Positions 1 through 64,000 of a stretch of DNA of 64,000 nucleotides are shown one piece after another; positions within the stretch are counted from its first letter, which is position 1, and each line of letters starts with the position of its first letter. The DNA is from Bdellovibrionales bacterium. GTDB lineage: Bacteria > Bdellovibrionota > UBA1018 > CAIMNF01. The position numbers were made by a program, and so were the translations under genes. The notes under the pieces were generated by a model. That model saw nothing but the letters and a program-made list of their open reading frames with translations. It was not told where the DNA came from and ran no database searches. Location of the stretch: assembly GCA_947502835.1 (NCBI GenBank), contig CANNBJ010000001.1:310001-374000 (forward strand). Direction: 5' to 3'.

Positions 1-387
1 TCCGACCGGGTACTCGGCGCCCTGGGGCTCAAGGGGAAGATCGCTCCCGAGTGGTTTCCCTTGCACAAAGCAAAGCAGATCAGCGGGAGCTTCTTCAACG
101 GGAAGATCCTTCAGGATCGATTCAAGATCTTCGATGGACTCAGGGCGTGGGCCGTGATTCTCCTTGTTTTCTCAAGAAAGCTCGTGATTCAGGGGGTTGA
201 GGCACCCCCCATGTTGAAATTGCCCCATCTGAATGATGAGAAAGTGATTTCGATCGCAAAGCGTTTGATGCAACTTCAGGATCTCCGGAATCCGGCAGCC
301 CATCGCCAGACCTATCCGGAGCTTGAGTCGGTAAAGGTCGTTCGCAATGAGGCGATCGAGCTCATCAACCTCATTTTGATCTCCTGA
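1..387 (+). CDS. C-terminal part of a HEPN-like domain protein (5' end outside window)
   Basis: The reading frame is open from the first base, so the start lies upstream; 128 residues are visible. The C-terminal part contains the motif RNPAAH followed by a basic and then a hydrophobic helix. This fits the R-x4-H signature of HEPN domains, which often act as RNases or toxin components. The rest of the protein resembles nothing I recognise. Its 3' end overlaps the 3' end of the convergent giant lipoprotein gene by 17 bases. The HEPN call rests on one short motif in a helical setting, and an RNase function is inference only. Confidence 0.45.
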   Translation, partial: SDRVLGALGLKGKIAPEWFPLHKAKQISGSFFNGKILQDRFKIFDGLRAWAVILLVFSRKLVIQGVEAPPMLKLPHLNDEKVISIAKRLMQLQDLRNPAAHRQTYPELESVKVVRNEAIELINLILIS

Positions 388-3300
388 TTTGCCGGATGAG
401 GCTCGCTTTTCCATCGATCACCATGAGCTCTCCTGTGGGGAGGGATGTAATTGAGGAAATGAGACTGAAGGTTGCGCTCAAAAGCGCCCCATCGGCGTTT
501 CCGTGAGCACCAGTTCCCGCATAGGTGCTGACCACTTGCCCTGTGTCGATTTTTCGAATGACGAGGCCATTCTGGTCTCCGACAAACACGTTCCCTGATT
601 GATCCACTGCGATTCCGAGAGGTGTGGCGAAGGTTGCGGTATCCGAGCCCCCCTCGTCATAGCCGCTTCTCGTAGTGAGTCCTGCATAAATGCTCATCAC
701 CCTTCCTCCATCGATCACCTTGATGGTTTGGTCCCCCTGGTCGACTACAAAAATCCGGTTGTCGGAGCTTACTGCAAGGGAGACCGGGGCAGTGAACCAC
801 GATGGGTCGCTCAGGGTGGTGACGGCACCGTCTTTCAAGTAGCGAAGTGCGCCGTTCCCTGAATCCAAAATCAGGAGTCCACCATCATACCAAGCAAGAT
901 CCTTGGGCGATGAGAAGGTGGCGCTTAGGGCTTCCGCATCAGTGAATCCCGAGCTGTAGGCCTGACCTGCGACTGTTGTCACAGTTGTCTTTTCTGCTGA
1001 GAGAGTGATGCCTCGAATGGTTTGTCCGTCACGATCGGAAACATAAATCATTCCTGTGAGAGGATCTTGGGCAATGCCGTGAGGAGAGGAGAATCGAGCG
1101 CCCGCTCCCGTGCCGTCGAGCTCGCCGGACGAACCCGCGGCCCCTGCGATCGTCGTGATTTCATCACCGGTTCGATCAAAATATCGAATCGTGGAGTTCT
1201 CCGTATCCGTGAAGACAAGGTGTCCGTTGTCCAAGCCGAGTACGGCACCGGGTCTTGAAAATTGAGCATAAGGTTCGGAGGATCCCATCCCATCCGAGGA
1301 TCCGGGTCCCCCGAAGCCCGCGATCGTTGTAACGCCAAGGGTGCTGCCTCCCATCATCCCGGTGATCCAGGTTTGAATTTCAGTGCTGGTGAGATTGATC
1401 AAGGCATGAATGCCTTCAGAATTGTAAAAGCTGAATCCTGCAACCTGGTAACCACTTGCCGATCCTTTGTTTTCAAGGGTGAGGGCGCCGCCTTGGCCCT
1501 GATGATCCACAGTGGTGATGGTGAACATGGTACTCGTGTCGAAGGATTTGAGCCCAGAGACGGATCCGCCCATCTTTGCCTCGACCATCAAGAGTTCCTT
1601 CGAGTTTGAGAAACCGATGAATACCCCGGAACTCATTGTCCGGGGATCAACCAGGTCGGATCTCGTATCAATGGCGGTTCCACCCGAAGTGCTTGGGGTG
1701 ATCCAGGCCAGATCATAGGCAAGGGTTCCTGAATCAAACCGGGAATGAGGGGTGATGCTGGTGACTTCTGAGGTTGACCCATCCGAATAGACCAATTGAA
1801 TTTCTGAGGATGGGAGTGCATCCACGCAATCCGCAGGGGTGATCACACCCGCATTGGATCCATCGCTGAGGAGTACTCCGGAGCAGTGGGTTTTTGGGCC
1901 TCTCAGTTCCACAAACCAGCCAGGTGTGTTTTGCGTTGGTGTGGGTGAAGGATCGGGGAGGCTGTTGACCGTCACCGGGGCTGATACGGCCTGGATGCCT
2001 CCCAATGCCACGGTAAGTGTTTGGGTGCCCGAAGTCCCGAAAGAAACGGACCGGGTGGCTTGACCGGAGGCGAGGGATGTTGACCAGGACTCTCCGGAAG
2101 ACGCTGAAATGCTGAGAGTATCGTTGTTGGTGATGAGAAGATTGCCATTGGAATCAACTGCGCTTATACCGAGATCAAAAGCGGTTCCTTGGTCGATGGT
2201 GGCGGGGACTCCGGTAAGCCGAAGTTCTGCAAAGTCGCCGGGAATCACCGTCAGATCGAAGGTTCTGCCGGTGCCAACACCGTCTACGAGAAACTCAAGG
2301 GTGAGCGAACCGACGAGAATTCCGGATACGCTCAGAGTATATGCGCTCCCAAATGAGGCGGCAGCGTAACTCTGAACCGACCCGCCCTGACTTGTGATGG
2401 ATGTTCCGAACATGCTGGCGCTGACGCCAGTGGGATTCTGATTTCCATTCGCGTCCCTCGGGTGAACCCAAACCGTGAACCCGTATCCAGACATAAAGGT
2501 GGGATTTGAGGGAGAAAGAATGGTTTCTGCAACCGAGAGCGGTCCCGGGCTTACGCTGATGCTGAGGGTGTTTGAAACAGAGGACCCGGAGATCGTGGAG
2601 CTCAGGATGGTGGTTCCGGATTTCACGCCAGTGAAAGTTGCAGTGTAAACACCGGATCCCGCGTTCGTGAGTGTGCCAAAGGTACCTGTTCCACCCACAA
2701 GACTTGAATTGAAGAGAATACTTGAATCCGAAGGGAGCCCTGTGGGATTCAAGTTTCCTTGGGCGTCCTTGGTGGTGAGGGTAACCGTGATTGACTCGCC
2801 GGATACGACGCTCGCTCCGCTCGCCGAGAGAATGCTTTGGCCCGGGGAATAGATGCCGGAAATTACTGAAACACTGGAGGATGCGCTGAGTGTTCCATCG
2901 CTTGCAGTAAGGTTTCTTGTGCCCGCGGTTTTTAGAGTGAGAGTGAAACTACCTGACCCCTGAACCAGATTTGCTGCGGCCGGTAGGTCGGCTCTGGAAT
3001 CGCTCGACTGGATTGTGATTTGACTCGAGTACCCGGTGGCAATGTTTCCGTTTGAATCCTTTGCTGTCACGGTGAAGGTAAACGCGTCACCCGCGGCACT
3101 GGATGAAGGAACCCCAGACAATACCAACAGGGAGGCTCCGGAAGCATCCACGCTGATTGAAAAGGATTTCGAGAGCGATCCCGAAGTTACGGTAATGGAT
3201 CTTGATCCAGCAGTTCTCAGGATTGCGGAGAATGTTTTGCTTCCGGAGTTCAGGGTACTCGAAGCGGGGAGCGTTGCGGAGGCGTCACTTGATGTGAAGA

Positions 3301-6300
3301 GGAGCGTACCTGAAAATCCTGTCGCCGTATTTCCCGCATCATCCTGTGCGGTCACCGTAAAGGAGAATGAATTTCCTGAAGTTACGCTCGACGGTGCGGT
3401 GATCGCAAATCGGGAGGCGGAACCTGCACCCACGGTGAGGCTTGCATTGGTTGAGACTGCGGCTCCCGACAGGGTGGCGCCCAGGGTGGCCGATCCGGAA
3501 CTGACTCCTGTAAAGCTTGCAGTATAGACGCCTGAGCCGGTGTTTGTGATGGAGCTGAAGGTCCCGGTTCCTCCAACCGAGCTTGAGGTAAAGAGGATGG
3601 CAGAGTCCGCAGGCAAGCCTGAAGGATTCAGGTTTCCGTAGGCGTCTTTGGCGGTGAGAGTCGCAGTGATGGATGAGCCTGACGTTACGCTCGAACTCGA
3701 GAGTGTGACGACACTTTGAGAGGTCGAATAAGCTCCGGGATTTACAGTGATTGCCGAAGAGGTTGCAGAGAGAGATCCACCCGATGCAGTGAGCGTTTTG
3801 GATCCAGCCGTTTTGAGAGTGAGGGAGAAGGTGCCGACGCCGTTCAAAAGGGTGGCGGAGGAAGGGAGAGCGGCTGCGGAATCAGAAGAAGTGATGGATA
3901 CAGTTCCGTTGTATCCGGTCGCTGTGTTTCCGGAGGCATCCTTTGCGGTCACCATAAAAGTAAAGGCGGAGCCTGCGTTGGCGGAGGAAGGGATGGACGA
4001 GAGCGCAAGAGAACTTGCGGTCCCGGCGGAAACGGTGATGCTGGTCGATGTAACAGCGAGGGTTCCATCGGATGCGGTGAGGGTCGAGGATCCGGCAGTG
4101 TTCAGTTTAACCAGGAATGATCCGGTACCATTGGTGAGTGTGGATGCGTTTGGAAGTGTAGCCGCGGAATCGGTCGAAGTGATCGCAACGCTTCCCGAGT
4201 ACCCGGTTGCGGTATTCCCTGCGGCATCTTTTGCGGTCACAGAAACGGTGAGTGATGAGCCCGAGATCGTTGATGCTGGAATAGAACCCAAAACCAGCCG
4301 ACTTGCAGTACCCGGAGTGACGGTAAGTGGAGCTGTGTTTGTAACGGGAGTGCCGGAAAGGGTTGCTCCAAGAGTCACTCCTCCCGCTTGGTTTGCGGTA
4401 AAGAGAGCTTGATAGACCGAAGAGCCTAGGTCGCTGATTGCGCCAAAAGTTCCTGTACCGCCGCCACCTGAACTTGAGGTAAAGGCAATTGAGGCAAGGG
4501 CCGGCATTCCACTTGGGTTTGAATTTCCATAGGCATCTTTTACGGAAAGGGTGACAAGCACGGTAGCGCCGGAGACCGCATTCTGGGAAGCAGTGGAAAT
4601 GGTGCTTTCAGCGAGAGAGTAAACACCCGGACTCACCAGGATCGTGGAGGACTCTTTGCTAAAGGTTGGAGCGGTCACGGTAAAGGTTTGAGGCCCTGCA
4701 GTTTTCAGGGTCATGGAAACGGTTTTGGTGCCGCTCACAAGGTTGGTGCTTGCCGGAAGCGTGGCTGCGGGGTCGCTTGAGCTGAATGTGACTGCGCCGG
4801 CAAATCCTGTCGCTGTGTTTTGATTCTGATCAAGTGCAGTCACGATCACGTTGAAGGAAGTTCCCGCAATGGAAGAGTAGGGAATGGAACTGAGAATCAA
4901 TGAGGTTGCATCGCCCGGGTCCACCGTAACATTTCCTGAAGTTCCTGCAGGGGTCCCATCCAGAGTTGCACTGAGTGTGACAAGTCCGGCCCCGAGTCCG
5001 GTATATTCTATTGTGTAAGTTCCATTGGATTCCGCAACAGGGGTTCCGAGCGTACCCGTCCCGCCCACGGCGCTCGAGGTGAATAGGATTTTCGAAAGAT
5101 CAGGCAGGCCGCTTGGCATCAGGTTTCCATACAGGTCTTTTGGCGTGAGGGTCAGGGTGATGGAGTTCCCCGAGGTCACTCGATTCGCAGACGCGGTAAC
5201 GGTGCTGTTGGATGGGGCATAAGCATCAGCATTTACCGTAATGGAAGAGGAGTTTGCGGAGAGGGTTCCATCACTTACCGTAAGGGTTTGAGTACCTGCT
5301 GTTTTCAAAGTGCTCGAAAAGGTTCCACTTCCTGAGGAGAGGACTGGAGAGGATGGAAGGCTTGCTTTTGAGTCCGAAGAAGTGATGTTCAGCGTACCCC
5401 CATAGCCAATCGCAAGGTTTCCAAAAGCATCCCGAGCGGTAATGGAATAGGTAAATGGCGCTCCTGCGGTGGCACTGGTGGGGGTCGCTAGAAATGAAAG
5501 AGAGCTTGCTTGAGCTGAAGTTACGGCGATCATGGGTGAAGTGACCGTGAGATTTCCGTCATTTACAGTAATCGTTTGATTGCCCGAGGTTTTCAAGATG
5601 ATGGTTCGTGTCCCGGAACCCGAGTTCAAGTCAGAGTCGGGCGGCAGAATAGCGCTGGTATCGCTTGAGGAGACGATCGGTGTGCCGGAGTAATTGGCAA
5701 CGAGGTTTCCGTTGGAGTCGAGGGCTGAAATTCCAAAGTTGAAACTCTGGCCTGCCGTGCTGGTGGTCGGCAGGCTGCTTAGGGATAGACTCACTGCTTG
5801 ATCGGGAGTCACAAGAACATCCACTTTGCTCGAAAGAGGTTGATTGGAAATAGTTGCAGCAATTGAAACCGTGCCGGCCTTGATTCCGGTAAAGACAGAG
5901 GTGTACACCCCGGAGCCTAGATTTTGAAGAGATCCAAAAGTCCCCGTTCCATTCGTCATCGTCGAGGTAAAGTTGATGTAGCCTGAGTCAGGAACACCGA
6001 TAGGGCTTCGGTTTCCGTAAAGATCTTTCAGAGTCAGGGTTACGGTCGCAGTTTGATTGGAAACAATAGAATTTGAAGAGGTGCTGACTTCACTGGTCGC
6101 TAGCGAGTAGGCGGCAGGGGTAACGTTGATGCCGTTCAGATCCGCATTCATGGTTCCGTCAGTGGCGGAAATGCTCTGGGAGCTTGCCGTCTTTAAAGTC
6201 ACTGCGAAGGTGCCTGTACCGTTTGTCAGTTTTTTTGGAGCCTCCAATACCGCGAGCAGATCGCTTGAGCTCAAGGCAATGGTTTCCGAGTATCCGGTCA

Positions 6301-8671
6301 CTGTGTTTCCGGCCGCGTCCTTTGCGGTAACGGAAAGAGATTGGAGGGTTCCTGCCTGAACCGGACTTGAGATCCCGGAGAGAACAAGGCTGCTTGCTGT
6401 TCCGGGATCAATTGCAATCGAAAGGGAATCAATTACCGAAATCCCTCCGATCTTTGCACTGATGGTGGCCGCTCCGGACTTTACCGCTGTGAAGTCCACC
6501 TGGTAGGTCCCTGATCCGCTTTTATGGACCGCACCGAAAGTTCCGCTTCCTCCCACAGCACTGGAAGAAAACACGATGTCGGAGAGCTGGGGTTCGGTGA
6601 CGGGATTCGAGTTGCCATAGGCATCCCGAAGGTTCAGGGTCAGGGTGGTGGTTTCTCCGGAAGCGAGAGTGGTTCTGGATGAGCCAAGATCGGAGTGGGG
6701 CGCGGAGTAGGCCGCGGCCGCAACCTCGATTCCGGATTGAGTCCCCGTGACACCGGGAGCCAGGGTGTCTGTTGCGGTGAGGCTCCGGGTTCCGGATGTT
6801 CTCAACGTAATCCCGGAAATGAGTCTCAGGCCAAGGTCCGATGGGTTGAAAGCGAAGTCACCGGGTAACACTGCATTTGAGTCGGAGGAACTCAGTCGAA
6901 CGATTCCCTGGTAATCCAACACAGGATTCAGATTCGCATCCAGCACGCTGACCGTGACTGAGCCAGTGGTGCCTGCGGTGACAGAAGAGGGGAAGCCAGA
7001 GACAAGGTAACTCGCTGCTGGTCCGTTTTTAAAGGCTACCAGGCTGCCCGATTTTTCGATCGGGCTTAGGAGTCGCAGAGTCTTGGATTCGGCTTTTGTG
7101 GATGCGAGAGTACAGGTGGAATTCCCGGTTTCGTCGGTAACGCTGCAGTCACCATAGAGATTCGAACCTCCGGTGTCCGTTGCATCGAAGGTCGGGGTAA
7201 CCCCCGGGACCGGATTCCCGGAGCCGTCTTTCAGAAGGATTCTCACCTCAAGCAGGGATGATCCATCTGCGATCACAGGTCCGGTACCCTGAATGCTTGA
7301 ATCCGCAATCGAGGGGGATCCTGAGGCGATGGTGATTTCTCCCGTGCAGGCGGAGGAAATCCCCGAAGTGGGTGTGCTCGCCTTGATGTGCTTTACTGTG
7401 GTCCTCAGGATGCGAGTGTCCTGAAATGCCGACACTCCGTCCGTCGCATTCAATGGGTTCTGTTTTGCAAGGAGAGCACCTGTAATCGCGTTCGAACATG
7501 CCCCATCCGTGGTCGCAGTGAGGGAAATTGCAACAGAGCTCCCTTCCACAAGGTTGTCGAATGAATCATAAACTCCGACGGAGGGTGAAGTGGAGAGGAT
7601 CTCGTTTGCGATTCCGATACTTGCGGGCTCCACCTGAAAGGCAAGGTGGTGGGGGCTCGCTGGAGCCACAGTGATGTTTCTTGGGCCGAGTTCAAGGCTG
7701 CCATCCGAGATGAGGGCTGTTTGGACCCCGGAGGTTTTAAAGATGACATTTTGGAATTTTGCCAGACCGTTTGTAAAACCGGACCTCGATGAAGATGTCG
7801 TCGCTCGTGCGTCGCTCAGAAATAGATCCACGTTCCCCGAGTGATTGATGCAGAGGTTGTCGTATTGGTCCCGTGCCGCAATGATGATCTCTGATGCCGA
7901 ACCTGCAACCACACTGGGAGCTGCTTTCGAAAAGGAATAGTGATGCAAAGGTCCCGCAAGAAACTCCACAGTGGCGACGGGAACAACCAGAATTTGATCC
8001 TCTTCATCAAAGGCGAAGAGGGTTGCTGATCCTGAAAATTTCGAGCGTACTTTGAATATTGCAACTCCAGATGAGTCGGTAGTGCTTGATAAGGCATGGA
8101 TTTGGTCAATCTCGGAGCCGCGGGAGGATCTCAATGAAACCCTTTCATTTTTGATGGGGTAGCCATTTTTTGAGAGCAGGGTGACCGTAACGGAGCTTTC
8201 ATCGGACAGGTTTGCGATCAGGGTATTCGGACTTGCAACGACCTCTGAATCCACACTACTTGTGGTAAGGACCTCGATGTTGAGGCTGGTATTCACCACT
8301 CCTTTTTTGTTGTTCGCGGAGATTGTATATTTTGTGACCGGAAACGCCTTTGTGGGTGTTCCACCGATTGAACCCGTTGTTGCCTCAAAGACGAGTCCTT
8401 CCGGGAGTACTGGAGAGATTGAAAAATTGCTTGCTTCCCCCGCGGCCAGGGTCGGAGTCAGGTTTGGAAACGAAACCCGTTTGATCAGGGTCAGCGTTTT
8501 CATCGAATAGGTGAGTCCTTTGGGAGCTTCGGCCGGGCTAGATGGTTTGTTGGGTGCCTCGGAAGCGGTCTGAGTGCTCAGGCCGCATGCTGAGAGTGAA
8601 AGCAAAAGGGACCCCAGAAGTCCAAATTGCATCGACTTCGCGCCACTCCAAATTGTGGCCATCCTGCGCAT
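371..8671 (-). CDS. Giant multi-domain surface lipoprotein: Ig-like repeats, inactive trypsin-like domain, NHL propeller
   Basis: 2,766 residues. The N-terminus is a lipoprotein signal with lipobox LSAC (Cys about 29). Next come a putative-Ig domain (about 50-130) and about 20 Ig-like modules of roughly 95-105 residues up to about 2235. They are of two related types: one marked by 'AGxxFTxxVTAKDxxGN' and 'SSDSxAxLP', the other by 'AYGNxNPSGLP' and 'GGTGTFG'; they mostly alternate. A Pro-rich linker leads to a trypsin-like domain (about 2250-2440). Its His position reads TPADC (Asp about 2281) and its Ser position reads GQGG (Gln about 2393), so it should be catalytically dead. The last about 320 residues are NHL/beta-propeller repeats ('TxAGxxGxxG', 'FxxPxGIA'). 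GAGGA precedes the chosen ATG. Likely surface-exposed, in adhesion or ligand binding (inference). The upstream 208 bases hold no gene and presumably its promoter. Confidence 0.9.
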   Translation of the reverse strand: MRRMATIWSGAKSMQFGLLGSLLLSLSACGLSTQTASEAPNKPSSPAEAPKGLTYSMKTLTLIKRVSFPNLTPTLAAGEASNFSISPVLPEGLVFEATTGSIGGTPTKAFPVTKYTISANNKKGVVNTSLNIEVLTTSSVDSEVVASPNTLIANLSDESSVTVTLLSKNGYPIKNERVSLRSSRGSEIDQIHALSSTTDSSGVAIFKVRSKFSGSATLFAFDEEDQILVVPVATVEFLAGPLHHYSFSKAAPSVVAGSASEIIIAARDQYDNLCINHSGNVDLFLSDARATTSSSRSGFTNGLAKFQNVIFKTSGVQTALISDGSLELGPRNITVAPASPHHLAFQVEPASIGIANEILSTSPSVGVYDSFDNLVEGSSVAISLTATTDGACSNAITGALLAKQNPLNATDGVSAFQDTRILRTTVKHIKASTPTSGISSACTGEITIASGSPSIADSSIQGTGPVIADGSSLLEVRILLKDGSGNPVPGVTPTFDATDTGGSNLYGDCSVTDETGNSTCTLASTKAESKTLRLLSPIEKSGSLVAFKNGPAASYLVSGFPSSVTAGTTGSVTVSVLDANLNPVLDYQGIVRLSSSDSNAVLPGDFAFNPSDLGLRLISGITLRTSGTRSLTATDTLAPGVTGTQSGIEVAAAAYSAPHSDLGSSRTTLASGETTTLTLNLRDAYGNSNPVTEPQLSDIVFSSSAVGGSGTFGAVHKSGSGTYQVDFTAVKSGAATISAKIGGISVIDSLSIAIDPGTASSLVLSGISSPVQAGTLQSLSVTAKDAAGNTVTGYSETIALSSSDLLAVLEAPKKLTNGTGTFAVTLKTASSQSISATDGTMNADLNGINVTPAAYSLATSEVSTSSNSIVSNQTATVTLTLKDLYGNRSPIGVPDSGYINFTSTMTNGTGTFGSLQNLGSGVYTSVFTGIKAGTVSIAATISNQPLSSKVDVLVTPDQAVSLSLSSLPTTSTAGQSFNFGISALDSNGNLVANYSGTPIVSSSDTSAILPPDSDLNSGSGTRTIILKTSGNQTITVNDGNLTVTSPMIAVTSAQASSLSFLATPTSATAGAPFTYSITARDAFGNLAIGYGGTLNITSSDSKASLPSSPVLSSGSGTFSSTLKTAGTQTLTVSDGTLSANSSSITVNADAYAPSNSTVTASANRVTSGNSITLTLTPKDLYGNLMPSGLPDLSKILFTSSAVGGTGTLGTPVAESNGTYTIEYTGLGAGLVTLSATLDGTPAGTSGNVTVDPGDATSLILSSIPYSSIAGTSFNVIVTALDQNQNTATGFAGAVTFSSSDPAATLPASTNLVSGTKTVSMTLKTAGPQTFTVTAPTFSKESSTILVSPGVYSLAESTISTASQNAVSGATVLVTLSVKDAYGNSNPSGMPALASIAFTSSSGGGGTGTFGAISDLGSSVYQALFTANQAGGVTLGATLSGTPVTNTAPLTVTPGTASRLVLGSIPASTISGSSLTVSVTAKDAAGNTATGYSGSVAITSTDSAATLPNASTLTNGTGSFLVKLNTAGSSTLTASDGTLAVTSTSITVSAGTASSLALSSIPSSANAGSAFTFMVTAKDASGNTATGYNGTVSITSSDSAAALPSSATLLNGVGTFSLTLKTAGSKTLTASGGSLSATSSAITVNPGAYSTSQSVVTLSSSSVTSGSSITATLTAKDAYGNLNPSGLPADSAILFTSSSVGGTGTFSSITNTGSGVYTASFTGVSSGSATLGATLSGAAVSTNASLTVGAGSASRFAITAPSSVTSGNSFSFTVTAQDDAGNTATGFSGTLLFTSSDASATLPASSTLNSGSKTFSAILRTAGSRSITVTSGSLSKSFSISVDASGASLLVLSGVPSSSAAGDAFTFTVTAKDSNGNIATGYSSQITIQSSDSRADLPAAANLVQGSGSFTLTLKTAGTRNLTASDGTLSASSSVSVISGIYSPGQSILSASGASVVSGESITVTLTTKDAQGNLNPTGLPSDSSILFNSSLVGGTGTFGTLTNAGSGVYTATFTGVKSGTTILSSTISGSSVSNTLSISVSPGPLSVAETILSPSNPTFMSGYGFTVWVHPRDANGNQNPTGVSASMFGTSITSQGGSVQSYAAASFGSAYTLSVSGILVGSLTLEFLVDGVGTGRTFDLTVIPGDFAELRLTGVPATIDQGTAFDLGISAVDSNGNLLITNNDTLSISASSGESWSTSLASGQATRSVSFGTSGTQTLTVALGGIQAVSAPVTVNSLPDPSPTPTQNTPGWFVELRGPKTHCSGVLLSDGSNAGVITPADCVDALPSSEIQLVYSDGSTSEVTSITPHSRFDSGTLAYDLAWITPSTSGGTAIDTRSDLVDPRTMSSGVFIGFSNSKELLMVEAKMGGSVSGLKSFDTSTMFTITTVDHQGQGGALTLENKGSASGYQVAGFSFYNSEGIHALINLTSTEIQTWITGMMGGSTLGVTTIAGFGGPGSSDGMGSSEPYAQFSRPGAVLGLDNGHLVFTDTENSTIRYFDRTGDEITTIAGAAGSSGELDGTGAGARFSSPHGIAQDPLTGMIYVSDRDGQTIRGITLSAEKTTVTTVAGQAYSSGFTDAEALSATFSSPKDLAWYDGGLLILDSGNGALRYLKDGAVTTLSDPSWFTAPVSLAVSSDNRIFVVDQGDQTIKVIDGGRVMSIYAGLTTRSGYDEGGSDTATFATPLGIAVDQSGNVFVGDQNGLVIRKIDTGQVVSTYAGTGAHGNADGALLSATFSLISSITSLPTGELMVIDGKASLIRQIRRSK
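1960..7930 (-). repeat. Tandem array of diverged Ig-like module repeats inside the giant lipoprotein gene
   Basis: About 20 units of roughly 285-315 bp encode Ig-like modules in two alternating families. Unit similarity is clearest at about 2550-4700, where several neighbouring modules share most positions. Such arrays are prone to unequal recombination, so module number may vary between strains and short-read assemblies may collapse here. Confidence 0.75.
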
Positions 8672-8879
8672 ACGTTCCTCTTCGGCAAGCTGCGGAAGTG
8701 CCTTGAAAATTCCGAAGCTTCGCTTCTTTCAATTATATGACGCGAAATGTTATTTCAGGAGTGAATTCAGCAGGTTCCTCGCCCTGAGCCGGCAAATGCC
8801 TTTAAATGTGGGATTGCCGTTGGATTTAGTCTGTTCCGGTCAAGGACGACACACTTGTTTTCCCTGAAAAGGGCTTTCT

Positions 8880-9602
8880 TCAGGAAAAAATCCCGCCCCG
8901 GGCGCGGTATTCCTCAAAGATCGAATCCAGCCCTGCGGTCACATTTTCCTTGTTCAGGCGCTGATTGAAATCATGAAGGATGTCTTTCAATGGGAAGTTT
9001 TTTTCGATGGTTCTTTTCACAGATTGCGCGGTAAGAGCTGACTTAAGGGCGTTGATCTCCTTTCTCTGAAAAAAGAACTTGAGTTGGAGTTCTGTTTTCA
9101 AGAGCCGGGCGGATACAGTCAGGGATTCCAAAGAAGCCCATTCCTTTCCTCCGGAGGGCTCAAATTTCATCTCGACGTCGCTCTTCTTGCCCATGGAGAC
9201 ACTCTTGAGGGTAAAGCGATAATGGTGGGTCAACACCTCACCCAAATCCTTCAGGTGAGGATTTGGGTTCACAGTGAGGCGCAAGGAAGCCGGTTGGGCC
9301 GGAGGATTGCCGACGCCGTACAGCACATGAAGACTCCCCGATTTATCGGAAATCCTGCAATCTAGCGGAAGTTCGAATGTAGTTTCAAGCAGGGTTCCGG
9401 TACCCTGAATCCGGCTCAGTGTCTTGAACGCATCCGTCGCCTTTGCGCGGATCTTTTTTTCCGACCCATCCGCAAGCTCAAGAAACAACGTAGATTCCTT
9501 TTTGGCTTCGAGGCGTACCCGTACCGGCTCCCCCTGTGACCAGGCTTCCCCGATGATTTCGATTCTGAGTTCCACCCCGTTTTGTACCGAAAATCCTTTC
9601 AT
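8880..9602 (-). CDS. Unrecognised 240-residue beta-rich protein
   Basis: No signal peptide is visible, and I recognise no family. The first about 130 residues look like a beta-sandwich ('VELRIEIIGEAW', then 'GEPVRVRLEAKK'), faintly reminiscent of arrestin-like Spo0M domains, but too weak to name. The C-terminal about 90 residues are charged and helical. The ATG at 9602 lies 10 bases after the stop of the upstream gene, which suggests co-transcription; an in-frame upstream start would place the N-terminus inside that gene. The stop codon sits in a small inverted repeat (CCTGAA/TTCAGG, 8863-8884) without a convincing T-run. Confidence 0.6.
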   Translation of the reverse strand: MKGFSVQNGVELRIEIIGEAWSQGEPVRVRLEAKKESTLFLELADGSEKKIRAKATDAFKTLSRIQGTGTLLETTFELPLDCRISDKSGSLHVLYGVGNPPAQPASLRLTVNPNPHLKDLGEVLTHHYRFTLKSVSMGKKSDVEMKFEPSGGKEWASLESLTVSARLLKTELQLKFFFQRKEINALKSALTAQSVKRTIEKNFPLKDILHDFNQRLNKENVTAGLDSIFEEYRARGGIFS

Positions 9603-9612
9603 GGTGAGCGCA

Positions 9613-10149
9613 TCATCGCGTATCGATCGCCTCGATGCCAACCGCTTTTTCGATGAAGCCGATGAAAACCACCTTGTGAGCAGAAAGATAGGCTGTATTG
9701 ATGGTGCGGTTTTTCATCACATCGATCACGTTGCACCCCGTGAGATTCGAGTTGCAATCAAGGGCAAAGCGTTTTGCTTTCCACACGTCCTCCCGGACAT
9801 CCTGGCGGAAATAGACTGTCAGCGCGTTGCCGACCAAAGAAACCTTGACCACATCGTATTGATCATTGGCACGGACCACCACTTGGGGAGTGCCAAGAGC
9901 GGAGACGGCAAAGCGACGGTATCTGACCTTGGCATCTGGATAGGGATCCAGATAGTAGAGTGCCCGAAGGGCGCGTGTACCCGAATCCACCTCAAGACCG
10001 AGGGTGTAGGTTTGGTCAGGATAGAACTCGGAGTTGATCCGGATCAGCTCCATGTGCTCGATCCCTGCTTCCGCTCTGGAATTCGGGAAAAGGAACCAGG
10101 AGATCAGGGCAATGACAGGAATGATTCGGGCCAATAGGTTCATGGCCAT
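9613..10149 (-). CDS. Secreted protein of unknown function (178 aa)
   Basis: The N-terminus is a Sec signal peptide (hydrophobic residues about 5-22, cleavage probably near SRAEA). The mature part is beta-rich with two Cys residues (in 'ALDCNSNLTGCNV') that could form a disulfide. I recognise no family. It lies between a YceD-like gene and the 240-residue unknown gene, all leftward. A second in-frame ATG two codons in is an alternative start; neither has a strong Shine-Dalgarno sequence. Confidence 0.65.
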   Translation of the reverse strand: MAMNLLARIIPVIALISWFLFPNSRAEAGIEHMELIRINSEFYPDQTYTLGLEVDSGTRALRALYYLDPYPDAKVRYRRFAVSALGTPQVVVRANDQYDVVKVSLVGNALTVYFRQDVREDVWKAKRFALDCNSNLTGCNVIDVMKNRTINTAYLSAHKVVFIGFIEKAVGIEAIDTR

Positions 10150-10164
10150 GATTTAACTGTTTTT

Positions 10165-10176
10165 GTTTAATTAAAC
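10165..10176. promoter_or_regulatory. 12-bp perfect palindrome GTTTAATTAAAC in an intergenic gap
   Basis: The palindrome sits between the YceD-like gene and the downstream secreted-protein gene, about 16 bases upstream of the latter's start. It is AT-rich against a GC-richer background. It could be an operator or just part of a promoter; nothing else supports a function. Confidence 0.25.
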
Positions 10177-10185
10177 AAGGGTGAT

Positions 10186-10845
10186 TTAAGAGTCTTTTTT
10201 GGGTTTCAGGTTCTTGAGCACCGCAAACGGGTTTTCCTTCAAGGATTCCTGATGTTCGGGGTGGTATGCCAGCTGGCTTCGCCCGCACTTCGAGCAATCA
10301 CCCGCATCGTTCTTTGGAGGCTTTGGCTGCATGGGGAGGATCAGGATGATCTGTTCGTTCAAGATCTCACGAAGATCCGCAAGCGGTTCGGTTACCACGC
10401 TCACCTCGAAATCCGAGGCATTCAAGTTCATGGCAGGGGTATCGTCATCCTCGTCTTCGTCGTCTTCGAAGCCCGCTGGCTCGGCCGCGGAACCCTCGTA
10501 GGTGTTTTTACGTGAGGTCTCGCGCGGAGTTTCACCATAAATCGGAGTCTGGGTCAAAAGAACATGGAACTGGGTTTGGATCGGGAATTGAAAAGCATCC
10601 GCACATAAAGAACACAGAAGGAAGAGTTGGGATTTCACCTTCCCCGTTACATGGATCAAATCATCAACCCTTCGCAGGGTGAAGCTGACTTGAGTGGGAC
10701 GTGAGCGTGGCTTCCAGTTCGGGGGGCGCTTGATCCGATCGATCCTCTCGTCGAGCGCACCGATCACTTCCATGACCCACGGGGTGGCTTCATCAAAGTG
10801 AAGGTCCAGCCCCTGGTCTTTGATTTCATGGAAGTAAACTTTCAT
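10186..10845 (-). CDS. YceD/DUF177-like protein (23S rRNA accumulation family)
   Basis: 219 residues from the ATG at 10845; a TTG 12 codons upstream is also possible, since AGGAGG lies only one base from the ATG. Residues about 70-90 carry 'LCSLCADAF', matching the central Cys motif of the DUF177/YceD family. A very acidic stretch (EDDEDEDDD) follows. Near the C-terminus is a second Cys pair ('CSKCGRSQ'). YceD proteins are usually encoded next to rpmF (ribosomal protein L32) and affect 23S rRNA accumulation. No rpmF is found here, which is unusual. Divergent from the HAD hydrolase gene. Confidence 0.7.
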   Translation of the reverse strand: MKVYFHEIKDQGLDLHFDEATPWVMEVIGALDERIDRIKRPPNWKPRSRPTQVSFTLRRVDDLIHVTGKVKSQLFLLCSLCADAFQFPIQTQFHVLLTQTPIYGETPRETSRKNTYEGSAAEPAGFEDDEDEDDDTPAMNLNASDFEVSVVTEPLADLREILNEQIILILPMQPKPPKNDAGDCSKCGRSQLAYHPEHQESLKENPFAVLKNLKPKKDS

Positions 10846-10908
10846 CCCTCCTGTTTTCAGGCTTTCTTCGTTGATCTGCAAGCGCTATTTCGCTAAAGTC
10901 GCGGGATT

Positions 10909-11784
10909 ATGCGAATTGTCATGGATTTTGATGGAGTCTACACCGATCCGACCGGAGAGGGTGAGGCATGTTCCCGGAACTTCCGGAACAAGATCATCTC
11001 CTTGCAACTTCGGGAAGAGAATCTCGACACCGAGGAGAAAGTGGATTCATGGCTTGGGGAGTTGCGCGCACGACAGGCGTCCTTTCCGTTCGAATTCGGG
11101 TGGCGGAGCGAAGGTAAAGTATCCGCGTTTACCTTCGAGGATCCCTTCATCCGGAACATCGGTCTCGCGGATTACCTTGATCATCTCGCGAAGTCCGGCG
11201 ATCCGAGGGCCCGGAAGGTGCTTGGCCGTTTGAGTTCTGTCGAAAAAATCAAGACCTTCGGGGAGCTCTCCGAGTGGTCGTTTCACCAGCTGAACTTGAG
11301 GAAGGAACCGGATCCACAGGCAAAAAAGTGGGTCCTCGATGCGATTGCCCGGGGGCATGAGGTCTTTATCGTCTCGAATTCCGCAACCCAAAAAATCGAG
11401 GAGTTTCTGGAACAGTGTACTTTCCCCGAGGATCGGCGCCCCAAGGTTCGTGGCGGTGCACGCAAGTTCGGTCTCGGGATGAAGCCTCGCCTTCTCAAAG
11501 TCGGGCACTACGGGGGCAAGGACGTGAGTGTGGATACGGATCGTCCACTGTATGAGCAGGCCCTCCTTGAAATCGAGCCGGATGCCGTCATTGGAGACGT
11601 GTTCTGCCTGGATCTTGCGCTCCCGATCCGCCTCAAGCGAGAGAAACGACTGAATTTTGCAGGTGGGATTTTTTACCGCCATCGCGATTATACACCCTCT
11701 CCCATGCTCGATCTGGTTTCGGGGCGCTCCACTTCGGTCCCCGAAGTCACCGTTCTTCGGGACTGGGAGCAGCTTACCCTTTGA
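10909..11784 (+). CDS. HAD-superfamily hydrolase
   Basis: 291 residues. The N-terminus has HAD motif I as DFDGVYTD, with Asp nucleophile and second Asp. Motif II is the Ser in 'FIVSNSATQK', and motif IV is 'IGDVFCLDLALP' near residue 225. A large helical cap lies between motifs I and II. HAD enzymes with this layout hydrolyse phosphate esters; the substrate cannot be told from sequence. Cytoplasmic, no signal peptide. It is monocistronic, between a divergent YceD-like gene and tRNA-Arg(TCT). Confidence 0.75.
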   Translation: MRIVMDFDGVYTDPTGEGEACSRNFRNKIISLQLREENLDTEEKVDSWLGELRARQASFPFEFGWRSEGKVSAFTFEDPFIRNIGLADYLDHLAKSGDPRARKVLGRLSSVEKIKTFGELSEWSFHQLNLRKEPDPQAKKWVLDAIARGHEVFIVSNSATQKIEEFLEQCTFPEDRRPKVRGGARKFGLGMKPRLLKVGHYGGKDVSVDTDRPLYEQALLEIEPDAVIGDVFCLDLALPIRLKREKRLNFAGGIFYRHRDYTPSPMLDLVSGRSTSVPEVTVLRDWEQLTL

Positions 11785-11818
11785 GGCCTGCTCAAACCTG
11801 TGGTACGAAAACCCATGT

Positions 11819-11895
11819 GCGCCCGTAGCTCAGTTGGATAGAGCACCTCATTTCTAATGAGGGGGTCCCGTGTTCGAATCGCGGCGGGCGTGCCA
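11819..11895 (+). tRNA. tRNA-Arg (anticodon TCT)
   Basis: 77 nt. The acceptor stem GCGCCCG pairs with CGGGCGT (one G-U). The D-arm starts TAGCTC, the anticodon loop is TTTCTAA, the T-arm contains GTTCGAATC, and the 3' CCA is encoded. A T-run (TTTTTT at about 11909) follows 14 bases later. Confidence 0.97.
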
Positions 11896-12019
11896 TCTTG
11901 TCTCCTACTTTTTTCGTTTTGGTTCATCTCGCATCGCCTCGCTTCCTCGAAGTACTCTGTGTACATCTCGGTCGCTCGGCTTGCTCGATTTCCCAAAACG
12001 AAAAAATTATGGACAAGAT
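11895..12019. repeat. About 125-bp imperfect inverted repeat (MITE-like) abutting the tRNA-Arg 3' end
   Basis: Outer arms ATCTTGTC (11895-11902) and GACAAGAT (12012-12019) enclose a perfect 14-bp inverted repeat: TTTTTTCGTTTTGG (11909-11922) and CCAAAACGAAAAAA (11993-12006). The centre folds on itself around GTAC-tctgt-GTAC. The whole unit would make one long hairpin in RNA or a cruciform in DNA. It starts exactly at the last base of the tRNA, where integrating elements often sit. It could be a MITE remnant, an att-site scar or a large terminator. No transposase is nearby. Confidence 0.6.
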
Positions 12020-12100
12020 CATAATGGATAGCGCTGTCATCGATGAGAGCACGCGCGAGCAGGCGAAGCGCTGCGAGCAAACGTGTTCGATAAAAAGATC
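12011..12100. repeat. 90-bp direct repeat, copy 1
   Basis: It begins GGACAAGATC and ends AAAAAGATC. It matches 12174-12263 with a handful of differences near the start (ATAA against AAGG) and one further mismatch (GCGCTGCGAG against GCGTTGCGAG). It overlaps the right arm of the preceding inverted repeat. The predicted peptides across it look like tRNA-flanking junk, not genes. Confidence 0.8.
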
Positions 12101-12114
12101 AGGATGATCTTTTT
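12092..12114 (+). terminator. Hairpin between the two direct repeats (terminator-like)
   Basis: A perfect 10-bp stem AAAAAGATCA/TGATCTTTTT with a 3-base loop. The A/T-rich flanks resemble an intrinsic terminator that would work in either direction, though the GC content of the stem is low. Its left arm is the end of repeat copy 1. Confidence 0.4.
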
Positions 12115-12173
12115 ACACAATCCGAAGGACTGCCCTTCGGGTGGCCGCCAGGAAGGCGGACATGAATCGCGGC

Positions 12174-12263
12174 GGACAAGATCAAGGTGGATAGCGCTGT
12201 CATCGATGAGAGCACGCGCGAGCAGGCGAAGCGTTGCGAGCAAACGTGTTCGATAAAAAGATC
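12174..12263. repeat. 90-bp direct repeat, copy 2
   Basis: Second copy of the 12011-12100 repeat. It is preceded by GAATCGCGGCGG, a 12-base match to the T-arm/acceptor region of the tRNA-Arg at about 11875-11886. This suggests duplication of tRNA-flanking sequence or a recombination scar. The rest of the 11896-12340 gap holds no gene. Confidence 0.8.
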
Positions 12264-12340
12264 TCATCTACCATCCCATTGAGCCTCTCTTTACACCGAT
12301 AACGCGTTGTGGCAATGTGCTCATTCCAACGGGAGGATGT

Positions 12341-13732
12341 ATGAACCGTTTCAAGTTGTTTTCTGTTTTGATCCTGAGCCTCATTCCTTCAATTTCATTC
12401 GCTCAGGACAAGCCCGAGGTCACTGACAAGCCTGAGAGCGATTCCCGTGCAGACTTTGAGTACGAATCAAGGCTTCTGCAAGAAGAGACACGAATCTTGA
12501 GTGAAATTCTGAACCAGGGTCAGGTGGATGAGGCTTTTCTGAAGGGCTATCCCAGGATCCTGAGAGAGACGATCGGTGAGGAACAACAGATCTCGGAGCG
12601 CGTTCGGATTTTCGGCGCAGTGATCGAGGCCGGACTGACCTATCAAGCCCGAGATCAAATCTTGAGCGAGGAAGACTTCAAGGCAATGCCCATGGGTCCG
12701 TTTAAGCCGGGTGCGCCGAGCGATGACCGTGGTGCAGATCCTGGTTCCTCGATTGAGGCTGAGGACCAGCACATCATGGATGTGGAAGCTGAAAAGCAAT
12801 TACAGTTTCGCATCGAGAGTTCCTCTTCAAAAAAAGCCATTGATCTGCAAGTGCGGAACTTTGAGAAACGGGTGATCGAACAAAGCCGTCTCGTCGAGTC
12901 CGGAATCAGCGCCCCTCCCGGACTCAAGGGCAAGTTCTACGTGATGTGGGGCTACAATCGCGCGTGGTTTGGCAAGACCGACTCAACCTTCAAAACCCCC
13001 GAGGGAACATTCACGATCCATGATTCTGTGGGCAAGGATCGTCCAAGTCCCTTTGACCCGAAGATTTATTTTAATCCCGAGACCATGAGCATTCCACAAT
13101 ACAACCTTACGATCGGGTATTGGCTCAAGGATCGCCTCGGCGTTGAGATTGGACATGATCACATGAAGTGGGTGTTCGACCGCAATCGCACCTATGAGAT
13201 CACGGGTGAATTCAGTCCCACGCTGTATGTTCCGAATCCAAATCCGCAGTTCGGATGGGATGGGGTCATGCCAGTGACATTTGATCAAGTGAAACAAACG
13301 GGGGATGCCCGTTGGCTGAGCTTTGAGCATACGAACGGTTACAACTATGTTTTTGCAGGACTGGTATATCTTCAGCCGATCTACCACGGACCTCGCAATC
13401 GATTTGCAGTGGATGCCAGAATGGGCGCAGGCGCGGGAGTTCTGATTCCCCAGACAAGCGTTCACATGCATCGCGATCAAGCATGGAACTGGGAAGGGTA
13501 TGATAACCAATTCCATCTTGCCGGAGGAGGCGGACACGCGAATGCGGCGCTTCGGTTCACGGCCTATGACCGATTCTTCTTTGAGGCAACCGCGAGAGCA
13601 TCGTTGATCAAGGTTTCCAATGCATTGGTCGATCAGTCGGGAGCGATTCTGACCCAGACTCCGATTGCGGCACTCGAGTTGATGGGCCAGATCGGGTATC
13701 AGGCAAATTTAGTTCGAAAAAAGCGGAAATGA
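12341..13732 (+). CDS. Secreted outer-membrane beta-barrel protein, unknown function
   Basis: 463 residues from the ATG at 12341, preceded by GGGAGG. The signal peptide ends near 'SFAQ' (about 22). Residues about 25-190 are charged and helical, likely a periplasmic or surface segment. From about 195 ('GKFYVMWGYNRAWF') the protein alternates aromatic and polar strands with many Gly and Trp, typical of an outer-membrane barrel; phrases such as 'YNLTIGYWLKDRLGVEIGHDHMKW' are barrel-like. I recognise no named family. The 3' end overlaps the convergent phosphodiesterase gene by 24 bases. Confidence 0.7.
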   Translation: MNRFKLFSVLILSLIPSISFAQDKPEVTDKPESDSRADFEYESRLLQEETRILSEILNQGQVDEAFLKGYPRILRETIGEEQQISERVRIFGAVIEAGLTYQARDQILSEEDFKAMPMGPFKPGAPSDDRGADPGSSIEAEDQHIMDVEAEKQLQFRIESSSSKKAIDLQVRNFEKRVIEQSRLVESGISAPPGLKGKFYVMWGYNRAWFGKTDSTFKTPEGTFTIHDSVGKDRPSPFDPKIYFNPETMSIPQYNLTIGYWLKDRLGVEIGHDHMKWVFDRNRTYEITGEFSPTLYVPNPNPQFGWDGVMPVTFDQVKQTGDARWLSFEHTNGYNYVFAGLVYLQPIYHGPRNRFAVDARMGAGAGVLIPQTSVHMHRDQAWNWEGYDNQFHLAGGGGHANAALRFTAYDRFFFEATARASLIKVSNALVDQSGAILTQTPIAALELMGQIGYQANLVRKKRK

Positions 13733-14611
13733 GGCTGAACGGGTAAGGGGCTTCAGTTCGAACTCGGCCTCAATTCCATAGTGGTCGGAATAAAGGGGCT
13801 CAGATCGAAACAGGATCTCGGACCGGGTGGGATGAAGACCGATGGACTTTCCCGACCGATAGAGAACGAAGTCAATCCTGTCCTTCATCAAAGGTGTGTT
13901 CGTTTGAATCGAGTAATCACGAGCGTAGCGATTTTCATACGCATCATAGGTGTATCCGGGCTCGGTTGAATCATGGGTGGCAAGCCAGGTGTCGCTCGCT
14001 AAAAAAAGCTCTATCAGTTTCTCGTACCCCTCCGAGCGGTCATTGAAGTTGAAGTCTCCCGCAAAAAGCAAAGGAGCATCGGGATCAGCGTAGGTGTCAA
14101 GCATGCTCTTGATTTGAAGCATTTGCGAGATCCGGACCGAATCCTTGGTGCCGGCATCCAGATGGGTTGTGACCACATTCAGGTGTTCGCCGCCCGGAAG
14201 CTCAAGGACTGCGATCACTGCGCCCTTTTTGCTGAAGCAGTCGGCGGCGGTGCAATCGCAAAAAGAAACCTGGGCGGAGGAAAGGACCGGAAACTTGCTG
14301 AGGATCCGGATGCCCGAGGAAACCGGCTTAGGAAACGCTCGAGGCCCTCGGACTTCATAGGGGGTTTGCTCGCTCCGGAATGCGCCCCTTCCTTTCCTTG
14401 TAAATACCTCCTGCAAAAAAATAATGTCAGGATCCCTGGCTTCGAGTGCCTCCATCGCCTCCCAATAGCGGAAGGTGTCTTTGACCACCACGGGCACGCC
14501 CCAGGTGTTGAACTGGGCGACCTTGAGGGTTACCGCATGCGCAGGGATGAGTGGAACCAGGAACGCAAGCAAAGCAACGATGCGGAGGATCGATTTCGGA
14601 ATCATGGTCAT
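13709..14611 (-). CDS. Secreted endonuclease/exonuclease/phosphatase-family phosphodiesterase, sphingomyelinase-like
   Basis: 300 residues with a signal peptide ending near 'PAHA'. All EEP-fold signature motifs are present: 'QFNTWG' (Asn), 'FLQEVF' (metal-binding Glu), 'THLDAG' (His), 'FAGDFNFND' (Asp/Asn) and 'YSDHYGIE' (catalytic Asp-His). This arrangement with a signal peptide matches bacterial neutral sphingomyelinase-like enzymes, but a secreted DNase or inositol-phosphatase activity is equally possible. The start overlaps the upstream lipoprotein stop as ATGA; a second ATG two codons later is better spaced from GGGAGA. It is the last gene of a three-gene leftward operon of exported proteins. 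Confidence 0.8.
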   Translation of the reverse strand: MTMIPKSILRIVALLAFLVPLIPAHAVTLKVAQFNTWGVPVVVKDTFRYWEAMEALEARDPDIIFLQEVFTRKGRGAFRSEQTPYEVRGPRAFPKPVSSGIRILSKFPVLSSAQVSFCDCTAADCFSKKGAVIAVLELPGGEHLNVVTTHLDAGTKDSVRISQMLQIKSMLDTYADPDAPLLFAGDFNFNDRSEGYEKLIELFLASDTWLATHDSTEPGYTYDAYENRYARDYSIQTNTPLMKDRIDFVLYRSGKSIGLHPTRSEILFRSEPLYSDHYGIEAEFELKPLTRSASFPLFSN

Positions 14612-16944
14612 TCTCCCGTTCTCATTTTCTGCCGGTAGCGGGGGGCTTCCTTCAGTCTCGGCAGATGGTAGTCGGTCAGACGGTTGTGGTAAAGCAGTTC
14701 ATCGCCAAAAGAATCCACAGGTCCGTCCGTCCCGGTTTCAACAGCCTTCACCTTCGCCGGATCCATGAGTTCGGCAGCCACCGACATCACCGACCCCAGG
14801 GATGCGGGGCCTGTGAGCCAGTTTGCTGCGGGCAAGGCGAACCAGGCGATCCCCTTCGCTGTTCCGCGAGCGAGTGCCGCCTTCGCGGCCCACTTGGCGA
14901 TGAAAAAATGGTTGGTGAGTTTCATCAGGAATTCGGTTTGATGATCCTGGTCCACAAAACCCGCCCGCATGAGCCGCTTCGCAAGTGCAGTGCTCACAGT
15001 GATCATGCAGGTTTTCTCGTCATACCCGTCAATCGGACTGCCTGACAAAGAGTCATCCGAATTCCTGTCACATCGATTCATCATGCTTTCAATGAGGACC
15101 GCCGACAGGGTGATCACATCCAATTCATAGGTTTCAAGATCGTCACGTCCAGGGAGCGAGTTTGGAAGGATTTCGTCGAAAACAACCCCGCAGGTTCGTT
15201 CAAACCCCCAGGCAACGCATTCATTGTAGAGCCGCGGGAAGTGGTCAAAGAGAATCTTCGGGAAGGATTCGATGATCTTTCTCCGGTTCACAAAGCGGAG
15301 GGTGCCCTCGGATTTCACCGGAAGGTCGTATCGGAGCAGGTAATCCGAGTTCAAGGATCCCACAAGGTCAAACAGATAGATGAATGCCGTGAGCCCGATG
15401 CGATCCATCGAATAGGGCATTCGCTTTTCCCGACCGAGGATCTGGGACTGGAGTTTTCGGAGCAGTGTCCGTCCACTCTGGTCGCGGTTTGGAATGAGAT
15501 CCGCAGCGAGGGCGGCAAGTTCCGCAAGGCCGTTTCGGGTATGGGCTTTCAGCGAGTCTTCCGTGTTCACCGGATCCACGGGCTTTTCAAGAATGGCAGC
15601 GATCACGTTCTGGGTGAATGCGTTGCTGTCAAGAAGCCGGATGGAAAGTGTGATCAGTTCCTTGATCCGGCTTCCGATTTCCCCGGTCTTCTCGATGTCG
15701 AGTTTTGTGAAAATGAATCCGGAAAGAGCGTGATACAAGGCAACCTTGCTCACGAAACCGAGGGTGGGGGTCCGGATCAGAGTGGCGTATTCCCCGTTGA
15801 AGAGCTGGGTTGCGGGGTCATAGTCCCCGGAAAACGGGCAGGATTTCCAGTGCTCCTGGGCATTGCATCCAGAGCCTTTGGATGCGTTTGCCGCATCCGT
15901 GATCCAGGTCCGCACCACGCCTGCAAGTTCCACAAAGAATTTGGGTGAAAGACCCTCAAGGGTTGAATCCTGATTCAATTTTGGCATCCACTCGGTCATT
16001 TTCAGAAATGCATAAGGAGGAGGAATGCCCAGATCCTTCGAGAATTGAGCAACCTTGCTTACCGGGAACAAGGGGTGGTGATGTCCATGGATCCAGGACC
16101 TGACTCTTGCTTCGAACGCGGCGGCAGCGTGCAGGAGCGCCTCCGTGTTTTCCGAGGGGCTTCGGATGCCGAACATGAAATCGACTGCAGGTGCTGTGGA
16201 TTCGAACTCCCCGATCAGGCTCTTCAGGCAGAGGCCGATCCGTTTTCCGTTCCAGGCGTGTTGGGCCACGCGGTCACCGCAAAAACTTGCAAAAAAGGAG
16301 ATCCCGAGATCGATCCCGGAATTCAGTGCGTTTCGGGCCCGAGGGTGCGTTTTCGGCACCCAAGGAAGAATGAGTTCCCCCAGGTGTTCCGGGGTGACAT
16401 CCTGGTCCCCGAGAAGAGAGACGAAAGAGCCGAACAGGTTGACGATGGAGATGATCTGCCGGGCGTGAATCCGGTTCGAGTCGTAGGTTTCACTCAGGAA
16501 GAGCAGATAAAAATCCCGTGCCTCGCTCTTGTGGAGTTCGATCCAGTCGAAAAGGGAGTTCAGCTCACGGATTCCGATTCCGTCCTTGAAGCCGAGGATC
16601 TCCAGGATCGCAAGCGCACGATCCGCCGAAGTGGAGCGATGATCATCAAGCTTCACGAGGCCTGACGCGACCAAAACCCGTATCTCCTCCCTGCTCAGGA
16701 ATTCCTTTTGTCGGCCCTCGATTTGCTTGAAGGAGCCAAGAATGCTGCTTTTCCATTCCCGGAAGGTGGATGCTGATTCGTCCTCGTTTTCGCTGAAAAC
16801 CTTGGAAAAGGGCGGCAAGGGCTTGCTTTCGAGAATGACGGTCTTGCGTTTGGGGGGGGCTGCGTTCCAGATGGATTTCACAAACCCGCAGCCCGAAAGG
16901 AGCATGCACGACACCAACACCGAAGCCCGGAACGTCCTCACCAT
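14608..16944 (-). CDS. Large lipoprotein of unknown function with a calcium-loop-like motif
   Basis: 778 residues. The N-terminus is a lipoprotein signal ending in the lipobox LSGC (Cys about 19). The rest is mainly helical, with no recognised catalytic motif. About residue 640 it has 'DRNSDDSLSGSPID', which resembles an EF-hand or dockerin-type calcium loop with Asp/Asn at alternate positions. Large helical lipoproteins of this kind are typical of the Bdellovibrionota but uncharacterised (general impression, not a search). It overlaps the upstream barrel gene by 7 bases and the downstream phosphodiesterase by 4, so the three are surely co-translated. Confidence 0.7.
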   Translation of the reverse strand: MVRTFRASVLVSCMLLSGCGFVKSIWNAAPPKRKTVILESKPLPPFSKVFSENEDESASTFREWKSSILGSFKQIEGRQKEFLSREEIRVLVASGLVKLDDHRSTSADRALAILEILGFKDGIGIRELNSLFDWIELHKSEARDFYLLFLSETYDSNRIHARQIISIVNLFGSFVSLLGDQDVTPEHLGELILPWVPKTHPRARNALNSGIDLGISFFASFCGDRVAQHAWNGKRIGLCLKSLIGEFESTAPAVDFMFGIRSPSENTEALLHAAAAFEARVRSWIHGHHHPLFPVSKVAQFSKDLGIPPPYAFLKMTEWMPKLNQDSTLEGLSPKFFVELAGVVRTWITDAANASKGSGCNAQEHWKSCPFSGDYDPATQLFNGEYATLIRTPTLGFVSKVALYHALSGFIFTKLDIEKTGEIGSRIKELITLSIRLLDSNAFTQNVIAAILEKPVDPVNTEDSLKAHTRNGLAELAALAADLIPNRDQSGRTLLRKLQSQILGREKRMPYSMDRIGLTAFIYLFDLVGSLNSDYLLRYDLPVKSEGTLRFVNRRKIIESFPKILFDHFPRLYNECVAWGFERTCGVVFDEILPNSLPGRDDLETYELDVITLSAVLIESMMNRCDRNSDDSLSGSPIDGYDEKTCMITVSTALAKRLMRAGFVDQDHQTEFLMKLTNHFFIAKWAAKAALARGTAKGIAWFALPAANWLTGPASLGSVMSVAAELMDPAKVKAVETGTDGPVDSFGDELLYHNRLTDYHLPRLKEAPRYRQKMRTGE

Positions 16945-18215
16945 ATCTGTTTCACCCCAAGAGAAACGGAGCTCTGATTTCTCCAGGCCCCGAAATAACT
17001 GTCGTCCTCTCCCGCAAGGACTCTCAAGCTTGCCAGGATGGAAAAATCCTTTTTGATCGAAAACTCAAACTCGTTCATCCAATAGAGGCTCCGTCTTGAC
17101 GGGAGGAGTGTGGATTGGACGATTGTGCGCGAGACCAAATTTGGAGTGAGTTCGAGGGGAACCCTGAGGAACAAAAGGAAGTCGGAGAACCGGGGCGCAT
17201 CGAATTGCCTTTGGAAATGGGTGAGGATCCCGAAGCTCGCACGTGGTGAGAGATTGGTGAACCCGGAGGGAAGGCTCTGCGCCTTGAAATAGCCCGTCAG
17301 GGAAACCACATGATTCGGGTAGTCCTCGAGATTTTGAACAAGTTCCAGAGCGGGCTTGAACAGGAGGTCTTTTCTCTGGATCCGGATTCCACTCCAGGTC
17401 TCGCGCGGGAATTGCGGATTGATGGAGACGTTGGCATTCACCGAGGTTTGTCCGACGGCAAGGGTCGCATCCGCAAGAGGAACCGCATTGGGTCTCGGAG
17501 CAGTGTAGGCGAAAATGTCCACCGAGGTGGCCCCATTGGAAAAGCTTGTGCCAACAAAGACCTGGTGCCGCAGCAGAAGCTCGGACAACTGCCCCACTTG
17601 CAATTGGTAGCGGATCGGGATGGCGACCCCTCCGGTGACCACACTTTCAGGGGGCAGGCGGGCAAAACGAGCCGGATTCAATTCGCCCCGCTCGGAGAAT
17701 CCAAGGCTCGGCCCGAACGTGGGAAGAAAAAGCGGCGAGTAGGTGAACACCAGTTTCCAGTTCTCATCCAGTGAGTGAACGAGTCCCGCGCCCACCCAGC
17801 CGTTCACTCTCGGGTTCAGGGCATCGAGCTGGTTCTGCACCCAGACGCTTCCGAGTGCGGAGGTGGGCTCGATCCACCGCTCCTCGAGAAGATGAAGGGG
17901 GTGATCCCTTCCCAGCCAAACCTGTGTTCGCTTTTCATCGTCGAAAAAAAAGTGAAACCGGATCGGGTCGGGATCGAAGGTCCAAGAACCCCGGGGTCCT
18001 GATTCGAAATAGAGTTCTGCTTTGGTCAAAAAGCTTTGGGTTTCAAAAATCGATTGATTGGAGAGATAGAAGGTGGGTGAGCTTTCGGATGCGTATTGGA
18101 AGATGCTTGCCCCGAGGTCATCCCGGAACGATGCCCGTGCATCAGGGATTCCTGTGAAACCCAAGCAGAGCAAGGCAAGAATGGACTTGCAAATGACCCC
18201 CGTCCCCAATTTCAT
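16938..18215 (-). CDS. Outer-membrane barrel protein of unknown function
   Basis: 425 residues with a signal peptide ending near 'DARAS'. The mature part is built of amphipathic strands and ends in 'VSLGVKQIW', a terminal aromatic residue of the kind recognised by BamA. It is the first gene of the three-gene operon 18215 to 13709 with a large lipoprotein and a sphingomyelinase-like enzyme. A role in secretion, anchoring or uptake of products of that enzyme is possible but unproven. Confidence 0.65.
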   Translation of the reverse strand: MKLGTGVICKSILALLCLGFTGIPDARASFRDDLGASIFQYASESSPTFYLSNQSIFETQSFLTKAELYFESGPRGSWTFDPDPIRFHFFFDDEKRTQVWLGRDHPLHLLEERWIEPTSALGSVWVQNQLDALNPRVNGWVGAGLVHSLDENWKLVFTYSPLFLPTFGPSLGFSERGELNPARFARLPPESVVTGGVAIPIRYQLQVGQLSELLLRHQVFVGTSFSNGATSVDIFAYTAPRPNAVPLADATLAVGQTSVNANVSINPQFPRETWSGIRIQRKDLLFKPALELVQNLEDYPNHVVSLTGYFKAQSLPSGFTNLSPRASFGILTHFQRQFDAPRFSDFLLFLRVPLELTPNLVSRTIVQSTLLPSRRSLYWMNEFEFSIKKDFSILASLRVLAGEDDSYFGAWRNQSSVSLGVKQIW

Positions 18216-18339
18216 GCTGCATGGAACTATCGGGGATGTTGCAATTCGTCAATGTAGAAGTGCCCAAAAAATGGACATGCGAAATCCCTCAAGAATTCAT
18301 GGAATTGTGCAGCGTCTGTCGAATTCGAGGGCAGGACCT

Positions 18340-18942
18340 TTACTCGAGCCTTTTTTGGATTCCCAGGGAAATCATGAACAGGTTCAAACGGGTGGTTTGG
18401 CTGTTGATGACCGTGATGGCGGAATTGAGGCCTTGCCGGTACCTGAGGTCCAAGAGTACGGAAAGGTTCTCGCCAAGGTCCTGTGAGGCCTGGAGGCTTG
18501 ATTGAACTCCGAAATGGCTCTTGTATCCGCTTGCGGATGGATTCACGGACGCCCCAGCAATCGTATAGCTCGTACTTCCTTTGAGGGCAAAGTCAGGACC
18601 AAGGCTCAAACTCAAAAATGGAGCAACCAAGGGAATTCGATACTGAATCGGCAAAATCCAATACGATCCGTTTGCTTTCACTTCACTTGCTCCGACGGTG
18701 TAGGTGATCGAAGTGGGCGCGTACAGAAACCCTGATTCGATTTGTCCCGGCCCCAGGTCCACGCGCGCGAGAAATCCGTATCCCACACCGCCGGTGGTAC
18801 GCACATACTCGGCGGGCTTGGAAGGATACATCGAGCCTGTAAACCCCGCAAAACCGGCCATTTCAACTGCCTGAGCAGGGCCTGTGGCAAAGAGCGGGAA
18901 CAAAAGAACGAAACCCATTCGAAACAACAGTCGAGAGGTCAT
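18340..18942 (-). CDS. Small outer-membrane beta-barrel (OmpA/opacity-type, about 8 strands)
   Basis: 200 residues, with a signal peptide ending at 'AQA'. The mature protein has about eight amphipathic strands ('GGVGYGFLARVDLGPGQIESGFLY', 'FLSLSLGPDFALKG', 'LSVLLDLRYRQGL') and ends in 'FMISLGIQKRLE'. Its start codon overlaps the stop of the upstream CheX-like gene as ATGA, an odd pairing of a cytoplasmic signalling protein with a barrel. Confidence 0.7.
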   Translation of the reverse strand: MTSRLLFRMGFVLLFPLFATGPAQAVEMAGFAGFTGSMYPSKPAEYVRTTGGVGYGFLARVDLGPGQIESGFLYAPTSITYTVGASEVKANGSYWILPIQYRIPLVAPFLSLSLGPDFALKGSTSYTIAGASVNPSASGYKSHFGVQSSLQASQDLGENLSVLLDLRYRQGLNSAITVINSQTTRLNLFMISLGIQKRLE

Positions 18943-19952
18943 TCCTTGACTTCCTTGTATCCGAATTCAATCCAGAACTGCCCATGTTCCGTATGAAGGG
19001 GAACTGTGATCGTGCTTTTTTCATCCTGACCGGGGCTTGAGGATTCGATTTCCGAGCCGCGGATGAGGCACGGAAGTGCCATCCGGATCTGATGGCCTTG
19101 CTGATTGAGAACCTGTTTGGCGACCCCGAAACAGATGTTGGTGATCTCGCTGGCACCGTCTTGGTTTTCCTCATTCAGCTCGGTAAAGTCGGTGTCGAGC
19201 AGACGGTTCATGAGTTTCAGGAAGGTTGCACTCTGATAGTACATCCCAAAAAAGCCGGAAAAGTGCTCGTCCGTGACGCCGATCATGGAGCCCACATCGA
19301 ATTTGAATCGGGACTCGCCCCGGTTTCGGAAGGGCTGTCCCACTTTGATCTTCGAGCCGAATTGGACTTCCATTGTTTTTCGCACGGCTTTCACGAACTC
19401 TAGGAGCATTTCCGGGCTCCAGTTTTTTTCTCTCATGATGTTGTTTTCCGGAGGTTTCACATCGGGTGTGGAGCGGGAGCCCAGTTCAAAGAGAATCCAG
19501 AGGGGTCCCGAATCGAGGCTGAACTCCACCCCGAGCAAGTTCTCAGGGGAGCCGGATCCGATGTTCTCGATTCTTTTTCCCCGCAGCAGGGTGGGAAGCG
19601 CCATTTGGATTTGGAAATCGAGTTCATTGAGTTTCGTCTTCGCATTTCCAAAAATGATGTTGGTGATCTCGGCGGCACCGTCCTCGAGCCCCGGTTCAAT
19701 TTGTGTCATCGATTCGCCCAGCATCCGGTTCATGAGAGAGAGGAATACAGCCTCCGGAAAATGGACACTCATGGAACCCTGAATTGTGGGAGAGGTGATT
19801 CCGATCACTGCAGCAAACCGCGCAGAATCCTTGGGGAGTGTGGTTCTGGTCAGGATTCTGGTTGCTTGAACCTTGGATTTGCAAAGTTCCAGCAGGGTGG
19901 TCTCGGTCGCAGCAACGAAGGGGGAGAGAAAATCCTCGATTTTGTGTTTCAT
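18939..19952 (-). CDS. Tandem CheX-like protein (two CheC/CheX/FliY-family domains)
   Basis: 337 residues from the ATG at 19952; upstream codons are in frame but look non-native. Two homologous halves (about 1-155 and 175-337) each carry the D-x3-E-x2-N-x3-G phosphatase signature: DGAAEITNIIFG (Glu95/Asn98) and DGASEITNICFG (Glu269/Asn272). Each is followed by 'AKxxLN' and an 'ALPxLxRG' strand. CheX dephosphorylates CheY-P and normally works as a dimer of single domains; here the dimer appears covalently fused. Both active sites look intact. No chemotaxis genes are adjacent, so the partner response regulator is unknown. Confidence 0.82.
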   Translation of the reverse strand: MKHKIEDFLSPFVAATETTLLELCKSKVQATRILTRTTLPKDSARFAAVIGITSPTIQGSMSVHFPEAVFLSLMNRMLGESMTQIEPGLEDGAAEITNIIFGNAKTKLNELDFQIQMALPTLLRGKRIENIGSGSPENLLGVEFSLDSGPLWILFELGSRSTPDVKPPENNIMREKNWSPEMLLEFVKAVRKTMEVQFGSKIKVGQPFRNRGESRFKFDVGSMIGVTDEHFSGFFGMYYQSATFLKLMNRLLDTDFTELNEENQDGASEITNICFGVAKQVLNQQGHQIRMALPCLIRGSEIESSSPGQDEKSTITVPLHTEHGQFWIEFGYKEVKE

Positions 19953-20039
19953 CAGACTTTCATTAGACCTCTTTTGGAGGGTGAAAATCAAAGGGAAATC
20001 TGAAGCGGAACAAGGTGAATGAGGTGGGGGCAAAAAAAG

Positions 20040-20114
20040 TGGCGGTCCCGGCAGGAATCGAACCTGCAACAGCCCTTTAGGAAAGGGCCGTTATATCCAT
20101 TTAACTACAGGACC
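20040..20114 (-). tRNA. tRNA-Arg (anticodon CCT)
   Basis: 75 nt on the minus strand. The acceptor stem GGTCCTG pairs with CGGGACC (one U-G). The D-arm reads TAGTTAAATGGATATAAC, as in other tRNA-Arg(CCT) genes. The anticodon loop is TTCCTAA, the T-loop contains GTTCGATTC, and CCA is encoded. TTTTTTT follows within a few bases of the 3' end and probably terminates the transcript. Confidence 0.97.
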
Positions 20115-20184
20115 GCATGGCGCAACGATGCGGCGGTGCGTTATCGTTTTGACCTTTTTCTTTCAATAGCATACTCTCGCGGCC

Positions 20185-20733
20185 ATGGAAACCATCACGA
20201 GGTTCACTTTTTTTCTGGGGCTTCTTCATGCCCTCTCGGGCCATGCCGCGGTCTCGGGCGTGAATGTGGTGGATGGTTCCCGGATCAGGATTGAAGAATC
20301 CGGGGAAGTCCCTACGGTCTATGTATTCCTTTCGGCGCGCTGCCCCTGCTCCAAAGCCCATGAGGGGATCTTGAGGGACCTCTCCCGGGAGTTTTCAGGT
20401 CAAGGGGTCCGGTTTGTCGGGATCCACTCCAATCAAAACGAAACCCCGGAGGAGACGCAAAAGCACTTTCAAGCCTCGGGATTGCCGTTTCCCGTGATTG
20501 AGGATGAGAACGCAAGGATTGCCGACGAGTTTCGCGCTCTGAAAACGCCCCACGTGTTTGTGAGAAAAGGTTCGATTTCCTTGTTTGAAGGCGGCGTGGA
20601 TGACACCTCTTCCGGTGTTGCCGCCAAGAGGCACTATTTGAGGGACGCTCTTCGGGAGATTTCTTCCGGGAAAAACGTTACCCAGGCACGGGCCCGGGTT
20701 TTGGGGTGTGCGATCGCCAGGTCCAAATCCTAG
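20185..20733 (+). CDS. Exported thioredoxin-fold redoxin (AhpC/TSA-like)
   Basis: 182 residues with an N-terminal signal peptide (cleavage near 'GHAAV'). The redoxin active site is 'FLSARCPCSKAHE' at about residues 50-62, with two Cys in a C-P-C arrangement. Thioredoxin-fold strands follow ('VRFVGIHSN', 'KTPHVFV', with the cis-Pro in TPHVF). A further Cys is in 'RVLGCAIAR' near the end, a feature seen in redoxins associated with cytochrome or copper systems. It probably acts in the periplasm in thiol redox chemistry. It is first in a cluster with a FixH/YtkA-like lipoprotein and a barrel. Confidence 0.75.
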   Translation: METITRFTFFLGLLHALSGHAAVSGVNVVDGSRIRIEESGEVPTVYVFLSARCPCSKAHEGILRDLSREFSGQGVRFVGIHSNQNETPEETQKHFQASGLPFPVIEDENARIADEFRALKTPHVFVRKGSISLFEGGVDDTSSGVAAKRHYLRDALREISSGKNVTQARARVLGCAIARSKS

Positions 20734-20760
20734 GATCCGGCTGAAGAGAAGGAGTTGATG

Positions 20761-21300
20761 ATGAAGGTTTTTGTTTTGGTTTTGACTTTGGTGTTGTCCG
20801 GGCTTGCGCTTGTTTCTTGCGGGGTATCACCCCTTCTTCACCATGATACCCCGAATCGCGAACCGCAAAGCGAACCGGATTCGCAAAGCCAGGATTCAGA
20901 CACTTCCGCGGAACCCCGCCAGAAGTGCGACTTCCTGTTCAGCGCGCAGAATCTTTGTGCAACTCTTGCTTGGGTGAAAAAGTCGAGCGCAGAGGAGCCT
21001 GGCGAGTTCCTGCTTAGCTTTTGGTCGAAGAATCAGAATCCGAATCAGGCGATTGTCCTTTCCAATCCGGACGCGGATCGTGTGTTTGTGAAGCTTTGGA
21101 TGCCGGACATGGGGCACGGCTCTTCACCGGTCACCACGAGTCAGGCCCTCGAATCCAATGGATCCCCTCGCACCGGCGTGTTTCGCGCGACAGGTGTGTT
21201 CTTTGTCATGGGGGGGAAATGGGAGATCGTGGTGCAGTTGAAGGATGCGTCGGGCGGAATCAAAGAAACCGCGAAGATGATCTACTACGTGAATCAATAA
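20761..21300 (+). CDS. Lipoprotein with a FixH/YtkA-like domain
   Basis: 179 residues, with a lipobox near 'LVSCG' (Cys about 20). After a Ser/Glu-rich linker the domain has 'LWMPDMGHGSSP' and 'GVFFVMGGKWEIVVQLKD', the pattern of FixH- and YtkA-like beta-sandwich domains; the Met/His cluster MPDMGH could bind copper (inference). The start was chosen at the third of three consecutive candidates (TTG, ATG, ATG) because AAGGAG is then 6 bases away. Lies 27 bases after the redoxin gene and 10 bases before the barrel gene. Confidence 0.7.
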   Translation: MKVFVLVLTLVLSGLALVSCGVSPLLHHDTPNREPQSEPDSQSQDSDTSAEPRQKCDFLFSAQNLCATLAWVKKSSAEEPGEFLLSFWSKNQNPNQAIVLSNPDADRVFVKLWMPDMGHGSSPVTTSQALESNGSPRTGVFRATGVFFVMGGKWEIVVQLKDASGGIKETAKMIYYVNQ

Positions 21301-21310
21301 GCCTGCGCCG

Positions 21311-22231
21311 ATGTTTCTTTTGCTGTTTCAGTTCCTGATGGGGAGTGCGCACGCAGCTCCCTGCTGTGCCGGAGGGGGGGCGGTTCCCGCGTTGATCACG
21401 GGGGATGAGGCCGAGCTGTACCAGGCGGGAATGTCCTACGGAACGGTGATCGGGGATGCTCCCGGTGCAGGCGCAGGCATTCCCGTGTTTCGCGACGGAT
21501 TGTCGATCGCGGAGGATCGGGGAATCCTGACCTTGAGCCATGCAAGACTTCTCGATGGGGATCGCCTTCAGGCTGGAATCTCCATACCGATCCAACTCAA
21601 TCAACTCTCCCAGGGCGCCAGAGCCGAGGATTCCGTTCAAGTCGGGGATGTGGCCTTGGTTCTCGGTTACGAGACCCTTCCCGAGTGGGAATATTCGCGT
21701 TGGAAACCGCGGGTCTTCAGTTTCGTTCAAGCGGGCTTTCCCACGGGGCGTTCCATTCATGAGTCCCTGACCCTGTTTGCGAGTGATGTATCCGGTCTCG
21801 GACAATTTCAATTGAGTTTGGGGAGTATCGCACTCAAGCGTTGGTCAAAATGGGATTTAAACCTCTTGGCACGAGGAGGGGCGGTGTTCGGTCGAAGTTT
21901 TACAGGTTCCCCCGGTGGCGATGTGGTTCTTGGAAATTCCTTCGCCGGAACGGGATCATTCGGAGCGGGGTATTCTCCCACGGAGCGCGTGCGGATCGGC
22001 GGTGCCCTCTCGATGGAGTATCAATCCCCGGTGGAGGTGCTCGACTCAAACCTGTATTCGGTTACCTCGGAGCGATTGGTTTGGAATGCGAATGTGAGCC
22101 TCATGATCCTGATCGGTGCAGATGATTCCCTGGTGATTGGTTTCCAGGATCAAACCTGGTTTGGACCGGCCTACAATACAAGTCTTTCGAGGTCCGGATA
22201 TCTCTCGTTTATGCATCGCGTTGAGCGATAG
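21311..22231 (+). CDS. Outer-membrane barrel protein downstream of a FixH-like gene
   Basis: 306 residues, with a signal peptide followed directly by 'APCCAGGG' (two adjacent Cys). The mature part consists of amphipathic strands ('LQAGISIPIQL', 'VALVLGYETL', 'GTGSFGAGYSPTERVRIGGALSMEY') and ends in 'YLSFMHRVER'. This resembles outer-membrane porin or transporter barrels. With the redoxin and FixH-like lipoprotein it forms a compact exported-protein operon, perhaps for metal or redox handling (inference). Confidence 0.65.
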   Translation: MFLLLFQFLMGSAHAAPCCAGGGAVPALITGDEAELYQAGMSYGTVIGDAPGAGAGIPVFRDGLSIAEDRGILTLSHARLLDGDRLQAGISIPIQLNQLSQGARAEDSVQVGDVALVLGYETLPEWEYSRWKPRVFSFVQAGFPTGRSIHESLTLFASDVSGLGQFQLSLGSIALKRWSKWDLNLLARGGAVFGRSFTGSPGGDVVLGNSFAGTGSFGAGYSPTERVRIGGALSMEYQSPVEVLDSNLYSVTSERLVWNANVSLMILIGADDSLVIGFQDQTWFGPAYNTSLSRSGYLSFMHRVER

Positions 22232-22283
22232 CCTGTGGTGGTTCTTCCTCGACGAGGCATGGGTTTTCTGCAAAACTACCGCC

Positions 22284-23087
22284 ATGTCTTATCAAACACT
22301 TGAATTGAAAACGATCGCCCCTGGTCTTTTGACCATTGCTCTGAATCGGCCTGAGATCAGGAATGCCTTCAATGAAATCATGATCGAGGAACTAGCCCGG
22401 GTCTTCCGCTCCGAGGCTCTTGATCCTTCCGTCAGGGCTGTAATTCTGCGTGGGAACGGGGGCATTTTCTGCGCGGGAGGGGATCTCAACTGGATGAGGC
22501 GATCCATTGAGTTGAGTCTTGAGGAAAACCTGAAGGACACACTGACTCTCACCAACATGTTTGCAATTTTGAATGAGTTTCCAAAACCGTTGGTGGGGGT
22601 GATCGAAGGAGCTGCGATCGGAGGTGGAGTGGGCCTTGTATCCATTTGTGATATCGTGCTCGCCGAAAAAAATACGGTATTCAGTTTGAGCGAGGTCAGG
22701 CTCGGTGTCGTTCCGGCCTGCATCGGACCATTCGTTACCGCGAAAATCGGTGCTTCCCATGCTCGGGCGCTCTTTGTGAGTGCGGAGCGATTCAAGGCCG
22801 GAAAAGCAAAAGAGATCGGACTTGTTCATGAGGTCTTTGAATCCATGGTGGAACTTGAAACACATCTGGAGGCACTGGGGAAGAATCTCCTCGAGTGTGC
22901 ACCCACAGCGCTCTCGGTGGCAAAGAGACTTGTGCTGGATCTGACTTGGCCCGAGAGGCGTGCACGCATGCCCGATTGCATTGAATACGTATCAAAAACC
23001 CTTGCGGAACTCAGGGTGGGGCCTGAGGCCCAGGAGGGAATCTCTGCATTTCTCTCAAAACGCAAACCTGCCTGGATCCGCTCATGA
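22284..23087 (+). CDS. liuC: Enoyl-CoA hydratase family, probable methylglutaconyl-CoA hydratase
   Basis: 267 residues from the ATG at 22284. Crotonase-fold motifs are present: 'NRPEIRNAFN', 'GNGGIFCAGGDLNWM' (oxyanion hole), 'GAAIGGGVGL' and 'FSLSEVRLGVVPACI' (catalytic Glu region). The ALxxPxxxNA pattern plus 'GDLNWM' fits the LiuC/AtuE branch that hydrates 3-methylglutaconyl-CoA to HMG-CoA in leucine breakdown. The next three genes encode a biotin carboxylase, a biotin carrier and HMG-CoA lyase, which strongly supports this call. Overlaps the next gene by 4 bases (ATGA). Confidence 0.85.
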   Translation: MSYQTLELKTIAPGLLTIALNRPEIRNAFNEIMIEELARVFRSEALDPSVRAVILRGNGGIFCAGGDLNWMRRSIELSLEENLKDTLTLTNMFAILNEFPKPLVGVIEGAAIGGGVGLVSICDIVLAEKNTVFSLSEVRLGVVPACIGPFVTAKIGASHARALFVSAERFKAGKAKEIGLVHEVFESMVELETHLEALGKNLLECAPTALSVAKRLVLDLTWPERRARMPDCIEYVSKTLAELRVGPEAQEGISAFLSKRKPAWIRS

Positions 23088-24589
23088 ATCAACACAAACT
23101 GATGGTCGCAAACCGTTCCGAAATCGCATGCCGTGTTTTCCAGGCCGCATTCGAGATGGGGATCCCGACACTTGCAATCTTTGTAAAAGGGGATGAGGAT
23201 GCCCGGCATCTCACTTTCGCCGATGAAATTGCAGAAGTGAAAAGCTATCTTGATGTCGACTCCATTCTTCAAGTGGCAAAAGAAAGGGGGGTCACCCTCA
23301 TTCATCCCGGCTACGGATTCCTCTCCGAGAGGTCCCATTTCGCGAGTGCCGTGATCGAGGCGGGAATCGGGTTTCTCGGGCCGCTTCCGGAAACCATGGA
23401 AGCACTCGGAGGAAAGATCGCCGCAAAGGAGATTGCCGAGAAGCTCTCCATCCCGACCGTACCGTGGGCCAGGCTTGACCTTGCGAAATCCTCTGATGCC
23501 GAGTTGAAAGCAGCGGCAGAACGTGTGGGGTTTCCTCTCCTGATCAAGGCCCATGCGGGTGGTGGCGGCAAGGGGATGAGAAGGGTGGAGGGGTTTTCCG
23601 AACTCAAGGCGCAGGCAGAGAGTGCCGCCCGGGAAGCGCTTTCGGCTTTCGGGGACGGGACGCTTTTCTTTGAGCGATATCTTCAGAATCCGCGCCACAT
23701 CGAAGTGCAGGTTTTCGGGGATGGAAAAGGAAACGGTGTCCATCTGTATGAGCGCGAGTGCTCTTTGCAGCGGAGGCATCAGAAAGTCTGGGAGGAGGCG
23801 CCGGCGCCCCATCTTCCGGAATCGATCCGCCGGGGATTGTTTGAAAGTGCCCTCAAGCTTGTCGAGCACACCCGATACCGGAGTGCGGGAACGATTGAAT
23901 TCCTGGTTGAGGTACTTCCTGATGGATCCATCAAGGAATTCTTTTTCATCGAAATGAACACCCGCCTCCAGGTGGAGCATCCGGTCACCGAGGCCATTAC
24001 AGGGATTGATTTGGTTCATGAGCAGATCAAACTGGGAACCTCGTTTGATTCATTTCGCCTTCCCGAAGTGCCAGCTCCCCGGGGACATGCAATTGAAGTC
24101 AGGGTGTGTTCCGAGGATCCATCCCAGGATTTCATTCCCTGCACCGGCTTGATTGATCACCTTATTTTTCCGAGTGGTCCGGGAATCCGGGTGGATCGTG
24201 GCATCGAGGTCGGACAAAAGGTCGGAACCCAATTTGACTCCTTGTGTGCGAAGCTCATCGTCCATGCGGGCTCGCGCGAGCTTGCCGTGCGAAAAATGCA
24301 GTATGTACTACGGGAAACCGTGATCAGTGGCGTGGGTTCGAATCTTGCGTATCTCTCGGCGATCTCAATAAATCCTTCCGTGGTCGAGGGCAAGGTGAGT
24401 ACGCTGTTTCTTGATCGCAAATTCAAGGACTTTCATCCGGATGTGACCCCAGAGTCGATTGCCATGTTCGAGGAGTTCGAGAGGTCCGATGCGTTCCGGG
24501 ATTCAGGGGCTTCCCGCCCGGCGCCTTCGGAGTCGCACGCCCGAAAAACCTGGAATTCCGCTGATCTTTGGGGAGGGATGAAGTTGTGA
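23084..24589 (+). CDS. liuD: Biotin carboxylase subunit, probably of 3-methylcrotonyl-CoA carboxylase
   Basis: 501 residues. The biotin-carboxylase fold is complete: 'HPGYGFLSE', Gly-rich ATP loop 'AHAGGGGKGMR', 'ECSLQRRHQKVWEEAPAP' and 'FFIEMNTRLQVEHPVTE'. Typical MCC alpha subunits continue about 150-200 residues into a BT domain and biotin-carrier domain. Here the protein stops after a short tail, and the carrier is on the next gene. It overlaps liuC (ATGA) and the carrier gene (GTGA). A geranyl-CoA or propionyl-CoA carboxylase is possible, but the liuC/hmgL context favours methylcrotonyl-CoA. Confidence 0.85.
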   Translation: MNQHKLMVANRSEIACRVFQAAFEMGIPTLAIFVKGDEDARHLTFADEIAEVKSYLDVDSILQVAKERGVTLIHPGYGFLSERSHFASAVIEAGIGFLGPLPETMEALGGKIAAKEIAEKLSIPTVPWARLDLAKSSDAELKAAAERVGFPLLIKAHAGGGGKGMRRVEGFSELKAQAESAAREALSAFGDGTLFFERYLQNPRHIEVQVFGDGKGNGVHLYERECSLQRRHQKVWEEAPAPHLPESIRRGLFESALKLVEHTRYRSAGTIEFLVEVLPDGSIKEFFFIEMNTRLQVEHPVTEAITGIDLVHEQIKLGTSFDSFRLPEVPAPRGHAIEVRVCSEDPSQDFIPCTGLIDHLIFPSGPGIRVDRGIEVGQKVGTQFDSLCAKLIVHAGSRELAVRKMQYVLRETVISGVGSNLAYLSAISINPSVVEGKVSTLFLDRKFKDFHPDVTPESIAMFEEFERSDAFRDSGASRPAPSESHARKTWNSADLWGGMKL

Positions 24590-25068
24590 AACATTTTTAC
24601 AGGATTTCAGGAAAGAAGTACGAATCCGGTTCCGACAAGGATCAGAAATCCGCTGTCCGGTTCGAACGAAGGCCGGGCGGTTGGATCCTTGCAACCCGGA
24701 CCCACGCGGATGGAAGGGTCGAGAGAACCCGTTTTTTCCACTCCAGATCAAAGAAACACTTTTTCTCGAAGGAGGCGTCGATCCCTCCGCATGAGTTCTT
24801 CGGAGAGCGGGTGCAGGTGACTCGAAGCGCAGCTTCGGCGGGGGGGGGCCAGGATTACAGTGCCCAGTTTCCCGGCAAGGTCCGCAAGGTTTCCGTTTTG
24901 GCGGGTGAAAGTGTCAAAGCCGGAACTCCGCTTTTGATGGTGGAGGCAATGAAAATGGAGTTTGCGATCAAGGCCTCAAGCGATGGAATCGTGGTGAAGG
25001 TCCTTGTGGTGGAGGGGATGCAAATCGCTCCCGGACAAATGCTTCTTGAGTTCGAGGAAAAAAAATGA
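24586..25068 (+). CDS. Separate biotin carboxyl carrier (BT-BCCP) subunit
   Basis: 160 residues starting with GTG at 24586, 9 bases after GGGAGG; it overlaps the biotin-carboxylase stop as GTGA. Residues about 1-85 are a basic, beta-rich segment that could correspond to the BT interaction domain. The C-terminal about 75 residues are a lipoyl/biotinyl domain with 'VEAMKMEF', the Lys of AMKM being the biotinylation site. The usual single MCC-alpha chain is therefore split into two polypeptides here. No carboxyltransferase beta subunit is visible next to it. Confidence 0.85.
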   Translation: MKHFYRISGKKYESGSDKDQKSAVRFERRPGGWILATRTHADGRVERTRFFHSRSKKHFFSKEASIPPHEFFGERVQVTRSAASAGGGQDYSAQFPGKVRKVSVLAGESVKAGTPLLMVEAMKMEFAIKASSDGIVVKVLVVEGMQIAPGQMLLEFEEKK

Positions 25069-25087
25069 CGAACAACGGGGGTCGTGG

Positions 25088-26014
25088 ATGAGCGATCGAA
25101 TCGAGATTTTCGAGGTGGGCCCCCGGGATGGCCTTCAGAATGAGCGGCAGATTCTCTCGACTGCCGACAAGCTCGCGCTGATCGAGGGCTTGAACGCTTC
25201 AGGCCTGACAAAAATCGAGGCCGGCGCCTTTGTACGATCCGACCGTGTTCCGCAGATGGCCGATTCCGAGAGTCTTCATTCCCGGTTGAAGGCAAACGGG
25301 TTTCGCGGAGATGCATATTATCTGGTTCCCAACATGAATGGACTTGAGCGGGCGGTGTCTGTGGGGGTGAAACAGATTGCGGTGTTTACCGCTGTGAGTG
25401 ATTCCTTCAACCGGAAAAACATCGGCATGTCGGTACGGGAATCCCTCTCGCTCATCCGTGAAATGACGGAATCCGCCCGCCGGGAAGGAATCCGCGTTCG
25501 GGGATATGTTTCGACCGTCTTTGGATGCCCCTTTGAGGGAAGAATCACGGCTCATCAGGCCCTTCCGGTGATCGAGGAACTTCTCTCCCTTCCGGTGGAG
25601 CAAGTGTCCATCGGGGATACAATCGGGGTGGCTTCCGCCCTCGGGGTTGAAGAGGTGATCAAGCCGTTGGTCTCCGGTGGATCAGTGCCCGGGATCGCGG
25701 TTCATTTCCACGACACACGGGGAACTGCGCTCGCCAATGCCCTTCGAGCGTTTCAACTCGGCGTGCGTACTTTTGATTCATCGATCGGCGGTCTCGGAGG
25801 ATGTCCTTTTGCCCCGGGGGCGAGCGGGAATCTCGCCACCGAGGATCTGGTTTATTTTTTCAAGGAAATGAAGGTGGAAACGGGGGTGGATTATCAGTCC
25901 CTTTGCGAGACCAGCCTGAGTCTTCTTGGCAAGATGCAGGGCCGCATCCCATCCTCCAGGGCGCTTCAAGCCTATCAGGCAAATTGCGAGAAGAACTCGG
26001 TATGGGATTCCTGA
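25088..26014 (+). CDS. liuE: Hydroxymethylglutaryl-CoA lyase
   Basis: 308 residues from the ATG at 25088, preceded by GGGGG. Family hallmarks are 'VGPRDGLQNE' (catalytic Arg/Asp) at the N-terminus, 'GDTIGVA', 'HFHDTRG' (metal-binding His) and the signature 'GGCPFAPGASGNLATED' with the catalytic Cys. It cleaves HMG-CoA to acetoacetate and acetyl-CoA, the last step of leucine degradation. Last catabolic gene of the operon; the next gene (plsC-like) overlaps its 3' end by 13 bases. Confidence 0.93.
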   Translation: MSDRIEIFEVGPRDGLQNERQILSTADKLALIEGLNASGLTKIEAGAFVRSDRVPQMADSESLHSRLKANGFRGDAYYLVPNMNGLERAVSVGVKQIAVFTAVSDSFNRKNIGMSVRESLSLIREMTESARREGIRVRGYVSTVFGCPFEGRITAHQALPVIEELLSLPVEQVSIGDTIGVASALGVEEVIKPLVSGGSVPGIAVHFHDTRGTALANALRAFQLGVRTFDSSIGGLGGCPFAPGASGNLATEDLVYFFKEMKVETGVDYQSLCETSLSLLGKMQGRIPSSRALQAYQANCEKNSVWDS

Positions 26015-26760
26015 AGGCCGCACTCCTTGCATTGGGGCTTTTGTGTTTCGGATTCATCGGGTTTGTCGGTGCATTGCTTGCATTGATGCTGAGTCCCTTG
26101 TTTCCGGGGCTCAGGTTTTATTCCAATTCCTTTTTTTTGGAACCGTTTGGCTGGTTCGCACGCAGAGTGGTGGGGGTGAAACTCACGATCTTAAACCGTG
26201 AGAGGATTCATGAGTCGAGGCCCGCCATTTTCATTGGCAATCATCAGTCGGGCCTTGATCTTGCTGTGATCGGCCAATGCTGCCCCGTGCGTTCGGTGAT
26301 TGTGGGAAAGAAGGAGTTGAAGGCCATTCCCGTGTTCGGGTGGTTTTTCTGGATTGCGGGGAACCTCCTGATTGATCGCTCAAACAAGTCCTCTGCCAAG
26401 GCGCAAATTGAGAAGGTTCGTCAGAAGCTGTCGGAGCGGAATCTGAACCTTGCGATTTTTCCGGAGGGGACTCGAAGCAAAACCGGGGAGATTCTCCCGT
26501 TTAAACGAGGAGCGTTTTATCTTGCTGTCTCCACAGGATACCCCATCATTCCGGTGGTTTGCTCGAACCTTCAGGGGAAGGGGATTTGGGAGCGCTTTCA
26601 ACTGAAGGGCGGGAATGTGGTGCTGAGCGTACTTCCGCCCATTGAGACAAAAGGTCTCAACCTTTCCGACTTAAGTGTCTTCAGTGACCAGGTGCGCGGA
26701 AAAATGGTGGAGGAGTACGCAAGGGTGAGTGCCCTTGCGGAAGAGATGGATCTCCGATAG
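26002..26760 (+). CDS. 1-acyl-sn-glycerol-3-phosphate acyltransferase (PlsC family)
   Basis: 252 residues from the ATG at 26002. One or two N-terminal membrane segments (about 4-35) are followed by the PlsC domain with 'NHQSGLD' (H-x4-D catalytic motif) at about 85, 'FGWFFWIAGNLLIDR', 'IFPEGTRSK' at about 155 and 'YPIIPVV'. It makes phosphatidic acid at the inner membrane. It overlaps the HMG-CoA lyase gene by 13 bases, so its translation is coupled to a catabolic operon. Confidence 0.9.
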   Translation: MGFLKAALLALGLLCFGFIGFVGALLALMLSPLFPGLRFYSNSFFLEPFGWFARRVVGVKLTILNRERIHESRPAIFIGNHQSGLDLAVIGQCCPVRSVIVGKKELKAIPVFGWFFWIAGNLLIDRSNKSSAKAQIEKVRQKLSERNLNLAIFPEGTRSKTGEILPFKRGAFYLAVSTGYPIIPVVCSNLQGKGIWERFQLKGGNVVLSVLPPIETKGLNLSDLSVFSDQVRGKMVEEYARVSALAEEMDLR

Positions 26761-26772
26761 GATCCGAAGCCT

Positions 26773-27072
26773 ATGACGACTTGGGTGATTGTTTCTTGGG
26801 TGTTTGTTGCGATTCTTACCGCGATCAATGTGTTTGTGTTCCTGAAGCTCAAAAAGGCATCTGAACAAATGATGAAGATGGCATTCCCGAATGCCAAAAA
26901 CATGAACGATGCGGTCTCCCAAATGCAGGGCATGATGAGTGGCAAGGGCGGAATGCCTCCGAATCTTGGCGCGTTGATGGGGCAGATGAATCAGCCCCAG
27001 ATGCAAGCTCAGATGAAGGCTGCCATGGAGATGCTCTCCAAAATGCAGCAATCCGGGCCTCGCCGCAGATAA
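26773..27072 (+). CDS. Small membrane-anchored Met/Gln-rich protein
   Basis: 99 residues. A single N-terminal transmembrane segment (about 4-26) is followed by a tail very rich in Met, Gln and Gly ('MQGMMSGKGGMPP', 'MGQMNQPQMQAQM'). No family is recognised. It lies 12 bases after plsC and is probably co-transcribed. The composition is consistent with a flexible or metal-binding tail, but nothing more can be said. Confidence 0.6.
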   Translation: MTTWVIVSWVFVAILTAINVFVFLKLKKASEQMMKMAFPNAKNMNDAVSQMQGMMSGKGGMPPNLGALMGQMNQPQMQAQMKAAMEMLSKMQQSGPRRR

Positions 27073-27087
27073 TTTCCGTACGCGGTG

Positions 27088-27708
27088 TCAGGGTTTCTTT
27101 GACCCGCGCGCGAGTTCCTGTTTTGCCCGAAAGGCCTTCAGTCGGGTGGCGAACTCCTGTTTCAGTCTTGTTTCAATCTCGGCATCGAGTCCAAGGAATC
27201 CCAAGGTCTCGGCTGCGGCTTCCACGGTGGAAACGCACTCCGGCCGGGGTTCCTTCCGCAGGTTTCCATACAACGAACGTGATTTCGGTACGATGAAGAT
27301 CCGTTGGGTTCTGGTCAGCCAGGCATTCCTCCACCACAGGGTTTTTGCCTGTGCCCAGGTTCCGTCAAGGAGGATCAAGCCACCAATCTCTGGCCTTGCT
27401 GGGGCTTCTCTCGGATCCCCCTTCTTGTCGAGGTAGTAGATTCCGGGAAGTGCTCCCGGGTCCACTTCGGCATTTTTCTTGGTGCCAAGATAAAGCGTGT
27501 GCCATGCCCGCGGCTCTTGAAGTTCCTCAATGGATTCAATCTCTTTCCAGCCACGGATTGCGTGGGGAAGGTTTTTCCAGGAAAGACCCACTTTGATGAA
27601 TGAAGGCTCCACCAGGTCGGTGAGGATCCTTGCAGAGGATACTTCTTGGTCCTTGCGCGAGGGCTCCTGGGGATGTTGGAGGATCAATACCGGAAGTGGA
27701 ATCTTCAT
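27088..27708 (-). CDS. DTW-domain protein (tRNA-uridine aminocarboxypropyltransferase family), zinc motif absent
   Basis: 206 residues. The DTW domain signature appears as 'ILLDGTWAQAK' at about 115-125, with 'LILQHPQEP' near the start and 'RPECVSTVEAAAETL' near the end. Family members transfer the aminocarboxypropyl group of SAM to uridine in tRNA (acp3U). The usual N-terminal CxxC zinc motif is missing, and a stop codon three codons upstream of the ATG rules out a simple start error. Convergent with the small membrane protein; divergent from the next gene. Confidence 0.78.
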   Translation of the reverse strand: MKIPLPVLILQHPQEPSRKDQEVSSARILTDLVEPSFIKVGLSWKNLPHAIRGWKEIESIEELQEPRAWHTLYLGTKKNAEVDPGALPGIYYLDKKGDPREAPARPEIGGLILLDGTWAQAKTLWWRNAWLTRTQRIFIVPKSRSLYGNLRKEPRPECVSTVEAAAETLGFLGLDAEIETRLKQEFATRLKAFRAKQELARGSKKP

Positions 27709-27770
27709 GTGTCTCTACCATTACCCAAATCCTGCTTCTCAGTCCACAGGACATCCGATAGGCTCATCGC

Positions 27771-28697
27771 ATGAGCGCGGATCGGATTCTTGAAACATTC
27801 AATCGGGCAGCCCCGTGGAACCGCTTTGATGAGTGGACGGGAATCTGGATTGAGACCTCAAACCAGAACACCTGTGTGTTTTTCGGTGAGGATCAGGATT
27901 CGGATTTCAAAATGTTGATCCTGCGCGGGAGTGATCCGGCCTTTCGCTTTCTCCAGTATCGGAGCGGCGAATGGATCCCCGAATTCGGGCTTGATTTCGC
28001 AACCACGGATGGCCTCCGTGTCAGCATCATTGAGGATGAGGTGGATTCCTATCTCAGCTGCAGGCCAGGACTGCCACCGGATGCCCTCAGGCTCGATGAG
28101 AAGCAGTTTTTATTCGAGGTGTTTGATGCGATCAGCCACCTCGTGGAGCGTCTTGACGCGGATGAAGTTCCTGTACTCGGTGAAACAGAAGAGCATTGCT
28201 ATCATCTGTGGAAGGTTGCGGGCACATGGCGAGCCGAAGTGCGCGAGTTTCCGGAAGAACAGTTCCAGAAGTTTCAACCGATTGAGATCCCAGAAACCAG
28301 ATTGAAGAGGATCCAAGCGGCAAATCTTCCTCAAGACGGAGTTTGGGAGGCGGCGCCTTTCTTTCTTCCTGCAACACGATTTCAGGGAAACCAGGAGGTT
28401 TTTGTCCAATGCGCAGCGGTTGCCGAGCGGAATTCGGGGTTGCTGGGTCTTGTGACCCTTGAGGCGCATGCAAGTCCCGAACAGGAAATTGCGGAAGCAT
28501 TGCTCGGTTCCATCGAGCAGCAGAAACGCCTGCCGCAATTCCTCATTGTGAAGGACGAGCGTTTGGCAGAGAGGATCTTGCCCGTGGTTCAGAGCCTTGG
28601 AGTCCAGCTCCGCATTCGAAGACGCCTGCGCGAACTCGAGCTCATTCGAGAAGAGATGATTGAGGAATTTCCGGATGAGGATTCGGACGAGGGCTGA
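27771..28697 (+). CDS. Unrecognised 308-residue acidic protein
   Basis: No signal peptide or membrane segment. The protein is acidic and ends in 'EEFPDEDSDEG'. It has an alpha/beta C-terminal region ('QFLIVKDERLAERILPVVQSLGVQLRIRRRLREL') that may belong to a DUF6930-like family, but I cannot be sure. The 3' end overlaps the convergent sensor gene by 56 bases. Divergent from the DTW gene, with a 62-base shared promoter region. Confidence 0.55.
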   Translation: MSADRILETFNRAAPWNRFDEWTGIWIETSNQNTCVFFGEDQDSDFKMLILRGSDPAFRFLQYRSGEWIPEFGLDFATTDGLRVSIIEDEVDSYLSCRPGLPPDALRLDEKQFLFEVFDAISHLVERLDADEVPVLGETEEHCYHLWKVAGTWRAEVREFPEEQFQKFQPIEIPETRLKRIQAANLPQDGVWEAAPFFLPATRFQGNQEVFVQCAAVAERNSGLLGLVTLEAHASPEQEIAEALLGSIEQQKRLPQFLIVKDERLAERILPVVQSLGVQLRIRRRLRELELIREEMIEEFPDEDSDEG

Positions 28698-29736
28698 GGG
28701 ACTCGTTTTGGCGACAAAGTCCGTATCCGTCCTGGGATCGATAGAGCACGCAGGTCAGATCCTTTTCCAAGTGCGAGGAAAGGATTTCAAAGGCCCGTTT
28801 TCTCGCTCCTCCGAGGATCGCAGGCCCCGTTTTCCTCGGTTCGTGTACGAAGCAATTGAAGGCAAGTACCTCTCCGGAGGAATCAAACACAGTGATTCCG
28901 TCCATCGACATCATCTTGCGGATGAGGAGTCCGTAGGAGCTGAGCGAGAGTGTTGCGGCCTCATCCCGATACTTCACATACCGGTGGATTGCGCGAACGA
29001 GGCCGAAGGACTCCTGAAGCACAACCCCGTCGGAGAGAAACGGAGGATAGGGCCGCCCCAAGGGGACGATTGCGGAGAGGGTTCCGTGGGTGAGGGATAC
29101 GAGATCGATTGCGATCCGGTGATAGAAGGACTCCATTTTTTGACGAAGGTTTGCCGGAGCACTTTCAGTGACGGCAGCAACCCACTGGGAAATCATCAGG
29201 GCCGGATTCTGTGTGACCTCGAGGAGTCCCGAGGCGTCGATGTAGTGGAACCGTCCCGAGGAATCCCTGATTTCAATGAGATTCTCGCCGATTTTCTGCA
29301 TTCCGATGACTCCCCCTCCGGGGACGCTCGTATTTCTGAGCCTTTGAAAGCTTGATTCATGAAGAGGGAAACGATCCGTTCGGAACACTCCGAATTGGAG
29401 CACATCCAAGTCCTCCCGGATCACGAGGAAGATGGCCCAATCTTGACCACTTCCGAGGGGACCGCAGATCTTGAGTGCCGAGCGGACAGTGCTCGTGGAA
29501 AGCGAACCGCTCCCGATGGGGATCGAGTCGTTTCCCTTGATTGAGATCAGGAGCGGGGCAAGATCCCGGGTGATGAAGATCAGGGGAGCGCTCTTCACGC
29601 CCTCCTCCCTATAGCTGCCAAGGCCCGCGATGGCATCGGCGAGGATGGAGGAGACGTTCTCGGGATTTCGAAACGATCGGGCGTATTCACGGGTCAGATT
29701 TTCGAGTGCGGGCCGAAAGGAGAGAATACGGTTCAT
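28642..29736 (-). CDS. Putative DACNV-type (DisA_N-like, non-catalytic) sensor protein
   Basis: 364 residues from the ATG at 29736; a GTG 19 codons upstream is an alternative, and neither has a good Shine-Dalgarno. The N-terminal part includes 'SYREEGVKSAPLIFI' (about 41-55), like the 'EEGRPV' element of DACNV proteins. The C-terminal part has 'MDGITVFDSSGEVLAFNCFV' and 'GGARKRAFEIL' followed by 'VLYRSQDGYG'. These align with the DGA and RHRAA motifs of diadenylate cyclases but read DGI and ARKRA, so c-di-AMP synthesis is unlikely. Known family idea: nucleotide-sensing DisA_N relatives. The name is from memory of the family and needs a profile search. Confidence 0.5.
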   Translation of the reverse strand: MNRILSFRPALENLTREYARSFRNPENVSSILADAIAGLGSYREEGVKSAPLIFITRDLAPLLISIKGNDSIPIGSGSLSTSTVRSALKICGPLGSGQDWAIFLVIREDLDVLQFGVFRTDRFPLHESSFQRLRNTSVPGGGVIGMQKIGENLIEIRDSSGRFHYIDASGLLEVTQNPALMISQWVAAVTESAPANLRQKMESFYHRIAIDLVSLTHGTLSAIVPLGRPYPPFLSDGVVLQESFGLVRAIHRYVKYRDEAATLSLSSYGLLIRKMMSMDGITVFDSSGEVLAFNCFVHEPRKTGPAILGGARKRAFEILSSHLEKDLTCVLYRSQDGYGLCRQNESLSPRPNPHPEIPQSSLLE

Positions 29737-29915
29737 CCAAGGGGTAGGGATAAAGGTTTGTTTCCTGTCTTGAAAGTCACGGTGCAGGATCACGCCTGGT
29801 TTGGGCGGGTTGTTTTTTGGGTTTCGTGTTTGAAACCAAAATGTTGATTCATTTCAGGCTGGAGTATTGCGGTGCGCCTTCGGACTCGGAAACGGGAGTG
29901 TGGAGGAAACGAAAA

Positions 29916-29991
29916 TGGTGGAGATGCACGGATTCGAACCGAGGACCTTTTCCATGCCATGGAAACGCTCTACCAACTGAGCTACATCCCC
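29916..29991 (-). tRNA. tRNA-Ala (anticodon GGC)
   Basis: 76 nt on the minus strand. The acceptor stem GGGGATG pairs with CATCTCC. The D-arm is TAGCTCAGTTGGTAGAGC, the anticodon loop ATGGCAT, the T-arm contains GTTCGAATC, and CCA is encoded. Confidence 0.97.
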
Positions 29992-30131
29992 ACATGAGTT
30001 TGAGAGCCTGAAAATAAACCGATTTCAGACCTTTTGGCTAGCGTTTTCTTCTCAGGGTGAATCAATCCAATCCCTCTGGATTTGATCCGGTTCGGTTTTA
30101 CTTTCGCGGCCCGATTTGCTTAGATATTGGC

Positions 30132-31142
30132 ATGAAATCCCTTGCGGTGCTTCTCAGTCTGCCGGCCCTGTTGTGCTTTTGTTCAACGATCCCTGCCTCC
30201 AACGGGGTCCAAGGGGTGCCCGAGTGGGTCCGGCGTCCGGAAGTTCGTTACCCCTCCGAACGATTCCTGAGTTCCGTCGGGGTGGGTCGTGATCGGGAGT
30301 CGGCGATCCTCGATGCAAAAAAGAACATGGCGGAGTCGTTCCTTGTAAAAGTAAAAAGCGCGTCCGTGGCAGCAAGTGAGTCCAGTGTTTCCAAAGACAC
30401 GGACGGGATGACCAAAGGAGCGAGCGAGGATTCCTTCAAAAAGGAAGTGACCTTCGAATCGATGGCCCGCTTGCGGGGTGCCGAGGTGAAGGAGGTCGAG
30501 TCCGTGGGAGCCGAGGTCTACGCTCTTCTTGCCTTGGATCGGCTCAGCGCACGATCGGGTCTTCTTCTTGAGGTGAATCGCATCAAATCAAAACTGGAGG
30601 CGGAGCTTCAGGCCCTGGAGGAGGGATATTCAACAGCAACCTACCTGGAGGCTCGCAAGGATCTTCAAGAGCTTCGGGATTTGAGTTCCGAGGCCTCGGT
30701 GCTTGGCATGGCGGCGTTGCTTCCGCTGGATTCCTTGGAGAATCGTTTTGTGAAGGTGGAGGCCGGCATCCGTGAGCGTAACCGCAATTTGCGATTCAAG
30801 GTGAATTCCTTGAAAGGCGATGATCGGTTTGCGAGAGCGCTTGAGACGTGCATCCAGGATCAGGGCGGAACCATTTTGGCGGAGGACGTCCAACAGGAAG
30901 GAGCGGGGAGAATCTCCCTTTCTGTTTCCGAGAGACCGCAGCACATGGAGGTCCCGGGATGGGTCAGGATCAGATTTGATGTGTCTGCAACCCTCGTGCG
31001 TGCGGATGGAAAGAGCATCCGGATCAATGAGAGCCGGACCGAAACGGCGCGAAGCAAGGAGGCCGCTCTCGAGGCGGTTTCCGATGAGATCTCAAAGAGA
31101 ATTTGTGAACAAGCCTGGAATCGTCTGGGCGAATTGAAATAA
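30132..31142 (+). CDS. LPP20-family lipoprotein
   Basis: 336 residues from the ATG at 30132. The lipobox is near 'LLCFC'. The mature start 'VPEWVRRPE...FLSSVGVG' and the alanine-rich helix 'ESAILDAKKNMAESF' are the pattern of LPP20-like domains. The C-terminal half has coiled-coil character and a second beta-rich domain. First gene of a four-gene lipoprotein operon whose third member is LpoB-like. Probably anchored in the outer membrane facing the periplasm. Confidence 0.75.
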   Translation: MKSLAVLLSLPALLCFCSTIPASNGVQGVPEWVRRPEVRYPSERFLSSVGVGRDRESAILDAKKNMAESFLVKVKSASVAASESSVSKDTDGMTKGASEDSFKKEVTFESMARLRGAEVKEVESVGAEVYALLALDRLSARSGLLLEVNRIKSKLEAELQALEEGYSTATYLEARKDLQELRDLSSEASVLGMAALLPLDSLENRFVKVEAGIRERNRNLRFKVNSLKGDDRFARALETCIQDQGGTILAEDVQQEGAGRISLSVSERPQHMEVPGWVRIRFDVSATLVRADGKSIRINESRTETARSKEAALEAVSDEISKRICEQAWNRLGELK

Positions 31143-31155
31143 GGAAGGTGGAATC

Positions 31156-31809
31156 ATGAGAAAAATGGTGTTGGCACTGATGGCGGGCTTCTTGTTTGCG
31201 GCGTGTAGTGGCGCCCCGGTTCGCGAGGTCGAGGTGGAGGCCCCGAAATTCAAGGTGACTGATGCGGCGCCAGGAGGCAGGGAGGCCTGGCTGGATAGCC
31301 CCAATTTCTACGCAAAAAAAGAGGGCCTGGATGTCGAGAATTTTTTTTACTACACGGGGGATGCGCAGAGTGCGGACAAGCGAATGGCATGTGAAAAGGC
31401 CAATGCCGATGCCCTTGATGACATTGCGAAACAGGTCAGTACTTTTGTGGACACTGCAATCGCCCGCGCAACCACGGACTCCACCGGGTCCGATTCAAGC
31501 GGCGTATCAGTGGTTTCCGCAAGTCAAACTGAATCCTCGAAACTTTCCTCCCAGCTCTCCAAGACCCTCGTCAGTGGTGTCGAGAAGTACAAGCAGTATT
31601 GGGAGCAGCGTGATTTCTCGGAAACGGGAGGAGCAAAATCGGTGTTCACCTGTTGGGTGCTCGCCAAGGTTTCCAAAAAGCAGGTGGATGATCTGATCGG
31701 GAAGGCACAGACCCTTCGATTCAAGAATGATCCATCTCTCCGGGCGCGGGCCGAGGGGAAGCTTCAGGACATTGAAAAACAGTTTGATCGCTATATGGAA
31801 TCCAGATGA
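31156..31809 (+). CDS. LPP20-like lipoprotein
   Basis: 217 residues. Lipobox 'LFAAC' (Cys about 17), then 'EAWLDSP...FFYYTGDAQSADKRMACEKANADALDDIAKQV', the LPP20-type arrangement of a beta-strand and an Ala-rich helix. A Ser/Thr-rich loop follows, and a charged helix ends the protein. A clear GGAAGG lies before the ATG. Second gene of the lipoprotein operon. Confidence 0.72.
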   Translation: MRKMVLALMAGFLFAACSGAPVREVEVEAPKFKVTDAAPGGREAWLDSPNFYAKKEGLDVENFFYYTGDAQSADKRMACEKANADALDDIAKQVSTFVDTAIARATTDSTGSDSSGVSVVSASQTESSKLSSQLSKTLVSGVEKYKQYWEQRDFSETGGAKSVFTCWVLAKVSKKQVDDLIGKAQTLRFKNDPSLRARAEGKLQDIEKQFDRYMESR

Positions 31810-31823
31810 GAAAGGAAGATCCC

Positions 31824-32435
31824 ATGAAGAAGACAGTTTTGATTTTGGCTGCGGTGTTGCCTTTGCTTTCCTCGTGTTCCTCATTCAAGGCGCAGAGGGT
31901 GGATGAGGCGAAAGCCGACGAAAAAGCGATGGAGATCACGGACAACTGGGTGGATGGCGACACGATCCGCGTGATTTCCGGCTCCATGAAGCAGGTGGTT
32001 GCGCACAAACGGTTCCAGGAGTTCAAGGCCCGTTTTGCGGCCAAGAGGATCAAGCTGTTTGTGGGCGAGATCCGGAACAACACTTCCGAATCCTACTTTC
32101 CCGTCAAAGACCTGGAAGATGCTCTTCTCGAGCAGATTTCAAATTCGGATGATTTCACCCTGATCGATGCGTCCCGCAGGGATTCCCTGCTCAAGGAGAT
32201 CACGTATCAGAACGACGGAATGGTCGATCCGGGGCAAGCCAAGAAGATCGGAAAGCAGTCGGGTGCTGATGTCATGATTTTCGGCGACATCAACATGAAG
32301 CCTGAGTCCAGGAATGGGAAGACCATCAAAACGTATTCGGTGAACCTGCGGTTGACCGAGATCCAGTCTTCTGAGGAGATTTGCCGGACGCGAGAGAAGA
32401 TCAACAAGTACAGCGAAGGCGGAGCGAAGTGGTAG
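31824..32435 (+). CDS. LpoB/CsgG-like lipoprotein (penicillin-binding-protein activator family)
   Basis: 203 residues from the ATG at 31824, preceded by AGGAAG. Lipobox 'LLSSC'. The domain has 'KLFVGEIRNNTSESYFPVKDLEDALLEQI', 'FTLIDASRRDSLLKEI' and 'GADVMIFGDINMK', matching LpoB-type domains. In E. coli, LpoB activates the synthase PBP1b from the outer membrane; here an equivalent role is inference. It overlaps the next gene by 7 bases. Confidence 0.82.
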   Translation: MKKTVLILAAVLPLLSSCSSFKAQRVDEAKADEKAMEITDNWVDGDTIRVISGSMKQVVAHKRFQEFKARFAAKRIKLFVGEIRNNTSESYFPVKDLEDALLEQISNSDDFTLIDASRRDSLLKEITYQNDGMVDPGQAKKIGKQSGADVMIFGDINMKPESRNGKTIKTYSVNLRLTEIQSSEEICRTREKINKYSEGGAKW

Positions 32436-34045
32436 TACGCCCCGGAGTGATTTTCCGGGCGTCGCTTCCGCTTTTACTGAGCCTTTCGTTTTGGCTTTTC
32501 GGGTGCGCCACGGGTGATCATGCCCGATTGAAGTCGGGCCGCGAGTTTTTTGCGCGTGGCGATCTTGCGCGTGCCGAAACCGAGATTCTTTCTCCTGAAG
32601 TCCTGGAGAGCAAGAAGAGCCGGCTGCAGCACTATCTGTGGCTTGCCTCGCTCGGGATGGGCGAGGAATCCTATGAAAAGAGCCTCTTCTACCTTGATCG
32701 TGCGCGCGTTCTCGCACTCGAGCTCAGGTCGGATCGGGGAGGATTCGATTGGCTCTCCTCCGAGTACAAAAGCAACCCCATTGAGTATTCCTATCTCCAT
32801 TTTTTCTTGGTCATTTCGAACTTGATGCTCGCCGAACGCGGGGGAACAAAAGCGTGGAGCATTCCCGAGGTGCGGCTCAGGGACGGAACTCTCTTGATTC
32901 CCGCCCGTGCCGTTCCTGCCAGGACCTACAGTCCGAAGGAGATTTCGGATTTCCGGATTCGGGCCCGCGCGGAGCTTCTTGCGTGGAACCAGTTCCTCGA
33001 ACTTCTGAAGCGGACCTACCCCGGACAATCCTTCTACCAGGATGATCTTCTTGCCCGCCTGCTCGGTTGTTTTGTTCACGGAGGCGGAAGTTCACGCGAG
33101 GAACGGAGAACAGGGGAGATCCTCGGGGAGATGGCTCTCGGGATTCTGGAAAAGTCCTCGGAATATCCCGCGCTCGAGGGCAGCAAAGGAGAGCTGCTTC
33201 AGCTGGCGAAGCGGTTGGTGAAGCGGGCGGGCCATTCGGAATCCACGGATCCGGAGGGGATGGTTCTGATCGAATCGGGACTTCTCCCTGAACTCAAGGA
33301 GAGGCGGATTGTCGTCGGATTGAGCACGCTCTTTGAACGGATCGAGGATCCGGGACTCAGGTTCCAATTGGAGAGGATCGGACTTCAGGTTCTGCTTCAG
33401 TTCGCACCCGAGTTCGGGCTGGTTGCCTTTACCGGGGCCGTGGCAGGTGCTGTCACCAGTGATGCGGATCATGCCCCGAAATCGATCAGCGGTGCGATCG
33501 ACCGCAGTTTTGGTTTTGAGATTTCATTTCCCACTATGGATGTTTCCTCGAGCCCGTCCCTCGATTCAAGACTTTTGCTGGTTTCCCGTGACGGCTCGCG
33601 GTTGGAGTATCCCTTGTCCTCGCTTTCTCCGATTCGTGAGATTTTCGCTCACGAGCTCGCGGTTCGCGCTGAGAAAGAGTGGTCCGGCAAAGCCGTGAAA
33701 ATCGGACTTCAGTATCTTGCGGTCCTGCTGCCCGCGATCAGTGCCTATCGGGATGCGGTACGGGAGGGAAATCTTTTCAAGAAACTCGCCATCCTTGCAG
33801 GTTTCTTTCTCGCAAAAAAAGCCATCGATCGGGCCAACGCTCCCGACTTGCGTTCGTGGAGCATTCTTCCCGAGTTGATCTCCGGGGAAATGTTGCGGGT
33901 TCCGGCCGGGGCCTATTCCGCCACCTTGCTTTTCCGCGGGAGCGCCGGAGAGAGGCAGGTGCCACTGGGTGAGTTGAACCTCAAACCCAAAGAGCCGTTT
34001 TTGCTTCATCGAAGGGTTTTCGTTTCACCGTCCGGGGGCTTGTAA
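32429..34045 (+). CDS. Large lipoprotein of the COG3014-like type (LpoB-associated)
   Basis: 538 residues starting with GTG at 32429, where GGAG is 4-5 bases upstream; a second GTG at 32447 is possible. Lipobox 'LFGC'. The N-terminal third has TPR-like helices ('LARAETEIL', '[17 protein letters not shown]'). The C-terminal part contains '[15 protein letters not shown]' and a hydrophobic segment, then beta-rich ends. Lipoproteins like this neighbour LPP20 and LpoB genes in several proteobacteria (recalled context). Last gene of the operon. Confidence 0.6.
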
Positions 34046-34094
34046 AACGCCTGTCCCTCTGCCACACTCTCCCGATCACCAAGGAGATGAAGTC

Positions 34095-35429
34095 ATGGTC
34101 AAGATTGAACAAGTGGTTGCGCGTGAAGTTCTGGATTCAAGAGGGTTTCCCACTGTGGAAGTGGAGCTACTTTCGGGTTCACTGAAAGCCTCTGCAATCG
34201 TGCCCTCGGGCGCATCGACCGGTGAGGGCGAGGCCCTGGAGTTGCGTGACGGTGACCCGAAGCGGTTTGCGGGCAAGGGGGTGTTGAAAGCGGTCCAGAA
34301 TGTCGAGCGCGAGATCGCTCCCGCGATCGTCGGGAAGGAGTTTCTCCGTCAGTCGGTCTTTGATGATCTTCTCCGCAATCTTGATGGGACTCCCAACAAG
34401 TCCAAACTCGGGGCCAATGCGATTCTCCCTGTCAGCATGGCTTTTTCAAGGCTTCAGGCCATGGTGAATGCGAAACAGGGCTTCTCTCCGCTCGCGCTTT
34501 CAGAGAATCTTTCCTCGGCATTCGGGAGTCAAGGATTGACACTGCCTGTGCCTCTCATGAATGTGTTCAATGGTGGAAAGCATGCCGACAACGGCATTGC
34601 GATCCAGGAGTTCATGATCATTCCCACGGGATTCAACAAGTTTTCCGATGCTCTTCGGGCCGGGGTTGAGGTCTTCCACGCCCTGAAGAAAATCCTCTCC
34701 AAGAAAGGTCTGACCACAGCGGTGGGGGATGAAGGGGGGTTTGCACCTCGAATCTCCGCCGAGGAGGAAGCAGGCCCCGGATCGCACGAAAAGGTATTGA
34801 CCCTTCTTCTGGATGCGATCGAGACCGCAGGGTATCGCGCGGGGGAGGATGTCTTTCTCGCTCTAGATTGCGCTTCAAGTGAATTTTCGAAAAAAACAGC
34901 TTCCGGCATCAGTTATCAGTTCGAAGGTGCGGGAAGGTCATCGTCCGAAATGGTCCAGATTTACGAAAAGTGGATTTCCCAGTATCCGATTCTCTCCATC
35001 GAAGACGGCCTTGCGGAACATGATTGGGATGGATGGAAACTCCTTACGCAAAAGCTCGGCAAGCAAGTTCAGCTTGTGGGAGATGATCTCTTTGTCACCA
35101 ATCCCGAGTTTCTGAAGAAAGGGATCGAAAAGGGTGTGGCCAATTCAATTCTCGTAAAGCTGAATCAGATCGGAACCGTAACCGAGACGCTGGAAGCTAT
35201 GAAGATGGCGCATCAAGCAGGATACACCACCGTGATCTCCCACAGGAGTGGTGAGAGCGAGGATTGCTTCATTGCCGACCTTGCTGTGGCCACGGACGCG
35301 GGGCAAATCAAAACAGGTTCCGCATCCCGGTCGGATCGCCTTGCCAAATACAATCAGCTTTTAAGACTTGAACAAGCCCTGGGATCTCGTGCTAAATTCA
35401 AAGGGAAGGGGTCATTTCAATCAAAGTGA
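34095..35429 (+). CDS. eno: Enolase
   Basis: 444 residues. The whole enolase sequence is present: '[17 protein letters not shown]', '[16 protein letters not shown]', '[10 protein letters not shown]', 'GDEGGFAP', '[10 protein letters not shown]', '[11 protein letters not shown]' and the catalytic '[10 protein letters not shown]'. It converts 2-phosphoglycerate to phosphoenolpyruvate. SD AAGGAG lies upstream. The stop overlaps the next gene, ftsB-like, as GTGA; eno-ftsB is a widely conserved pairing. Confidence 0.98.
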
Positions 35430-35728
35430 AGCTCAGACGCAGGCTCGATCGGAATCGCATTTGGGGTGCTTTTTTCATCGTTTGGCTTTTTCTTTTGAGC
35501 GGAGTCTTGGATTTTTGGGTAAAGAGCCCGGGCCTCAAGCAGTGGATCAAGGTAAACGGGCAACTCACCCAGAAGCGTCATGAAATTGACGACACAGAGG
35601 CCCGAACCACCCTTCTTTTGCAAATTGCCCGGGAGCTGCAGAGCAACTCCGCGGCCCAGGAGCGCGAAATTCGCAAGATTCTCGGATACCTCGACGAACA
35701 GGAAGCTGTTTTTGAATTTTCCCGTTAA
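35426..35728 (+). CDS. ftsB: FtsB/DivIC-like cell-division protein
   Basis: 100 residues starting with GTG. One N-terminal membrane segment (about 14-31) is followed by a coiled coil, the layout of FtsB. The sequence itself is divergent, so the call rests on length, topology and the position directly after enolase, where ftsB is found in many bacteria. Known role: with FtsL and FtsQ, links division-site assembly to septal peptidoglycan synthesis. Confidence 0.65.
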
Positions 35729-35745
35729 GATCGTGCGTTCCTGAT

Positions 35746-35773
35746 TTGACATCGCTCTTCTTTGCGTCACAAT
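35746..35773 (+). promoter_or_regulatory. Probable sigma-70-type promoter of the cold-shock gene
   Basis: A perfect -35 TTGACA (35746-35751) is followed after 16 bases by CACAAT (35768-35773) as a weak -10. It leaves a short leader before the csp ATG at 35800, with AAGGAG as the ribosome-binding site. Confidence 0.5.
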
Positions 35774-35799
35774 CATATCAGGGGAGGCATCAAGGAGCG

Positions 35800-36003
35800 A
35801 TGCATATAGGGCAAGTCATGTGGTTCAATGATTCCAAGGGATTCGGTTTGATTGAAATTGAGGACGGCCACACGGTGTTCGTCCATTACTCGGCCATCCA
35901 GGGGGATGGATTCAAAAGTTTGAAACAGGGCCAGAAGGTCAGTTTCGATCTTTATGAAGATGAGGCCAAGGGGTTCCTGGCGAAGAACGTTTCAACCTGC
36001 TGA
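35800..36003 (+). CDS. Cold-shock-domain protein (CspA family)
   Basis: 67 residues from the ATG at 35800 (SD AAGGAG). RNP-1 reads KGFGLI and RNP-2 VFVHYS, within '[16 protein letters not shown]' and '[10 protein letters not shown]'; length is typical for CspA proteins. It binds single-stranded RNA or DNA and acts as an RNA chaperone. It is a single-gene unit with its own promoter and a strong terminator. Confidence 0.93.
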
Positions 36004-36020
36004 TGGTTTTGAACGAAGCA

Positions 36021-36053
36021 ACCCCCGCCTTCTTGGTGAAAGCGGGGGTTTTT
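36021..36053 (+). terminator. Intrinsic terminator after the cold-shock gene
   Basis: Stem ACCCCCGC (36021-36028) pairs with GCGGGGGT (36042-36049), extended by a few further pairs across a bulge, and is followed by TTTTT. It sits 18 bases after the csp stop. Confidence 0.9.
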
Positions 36054-36087
36054 GAGAGTTCACACTGAGGTGAGGAAAATCCGGGCG

Positions 36088-36735
36088 TTAGAAGAACGAG
36101 ATCGGGCCAATCGGCATTTGTGAATTGTTGAGATAGAGGTAAATTTGCGCGCTGTAGATCTGCCCCATGCCCCCGAAGCCGGAATTGAAAGCTTGGTGGA
36201 CAATGTGGATGGCGAGAGATGAAACGCAAACATTGTTGTTAAAACCCGTGTTCGGGAATTGTTGATTGGGGGTTTGCTGGTAGGCGCCCAGATTCGCAGC
36301 AAGTCCCAACACCTGATAAAGTGTGGTTTGGCTGAGGTTCACCATTCCGCTTACGATTCCTTGTCCGCCACCGGAAGAAGCACTGATTTGAATGGTTCCC
36401 GCTTGGGATTGAAAGGGTGCATATTGAATTGTCCCCTGGCCCTGCATTCCTGCATTCCCGATCACGACTTGTCCGTAGGTTCCCGGGTGAACGCTGTTCA
36501 TCGGCATCATCCCGCCGAGAATCACGGCGCCCGAGATTGCGGCACCTTGTGCGGTGAAGGGAATCGAACCATTTTGAAGAGGGATGCACCCTCCTTGCAT
36601 ATTGGTTCCGGTCTGGGTGCCCCACGGGTTGTTGCCAAAGCCCGCCTGATTGATGGCAGGGGGAGCGCTGGTCCCGCACGCACTCAGACTCATTGCCACG
36701 AGGGCGAATCCGAAAATTTTGTGTAAGGTTTTCAT
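36088..36735 (-). CDS. Gly/Gln/Asn-rich lipoprotein of unknown function
   Basis: 215 residues. Lipobox 'LSAC' (Cys about 20), then a Gly, Asn, Gln-rich mature part ('FGNNPWGTQTGTNMQGG', 'QTPNQQFPNTGFNNN'). The last about 40 residues are beta-like. No family is recognised. The SD-like GGAAA is upstream. An inverted repeat (CTCTCAT/ATGAGAG, 36764-36782) lies in its leader. Confidence 0.65.
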   Translation of the reverse strand: MKTLHKIFGFALVAMSLSACGTSAPPAINQAGFGNNPWGTQTGTNMQGGCIPLQNGSIPFTAQGAAISGAVILGGMMPMNSVHPGTYGQVVIGNAGMQGQGTIQYAPFQSQAGTIQISASSGGGQGIVSGMVNLSQTTLYQVLGLAANLGAYQQTPNQQFPNTGFNNNVCVSSLAIHIVHQAFNSGFGGMGQIYSAQIYLYLNNSQMPIGPISFF

Positions 36736-36763
36736 AAACGATTTCCTTTCAATACCAATTGAA

Positions 36764-36782
36764 CTCTCATGGACAATGAGAG
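36764..36782. promoter_or_regulatory. 7-bp inverted repeat in the leader of the 36088-36735 lipoprotein gene
   Basis: CTCTCAT-ggaca-ATGAGAG lies about 30 bases upstream of the start codon. It may be an operator or a leader hairpin; there is no T-run. Confidence 0.3.
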
Positions 36783-36934
36783 CAAGGAGAGTGCCAAAAC
36801 CGGATCAAAAGGATATGAATTTTAACCAATTGTAAACATTGAGATTTATTCTTCATCCCTGAAGGGAATCCCCGCCATGGTGAAAGTTGTTCCCGAGGGG
36901 GCTGTCTTGAATTTAGACACCGTGCAGGTTCCGG

Positions 36935-37948
36935 TTACACTTTTTGATCCAGGAGGGGGAACACGGAGTCCTCTGAGCCGGTGACTCTCAGATTTCGGCC
37001 TGCGAGGAATTCCGAGTTGTAGATTTTTGAAACATACTTCTGCCCGGAATCACACAAGATGGTGACAATCCTGTTCCCCGGCCCGAGCTTGCGGGCAAGG
37101 AGGTAGGCCGCACACAAATTTGCTCCCGAAGAGGATCCGAGGAAGATTCCTTCCCTCTTGATAATATAATGGACCATGTTCACGATGATCTCATCCTCAA
37201 CGAGGTGACATTGATCCACCCTGCACGGCCTGACGTTTGCGGTCACAGCGCCCTGACCGATTCCCTCCGTGATTGAATCCCCCGGGCTCACCTCCGCCAC
37301 ACCTCGATTGAAATAATTGTTCATGGCGGATCCTGCAGGATCCACGCACCCGATTTTCACCCCGGGGTTTTGTTCCTTCAAGAACATGGAGACCCCGGCA
37401 AGCGTTCCTCCCGAGCCGATTGCACATGCAAATCCGGTCACCTTCCGGTCGGTCTGCTCCCAGATCTCGGGTCCGGTGGTCCGATAGTGGGCAAGATAGT
37501 TTGCCTCATTCTCAAACTGATTGATGAAGTAGGCGCCTTCCTTCTTCGACACTTCCCCGGCAATGATGCGGTAGTTTTCAGGCGAGGGGTATGGTGCAGG
37601 TGGAATCAAAATCACTTCGGCACCCATTCCCTGCAGAGTTTCCACCTTTTCCTTGCTCTGGTTTGATGGAACAAAAAGCTTTACTTTGTACCCTTTGATA
37701 TTCCCGATCAGGGCCAGCCCGATCCCTGTATTCCCGGCAGTTGCCTCGATGATCGTGCCGCCTTTTTTCAGAAGCCCCTTTGCCTCGGCATCCTCGATCA
37801 TGCCCAGAGCCGCCCGGTCCTTCACCGAACCGCCCGGGTTCATGAACTCCGCCTTCCCGAAAATCTCACAACCCGTGATTCGGGAAAGGGAGTCAAGATA
37901 GATCAACGGTGTGTTTCCAACAGATTGGATGAAGTCTTTCTTTTGCAT
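36935..37948 (-). CDS. Cysteine synthase (O-acetylserine sulfhydrylase family)
   Basis: 337 residues from the ATG at 37948; in-frame upstream codons run into the next gene and are not needed. PLP-enzyme signatures are 'VGNTPLIYL', 'NPGGSVKDRAAL' (PLP Lys), 'EATAGNTGIGLA', 'GSGGTLAGVSMFLKE' and 'SSSGAN'. The stretch 'SITEGIGQGAVTANV' is typical of the cysteine-synthase branch found also in fungi. It makes cysteine from O-acetylserine and sulfide. It is 2 bases downstream of the UppP-like membrane gene, so the two are probably co-transcribed. Confidence 0.9.
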   Translation of the reverse strand: MQKKDFIQSVGNTPLIYLDSLSRITGCEIFGKAEFMNPGGSVKDRAALGMIEDAEAKGLLKKGGTIIEATAGNTGIGLALIGNIKGYKVKLFVPSNQSKEKVETLQGMGAEVILIPPAPYPSPENYRIIAGEVSKKEGAYFINQFENEANYLAHYRTTGPEIWEQTDRKVTGFACAIGSGGTLAGVSMFLKEQNPGVKIGCVDPAGSAMNNYFNRGVAEVSPGDSITEGIGQGAVTANVRPCRVDQCHLVEDEIIVNMVHYIIKREGIFLGSSSGANLCAAYLLARKLGPGNRIVTILCDSGQKYVSKIYNSEFLAGRNLRVTGSEDSVFPLLDQKV

Positions 37949-37950
37949 GG

Positions 37951-38796
37951 CTACTCCGGCAGATGGCCTAAAAAATACAGTACGAAAAATGCGGCTCCCG
38001 AAACGAGCCCGACCCATTGAAAGTTTTTGTAGGTGGCCTCGGAAAGGGATTTTTGAAGGTGCTCAAGCGAGATCCATACCACGCTGAACGCAATGACAAT
38101 CACCGCAACCGAATTGAGATATCCGATCTGTGCCAAGGCTTCCGTAAAATCCCCTGCGCGGAATGCGCCGATGGTCTTTGAGAATACCGAGAGGCCAAGG
38201 ATCATTCCGGAAATCTTGAAAACAGCTTCGTGGTTGTAGTTGCAGAAAGCAAAACCCGCCCACAGGATTCCGGCAAGGGAAAACCCCGGAAGCAGGGAAA
38301 ACATGCATGCAACTGAAATCCAAAAAGCATGAGCAATTCTCAGGTGATTCAGACCGTTGATCCGCTTGTTCCAGCGGTGGGAAGCAAGCAGGGCAACGGA
38401 GCCCGCGATCATACAGGATCCGGAGAGGAGGGGAGCGGGAATCACTCCGGAATCGATCAGGGGGTTCCCAAGAAGGAGTGCCGCGATTTGCACCGGAACA
38501 AACACGATCAGCAGGAAGACGAGGGATTGCTGATCCAGAGTCCTCGTGTCAGCCCTGAGGCTCATGGGGCGGAAGAGGGAGGTGATTCCGGCAGAGATCA
38601 TTCCAAGCCAATCAAACCTGAAAAAAAACAGGATCGCCGCAGTCGCTGTTGCAAGAACCAGAAGCTCGATCTCGGAAAAAGGCAAAGTCCAGTTGAGCAA
38701 ATTCTGTGAGATTGCGTTGATTTGGGCTTCTGAAACCGGAAGGGTGAGGGTCAAGGCCTTCAGAAATGAATGGAGCAAGACTTGGAAGGTGGTCAT
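37951..38796 (-). CDS. UppP/BacA-family membrane protein lacking catalytic residues
   Basis: 281 residues with about eight membrane segments. The N-terminal element 'LTLTLPVSEAQ' (about 15-25) aligns with the UppP motif GxTEFLPVSSTGH but has Leu in place of the catalytic Glu and lacks the His. The second motif reads 'LPGFSLAG' (169-176) where active enzymes have PGTSRSG, so the catalytic Arg and Ser are lost. It may have lost undecaprenyl-diphosphatase activity and kept another role in the membrane, perhaps lipid binding (inference). Sits upstream of cysteine synthase. Confidence 0.6.
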   Translation of the reverse strand: MTTFQVLLHSFLKALTLTLPVSEAQINAISQNLLNWTLPFSEIELLVLATATAAILFFFRFDWLGMISAGITSLFRPMSLRADTRTLDQQSLVFLLIVFVPVQIAALLLGNPLIDSGVIPAPLLSGSCMIAGSVALLASHRWNKRINGLNHLRIAHAFWISVACMFSLLPGFSLAGILWAGFAFCNYNHEAVFKISGMILGLSVFSKTIGAFRAGDFTEALAQIGYLNSVAVIVIAFSVVWISLEHLQKSLSEATYKNFQWVGLVSGAAFFVLYFLGHLPE

Positions 38797-38903
38797 GGTC
38801 AGGGTACGCTAGCATGGACAAGGGAAATCATTAAAGAAAAGACTTACAGAGAACTTACCCAAGAGCGCTTCTGATTTGCCCCGGCCCATGGTCCAATGAA
38901 GTC

Positions 38904-39815
38904 ATGAAAAGTTCTAAAGTAAAGGATTTCGGTTTGGTCGGGTTGATCTTCGCACTGTGGGCGGGCGCATGCCTCTTGATTCCCGTGGTTCTCGGTGCCG
39001 GAGGCGTTTTTGGCGGGTTTTTCGAGGAGGCTGCCGGATGGAAGTTGCTCGGGATTTGGATCGTAATGGCACACCTCACGATTACGGCCATGAGCATTGC
39101 CTTCCATCGTGCTCACACCCACCAGGCGGTACAGCTCCATCGCGGCCTCGACTATCTGATGCAAGTATTTTTGTGGATTACGACCAGCATGTCGAAGCTC
39201 GATTGGGTCAGTGTCCATGTGTACCACCACACCCACTCTGACACGGCAAAGGATCCGCACAGTCCCGCCCAAAAGGGGCTGCTGCATGTTTTCTTCTTCG
39301 GCGCTCTGGATTACTCAAGGGCCAAAAGCGATCCCGAAGTGCTCAAAATCCGGTCACGCATCCCTGCGACTCCGTTTGAAGCCTACATCGCGCGGCACCT
39401 CTTTCAGGGTCCGATTCTGATGGGAGCCCTCCTCATGGTTCTGTTCGGGCCGAGGTTTGGAACCATCCTCACGTTCATGATTTTTGCCATCTCTCCCGTT
39501 TTCGCGGTCGGAGGAGTGAATGCCCTGGCCCATGCGATCGGCTACCAGAATTACGATTCAAAGGATGAGAGCCGGAATCTCGGGTTTCTCTTTTTTCTCA
39601 ATTGGATCATCTGCGGCGAGCTGGATCACAACAACCACCATAAGTTTCCAAAGAGCCCGTCCTTTGCCCATCGATGGTTCGAGTTTGATATCGGCTGGGT
39701 GTATCTCAGAATGTTCCGGATCTTCGGGCTGGCCAAAATCACCGGAAAGGTTCCCGTCTATAACGGCGGTCGTGCCCCTGTGAATTCCCAAGCTGAGGTT
39801 GCATTCGTTTCCTGA
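38904..39815 (+). CDS. Membrane fatty-acid desaturase (delta-9 type)
   Basis: 303 residues, about four membrane segments. The three histidine boxes are visible: 'FHRAHTH' (about 70-76), 'HVYHHTHSD' (about 110) and 'DHNNHH' (about 245). This is the layout of acyl-CoA/acyl-lipid desaturases, which insert a double bond into saturated acyl chains to control membrane fluidity. Divergent from the UppP-like gene. Confidence 0.92.
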   Translation: MKSSKVKDFGLVGLIFALWAGACLLIPVVLGAGGVFGGFFEEAAGWKLLGIWIVMAHLTITAMSIAFHRAHTHQAVQLHRGLDYLMQVFLWITTSMSKLDWVSVHVYHHTHSDTAKDPHSPAQKGLLHVFFFGALDYSRAKSDPEVLKIRSRIPATPFEAYIARHLFQGPILMGALLMVLFGPRFGTILTFMIFAISPVFAVGGVNALAHAIGYQNYDSKDESRNLGFLFFLNWIICGELDHNNHHKFPKSPSFAHRWFEFDIGWVYLRMFRIFGLAKITGKVPVYNGGRAPVNSQAEVAFVS

Positions 39816-39869
39816 AGTGCGGATGCATCGGGTACCCCGGGAATCATCGGTACCGGAAATGGCAATTGA

Positions 39870-41009
39870 ATGTACGATCTTGATCGCCGCCAGGTAAAAC
39901 TTGGAATCACTGCAAGCTTTGTTGTGTTTCTGCTCGTTCTCCTGGCGTTGAAGCCGCACCTTCCCCTGGCGCTCTATCACAACTTCGCGTCGATCGACGA
40001 TTACCGGATCTTCTCGAATCGGGTCGTTCAGCGCTCTCCTCGACCGATGCCATGGCCCGTTGCCGTCCGGAGCAAGTCGGAGCCTGTGGAGAGGACGCAG
40101 AAGCTTCTCCAAGATCTTGAGACCACGGCACTTCTCATGGTGCAGGACGACGAAATCGTGTTTGAGAAGTATTTCGGGGATGGCGGAACCTCGGTTCAAT
40201 CAGGCTCTTTCTCGATGGCAAAGAGTATCGTATCGCTCCTTGCGGGGATTGCCCTTCAGGAAGGAAAGATCAAAAGCTTGGAAGAGCCGATCGGCGCCTA
40301 TCTTCCGGAGTGGTCTGGCAGGGAAGAGGGAAGCATTCGGGTTCGGGATCTGCTCACCATGACAGCAGGGCTCGATTGGAACGAAAGTTATCTCAATCCC
40401 TTTTCGATCACTACGGAGGCGTATTACGGATCGAATCTATTGACCACCGTTTTGAAGCAACGAAAGATCGTGGAGCCGGGAAGCGTTTTTTCGTACTCGA
40501 GCGGGACGACCCATTTGCTTGGGACTGTGGTGAGTCGTGCGATCAACCAGTCTTTGTCAGAGTTTGCCTCAGCGAGGCTTTGGCAGCCTTTGGGAACCGA
40601 GAATGATGCTCTTTGGTCTCTCGACCGGGATGGGGGAATGGAAAAATCGTATTGTTGTTTCAATGCAACCGCGCGTGATTTTGCCCGCATTGGAAGCCTG
40701 GTTCTCCGGAAGGGTGAGTGGGGTGGCAGAAGTCTGGTGAACCAGTCCTATATCGCCGAGATGGTGAAACCGCACCGGATTTCAAATGAGCAGGGGGCGG
40801 CTGTGGACTATTACGGATACCAATGGTGGGTGCTCCAGACTCCAAGCGGTGAGGTGCCTTATGCTCGAGGAATTCTGGGCCAATATATCGTGGTGATTCC
40901 CCAAACCCGCCGGGTGATTGTTCGCCTGGGCAAGGCCACAGGGGAACGGACCGACCATCATCCAGTTGAACTGCGGGCACTGGTGGAGTGGGGCCTCGAA
41001 GACTCATGA
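39870..41009 (+). CDS. Membrane-anchored serine hydrolase (class C beta-lactamase / NylB-like)
   Basis: 379 residues. One N-terminal membrane anchor (about 12-30) precedes a beta-lactamase-fold domain. The catalytic S-x-x-K is 'FSMAKS' (about 113-118). The Y-x-S motif appears as 'YSSGTTHLLG', and the third motif region reads 'ARGILGQYIVVIP'. This resembles 6-aminohexanoate-dimer hydrolase and esterase relatives more than true beta-lactamases. The substrate is unknown. Overlaps the following symporter gene by 4 bases (ATGA). Confidence 0.78.
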   Translation: MYDLDRRQVKLGITASFVVFLLVLLALKPHLPLALYHNFASIDDYRIFSNRVVQRSPRPMPWPVAVRSKSEPVERTQKLLQDLETTALLMVQDDEIVFEKYFGDGGTSVQSGSFSMAKSIVSLLAGIALQEGKIKSLEEPIGAYLPEWSGREEGSIRVRDLLTMTAGLDWNESYLNPFSITTEAYYGSNLLTTVLKQRKIVEPGSVFSYSSGTTHLLGTVVSRAINQSLSEFASARLWQPLGTENDALWSLDRDGGMEKSYCCFNATARDFARIGSLVLRKGEWGGRSLVNQSYIAEMVKPHRISNEQGAAVDYYGYQWWVLQTPSGEVPYARGILGQYIVVIPQTRRVIVRLGKATGERTDHHPVELRALVEWGLEDS

Positions 41010-42223
41010 TCCGCTCCCTGTACTTCTGGGTTCTGGTTTTTGTCATGGGCGGCGTCACCCTTGGGGTGGTTGCCCCTGAGAAGGCACTTTTCGGGAAGGG
41101 AGTCGGGGATGCCTTCGTGAACGGAATCAAGATCCTGGTCGGGCCCTTGATTTTCACTACCGTGAGTCTCGGGATCTCAAAAGTGCAAACGGGGAGAAAC
41201 GCCGCTCGAATCGGGCTCAAGGCGTTTTTGTATTTTGAGTTGGTGTCCACCCTCGCTCTTGCGATCGGACTTCTGGTAGGCAATCTGTTTGCGCCGGGAA
41301 GTGGATTTCCCCTCTCGTCGGTCGCAACGGATGTTTTGCCGGTTCCAGGATCCGGTGCGGGCACAGGTTCGATCCTCAATCCCTTTCAAGGCGGGGTGAA
41401 TCTGGTGCAGGTTCTGGTTTTGTCTGTTTTTTCAGGGGTTTTGATGTTGAATGTCCCGTCTCAACTCAAGCGGAAAGTTGAAGGGATTCTCGGGAAGGTT
41501 CAGGAGACTCTTTTCAAGGTCCTGGGCCTTTACATGTGGTTGGCTCCGCTGGGAGCCGGTGCTGCAATGGCATCCACGGTGGGGCGTTTCGGGGTCACAT
41601 CTCTTGCCCCCTTGCTCGCATTGATGCTTTGTTTTTACGCAACCTGCTTTTTGTTCGTGGTGGTGGTGCTGGGTTTCATCTTGAAACGCGTGGGAATCCC
41701 GGTCTTCTCTTTTCTGGCATTCATCAAGGAGGAAATTCTCTTGGTTTTGGGGACTTCCTCGTCTGAAAGCGCTCTCGGGCCCTTGATGCGAAAGCTTGAG
41801 AGACTCGGATGCGACCCAAGAGTGGTGGGACTTGTGGTTCCCACGGGGTACTCCTTCAATCTGGATGGGACCAACATCTACCTGACCCTTGCCATTCTGT
41901 TCATCGCCCAGGCCTTCCGGGTGCCTTTGGGTCTGGGTGAGCAGATCGGAATCCTTCTGTTTGCCATGCTGAGTTCAAAGGGTGCATCCGGGGTTACCGG
42001 TGCCGGATTCATCACTCTCACCGCCACCATGAGCGTGGTTCCGGAGGTGCCTGTGGCGGGGCTCGGCTTGATTTTGGGTGTGGATCGATTCATGTCGGAA
42101 GCGCGGGCAATCACAAACATGATCGGAAATGGAGTCGGAGCGCTTGCGATTGCACGTTGGGAGGGAGGTCTTGATTCAACCAGGCTCCGGGAGGTTTTGG
42201 TCGCGGGGGGCAAGAACGGTTGA
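41006..42223 (+). CDS. Dicarboxylate/amino-acid:cation symporter (DAACS family)
   Basis: 405 residues from the ATG at 41006. Multiple membrane helices, the substrate loop 'LGTSSSESALGPLM' and 'VVPTGYSFNLDGTNIY' identify the DAACS family (DctA, GltP). It takes up C4-dicarboxylates or glutamate/aspartate with Na+ or H+ at the inner membrane. ATGA overlap with the hydrolase upstream; TTGA overlap with the small gene downstream. Confidence 0.92.
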   Translation: MIRSLYFWVLVFVMGGVTLGVVAPEKALFGKGVGDAFVNGIKILVGPLIFTTVSLGISKVQTGRNAARIGLKAFLYFELVSTLALAIGLLVGNLFAPGSGFPLSSVATDVLPVPGSGAGTGSILNPFQGGVNLVQVLVLSVFSGVLMLNVPSQLKRKVEGILGKVQETLFKVLGLYMWLAPLGAGAAMASTVGRFGVTSLAPLLALMLCFYATCFLFVVVVLGFILKRVGIPVFSFLAFIKEEILLVLGTSSSESALGPLMRKLERLGCDPRVVGLVVPTGYSFNLDGTNIYLTLAILFIAQAFRVPLGLGEQIGILLFAMLSSKGASGVTGAGFITLTATMSVVPEVPVAGLGLILGVDRFMSEARAITNMIGNGVGALAIARWEGGLDSTRLREVLVAGGKNG

Positions 42224-42567
42224 AGCTTCCACATTCCTTACAGTATGCACTCAGGTCGCTGATTCCCTCGTGGAGGTTTTTCAATGAAATCGAGGGGGCG
42301 TACATTCTGATGGTCCGACCCGTCGGAGGGGCCGAAACCGATTGGGTCAGGGTTGATCCCCGGGCAGAAACCGGAGTGTCGGGTCTCATTCACAATCCAT
42401 CCGGAATTCTGGTTCATGCGTTCCATAATTTTCTGAAGCTCGCAGCCCGCGATCGGGACTGTCCCGAACTTCAGGAGATGCTTGGGGATCTGGCGGAGCA
42501 ACAGGGAAGGATTCATTTTCCCGGGAGTGATGCATTCGAAACCAGGATTGTGGAGGAAATCCGGTGA
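42220..42567 (+). CDS. Small unrecognised protein (115 aa)
   Basis: Start TTG overlaps the symporter stop by 4 bases. No signal peptide or membrane helix is evident. The sequence includes 'YILMVRPVGGAETDWVRVDPRAETGVSGLIHNP'. The 4-base overlaps on both sides (TTGA, GTGA) show it is read as part of one operon. The function is unknown. Confidence 0.6.
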   Translation: MKLPHSLQYALRSLIPSWRFFNEIEGAYILMVRPVGGAETDWVRVDPRAETGVSGLIHNPSGILVHAFHNFLKLAARDRDCPELQEMLGDLAEQQGRIHFPGSDAFETRIVEEIR

Positions 42568-43352
42568 GCGGCCTGTTTCCAAGATCTCCGCAGGATGCAC
42601 TTTTCACGGTTCAGTTGATGTTCCTGTGTGCGGTGGTCCTGGAATCCCTTGAAGAGTTTGTGATCGGGAAGCCCGGGGGAACGCCTTTGTTTCCGGACGA
42701 GAAAGCGGTTCGTGAATTCTTCGGTGTGCCTTTTCCATTGGATCTTCGCTCCCTCGCACTCGTCCGGATTGTTTCTGTCATCGCGATCTTCGTGTTTCCG
42801 GGGAATCCGGTTTTTTGGGTGACACTTTTGGCTGGTTCATTTCTGAGATCTCTTCGTTTTATCGGGTCTTTGAATGGGGGGAGCGATTCCATGGGAATGG
42901 TGATTTTGTTGCCATTGGCAGCAGATTCGGTTTTCGGGAATCATCCTGCCTTGAAGCTCGGTGCCTTGTATTGGATTGGAATCCAAGGGATTCTTTCGTA
43001 TTTTTTGTCCGGGATTCACAAGGCAAGGAATCCTCTTTGGTGGAGGGGCGAAGGGCTTGGGGAATTCCTCAAAACTTCAAGGGTGGGAGTAAGAGGGTTC
43101 ATGGGGGGCGCACTGATTCCCACCTGGATGCTCAAGTGGATCTCAATGGGTGTTTTGTTTTTTGAGTTGGCTTTTCCGCTGGCGTTGATTGGTCCGGATT
43201 CCGCAGTGGTGTTTCTCGGAATGGGTGCACTTTTTCACTTGGGAGTGTTCATGCAGTTCGGGCTAAATCGTTTTTTTTGGATTTGGATTTCATCCTATCC
43301 TGCGATTTACTTCTTGGCGTGGAGGCTGAATGGTGGCTCGGGGCAGACTTGA
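42564..43352 (+). CDS. HTTM-like polytopic membrane protein
   Basis: 262 residues starting with GTG. About six membrane helices, with 'DLRSLALVRIVSVIAIFVF', 'QGILSYFLSGIHKARNPLWWRGEG' and 'FFELAFPLALIG', resemble the HTTM domain family related to vitamin-K-dependent gamma-carboxylase, though the catalytic Lys/His region is not evident. The last 22 bases overlap the tRNA-Met gene on the opposite strand. Last gene of the 39870-43352 operon. Confidence 0.65.
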   Translation: MSGLFPRSPQDALFTVQLMFLCAVVLESLEEFVIGKPGGTPLFPDEKAVREFFGVPFPLDLRSLALVRIVSVIAIFVFPGNPVFWVTLLAGSFLRSLRFIGSLNGGSDSMGMVILLPLAADSVFGNHPALKLGALYWIGIQGILSYFLSGIHKARNPLWWRGEGLGEFLKTSRVGVRGFMGGALIPTWMLKWISMGVLFFELAFPLALIGPDSAVVFLGMGALFHLGVFMQFGLNRFFWIWISSYPAIYFLAWRLNGGSGQT

Positions 43353-43407
43353 ACTGCCGACCCCCGCGTTATGAATGCGGTGCTCTAACCAACTGAGCTA
43401 CCGAGCC
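43331..43407 (-). tRNA. tRNA-Met (anticodon CAT)
   Basis: 77 nt on the minus strand. Acceptor GGCTCGG pairs with CCGAGCC; D-arm TAGCTCAGTTGGTTAGAGC; anticodon loop TTCATAA; T-loop GTTCAAGTC; CCA encoded. The anticodon stem CCGCA/CGCGG has one A-C mismatch at the loop side. The elongator-Met form is likely; tRNA-Ile with a lysidine CAT is not fully excluded. Its 3' 22 bases lie under the convergent HTTM-like gene. Confidence 0.93.
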
Positions 43408-43464
43408 TTGAATGTGGAGGGACCTAGGTTTTACTTCGATTTGGCGAATTCGGCAAGCTTGATT

Positions 43465-44436
43465 TTATTGGTGTTTTTTAGCCGAAAACCCGTCTGTTGC
43501 TGAAACCAGGGCCCGGGAGATCCCGGGCTCCCGGGAGGAGTGCCCGGCATCCGGAATCAGCATGAATTTGGCTTCGGGCCAGGCTCGGTGCAGATCCCAG
43601 GCCGATGTGGCAGGACAAACCACATCGTATCGGCCCTGGACGATCACAGTCGGGATGGAGCGGATCTTCTCGATGTTCTTCAGGATCCAGTCCTCGGATT
43701 CAAAGAAGCCCTTATGCGTGAAGTAGTGACATTCGATTCGTGCGAACTTGAGTGCGAATTCCGGCTTCACAAGCGCGCTCAGGACCTCAGGCGAGGTGTA
43801 GAGGCGGGCGGTGGCCATTTCCCACGTCGTCCAGGGGATTGCGGCAGCGAGGCGGATCGTTTCATCTTCATGGGTGAGTCTTTGATAGTAGGCGCTCACA
43901 AAATCACGACGTTCCGGTTCCGGGATCGCATCGCGGTACTGTTCCCAGACATCGGGGAAGATTTCGCTCGCCCCGTGCTGGTAGAACCAGTCGATCTCTT
44001 TTTTCCGGATCATGAAGATTCCGCGAAGGACAAGTTCGGTCACACGCTTTGGATGGAGAATTGCATACGCAAGCGAGAGGGTGCTTCCCCAGGAGCCTCC
44101 GAACACCTGCCACTGCTCAATGGAAAGGTGTCTGCGGATGGTCTCCATATCCTCGACGAGTTTCCAGGTGGTGTTCTCATGCAAGGATGCGGCTGGAGTT
44201 GAAAACCCCGCACCTCTTTGGTGAAACAGAATGATCCGGTACGCGTTCGGGTTGAAGAAGCGGCGGTCCTCGGGTGAGGTTCCTCCTCCGGGGCCCCCGT
44301 GCACAAAGAGGACGGGCTTTCCGTTTCGGTTTCCGCATTCCTCAAAATAGATGGAGTGCCCATCACCCACATCCAAATGCGCGGAATGGTAGGGTTCGAT
44401 CGGGGGATACAGCCAGGTGTTTGGATCTTGAATCAT
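43465..44436 (-). CDS. pip: Proline iminopeptidase (alpha/beta hydrolase, S33)
   Basis: 323 residues. 'LFVHGGPGGG' (oxyanion), nucleophile elbow 'FGGSWGSTL', Asp in 'QGRYDVVCP' and His in 'PDAGHS' give a full Ser-Asp-His triad. 'FHQRGAGFS' replaces the usual DQRGxGxS. It removes N-terminal Pro from peptides in the cytoplasm. It overlaps the PilZ gene by 4 bases (ATGA). Confidence 0.92.
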   Translation of the reverse strand: MIQDPNTWLYPPIEPYHSAHLDVGDGHSIYFEECGNRNGKPVLFVHGGPGGGTSPEDRRFFNPNAYRIILFHQRGAGFSTPAASLHENTTWKLVEDMETIRRHLSIEQWQVFGGSWGSTLSLAYAILHPKRVTELVLRGIFMIRKKEIDWFYQHGASEIFPDVWEQYRDAIPEPERRDFVSAYYQRLTHEDETIRLAAAIPWTTWEMATARLYTSPEVLSALVKPEFALKFARIECHYFTHKGFFESEDWILKNIEKIRSIPTVIVQGRYDVVCPATSAWDLHRAWPEAKFMLIPDAGHSSREPGISRALVSATDGFSAKKHQ

Positions 44437-45128
44437 TTCTGTTTCGCTTTCTTGAAATACTCGTGAAGGGCCTCGATCAGGAATTGTTTGATCTCCACGT
44501 GGATTCCCTCATTCAAGCCATGAAAACGGCATCCGGAAAAACCATCGTTCCGGCTTGTGATGGTGACGCCGAATCGGGAGGTGGAGATCCGTCGTTGTCC
44601 CAGGATCAGGGAGCAATTCTCCAATGCATGGATTTTTTTTGAGGTTGAAAGAGGGAGCCCGATCCTTGCTCCGCTGATGCTCAGGTCAAGAATGGGATAG
44701 GATCCAAGTGGTGTTACGAGAGTTCCTGATCCGGAGTCCAGCGGTACTCTCAGGGCCAAGCGTTTCTGGTTCTTGTAGAACACGTCCGGAGTTCGGTATT
44801 GATAGCACCCGTCCGGAAGGCGGCGAACGAGCTCACACTTGAAGAGGATTTGAACAGAAAGGAGACTCACCTTGAAGAAGGCACGAAGCCCCGTCCGAAG
44901 ACCCGAGGATTCAACGAAGCCCTCCGGAATCTCTGTCCAATGGATCGTGATCAGCTTCTTTCCATCGTGCCAGTCGATGATCTTACCCCGGGCCAAATGA
45001 GGATGGTGTTCGATCGTGACCTCGACCCCGGGTTTGAATTTCTTGATTTCAAGGAGGAGACGGTCGATTTCCTTGCCATCCTGAACCACGCTGAAGGTAG
45101 GGGACTGATGGATCTTTCTTGTGCTCAT
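44433..45128 (-). CDS. PilZ-domain protein (YcgR-like c-di-GMP effector)
   Basis: 231 residues. An N-terminal YcgR-like beta domain (about 20-110) is followed by a PilZ domain with the c-di-GMP motifs: R-x3-R in 'QKRLALRVPL' (Arg123/Arg127) and D-x-S-x-x-G in 'LDLSISGARI' (Asp148, Ser150, Gly153). Both are intact, so it should bind c-di-GMP. YcgR-type proteins brake or steer motility; the target here is unknown. Overlaps the pip gene and the ROK kinase gene by 4 bases each. Confidence 0.85.
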   Translation of the reverse strand: MSTRKIHQSPTFSVVQDGKEIDRLLLEIKKFKPGVEVTIEHHPHLARGKIIDWHDGKKLITIHWTEIPEGFVESSGLRTGLRAFFKVSLLSVQILFKCELVRRLPDGCYQYRTPDVFYKNQKRLALRVPLDSGSGTLVTPLGSYPILDLSISGARIGLPLSTSKKIHALENCSLILGQRRISTSRFGVTITSRNDGFSGCRFHGLNEGIHVEIKQFLIEALHEYFKKAKQK

Positions 45129-46138
45129 GAGGGTGCCTTTTCGCCTTGGTTTTCAGAAAAGGCCAAATATGCGGCACCCAAAGCACCTGCTGCATCTCCC
45201 AATGAGTTCTTCAGCACGGATGGCGGGTCCGAAGTCAAAAAACAGCTCTCACTCAGGCGGTTTTCAAGCCCCTGGTAGATTTGATCCTCAAGGCTGATTC
45301 CTCCACCCAGCACGATCACATGGGGATCAAGAAGGTTTGCAAGATTGGAGAGAAACTGGAGGAGGTCGTCGCGGTAGGATTCGGTGGTCGAAACAGCAAA
45401 CGGATCGCCTGAGCGGGCCAGCTCGAAAATCTGCTTGCCCGAGACACGCTGACCGGGCCGTGCGCGGAGGGAATACGCATGCTCAAGCCCCGGACCGGAG
45501 AGAAATTGCTCGGCGCAACCGGATTTCCCGCAATAGCAGGAACGATCCGCGGCCTTAAGGCTGATGTGACCGATTTCCCCAGTGCCTCCTCGTCTGCCCC
45601 GGATCAGCTCCCCGTTCATGATGATCCCTCCGCCGACGCCGGTGCCCAGGGTGATTCCCAGCAGGCAAAGTCCTGATTCTGAGACATGGTGAGATCGGGC
45701 CCAATCAGCTCCCGCTCCGAAACGGCTCTCCGCCAAGGCAAAACAGTTCGCATCATTTTCAAACACCATGGTGCCCGAGAATCCAAGAGCGCTTCCGAAT
45801 TCGGCTCTCAGATCAAGGTCCTTGAAAAATGGAATGCTGCCCTGGACCATTTGCTGAAGCTCCGGATGAACCGACCCTGGAATTCCAACCCCCATCCCCC
45901 GGATGGAAGAGAGGGGGATCCCCACTTCCGTAAGCGAGGCCTGAATCAAAGATTTCAGATTGCTCAAAAAACCGCGATGACCGTGGTTTCGTTCGGTCGG
46001 AATTCTTCGTCGCACAAGCACCTTGTGCGCGTGAAAAGAGGCGCTCCCGGAATCAAGGTGTCCCAAAGGGTGTTCTATGGAAATCAGGCTGACTTCGGTC
46101 TTTGTTCCACCGATGTCGATCCCGAAATAGACGTGGTT
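45125..46138 (-). CDS. ROK-family sugar kinase
   Basis: 337 residues from the ATG at 46138. Motifs: N-terminal phosphate loop 'GIDIGGTKTEVSL', 'FENDANCFALAE', 'GITLGTGVGGGI', 'GTGEIGHISL', and the ROK zinc motif 'CYCGKSGCAEQFLSG'. It phosphorylates glucose, an aminosugar or a related sugar; the exact substrate cannot be told. First gene of the ROK-PilZ-pip set, all joined by ATGA overlaps. Confidence 0.9.
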   Translation of the reverse strand, partial: NHVYFGIDIGGTKTEVSLISIEHPLGHLDSGSASFHAHKVLVRRRIPTERNHGHRGFLSNLKSLIQASLTEVGIPLSSIRGMGVGIPGSVHPELQQMVQGSIPFFKDLDLRAEFGSALGFSGTMVFENDANCFALAESRFGAGADWARSHHVSESGLCLLGITLGTGVGGGIIMNGELIRGRRGGTGEIGHISLKAADRSCYCGKSGCAEQFLSGPGLEHAYSLRARPGQRVSGKQIFELARSGDPFAVSTTESYRDDLLQFLSNLANLLDPHVIVLGGGISLEDQIYQGLENRLSESCFLTSDPPSVLKNSLGDAAGALGAAYLAFSENQGEKAPS

Positions 46139-46345
46139 CATGGGCTGGAGTATAGACGAAGTTTTCTGATAGGAAACCACAAACTGCCCGAGGCGGCCCG
46201 AGAGAAAAGGGATCCTTGTTTTGGGGAAGGGTTTGAAGAAAACTTCGTAAAAACAATATCATGGGCGTGACATTTGAGGTTCATCCCGATGTCCTTCAGG
46301 TCGGACAGGTGGACAGAACGAGGCTCCTTGTGTAGAGCAGAGTCC

Positions 46346-47515
46346 ATGATTGTCTTTTTGATCCGCGCATGGGTCTTGGGCTTGGTGTTTTTCTCAGGTC
46401 TTGCAGATGCGAGTGTCGGGAAACGCGCCCGAACCTCCTCCCTTCGACAGCTTGAGCTGTCTGAAATTCCAGAATTCCAGATCGATGATGCGGCTCTCGG
46501 ATCGCCAGAAGCCGGGTCCCGGGGCGGGCTCATGACGGCGCTCAAGCGTCAGCTTCCTTTGTGTCAGGACCTCCCGGATGCGTGGGATTTCGGGAGGTTC
46601 AAGGTATCAAGGGAGCGTTGGTGCAAGGAAACCATTTCCTGGTTTTTGGGGAAGCTCGAGTCCGGCGCATCACTTCAGCAGATCTTTGAGAGTGCCCGCC
46701 GGGAGCTTGATTGGTACGAATCCACAGGGAAACCGGAAACCGGGGAAGTTCAGTTCACGGGTTATTTTTTTCCCGTTCATCGGGCGAGACTCGTGAAGGA
46801 TTCCGAGTTCCGATACCCCGTGTACCGGACTCCTCCTGATCTCAAGACTCCGTATTTCACGAGAAAGGAAATCGAATCCGAAGGCGCCTTGGCGGGAAAG
46901 AATCTCGAGATTGCCTTTCTCAACAACCCTGTCGATCCTTACATTCTGCAAGTCCAAGGCTCAGGAGCACTTTTGGTTCCGGACGGATCGGGTGGGGAAA
47001 CAAGGATGATCGTGAACTATGCATCCGAGAATGGACGCCCCTATTCGTCTCTGGGCAAAGCCATGAGAGCCGCCGGAATCGAGGATCGTTACATCAGCCT
47101 GCAGGGGATCCATGAGTTCTTCACTCATGTTCGCCCGGATCTTTGGACGAAATTCTCCAATCTGAATGAGAGCTATGTGTTTTTCAAGAAGGATCAGGAG
47201 GGGCCCTATGGATACTCCGGAGTGATTCTGACGCCGAAGCACTCGATTGCGGTGGACCGCAGGGTGTTTCCGATGGGCATGGTGGGACTCATTCAAACGG
47301 AGAGACCTGAAGGGGTGGGTGGCGCATCTGCATCGGTACTGGCCTGGAAGAAGTTCGTCCAATTTGTGGTAACCCAAGACACAGGCGGAGCAATCCGCAC
47401 CCCGGGGCGTGTCGATGTATTCTGGGGCGAGGGGCCCTATGCGGAGATTGCAGCGGGGAAAACCGATCGAACCGGGAGGCTGCTTTTTTTTCTTCCGAAA
47501 AAAAGAGCTTGGTGA
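46346..47515 (+). CDS. mltA: Membrane-bound lytic transglycosylase A (MltA)
   Basis: 389 residues from the ATG at 46346, with a signal peptide but no lipobox Cys. MltA signatures: 'FTGYFFPV', 'ILQVQGSGALLV', 'PYSSLGKAM', 'NESYVFF', and the catalytic 'QDTGGAIRTPGRVDVFWG' near residue 345, which keeps the Asp in DTGG. It cuts glycan strands of peptidoglycan with 1,6-anhydro bond formation, in the periplasm. Lacking a lipobox, it may be periplasmic rather than membrane-anchored. Confidence 0.92.
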   Translation: MIVFLIRAWVLGLVFFSGLADASVGKRARTSSLRQLELSEIPEFQIDDAALGSPEAGSRGGLMTALKRQLPLCQDLPDAWDFGRFKVSRERWCKETISWFLGKLESGASLQQIFESARRELDWYESTGKPETGEVQFTGYFFPVHRARLVKDSEFRYPVYRTPPDLKTPYFTRKEIESEGALAGKNLEIAFLNNPVDPYILQVQGSGALLVPDGSGGETRMIVNYASENGRPYSSLGKAMRAAGIEDRYISLQGIHEFFTHVRPDLWTKFSNLNESYVFFKKDQEGPYGYSGVILTPKHSIAVDRRVFPMGMVGLIQTERPEGVGGASASVLAWKKFVQFVVTQDTGGAIRTPGRVDVFWGEGPYAEIAAGKTDRTGRLLFFLPKKRAW

Positions 47516-47530
47516 TCAGTCGTCATCCTG

Positions 47531-48109
47531 TCAGGGCAGCCCTTCCTCGAGCGAAAGATGGAGGGGCTCGTCGGATTCTTCATTTTTCTTTGGTGCATTT
47601 TTTGAAAAGATTCCTGCACCAACACGAAAAAACTCTCGTCCCCAATTGATGATTTTCGACCAACAAAGCTCATTCCAAAACTTGCCGATTCTTCGAACGG
47701 CCTTTTTTGCACCTGTGACATGGATTGCGACTCGCCCTGCAAGAACCCTTAAAAAATCGGCAAGATGTTTCCGCTCGGAAGCTTTCACGAGGAGTTGGAT
47801 TTGACGCCGGTCAATCCGCATCCGGTAGAGGCGCACCTTAAAGCGGGCCGCATAAACATGGATCATCGATGAGATTCGCGCTCGATTCTTGCGAGCGGAA
47901 AGTGACCAAGTCCCCTTGGCTCGATCAGAACTCAGCACGACATGCAGAGGAGCCCCTTCCACGAAGGGACGTTTTGTTTTTCGTTTTCGCTTTGATTCAG
48001 GTCCGCCATGGACGGTTCTCGGGTGGAGGAGCATTCTGAGGCGGTTTCGCACAGGTGAGCCGGGAACTTGTGTTTCAGTGATTTCAGTTTGGATCAGCGG
48101 CCGCTTCAT
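47531..48109 (-). CDS. Degenerate REP-associated (Y1/IS200-like) transposase
   Basis: 192 residues from the ATG at 48109, directly preceded by AAAGGA. The fold pattern of RayT-type Y1 transposases is visible: 'PLHVVLSS' (about 54-61) and the strand 'RRQIQLLVKA' (about 101-110). The latter aligns with the HUH motif xHxHLLV, but both His are Gln (Q-I-Q). No catalytic Tyr is seen in the following helix 'LADFLRVLAGRVAIHV'. The protein should be unable to nick DNA, but the reading frame is intact, which suggests decay or reuse as a DNA-binding protein. Convergent with mltA, divergent from tgt. Confidence 0.65.
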   Translation of the reverse strand: MKRPLIQTEITETQVPGSPVRNRLRMLLHPRTVHGGPESKRKRKTKRPFVEGAPLHVVLSSDRAKGTWSLSARKNRARISSMIHVYAARFKVRLYRMRIDRRQIQLLVKASERKHLADFLRVLAGRVAIHVTGAKKAVRRIGKFWNELCWSKIINWGREFFRVGAGIFSKNAPKKNEESDEPLHLSLEEGLP

Positions 48110-48123
48110 TTCCTTTAGCTTAA

Positions 48124-49467
<1,344 letters not shown>

Positions 49468-49471
49468 GATC

Positions 49472-49951
49472 ATGAAGAAAACTTTGATTTTAACCCTGAT
49501 GATTGCTGTTCTTTTTGTACTTTCCGGTGCGACCTCCTTCTCTGCGGATGCCACTGCTCCTGCAGGAGCTCCTCCTGTGTTCGCTCCGGGGCAAAGTGCC
49601 CCGGTCCAGGCAGCAGCCACTGCGACAACCGATGCGGCGACAGCAGCTCCCGCAGCCCAGCAAACGAGTGTTTTCGGGATGGTGCCGTTCATGTTGGTGA
49701 TGTTTGGTGTGATGTATTTCCTGATGATCCGTCCCCAGCAAAAAAGGATGAAAGAACATCAGTCCCTGATTTCCGGTCTCAAGAACGGGGATGAGGTGGT
49801 TACTTCTGCTGGAATCATCGGAACCATTGCAGGAATGAGTGAAAAAGTGGTGACTCTTGAAGTTTCCAAGAACGTCCAACTGAAAATCCTGAAAAGTCAG
49901 GTGAATCAGGTGGTGAAAGGTCCGATTCAGGACATCCAGACCAACGCTTGA
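49472..49951 (+). CDS. yajC: SecYEG-associated YajC, with added signal peptide and linker
   Basis: 159 residues from the ATG at 49472. The YajC core is 'VPFMLVMFGVMYFLMIRPQQKRMKEHQ...GDEVVTSAGIIGTI', with the conserved RPQ after the membrane helix. Unlike E. coli YajC (about 110 residues), an N-terminal signal-like helix and a Pro/Ala/Thr-rich linker (about 25-65) precede it. It helps the SecDF complex. Follows tgt by 4 bases. Confidence 0.93.
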   Translation: MKKTLILTLMIAVLFVLSGATSFSADATAPAGAPPVFAPGQSAPVQAAATATTDAATAAPAAQQTSVFGMVPFMLVMFGVMYFLMIRPQQKRMKEHQSLISGLKNGDEVVTSAGIIGTIAGMSEKVVTLEVSKNVQLKILKSQVNQVVKGPIQDIQTNA

Positions 49952-49984
49952 TCGAGGCATTTCAAGCTTTTCGAGGGAGAGGGC

Positions 49985-51685
49985 ATGAATAAAAAATGGT
50001 GGTTTAAGTTTTCGTTTTTGTTGTTCGTAACCTTGGTCGCCGGCCTGATGGTGCTTCCGACCTTTTCGCGGATGAATCCTGAAAAACTCCCGTTTTCACG
50101 GAAGATCAATCTAGGTTTGGATCTCCAAGGCGGGCTGTATCTTGTGATGGGAGTCGACTTCAACAAGGTCTTCAAGGAAATCACGGAACGTCAGATGGGC
50201 TCTCTTCTGGACCGCCTGAAGGACAAGAACCTGATGGCGCTTGAGTCAAAAGTCCGCGTGGAGGGAGTTCCCCAGGATGATCCCCGCATTCAGATCAAGG
50301 TTTCCGCGAGTCAGAAGAAAGAGGCTCTGGAGCTTGCGGCGAAAGATTTCCCGAACTTGAGGCTTACCGACGAGAAAGGCGAGAATCTCGAGTTCGGTCT
50401 CAGCAATGATTACCGGAATGACATTCGTGACAAGACCGTAAACCAGAGCATCGAAGTGATCCGGAACCGGATCGACGAGTTCGGTGTTGCGGAGCCGCAG
50501 ATTTCTTCTCAAGGATCCGATCGGGTCGTGGTGGAGCTTCCCGGAATCAAGGACGTTGATCGGGCAAAAGATCTTATCGGGAGAACCGCAAAGCTTGAGT
50601 TCAAGATGGTGGATGAGGAAGCACTCAAGACCGTGATGCTTCCTGAATTGATTGCACAGATCGAAAAAGAGAAGGGCATTTCATTCAAAGAGGGTGCGGA
50701 TGTAAAATTCTCCGAGTACGTAAAACAGATCAATGAAGCCGCAAAGGGAAAGATTCCCGAAGGCTCCGAGATCGCGTTTGAAAAGTCGGAGGCCGTTCGG
50801 ATGCCTCTTCTCCTCAAGTCCAAGGCCGAGGTGACCGGGAATGACCTGCAAGACGCACAGGTGAGTTTCAATCAGGAATCCCAGCGCCCGGAAGTTGCAT
50901 TTGAGCTCAACCCTAAGGGTGCTGTTACCTTCGAGAAGCTGACAGGCGAAAACGTCGGACGCAGGCTTGCGATCGTGCTTGACGGGATTGTCCACTCCGC
51001 CCCGAACATCAATTCCAAAATCGGAGCCCGGGGGGTGATTACCACGGGAAGAGGGGGGTATGACGAGGCACTTCGGGAATCCAAGGATCTTGCCATCGTT
51101 CTTCGCGCGGGAGCTTTGCCTGCGCAACTTGAGTTGATGGAACAACGCGTGGTCGGGCCGAGTCTCGGTGCGGACTCCGTGAACAAGGGAGCATTCGCGA
51201 GCATTCTCGGGATTCTTGCTGTGTTTCTGCTGACAGCCCTCTATTACCGGATTTCCGGGATGATTGCTGTGGCATCCCTTCTGCTGAACGTGGTGCTTGT
51301 GCTTGCCATTCTGGTTTGGCTTGAGGCGACACTTACCCTCCCGGGGATTGCGGGAATCGCACTCACGGTCGGGATTGCAGTCGATTCGAACGTCGTGATT
51401 TACGAGCGGATTCGCGAAGAACTCGGGCTCGGGAAAACCATTGGATCCGCCGTTGAGGCCGGATTCGACAAGGCCTTCAAGACCATTCTTGATGCGAACG
51501 TTGCCAACGGAATCGCCGCGATCATTTTGATGATGTACGGATCAGGTCCGGTGAAAGGGTTTGCCGTGACGATGATCATCGGGATCATCACAACTTTGTT
51601 CACAGCGGTCTTCGTTTGCCGTGTGCTTTTTGATTTTTACCTGAAGCGCATGGAAGACAAAAACGCAAAAACATTGAGCATTTAA
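49985..51685 (+). CDS. secD: Protein translocase subunit SecD
   Basis: 566 residues. N-terminal helix, then 'NLGLDLQGGLYLVMGVD' (D1 motif), the large periplasmic P1 domain, 'DGIVHSAPNI', and the C-terminal six-helix RND-type domain with 'GIAVDSNVVIYERIREEL' (D4 motif). Uses the proton-motive force to complete export at the inner membrane. AGGGAGA precedes the ATG. Confidence 0.97.
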   Translation: MNKKWWFKFSFLLFVTLVAGLMVLPTFSRMNPEKLPFSRKINLGLDLQGGLYLVMGVDFNKVFKEITERQMGSLLDRLKDKNLMALESKVRVEGVPQDDPRIQIKVSASQKKEALELAAKDFPNLRLTDEKGENLEFGLSNDYRNDIRDKTVNQSIEVIRNRIDEFGVAEPQISSQGSDRVVVELPGIKDVDRAKDLIGRTAKLEFKMVDEEALKTVMLPELIAQIEKEKGISFKEGADVKFSEYVKQINEAAKGKIPEGSEIAFEKSEAVRMPLLLKSKAEVTGNDLQDAQVSFNQESQRPEVAFELNPKGAVTFEKLTGENVGRRLAIVLDGIVHSAPNINSKIGARGVITTGRGGYDEALRESKDLAIVLRAGALPAQLELMEQRVVGPSLGADSVNKGAFASILGILAVFLLTALYYRISGMIAVASLLLNVVLVLAILVWLEATLTLPGIAGIALTVGIAVDSNVVIYERIREELGLGKTIGSAVEAGFDKAFKTILDANVANGIAAIILMMYGSGPVKGFAVTMIIGIITTLFTAVFVCRVLFDFYLKRMEDKNAKTLSI

Positions 51686-51707
51686 CCTGGATTTGAAGGG
51701 AAATTCC

Positions 51708-52679
51708 ATGTTTCATTTGATCAGACCTGACTCAAAAATTGACTTTGTCGGCAAACGGTATCTGTGGATCGGGCTTTCGGTTGCCACCATCATTGCCACC
51801 TTTATTCTGTTTTTCACAAAGGGCCTCAATTACGGGATTGATTTCACCGGAGGGGCTGAAGTGAAAGTAAAGGTGCCTTCCACCTGGGACACCGGCAAAG
51901 TGAGGGCCACCCTTGAGAAGGGGAGCCTTACGGGGCTCAAGATCCTGTCCCTGGGGGATCCGAAGGAAAGTGAATTCATGATCCGTGCCCAGGAAGAGGG
52001 AAAGGATTTGAACCAGGTTGTAAAGAAGATCGGTGATTCTCTCGGGGCGGAGCTCAAGCCGGGCGAATTCGAGATCAAGTCTGCTGACATTGTGGGACCC
52101 TCTGCCGGAGGCCTTCTCCGGAAGAACGGGTTTCTTGCAATGTTTTATGCCCTCCTTGCGATCCTTCTGTACGTCGCGATTCGCTTTGATTTTCGATATG
52201 CCCCGGGCGCGATTCTGGCCCTGTTTCACGATGCAATCATCGTGATCGGGATCTTTATCCTCACAGGCAAGGAATTCGACCTCACCGTTTTGGCAGCGAT
52301 TCTGGCCCTCATCGGGTATTCCAACAATGATACGATCATCGTGTTTGATCGTGTTCGAGAGACGATCAAGATGAACCCCTCGCTCCCGATCGAAGAGGTT
52401 GTGAATCAGTCCATCAATCAAACCCTTGGTCGAACGATCATGACCTCCCTTTCCACCTTTGTCTCGGTGGCAATGCTTTGGGCATTCGGGGGACATGTGC
52501 TTGAACCGTTCTCCTTTGCGCTCATGTGCGGGATCGTGGTGGGTACGTACTCCTCCATTTTCATTGCCTCATCGATGATGATCGTGCTCACCCATTACAG
52601 GGAAAATAAAATGAAGCGCGGGTCGGGGAAGAAATCCCGCGAAGTCAAACTCTCCCCTGAGGCCCATATCGGGATCTGA
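51708..52679 (+). CDS. secF: Protein translocase subunit SecF
   Basis: 323 residues from the ATG at 51708 (SD AAGGGA). 'GLNYGIDFTGGAEVKVKV' is the first conserved element; 'LALIGYSNNDTIIVFDRVRE' is the RND-type transmembrane motif. Pairs with SecD in the conserved yajC-secD-secF order. Confidence 0.97.
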   Translation: MFHLIRPDSKIDFVGKRYLWIGLSVATIIATFILFFTKGLNYGIDFTGGAEVKVKVPSTWDTGKVRATLEKGSLTGLKILSLGDPKESEFMIRAQEEGKDLNQVVKKIGDSLGAELKPGEFEIKSADIVGPSAGGLLRKNGFLAMFYALLAILLYVAIRFDFRYAPGAILALFHDAIIVIGIFILTGKEFDLTVLAAILALIGYSNNDTIIVFDRVRETIKMNPSLPIEEVVNQSINQTLGRTIMTSLSTFVSVAMLWAFGGHVLEPFSFALMCGIVVGTYSSIFIASSMMIVLTHYRENKMKRGSGKKSREVKLSPEAHIGI

Positions 52680-52684
52680 AGCGG

Positions 52685-54451
52685 ATGAAATTTGTTGTAA
52701 AGAACGAAGAAGAAGGGTCGCTGAAAGAGGCGGCCCTTTTTTTATCCAGTCAGACCGGAATGAGCTTTCTGGCCGCCACCGTATGCGTGAATCGAGGCAT
52801 CACAACGCCCGAGCAGGTGGATCTCTTCCTGAACCCCAGGCTTGAGACCCTGACGCATCCGTTTCGGATTCAGAACCTTGAGAAGGCTGCATCGAGGATT
52901 CTTGAATCACAGGCGGGACCGAGTCCTTCGAAGATGAGGGTATTTACTGATTATGACGTGGATGGAACAACCGGAGCTGCCCTTCTGACCTGGTTTTTCA
53001 GGGATCTTGGCTTCGATTTTGATGTGGTTCAGCCCGATCGATTCCGGGACGGGTACGGATTGAATGTCGGCGCGGTTGAGAAGGCGAAAGAAGACGGTGT
53101 CGGGATCCTGATCACGGTGGACTGCGGTGTCACGAATTTTGCTGCCGCCAACCGCGCGCGTGACCTTGGAATCGAGCTGATCATTGTGGATCACCATCAG
53201 ATTGATCCGATTCATGGCGTTCCCGATGCCTTTGCCGTCATCGATCCCCAGCAAGAGAGTGACCCCTCGGGATTGAAGCAGCTCTGTGGCTGTGCGCTTG
53301 GGTTTTATTTGTGCATGGGAATTCGGATCAAGGCTCGCGAATCGGGGTTTTTTCAATCCCGCGGGATCCAGGAACCGAGAATGAGGGATTTGCTTGATCT
53401 TGTCGTGATTGCGACCGCAGCAGACATGGTGCCTCTGGTGGGTGACAATCGAACCCTGGTTCGACACGGACTTCAGGTTCTGAGAGATACAAACAAGCCC
53501 GGTCTTCGCGAACTCATGCGGGTCGCGGGGATCGAGGTGAAATCCGTGAGTGCATCGAATCTCGGGTTCGGCCTTGGTCCCAGAATCAATGCCTCGGGGA
53601 GAATGGGCTCGGCTGAAACCGCGTATCGGGTGTTGACCACCAAGGATCCCGACGAGGGGAGAGTGCTTGCGGAACAACTCGAGGCGATGAATCAGGAACG
53701 TGCTGAGACCCAGAATCAAATCTGGGATCAGGTTCGGGAGCTGGTGAGTGCCGGACTCGAAAAGGGGCAGCACCCGTTTGGAGTTGTGGTTGCATCTTCG
53801 GACTGGCACGAGGGTGTTGTCGGGATCGTGGCTTCGAGAGTGACTGAGTATTTCAAGAAGCCCGCCGTGATCCTCGCAATCCGGGAGGATGGGGTCGCGA
53901 AGGGATCCGTCCGTTCCTATGGGGGCTATAACGTGCTTGAGGCCCTTCATTTGAGCAGTGCGCGGCTGATCGGTTATGGTGGCCACAAGTTTGCTGCGGG
54001 CTTGTCATTGAAGGATGCGGATGTGGAAGAGTTCTCAAAAAAATTCAATGAGAGCTTATCCACGCTTACGCCCAAGGAATCCGATGATCGTCTTAAGCTC
54101 GAGTGCAGGGTCAAGCTCTCCGATCTTGATCTGAAGGGGCTTGGGGAACTTGAGAGTCTTGCACCCTTTGGGCCCGGGAATCCAGAGCCATTGATCGGGG
54201 TCGAGGCAAGAATTGAAGAGCAAATGGTGCTGAAGGGGCGACATCTTAAGCTCAAGCTTCAGGCGGAAGCCGTGAAGCGTTTTGAGGGAATCTGGTTTAA
54301 TGCTGCGGAGAGACTAGAATTCACGGAGCTTGCGGAAGTTTCTGCCCAGTTGAAAAAGTCCTGTTTTTTCGCTGGCATACCGGAAATCAATCGCTTTATG
54401 GGGCGCGTAACCCCGACACTTCGAATCAAAGACGCACGATTGATTACATAG
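52685..54451 (+). CDS. recJ: Single-stranded-DNA exonuclease RecJ
   Basis: 588 residues. DHH-family motifs: 'DYDVDGTTGA' (motif I), 'VDCGVTN' (II), 'IVDHHQ' (III), 'ATAADMVPL' (IV), 'GFGLGPRINASGRMG' and 'GYGGHKFAAGLSL' (DHHA1). It degrades ssDNA 5' to 3' in recombination and mismatch repair. Follows secF by 5 bases; the secF-recJ pairing is common. Confidence 0.96.
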   Translation: MKFVVKNEEEGSLKEAALFLSSQTGMSFLAATVCVNRGITTPEQVDLFLNPRLETLTHPFRIQNLEKAASRILESQAGPSPSKMRVFTDYDVDGTTGAALLTWFFRDLGFDFDVVQPDRFRDGYGLNVGAVEKAKEDGVGILITVDCGVTNFAAANRARDLGIELIIVDHHQIDPIHGVPDAFAVIDPQQESDPSGLKQLCGCALGFYLCMGIRIKARESGFFQSRGIQEPRMRDLLDLVVIATAADMVPLVGDNRTLVRHGLQVLRDTNKPGLRELMRVAGIEVKSVSASNLGFGLGPRINASGRMGSAETAYRVLTTKDPDEGRVLAEQLEAMNQERAETQNQIWDQVRELVSAGLEKGQHPFGVVVASSDWHEGVVGIVASRVTEYFKKPAVILAIREDGVAKGSVRSYGGYNVLEALHLSSARLIGYGGHKFAAGLSLKDADVEEFSKKFNESLSTLTPKESDDRLKLECRVKLSDLDLKGLGELESLAPFGPGNPEPLIGVEARIEEQMVLKGRHLKLKLQAEAVKRFEGIWFNAAERLEFTELAEVSAQLKKSCFFAGIPEINRFMGRVTPTLRIKDARLIT

Positions 54452-54532
54452 TGCTTGTGTAAATTCACGCCCCTCCTTCATTCTTGAAAAAACGGAGTTC
54501 TATAGAGATCCACGTTCATGGAGGAACGGGTT

Positions 54533-56143
54533 ATGCGATTCGGGTTCACCCTTTTTTGTTATTTGATCTTCAGCGTTGCTTTTTCATCTCCTGCGCTTTC
54601 CGCAAAGCAGGAATTTGAATCCCGCCCGGGAGAATGGGTGGTGCGGATCAAGACTTCGAAAATCGAAGGTGCGTTCGAGCGCGTCGCCCGTCGATTGGAG
54701 AAAATGGTTTCTATGAAACAAGCGGTGGTCATTCGGAAGTCGATGACGTCACCCGAGTTCGCAACCTTGATCTTGCGAGGTGTGGACGCCTCTTCGGCAA
54801 AGGTCGCGTTGAATCGTGATCCGGAAGTGATGTATGCGGAACCAAATTATCTCTTTCATGCTCTTGGCCGGATGGACTCGAATCCGGATGATGCCCAATT
54901 TGGATCCCTCTGGGGTCTTCAGAATGTGGGACAGGCGGATGCATCGGGACAAACGGGCACGGCAGGATCCGACATCCATGTGACCCCGATTTGGGCCGCT
55001 GGAATCACCGGAAGCCGCTCGATCCGTGTGGCGGTGATTGATACCGGGATTGATGGGGTTCACCCGGACCTCTCAGTGAACGTTGACGTGAAGAACGGGT
55101 TTGATTTCGTGAATCAGACGGAAGGTGGGGCTGACGATCACAATCACGGGACCCACTGCGCTGGTACGATCGGGGCGGTGGCGAATAACGGAATCGGAGT
55201 TGCGGGCGTGAACTGGAATGTCACCATGATTCCGATCAAGTTCCTTGATTCCCGTGGAAGTGGAACTCTTGAGAATGCGGTGCAATCAATCCAGTACGCA
55301 ACCCGGCTCAAGGTCGACATCATGAGCAACAGCTGGGGGGGAGGACCATTTACCCAGAGTCTGCATGATGCGATCAGTGATGCAAAAAAAGCCGGAATCT
55401 TGTTTGTCGCGGCTGCGGGGAACGATTCCAACAACAATGATGCCCGTGCAACCTATCCTGCAGGATATGAGATCGACAACGTTCTCTCTGTCGCTGCAAC
55501 CGACAATCGGGATCGCCTCGCCGGGTTCTCCAATTATGGAGCGCGGACGGTTCATGTTGCGGCTCCTGGTGTGAAGATCCTCTCGACCTTGAAAGGCGGC
55601 GGGTATGGCGCCATGAGTGGAACCTCCATGGCAACTCCCCATGTTGCCGGAATTGCCGCCCTTCTTCTCTCTGCGGATTCGAATCTCGGATATGCGGAAC
55701 TGAAAGACCTGATCATTCGTTCCAGTGATCCGGTTCGGGCGCTCTCCCGCAAAGTAGCCTCCCGGGGGCGCGTGAACGTCTACAATGCGATTCACAGGAT
55801 CTTTCCAGAAACCCAAGGTCCTGATTCGAGCCAGTGGAAGGATGTTTCCTTTCCGATTGAGTCTGTTCATCCCTACGAGAACGGAAAAATCTCAAAATTC
55901 GAGGTGAAGGTCCCCGGGGCAAAATATCTCCGGGTTGTTTTTGACCGGATTGATACCGAAGCGGGATATGACTTCGTAGAGGTAAAGCAGACCCGTGGAG
56001 AGGTGGTGGACTCGGCCTCGGGGGTGCATCAGGCCTATGTGAGTGATTATGTTGAGGGCGAGGAAGCGGAGGTCCTGATCCGAGCCGACTCCAGTGTGAA
56101 CAAGTGGGGATTTAAGGTATCAAAAGTCCAAGCGATTTATTAA
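54533..56143 (+). CDS. Secreted subtilisin-like serine protease (S8)
   Basis: 536 residues from the ATG at 54533 (SD GAGGAA). Signal peptide ending near 'ALSA', an inhibitor-type prodomain (about 25-110), then the catalytic domain with Asp 'AVIDTGIDGVHPD', His 'NHGTHCAGTIG' and Ser 'GTSMATPHVAG'. The last about 115 residues are a separate beta domain ('WKDVSFPIESVHPYENG...FDRIDTEAGYDFVEV'), CUB/P-like. It is probably a secreted digestive or processing protease. Confidence 0.95.
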   Translation: MRFGFTLFCYLIFSVAFSSPALSAKQEFESRPGEWVVRIKTSKIEGAFERVARRLEKMVSMKQAVVIRKSMTSPEFATLILRGVDASSAKVALNRDPEVMYAEPNYLFHALGRMDSNPDDAQFGSLWGLQNVGQADASGQTGTAGSDIHVTPIWAAGITGSRSIRVAVIDTGIDGVHPDLSVNVDVKNGFDFVNQTEGGADDHNHGTHCAGTIGAVANNGIGVAGVNWNVTMIPIKFLDSRGSGTLENAVQSIQYATRLKVDIMSNSWGGGPFTQSLHDAISDAKKAGILFVAAAGNDSNNNDARATYPAGYEIDNVLSVAATDNRDRLAGFSNYGARTVHVAAPGVKILSTLKGGGYGAMSGTSMATPHVAGIAALLLSADSNLGYAELKDLIIRSSDPVRALSRKVASRGRVNVYNAIHRIFPETQGPDSSQWKDVSFPIESVHPYENGKISKFEVKVPGAKYLRVVFDRIDTEAGYDFVEVKQTRGEVVDSASGVHQAYVSDYVEGEEAEVLIRADSSVNKWGFKVSKVQAIY

Positions 56144-56152
56144 GGTTTCCCC

Positions 56153-56647
56153 ATGGCGAGATCCCTCGTGGTCCTTTTGATGTTGGTGTGTTGGCTTCAA
56201 GTCCGGGCCGGGGAATCCCTTTCGGTGCCTCTCCCGATGTTGCAGCCAAGCCCGACGCTGGTTCCGATCACGCGCGAGGAAAAGGGAAGGATCTATTCCG
56301 ACTTCAAGAAGAAACTCGCCGAAGAGGAAAGAGTCTTCGAGAGTCAGGAAAAAGCAAAGAGGCGTGATCTTGTGAAGATGCAGGGTTCCCGCAGGAAAGC
56401 ATGGCGGGAATCCGAGCGGCAGGCCCGCCGGGTTTTTTTTGAAGCCCACGCGAGTGGACCCGAGCGCAGGCAGTATGTCCAAGAGTTTGTGAAGCGGAAA
56501 AAAGAGTTCGATTCACAAGAGAGAAAAGAGTGGGTGGAGTTCCGGCAAAAACAGAGCGAGGAACGCAAAGCCTTCCGTTTGGATCGTCAGGAGCGCACTC
56601 GAAGGGTGAATGAGTCGCTGGACCAAAATTTGAAGCCGGAACTCTAG
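56153..56647 (+). CDS. Secreted highly charged coiled-coil protein
   Basis: 164 residues. Signal peptide ending near 'VRAG', then a long Arg/Lys/Glu-rich helix ('RKAWRESERQARRVFFE', 'VKRKKEFDSQERKEWVEFRQ'). No family. It lies 9 bases after the protease gene and is probably co-transcribed, perhaps as a partner or inhibitor (inference). Its stop overlaps the convergent queE stop in a CTAG. Confidence 0.65.
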   Translation: MARSLVVLLMLVCWLQVRAGESLSVPLPMLQPSPTLVPITREEKGRIYSDFKKKLAEEERVFESQEKAKRRDLVKMQGSRRKAWRESERQARRVFFEAHASGPERRQYVQEFVKRKKEFDSQERKEWVEFRQKQSEERKAFRLDRQERTRRVNESLDQNLKPEL

Positions 56648-57318
56648 ACTCCTTTGGTGTCAGGCCCCCAGAGGTATTTGTGCAGCTGGATTTGAAACCG
56701 CACCGGCAGCTTGTCTCGAAGAATCCACTCCGCAAGGTCCCGCGCGGGGACTCCTAGGGTTTTTCCGGGCGAGCCGGCTGCGGGCACAGCCGGGGAGAAC
56801 AGGATTTCGCAAGCGGGAAGGCTGCCGCTCTGGACTAGTTCCTTGGCCCAGTCGTAATCGGATGCCGAAGTGATCACGAACTTGATCTCGTCCCCGGGTT
56901 TCAGGAAGCAAAGGTTTTTGGAAAAGCCCCCCCGACACATTCCCGAGCCGGGGGTCTTGATGTCCATGATGATTCGGGCCAGAGGGGCTGCAGCTTCGAT
57001 CGAAACCTCGCCATGGGTTTCAATGGAGACAAGGTAGCCCTCCTTCTTCAAAAGCTTCAGAAAGGGAAGTGTTCCCCTTTGGAGCAAGGGCTCGCCTCCG
57101 GTAAGGAGCACGTGTTTGGCGCCTGTGTTTCTGACCCGCTTCAGGACGGAATCAAAATCCATCCGGGTTCCGCCTTTGAAGCTGTAGGCAGAATCGCAAT
57201 ACGTGCAGCGCAGATTGCATCCAGTAAGTCTGATGAAAGTGAAGGGAACGCCACTCAATGTGGTTTCGCCCTGGAGAGAGTGGAAGATTTCAGTAACGAG
57301 AAGTCCGTCAAAGGCCAT
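56644..57318 (-). CDS. queE: 7-carboxy-7-deazaguanine synthase
   Basis: 224 residues. Radical-SAM motif 'TGCNLRCTYCDSAYSF' (C-x3-C-x2-C form) at about residue 33, 'LLTGGEPLLQ', 'SIETHGE' and 'IMDIKTPGSGM'. It makes CDG for preQ0/queuosine, the modification inserted by tgt at 48.2 kb. No clear Shine-Dalgarno precedes the ATG. An intrinsic terminator on the same strand ends about 30 bases upstream. Confidence 0.93.
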   Translation of the reverse strand: MAFDGLLVTEIFHSLQGETTLSGVPFTFIRLTGCNLRCTYCDSAYSFKGGTRMDFDSVLKRVRNTGAKHVLLTGGEPLLQRGTLPFLKLLKKEGYLVSIETHGEVSIEAAAPLARIIMDIKTPGSGMCRGGFSKNLCFLKPGDEIKFVITSASDYDWAKELVQSGSLPACEILFSPAVPAAGSPGKTLGVPARDLAEWILRDKLPVRFQIQLHKYLWGPDTKGV

Positions 57319-57344
57319 GGGGTTGGAAAAGTAGCGCAGGCGCG

Positions 57345-57386
57345 CGAAAAGAGAAAGGCGCGAATGGGGCTCATTCCATTCGCGCC
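57345..57386 (-). terminator. Strong intrinsic terminator ending the GEMM RNA, upstream of queE
   Basis: An 11-bp perfect stem GGCGCGAATGG/CCATTCGCGCC with an 8-base loop (57357-57386) is followed on the minus strand by TTTCTCTTTT. It separates the riboswitch-bearing RNA from queE. Confidence 0.85.
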
Positions 57387-57403
57387 TCGTTGAAATGAAG
57401 AGA

Positions 57404-57465
57404 GGGTCCGTTGCTCCTGTTGATCTATCGGGGTGAATAGATGATCAGTTGCTGTATTGGGACCC
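57404..57465 (-). ncRNA. 3' stem-loop domain of the GEMM RNA
   Basis: GGGTCC (57465-57460) pairs with GGACCC (57409-57404). Inside, TGATC (57447-57443) pairs with GATCA (57425-57421). This makes a long interrupted hairpin between the aptamer and the terminator. It does not obviously compete with either, unlike a normal expression platform. Confidence 0.55.
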
Positions 57466-57497
57466 CCCTTGAAAGCTTTGAAGGCTTCCTCACCTTT

Positions 57498-57582
57498 GGC
57501 AGCCCAGCCGACTTGGGTCTTCGGGGTAAAAGACCTGTAGTCCCGTTGGTTTTGCGTCGCCGACGTTTCCGTCGGGTTGCCT
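57498..57582 (-). ncRNA. c-di-GMP-I (GEMM-I) riboswitch aptamer
   Basis: On the minus strand: P1 GGCA (57581-57578) pairs with TGCC (57501-57498). A 6-bp hairpin CCGACG-GAAA-CGTCGG (57575-57560) carries the GNRA tetraloop. Then comes the invariant GACGCAAA (57558-57551), and the receptor-arm start GGGACTA (57544-57538). The P3 arm is GACT/AGTC and GGTCTT/AAGACC, and the 3' junction is GGCTGGGCTGCC (57509-57498). These match the GEMM-I consensus order and spacing. The aptamer is likely to bind c-di-GMP; 3',3'-cGAMP cannot be ruled out by eye. It lies in the 469-base gap 57319-57787, which holds no protein gene. Confidence 0.85.
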
Positions 57583-57629
57583 TTTTCAAAGGGGGTATGG
57601 ATTTCCCGCCTCTTCACGAGCCCTACTCG

Positions 57630-57641
57630 TTAGGGCCCTAA
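57630..57641. promoter_or_regulatory. 12-bp perfect palindrome TTAGGGCCCTAA upstream of the aptamer
   Basis: It is followed on the minus strand by a small hairpin ACGAG-TAGGG-CTCGT. The pair lies 5' of the aptamer and could be part of the RNA's 5' structure or an operator shared with the divergent gene at 57788. Confidence 0.35.
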
Positions 57642-57787
57642 ACTTGTCATGAGATTCTTAATCTTCTTTAACCTCCGTTAAAGGAACTTCATACTTCTAT
57701 GATAACTCAATGCGTTACAAAGGCAATGGGGCTGACTATTTTTTTTATGAAAGTTTGGGATTTCGCTGTAAGTTCAATGGGATCTCA

Positions 57788-58894
57788 ATGCGCTATCCAC
57801 TACTTTCATTGATCAGTTTCTGTACACTCTTTTTCCCCCTTCGGGTGTGTGCGATCCAATCCTTTTCTCTTCAAAGTGAGCAGGACCTTGCGCTTACGCG
57901 GGCGCTTCCGGTGTATATCCAACATCGCATCGGGGATCTGAGCATCCAGGGATGGGTTCAGGATCGAATCCGGGTGGAGATGAAAATGAGGGTTTTGGCG
58001 GAAACCCGGGAACTCGCCGATCAGGAGTTTCGAAAGCTCGGGCTCATCAGTTTTGAGGGAAAGGATCGATTCGAGATCCGCGTCGGTCATTCCCAAGGTG
58101 TGGATCTTGTATCGAAGATGAGGGATCGCGCGCGAAATCCCGTTCAGGTGGATCTCTTGATCAAAGCACCCTACCGCAGCGATCTTTCGGTTGTTCTGGG
58201 TGAGGGCAGACGCATGAAACTCGAGCAATGGCGGGGCGGGGTCACCCTTTCCGGGAAAAACGACATTCTTTTTTTCAACGACCTTGAGCTGTCAGGAGAG
58301 CTTTCCGTCAACTGCCTGCAATGTGAGACCGATGTCAGGAACTCAACCCTTCGAGGAAGGATTTCGGCGGGTTCGAAGCCCGTCACCCTTTCGGGAGTGA
58401 ATGCGAAAGCCCTGAATATCGACGGGGGCAGTGAGGAAATCCGGATTGATCAATCTGCTGGAAAGCTCACGGTCCACACTCGCTCCGGAAGGCTTACAGT
58501 TTCAAGATTCAAAGGCGAGGTTCAGTTTCAGAGCGAGGAGGGGGGAGCCTATCTGAGCCAATACACGGGAGCTGCAGATGTCCATACGGGAAGCGGTCAG
58601 GTTGTGATCGACATGGATGAGGTTCGAGGCGGGCTGAATGTGGACACTGAAAAAAGCGACATACAAATAGGACTCCTGCCGGCTTTTCAGGGCGGGATCG
58701 ACCTGAAAAGCCTCCGGGGTGACGTGATTGTCCAGTTTCCGTACGAGTCTTCGAATGCATCTCACCTGAATCGGTATGGTCCCGCGTCTTCGGGGCAGGT
58801 CGATGGTTCGATCGGACGGAAGACACGCCCTCTGATTCACGCATATAGCAAGCAGGGGGGCGTGCGAATCATCCGGAAGGTTCCAGGGAGATGA
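57788..58894 (+). CDS. Exported adhesin-like beta-solenoid protein (DUF4097-like)
   Basis: 368 residues from the ATG at 57788; an in-frame ATG at 57710 would add 26 residues that do not look native. Signal peptide ends near 'RVCA'. The mature part has short repeating strands ('LSGVNAKALNIDGGSEEIRIDQSAG', 'LTVHTRSGRLTVSRFKGEVQFQSEEGG'), like DUF4097 putative-adhesin domains. Overlaps the next gene (GT9) by 4 bases (ATGA), so it belongs to the LPS operon. Confidence 0.68.
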   Translation: MRYPLLSLISFCTLFFPLRVCAIQSFSLQSEQDLALTRALPVYIQHRIGDLSIQGWVQDRIRVEMKMRVLAETRELADQEFRKLGLISFEGKDRFEIRVGHSQGVDLVSKMRDRARNPVQVDLLIKAPYRSDLSVVLGEGRRMKLEQWRGGVTLSGKNDILFFNDLELSGELSVNCLQCETDVRNSTLRGRISAGSKPVTLSGVNAKALNIDGGSEEIRIDQSAGKLTVHTRSGRLTVSRFKGEVQFQSEEGGAYLSQYTGAADVHTGSGQVVIDMDEVRGGLNVDTEKSDIQIGLLPAFQGGIDLKSLRGDVIVQFPYESSNASHLNRYGPASSGQVDGSIGRKTRPLIHAYSKQGGVRIIRKVPGR

Positions 58895-59928
58895 GAATTC
58901 TTGTTTTCCGGATGAGCAGCCTTGGCGATTTGATCCTCTCGACCGCATTTCTTGAGAATCTGCCCGAGGGGGCCTTGGTGGACTGGGTTGTTTCCTCGGA
59001 TTTCGCCTTCGTTCTTCGGGGGCATCCGAAGATCCGGAGCCTGGTGGTGTTCGATAAAAAGACCGGGCTCCCGGGATGGTTCCGGCTGATCCGGTCCTTG
59101 GCAAAGGAACCCTACGATTTCCGGGTTGACCTCCATCGCACCCTACGAACGAGGATGGCAGGGCTGATGTTTCCCCTTTTGGCAAGGGGGCATGCGCGAT
59201 CCGTTCAAAGTCTCTCGATTTCAAAACAAAGGTTCCGAACCTTCCTGGTCCTTCTTTTGAAACGATGGCTTCCGGAGGCGTGGAAGCCGACTCCTTACTG
59301 GGAGAGATTTGCGAGGATCGGGAGGATGATTTCGGGGAGCGAAGGAGCCTTGAGAAAGCCATCCTATCTTCCAATTCTCGAGAACTCGGGACTCCTCGAA
59401 GGGCAAGTTCTTGAATCGATCGGATTGCAGAAGGGGACTTATTTTTGCGTGATGCCCGCTTCCCGCTGGAAGTCCAAGGAATGGGATCCCCGCTCGTTTG
59501 CCGAGCTGTCAGAACGGCTGGGGAAAAGGGGACTCATCCCGGTTCTTCTCGGACGAGAAAAGGACGGCGCATGCATTGAAACCCGGAGGCATCTCCTTGA
59601 TTCCGGAATCTCCCACCGGAGCTTGCTTCAGGAGCCCGATTTTCGGGTGAGTGCGGTGATTCTCAAGAATTCCTCGTTTTTTGTCGGATGCGATACCGGC
59701 CTCTCCCATCTTGCAGAGGCGGTGGGAGGGAGAGCTCATGTTCTTTTCGGCCCCACCCGCCCTGAAATCGGCTTTGGGCCCTGCCGGGAAGGCAGTCGAT
59801 CCATCGGCACACGGATCGGATGTGCCCCGTGCTCAAAAAGCGGCAAGCATTGCTTCCGTTTTTGGAGTCCCCATGAGTGCATGAAAACCCTGCGCCCCGA
59901 AACGGTTGAGCGGGAGATTTTTTCATGA
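58891..59928 (+). CDS. Glycosyltransferase family 9 (LPS heptosyltransferase-like)
   Basis: 345 residues. N-terminal 'ILVFRMSSLGDLILSTAF', 'DLHRTLRT', 'VMPASRWKSKEWDPRSFAEL', and 'GCDTGLSHLAEAVGGRAHVLFGPTRPE' are GT9 hallmarks. It adds heptose to the LPS inner core at the inner membrane. Overlaps waaA by 4 bases. Confidence 0.92.
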   Translation: MRILVFRMSSLGDLILSTAFLENLPEGALVDWVVSSDFAFVLRGHPKIRSLVVFDKKTGLPGWFRLIRSLAKEPYDFRVDLHRTLRTRMAGLMFPLLARGHARSVQSLSISKQRFRTFLVLLLKRWLPEAWKPTPYWERFARIGRMISGSEGALRKPSYLPILENSGLLEGQVLESIGLQKGTYFCVMPASRWKSKEWDPRSFAELSERLGKRGLIPVLLGREKDGACIETRRHLLDSGISHRSLLQEPDFRVSAVILKNSSFFVGCDTGLSHLAEAVGGRAHVLFGPTRPEIGFGPCREGSRSIGTRIGCAPCSKSGKHCFRFWSPHECMKTLRPETVEREIFS

Positions 59929-61079
59929 CCGCATTGTTGGTGCGCATTCTGGATTTCTTGCAAACAGGATTTCCGCTTCATTGGTTTGGTGTAAGTGAGA
60001 CCCGTGTGCGTGGATTCCGGGACTCCGCCTGGAGGATGCTTCCGGGAGCCGAGGGCGGTTGCGTGTGGTTTCATGCATCGAGCCTGGGTGAGCTTGAAAT
60101 GCTTCGCCCCCTGATGGATGATTTTCTGGACCGGGGCCAGAAGGTCGGTGTCAGCGTATTTTCCGACTCCGCCCTCTCCGGACTTCTGGAACTTGCCGGA
60201 CGTTGCGTGTATGCCGGTCTTTCTCCCAACGAGGCGGCATGGGGGGAGCTGTTCCTTCACTTTCAGGTAAGGAAACTCATTTTGGCAAAGTATGATCTTT
60301 GGCCCGGAATGATCCGTTCCGCCGGCAGCCTTCGAATCCCGGTGCTTGTGATCAATGCGCGAGTGCGGAAATCGTTTCGACTGATGCAGTGCCTGTTTCT
60401 TTTTCAACGTCTTCCGGAGTTTCACCTCTTCGGAAGCTCCCCCATAGAGAACGGAGTTGTTTCCGGGATTCCCATTCGAAAAGGAATGGATCCAAGGTGG
60501 GAGCGGGTGTGCCGACGCATGGAGTCTGCCAGTCGTGAGACATCCCCGAGGGTCGTGGTCTGGAAGGAGCGGATCGCACGGCTTCCGCGACCGATTTGGA
60601 TGATCGGGAGTGCTTGGCCGGAGGATCTGGAGTGGTTGCTCCCGGCCTTGCGCGGGGCTGTGGGCGGAGTTGTGGTGGTTCCCCATTCCCTTGCCCCCTC
60701 GAATCTTGAGCGGATTCAAACCCTCTTGAGCCCGATTCCCGAAGAGAGGGTTTTGGTGATTCCTGAGATGGGAATTTTGGTTGAACTGTATGCGGAAGCC
60801 GATTTCGCATTTGTCGGGGGTGGATTCGGAAAGGGAATCCATTCGTTGATCGAACCTGCATCCTACGGAATTCCCGTGGCCTCCGGACCCGTTGGTGTTT
60901 CGAAGTTTCCCGAGGCAAAAGAGCTTTCAGACGCCGGCGTGTACTCCACTCTGGGATCGGATTCGGAAAGGATGGGGTGGTTTCATGATTCTGCCGGGAG
61001 AACCCGGGATTCCCGCTTTCTTTCTGAAAAACGGGCTCAGTATCGTGCGCTTCTTGAAGAGTGTCTCAGGATCCGATAG
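59925..61079 (+). CDS. waaA: 3-deoxy-D-manno-octulosonic acid (Kdo) transferase
   Basis: 384 residues. 'VWFHASSLGELEMLRPL' (catalytic Glu region), 'KYDLWPGMI', 'VINARV', and 'FVGGGFGKGIHSLIEPASYGIPVASGP' match WaaA/KdtA (GT30). The usual N-terminal membrane helix is short here. It transfers Kdo to lipid A precursor. With the GT9 gene, this shows an LPS-bearing outer membrane. Confidence 0.9.
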   Translation: MTALLVRILDFLQTGFPLHWFGVSETRVRGFRDSAWRMLPGAEGGCVWFHASSLGELEMLRPLMDDFLDRGQKVGVSVFSDSALSGLLELAGRCVYAGLSPNEAAWGELFLHFQVRKLILAKYDLWPGMIRSAGSLRIPVLVINARVRKSFRLMQCLFLFQRLPEFHLFGSSPIENGVVSGIPIRKGMDPRWERVCRRMESASRETSPRVVVWKERIARLPRPIWMIGSAWPEDLEWLLPALRGAVGGVVVVPHSLAPSNLERIQTLLSPIPEERVLVIPEMGILVELYAEADFAFVGGGFGKGIHSLIEPASYGIPVASGPVGVSKFPEAKELSDAGVYSTLGSDSERMGWFHDSAGRTRDSRFLSEKRAQYRALLEECLRIR

Positions 61080-61091
61080 GGTTTTGGTCTC

Positions 61092-62297
61092 ATGGAATTT
61101 TCAAGCCGTTATGACTTCGTCGTTTTCGGAGAACATCCAGCAGGTCTCTGGGCGGCACTCCGGCTCCTTGAGCTTGAAAAAAAGGTAATGGTTCTTCCCC
61201 TGGGGAACGAGTCCGGGATGAATGCCGTTCCCCGCGTGGTCCTTCGGGACTTCGACTGGAAGGATGCGGCGGATTCGGCGCGTGAATCCGGTCCCATCCA
61301 GATTCTCACACCCGAGAGGCGGTTTCGCGTCGGAACCACGACAGCGGACCTTGAGAGCGAGTTTGAGTTCCAATTCGGGTCCAAGCCCTCGAGCGAGGTT
61401 TCACCCGAGATCCTTCGGGGCTTGGCTTATCTTGCGCGCGGCGCTGAGAATGGACCTGTGTTTTCCGATGACTTTGGACTCTGGGCTCACCGTGCGTTGG
61501 ATACCGTCTACATTGAGAAAGAGCGTGGATTCCTTGTGCAAAAGATGCTCGGGGTTCTGCGTGACAAAGGGGCACACATTGCAAGAACGGGGCAGCTCAA
61601 GCAGATCTTCGTCGATAAGAAATGCCTCGTGGGTGTCCAGCTGGAAGGCGCAGCGCAAATGATTTCAGCGAGCGCAGGATTGATTTGTTCAAACTATGAT
61701 TCGGTAAAGGGCTTGATCAATGAGTCGCTTCCGTCGGGCTCCGAGCCGATCGGATGGAATTTTGAAATGGGGTTTGAATGTGCTGTTTCCGCTCTTCCGG
61801 AGGGGCTCTCCGGTCGGATGCTTTACATTCAGCCCGGAGCGCCGATTCTTGAGATTTTGCAACAGGTCCGGGGACAGTTCTTGCTCAGAACGCCCTTGCC
61901 GATTTCTCCTGAAAGTCTCGAGCGTTCCTTCCAGCGACGACTGTGCGAGCGGATGATCAAGGTGTGTGAGAGAATCATTCCCGATCTTGAATACAACCTC
62001 CGGAAGGTGGTCCCCGATCTTCGGGATCCGGAAAGAACCGAGTCTGTGGATCTGCCGAGAATTTTTCCTTTTCAGGATCCCCATCGGATCCCGCTCGGGA
62101 GGCTTTTCTACGGTTCCTCCCGAAGTCTGGGGCATCAGTCTCCGATTCAGAATCTCTTCATCGCAAGCGAAGAATCGCATCCGCGGGTTGGTTTGAGGGG
62201 GGCCTTTCAGGCCGCGGTTCAGGTGTTTGAGAGTCTGAATAAGCGGGATCAGGTGAATCATTACCTGAGCGCTTCGCATGTAAACGAATTTCATTAA
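61092..62297 (+). CDS. Degenerate FAD-dependent oxidoreductase-like protein
   Basis: 401 residues. The N-terminus 'DFVVFGEHPAGLWAALRLLELEKKVMVLP' has the shape of a Rossmann dinucleotide fold, but the GxGxxG loop is altered (GEHPAG). The C-terminal 'NLFIASEESHPRVGLRGAFQAAVQV' resembles the closing FAD element of amine-oxidase/phytoene-desaturase enzymes. FAD binding is doubtful. It follows waaA by 12 bases. Confidence 0.55.
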   Translation: MEFSSRYDFVVFGEHPAGLWAALRLLELEKKVMVLPLGNESGMNAVPRVVLRDFDWKDAADSARESGPIQILTPERRFRVGTTTADLESEFEFQFGSKPSSEVSPEILRGLAYLARGAENGPVFSDDFGLWAHRALDTVYIEKERGFLVQKMLGVLRDKGAHIARTGQLKQIFVDKKCLVGVQLEGAAQMISASAGLICSNYDSVKGLINESLPSGSEPIGWNFEMGFECAVSALPEGLSGRMLYIQPGAPILEILQQVRGQFLLRTPLPISPESLERSFQRRLCERMIKVCERIIPDLEYNLRKVVPDLRDPERTESVDLPRIFPFQDPHRIPLGRLFYGSSRSLGHQSPIQNLFIASEESHPRVGLRGAFQAAVQVFESLNKRDQVNHYLSASHVNEFH

Positions 62298-62322
62298 ATT
62301 TTTGTTGCGATGGTCCAGCACC

Positions 62323-62336
62323 CCGTGTATACACGG
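62323..62336. promoter_or_regulatory. 14-bp perfect palindrome CCGTGTATACACGG
   Basis: It lies 37 bases before the barrel gene start and 26 bases after the oxidoreductase-like stop. With flanking GGTC/GACC it could form a longer hairpin, but no T-run follows, so an operator is more likely than a terminator. Confidence 0.4.
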
Positions 62337-62372
62337 TGACCAAGGTTTTAGGGGTTTGAACCGGGGGTGTGC

Positions 62373-63338
62373 ATGAATCAGCAGAAATGGGTTGGTTTTT
62401 TCATTGGTTCTTTAGTTGCCTTGATCCTGATCAGCTTTAAGGGGCAGGCTGCCGAATCGAATGGTTCGGATTGGGGTGACCTCGGATATGCTCAGGCCAT
62501 CAATCCGGAAGTCGAATCGATCCCGTCTGTGGATGAGGAGCTCGCACAGAGAGAGTCATTGGAGCTCTCCCAGGCGGGGGTGGAAACCACTGAGTCGGGT
62601 TCAGAGATTCAATCCGAACCGATTCCACTGAAGACGATCAAACGCGACTCCGAGTCGAGACGCGATTTTACCAAGATCAGTACTGTGAAGAACACCTATG
62701 GGGTGCTGACCGAAGAACAGGCTCCCATCCGGTTTTTCGTATCTCCACAAGCCGGATTCGGTTCCGTACTGGGAACGGATGCGGCAAGCGTGCTCCCTCG
62801 ATACGCTCTGGGCGGTTCGATCGGGTTTCTGATTTCCGAGAACATCCGCCTGGAAGGTTCGTTTGTGGTTCAAGAGCAGGAGTTTTCGAATCTCAGGCTG
62901 AATGCCTTGGGGGGCGTACTTCCCTTCGGCTTTAGCCCCTCCTTGACCCTGCGACAGAATGTGTGGAGTGGTGGAGCAAAACTCTTCGTGTTGGGTCGGG
63001 AATCGCGGTTCAGGCCCTTTGTCGGGGGAGGCATGCATTGGTCGAGGGGGGCGCTGAACTATTCGCCCATGAATCTTCAGATCCTCTCAGGGCAGCCCCA
63101 GTTCGCAAGCGATTTCATCCTGAATCAATTCGGGGGATTTGGTGAAATCGGGGCGGAGATTGCAATCACCAGGGCCTTTGTGGCGCAGTTGAATTTCAAG
63201 CTGGCGGGCGTGATCACGAACACCTCAAATGATAAGAATTTAAACGCGGGGATCGATCCCGGGAAAAGCGATGTTGGAAACTCCGTGAGTCGCAGCGCGT
63301 CTTACTTACTCGGCGCAGGGGTGGGCATTTACTTCTAG
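62373..63338 (+). CDS. Outer-membrane beta-barrel protein
   Basis: 321 residues from the ATG at 62373 (a GTG lies two codons earlier). Signal peptide ends near 'GQAA'. A charged Glu/Ser-rich stretch (about 30-105) precedes an 8-to-10-strand barrel with 'FRPFVGGGMHWSRGALNY' and a terminal 'SYLLGAGVGIYF', a BamA-recognised C-terminus. Resembles OmpA/OmpW-type small barrels. Confidence 0.72.
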   Translation: MNQQKWVGFFIGSLVALILISFKGQAAESNGSDWGDLGYAQAINPEVESIPSVDEELAQRESLELSQAGVETTESGSEIQSEPIPLKTIKRDSESRRDFTKISTVKNTYGVLTEEQAPIRFFVSPQAGFGSVLGTDAASVLPRYALGGSIGFLISENIRLEGSFVVQEQEFSNLRLNALGGVLPFGFSPSLTLRQNVWSGGAKLFVLGRESRFRPFVGGGMHWSRGALNYSPMNLQILSGQPQFASDFILNQFGGFGEIGAEIAITRAFVAQLNFKLAGVITNTSNDKNLNAGIDPGKSDVGNSVSRSASYLLGAGVGIYF

Positions 63339-63364
63339 TCTTCTTTTTTCTAAGCTGAAGACCT

Positions 63365-64000
63365 ATGAAACATTTCGAGCTCTCGGTTCGATCGGTGGGT
63401 GGTCATTCTCTTGCTTTCCTTTTTTTTGACTTGAAAGGCGAGAAGGTCAACAAATTCAACCGGGAGGTCATGACAGAGTTCGAAACGCTGATTCCGGAAC
63501 TCAAGAAGAAGGCAGCTGATGTGGAAGCCCTGATTCTTTTTTCCAAGAAACAGGGAAACTTCATTGCAGGAGCGGATATCACGCTCTTCCAGGCGGCAAA
63601 GACAGCGGAGGAAGCGCAGGCTTTGTCTGAAGCAGGACAGCGTTTGCTCAATGATTGGGAGGACCTCCCGTTTCCGCGGGTGCTTGCGGTTCATGGAGCA
63701 TGTCTGGGTGGCGGATGTGAACTTGCCCTCGCAAGTTCCGCCATTCTCATGTCGACGGATTCCTCTTCGAGAATCGGCCTTCCCGAAACCCTTCTTGGTG
63801 TGATTCCCGGGATGGGCGGCTGTGTCCGGATGCCCTGGAAGGTGGGGGTTGCCCAGGCGCTTGAGCTGATTTTATCCGGAAAAACCCTCACTGGAGAAAA
63901 GGCCCTGAAGGCGGGACTTGCAGACGGGTTGCTTCCCAAAGAGAATTTTGAAGAATCTGCGATTCAGTGGGTCTTGAAGAATCTGGATCCACTGAAAAAG
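63365..64000 (+). CDS. Fatty-acid oxidation complex alpha subunit, N-terminal part (runs off window)
   Basis: The frame from the ATG at 63365 is open to the end of the window (212 codons). Crotonase-fold motifs: 'FIAGADITLF' (about 60-69), 'VHGACLGGGCELALAS' (about 108-123) and 'IGLPETLLGVIPGMGGCVRMP' region (catalytic Glu about 140). This matches the enoyl-CoA hydratase half of FadJ/FadB. The 3-hydroxyacyl-CoA dehydrogenase half would lie beyond the window, so FadJ against a stand-alone hydratase is unresolved. Confidence 0.85.
   Translation, partial: MKHFELSVRSVGGHSLAFLFFDLKGEKVNKFNREVMTEFETLIPELKKKAADVEALILFSKKQGNFIAGADITLFQAAKTAEEAQALSEAGQRLLNDWEDLPFPRVLAVHGACLGGGCELALASSAILMSTDSSSRIGLPETLLGVIPGMGGCVRMPWKVGVAQALELILSGKTLTGEKALKAGLADGLLPKENFEESAIQWVLKNLDPLKK

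Follow-up and report, generated by a model that had tools for sequence, protein, structure and literature searches.

Evidence for a stand-alone, self-terminated c-di-GMP-I riboswitch RNA with a predicted strand exchange beside queE in a Bdellovibrionales bacterium

Does a c-di-GMP-I (GEMM-I) riboswitch found just upstream of queE control that gene, or does it belong to an RNA gene of its own? The question is raised by the minus strand of a 64,000-nucleotide stretch of a Bdellovibrionales genome, hereafter the window. A precedent for the second possibility is merRNA of Bdellovibrio bacteriovorus HD100, located at 1,073,741-1,074,185 on the minus strand (PMC3627812, Karunker et al. 2013). So far merRNA has been known from one genus, no conservation has been found outside the Bdellovibrio lineage, and a storage model has been proposed for it. 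A preliminary description of the locus in the window had viewed it as the same kind of object, with a long leader controlling queE as the alternative.

Every sequence test identified the RNA as a GEMM-I aptamer. A cmscan analysis of the whole window matched RF01051 to positions 57591-57495 of the minus strand with 59.6 bits (gathering score, 35 bits; E = 3.9e-9), covering the full model (positions 1-87 of 87). The landmark set noted earlier on this strand is present, and the Infernal check that had been proposed gave a score above the cut-off. The aptamer is the sole GEMM-I copy in the 2.73-Mb genome, and RF01051 had no matches in 14 named control genomes. By our own alignment, G57581, A57553, and C57499 are the equivalents of Vc2 G20, A47, and C92, the ligand-contact residues of the c-di-GMP-I aptamer (PMC4744006), and their presence makes c-di-GMP the expected ligand. 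Some relatives in the order pass the cut-off of the altered-ligand variant c-di-GMP-I-GGC (RF03167), which is the better model by E-value. However, the window's RNA lacks the altered-ligand signature: A57553 in GACGCAAA keeps A47 (GCAAA), whereas the variant consensus is GACGCGAA (GCGAA). The RNA resembles RF01051 riboswitches in its aptamer fold, score, and ligand-contact residues, but typical members form 5′ leaders with an expression platform that regulates the gene downstream, and the platform here is terminated without a gene. The genome also has three GGDEF and 11 PilZ matches, so that c-di-GMP is very probably made. As no EAL match was found in this genome, breakdown would need another enzyme, perhaps an HD-GYP protein.

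For comparison, we used loci of 40 species from the same order and of about 80 from the phylum; counts of helices, terminators, and folds refer to 34 order loci, and paired cells to an alignment of order loci (A1). The strand folds better than its shuffled versions (z = -4.6), and conserved parts flank the aptamer on both sides. On the 5′ side they are, in order, hairpin H1, the UGAAGAGG element, hairpin H2, and the P1 strand; on the 3′ side, the UUUCAAAGGGGGG element, hairpin H3, CCUCUUCA, and the terminator hairpin. The RNA gene spans some 345 nucleotides (nt) of the minus strand, from a predicted start at about 57692 to an end at about 57347. The interval first assigned to it, 57345-57600, was too small, since the conserved parts extend from H1 (57638) to about 57347, with the -10 element of a probable promoter at 57704-57699. 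The features are as follows.

57699-57726, minus strand: probable promoter by consensus match, with -35 TTGCCT, 16 nt, and -10 TATCAT inside TGAGTTATCAT
57618-57638, minus strand: H1, the 5′ hairpin, 8 bp
57609-57616, minus strand: 5′ strand of P0a, UGAAGAGG, pairing with 57403-57396 (94.9% of A1 cells paired)
57592-57608, minus strand: H2, a short hairpin before P1
57584-57595, minus strand: switching strand CCCCCUUUGAAA, of which CUUUG (57591-57587) forms P1 and all 12 nt form P0b
57495-57591, minus strand: c-di-GMP-I (GEMM-I) aptamer
57521-57530, minus strand: C-rich apical loop of P3, UUUACCCCGA, with ACCCC nearly invariant in A1
57494-57498, minus strand: 3′ strand of P1, CAAAG, the proximal partner
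57463-57474, minus strand: distal strand UUUCAAGGGGGG, partner in P0b and competitor of P1, supported by an exact-complement count
57404-57465, minus strand: H3, GGGUCC with GGACCC, enclosing an accessory hairpin
57423-57442, minus strand: accessory hairpin repeating the loop motif ACCCCG, from A1 and folding
57396-57403, minus strand: 3′ strand of P0a, UCUCUUCA
57347-57388, minus strand: intrinsic terminator with a 13-bp stem, an 8-nt loop, and a U-rich tail, read directly and by comparison within the order

Covariation was assessed by pairing helix strands within their own genome or swapping them among genomes, in 5000 permutations; the test ignores relatedness, and its cross-helix controls were null, with own pairing no better than swapped. 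H1, H2, H3, and P1 covary, as swapped strands matched own strands in 0 of 5000 permutations for each of them. H2 is weak in this genome and strong in relatives. The strands of P0a (UGAAGAGG/CCUCUUCA, paired in about 95% of A1 cells) and P0b are nearly invariant and gave no significance in the same test, so that these two helices are proposed from conservation and complementarity, not from significant covariation. The C-rich apical loop of P3 is conserved in most of the order, and the accessory hairpin is restricted to part of the genus. There, ACCCCG appears in two hairpin loops of the minus strand (57423-57442 and 57521-57530), which suggests a common partner. A pseudoknot of the P3 loop ACCCC with the distal G run was rejected, because own and swapped pairings were equivalent (2595 of 5000 permutations).

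The terminator stem GAGGCGCGAATGG/CCATTCGCGCCTT occupies 57388-57355 and is followed by the tail TCTCTTTT. A terminator about 110 nt past the aptamer had been described with an 11-bp stem; its position holds, as it begins 107 nt after the aptamer, and the stem has 13 bp. In all 34 order loci, a hairpin resembling a terminator, with a folding energy between -16 and -34 kcal/mol, stands 4 to 10 nt past the CUUC element, and the stems differ freely in sequence among them. At the other end, the RNA probably has its own promoter, with a start site near 57692. By chance, the 2-kb region would be expected to contain one such consensus match, and the full -35/-10 pair scores only slightly above shuffles. 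TGnGnTAnnnT is nonetheless present upstream of H1 in 18 of the 34 order loci, compared with a mean of 1.4 and a maximum of 5 in shuffled sequences.

An alternative pairing predicted for the P1 strand is new in this analysis. The CUUUG of P1 has two alternative partners, CAAAG at the end of the aptamer and the distal UUUCAAAG; the second pairing belongs to P0b (CCCCCUUUGAAA/UUUCAAAGGGGG). Both states were modelled, and the share of paired cells is 94.8% for the P0b core and 97.6% for P1. An exact complement of CUUUGAAA is found in the 3′ domain of 16 of the 34 loci, against 0.03 expected. In constrained folding, P0b is predicted to be favored over P1 without ligand in all 34 sequences, by a median of 4.75 kcal/mol (range, 0.6 to 10.8; all fold energies are nearest-neighbor estimates), and by 10.8 kcal/mol in this genome. 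The G run of the distal strand overlaps H3, which is regained in the proximal (P1) form. The counterpart in Bdellovibrionaceae is UCCUUCC, located before P1, with GGAAGGA as its distal partner; it reaches -14.1 kcal/mol with their own 3′ parts versus -9.6 with shuffled ones, while the strands of the order reach -17.0 with their own 3′ parts versus -8.9 with 3′ parts taken from Bdellovibrionaceae. The sequence thus differs but the layout persists, as a functional strand exchange predicts.

This conserved exchange makes a conformational switch more likely than a passive store, the role suggested for merRNA in 2013, in which an RNA made in bulk does no more than bind c-di-GMP. Storage is a possible but less likely role. 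It would suit an RNA that is stand-alone, self-terminated, present in one copy, and attached to no gene, and merRNA is massively expressed in the attack phase (PMC3627812). The competing fold itself could serve storage by loosening a nanomolar aptamer toward a useful buffering range. For a nanomolar aptamer (about 1 nM, as quoted in PMC3627812), the median penalty of 4.75 kcal/mol would shift the apparent constant into the micromolar range, a rise of roughly 2000-fold. However, a plain store has no need of a conserved distal competitor, a closing stem, and flanking hairpins. The presence of the competitor strand makes the choice between storage and switching directly testable.

The alternative that the RNA is the 5′ untranslated region of queE, with c-di-GMP setting terminator read-through, concerns two features outside the RNA.

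57328-57338, minus strand: -10-like element of queE, TGCGCTACTTT, 10 to 20 nt before the start codon
56644-57318, minus strand: queE, a conserved neighbor

The gene product is a radical SAM protein (PF04055) whose best NCBIfam match is a QueE model, below that model's cut-off, and queE is the right name for it. A co-oriented queE is located 136 to 322 nt downstream in 34 of the 39 order loci where this could be read, a linkage strong enough that some functional tie could exist, and in most order loci only about 30 to 60 nt separate the terminator from the start codon. In the window, the terminator indeed precedes queE, as first reported, and ends about 37 nt ahead of its start codon (57318). 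Nevertheless, both the P1 and the P0b pairing are confined to the region upstream of the terminator, itself present in all 34 loci, in agreement with the earlier statement that no anti-terminator overlap is seen. The alternative pairing overlaps neither the terminator nor the ribosome-binding site of the next gene, the overlap by which a cis-acting leader would be recognized. A candidate anti-terminator, in which the CCUC of CCUCUUC pairs with GAGG of the terminator (or CCUCUUC with GAAG), is found in many species but is too weak, with about 4 bp, to compete with stems of about 13 bp. Furthermore, in five order loci the extended RNA and its terminator persist although queE is not adjacent; the next gene is convergent in four of them (G010, G017, G039, and G045) and a tRNA gene in the fifth (G012). 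In Bdellovibrionaceae as well, the next gene is mostly convergent. Finally, queE has its own -10-like element. In 15 of 20 order loci, GnTA stands at a constant position ahead of the queE start, compared with a mean of 1.2 and a maximum of 5 at random positions and with 2.6 in shuffles, and a Shine-Dalgarno sequence before queE was absent from all 21 order loci inspected for it. Together these two observations suggest that queE is transcribed separately and almost without a leader. The five loci with no queE beside the RNA, the -10 element of queE, and the missing Shine-Dalgarno sequence support a stand-alone RNA and make a leader of queE unlikely; the terminator present in all 34 loci and left free by the exchange argues in the same direction. 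It is thus the first of the two readings in the preliminary description, a stand-alone, self-terminated GEMM-I RNA, that the comparison upholds.

An antisense action on a neighboring convergent gene is highly improbable: an antisense tendency is reported to be strongest in the c-di-GMP family (PMC9943018) and the next gene is convergent in many relatives, but in the window that gene is co-oriented and the gene upstream of the RNA, a DUF4097/LiaG-like gene, is divergent, the neighbors vary between clades while the RNA and its terminator stay, and the terminator halts transcription ahead of a convergent gene. The reported tendency may in part reflect stand-alone RNAs beside convergent genes.

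We therefore favor, with reasonable though not high confidence, a conformational switch gated by c-di-GMP through the P1/P0b exchange and encoded by a gene of its own, with the c-di-GMP-I aptamer as the working part; of this model, the promoter, the ligand, and the folding order are predicted. Transcription would first produce the aptamer and the P1 stem (CUUUG/CAAAG). On emerging, the distal strand UUUCAAGGGGGG would compete for the 5′ strand CCCCCUUUGAAA. Without c-di-GMP, the RNA would pass to the P0b form, which is predicted to have the greater stability and to stack on P0a into a long, nearly unbroken duplex, whereas c-di-GMP would hold P1 and leave the distal G run to H3. At equilibrium, a ligand could hardly make up a difference of 10.8 kcal/mol, and we infer that switching in this genome would need kinetic, co-transcriptional folding.

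As the exchange reaches neither the terminator nor the ribosome site, a cis output is unlikely. With the terminator untouched in either state, the output would be the state of the RNA itself rather than queE expression, and the most economical model is a c-di-GMP-dependent change in its own fate or contacts. Candidate outputs are RNA stability, ligand load, or the accessibility of C-rich segments to other RNAs. RNase III could act on the long P0a/P0b duplex, and G-rich sites could pair with the C-rich loop of P3, ACCCC, which part of the genus repeats in the accessory hairpin. More speculatively, and with rather less conviction than for the switch, one may envisage a family of c-di-GMP-gated regulatory RNAs widespread in the phylum, in which the ligand selects one of two folds, and one of these either offers C-rich segments (ACCCC of P3 and the GGACCCCC strand on the 3′ side) for trans pairing with Shine-Dalgarno-like targets or alters decay. 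If so, these RNAs would be second-messenger receptors made of RNA and regulating in trans.

How close is this RNA to merRNA? An RF01051 match in one genome of the set (G223:C1:1073868-1073951, minus strand) falls inside the published merRNA coordinates, and we thus take that genome as HD100. There, an upstream TTGAAA-18-TATCCT ends 17 nt ahead of the published 5′ end. Like merRNA, the window's RNA has a single GEMM-I aptamer per genome, is stand-alone with its own terminator, and has no downstream gene under control; in both, moreover, the 5′ strand of P1 has a complement in a distal 3′ strand, a feature defined in this analysis. The window's RNA is thus of the merRNA type, with its GEMM-I aptamer carried by a self-terminated transcript that does not serve as the leader of a coding gene. 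In contrast, it is shorter (about 345 versus 445 nt), its flanking domains are unrelated in sequence, it adjoins queE, and it lacks the micro-ORF described below. The view that the two are the same kind of object therefore stands for the aptamer, copy number, self-termination, and switch layout, and fails for the flanks, neighbors, and micro-ORF. By analogy, the RNA would work like merRNA; orthology is not proven, as neither the sequence outside the aptamer nor the gene neighborhood is common to both. Apart from the 2013 study (PMC3627812) and two papers in which merRNA is mentioned, the literature outside subscription journals yielded no account of merRNA beyond Bdellovibrio. Trans-acting riboswitch RNAs of Listeria (Loh et al. 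2009, as cited in PMC3627812) are likewise terminated riboswitch RNAs acting as free molecules, but from that account they arise as side products of cis riboswitches that have a gene, whereas the window's RNA has no evident cis target.

Although merRNA was published as noncoding, a conserved ORF of 12 to 15 codons, led by a Shine-Dalgarno sequence, is present in HD100 (L058, G223) and in 31 further Bdellovibrionaceae loci. In HD100 it starts with an ATG 170 nt ahead of the aptamer (genome position about 1,074,121) and has the sequence MRTHEHHDDELK. In Bdellovibrionaceae the micro-ORF ends with ...H[HNR]D..[LP]K-stop, and its pN/pS ratio is 0.32 in frame versus 1.04 and 2.10 in the other frames. 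The merRNA of this family may thus be bifunctional. No consistent Shine-Dalgarno-led small ORF was found in the 40 loci of the window's order, and a 120-residue ORF across the RNA (57255-57617) is not conserved. In other families, a small ORF 5′ of the aptamer ends with ...LDPPPK or ...DPPPE before the stop codon (G089, G095, G298, G300, G304, G307, G315, G317, G323, G325, G331, G333, G335, and G354), and G354 has several such copies in a row. Polyproline endings are of the kind that stalls ribosomes.

Exactly one RF01051 match per genome was found in 40 of the 55 genomes of the order, including all 12 of the genus. Six order genomes (G014, G020, G022, G030, G032, and G036), each more than 90% complete, had no GEMM-I match. 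Across the phylum, 137 of 369 genomes have exactly one GEMM-I, which, together with a self-terminated relative in another order that has a conserved architecture of its own, indicates a gene family rather than a curiosity. In several members of the order (G021, G024, G029, G035, G037, G047, G051, and G053), contigs often begin 350 to 540 nt upstream of the aptamer, an 813-kb contig among them, as if a repeat were located there; an rRNA repeat was rejected as the cause, as no rRNA was found. Mrp/ParA-like P-loop genes (SGKGGVGKS) adjoin merRNA-type RNAs in G089, G095, G242, G291, and G354, and their recurrence in several families hints at shared synteny across the phylum.
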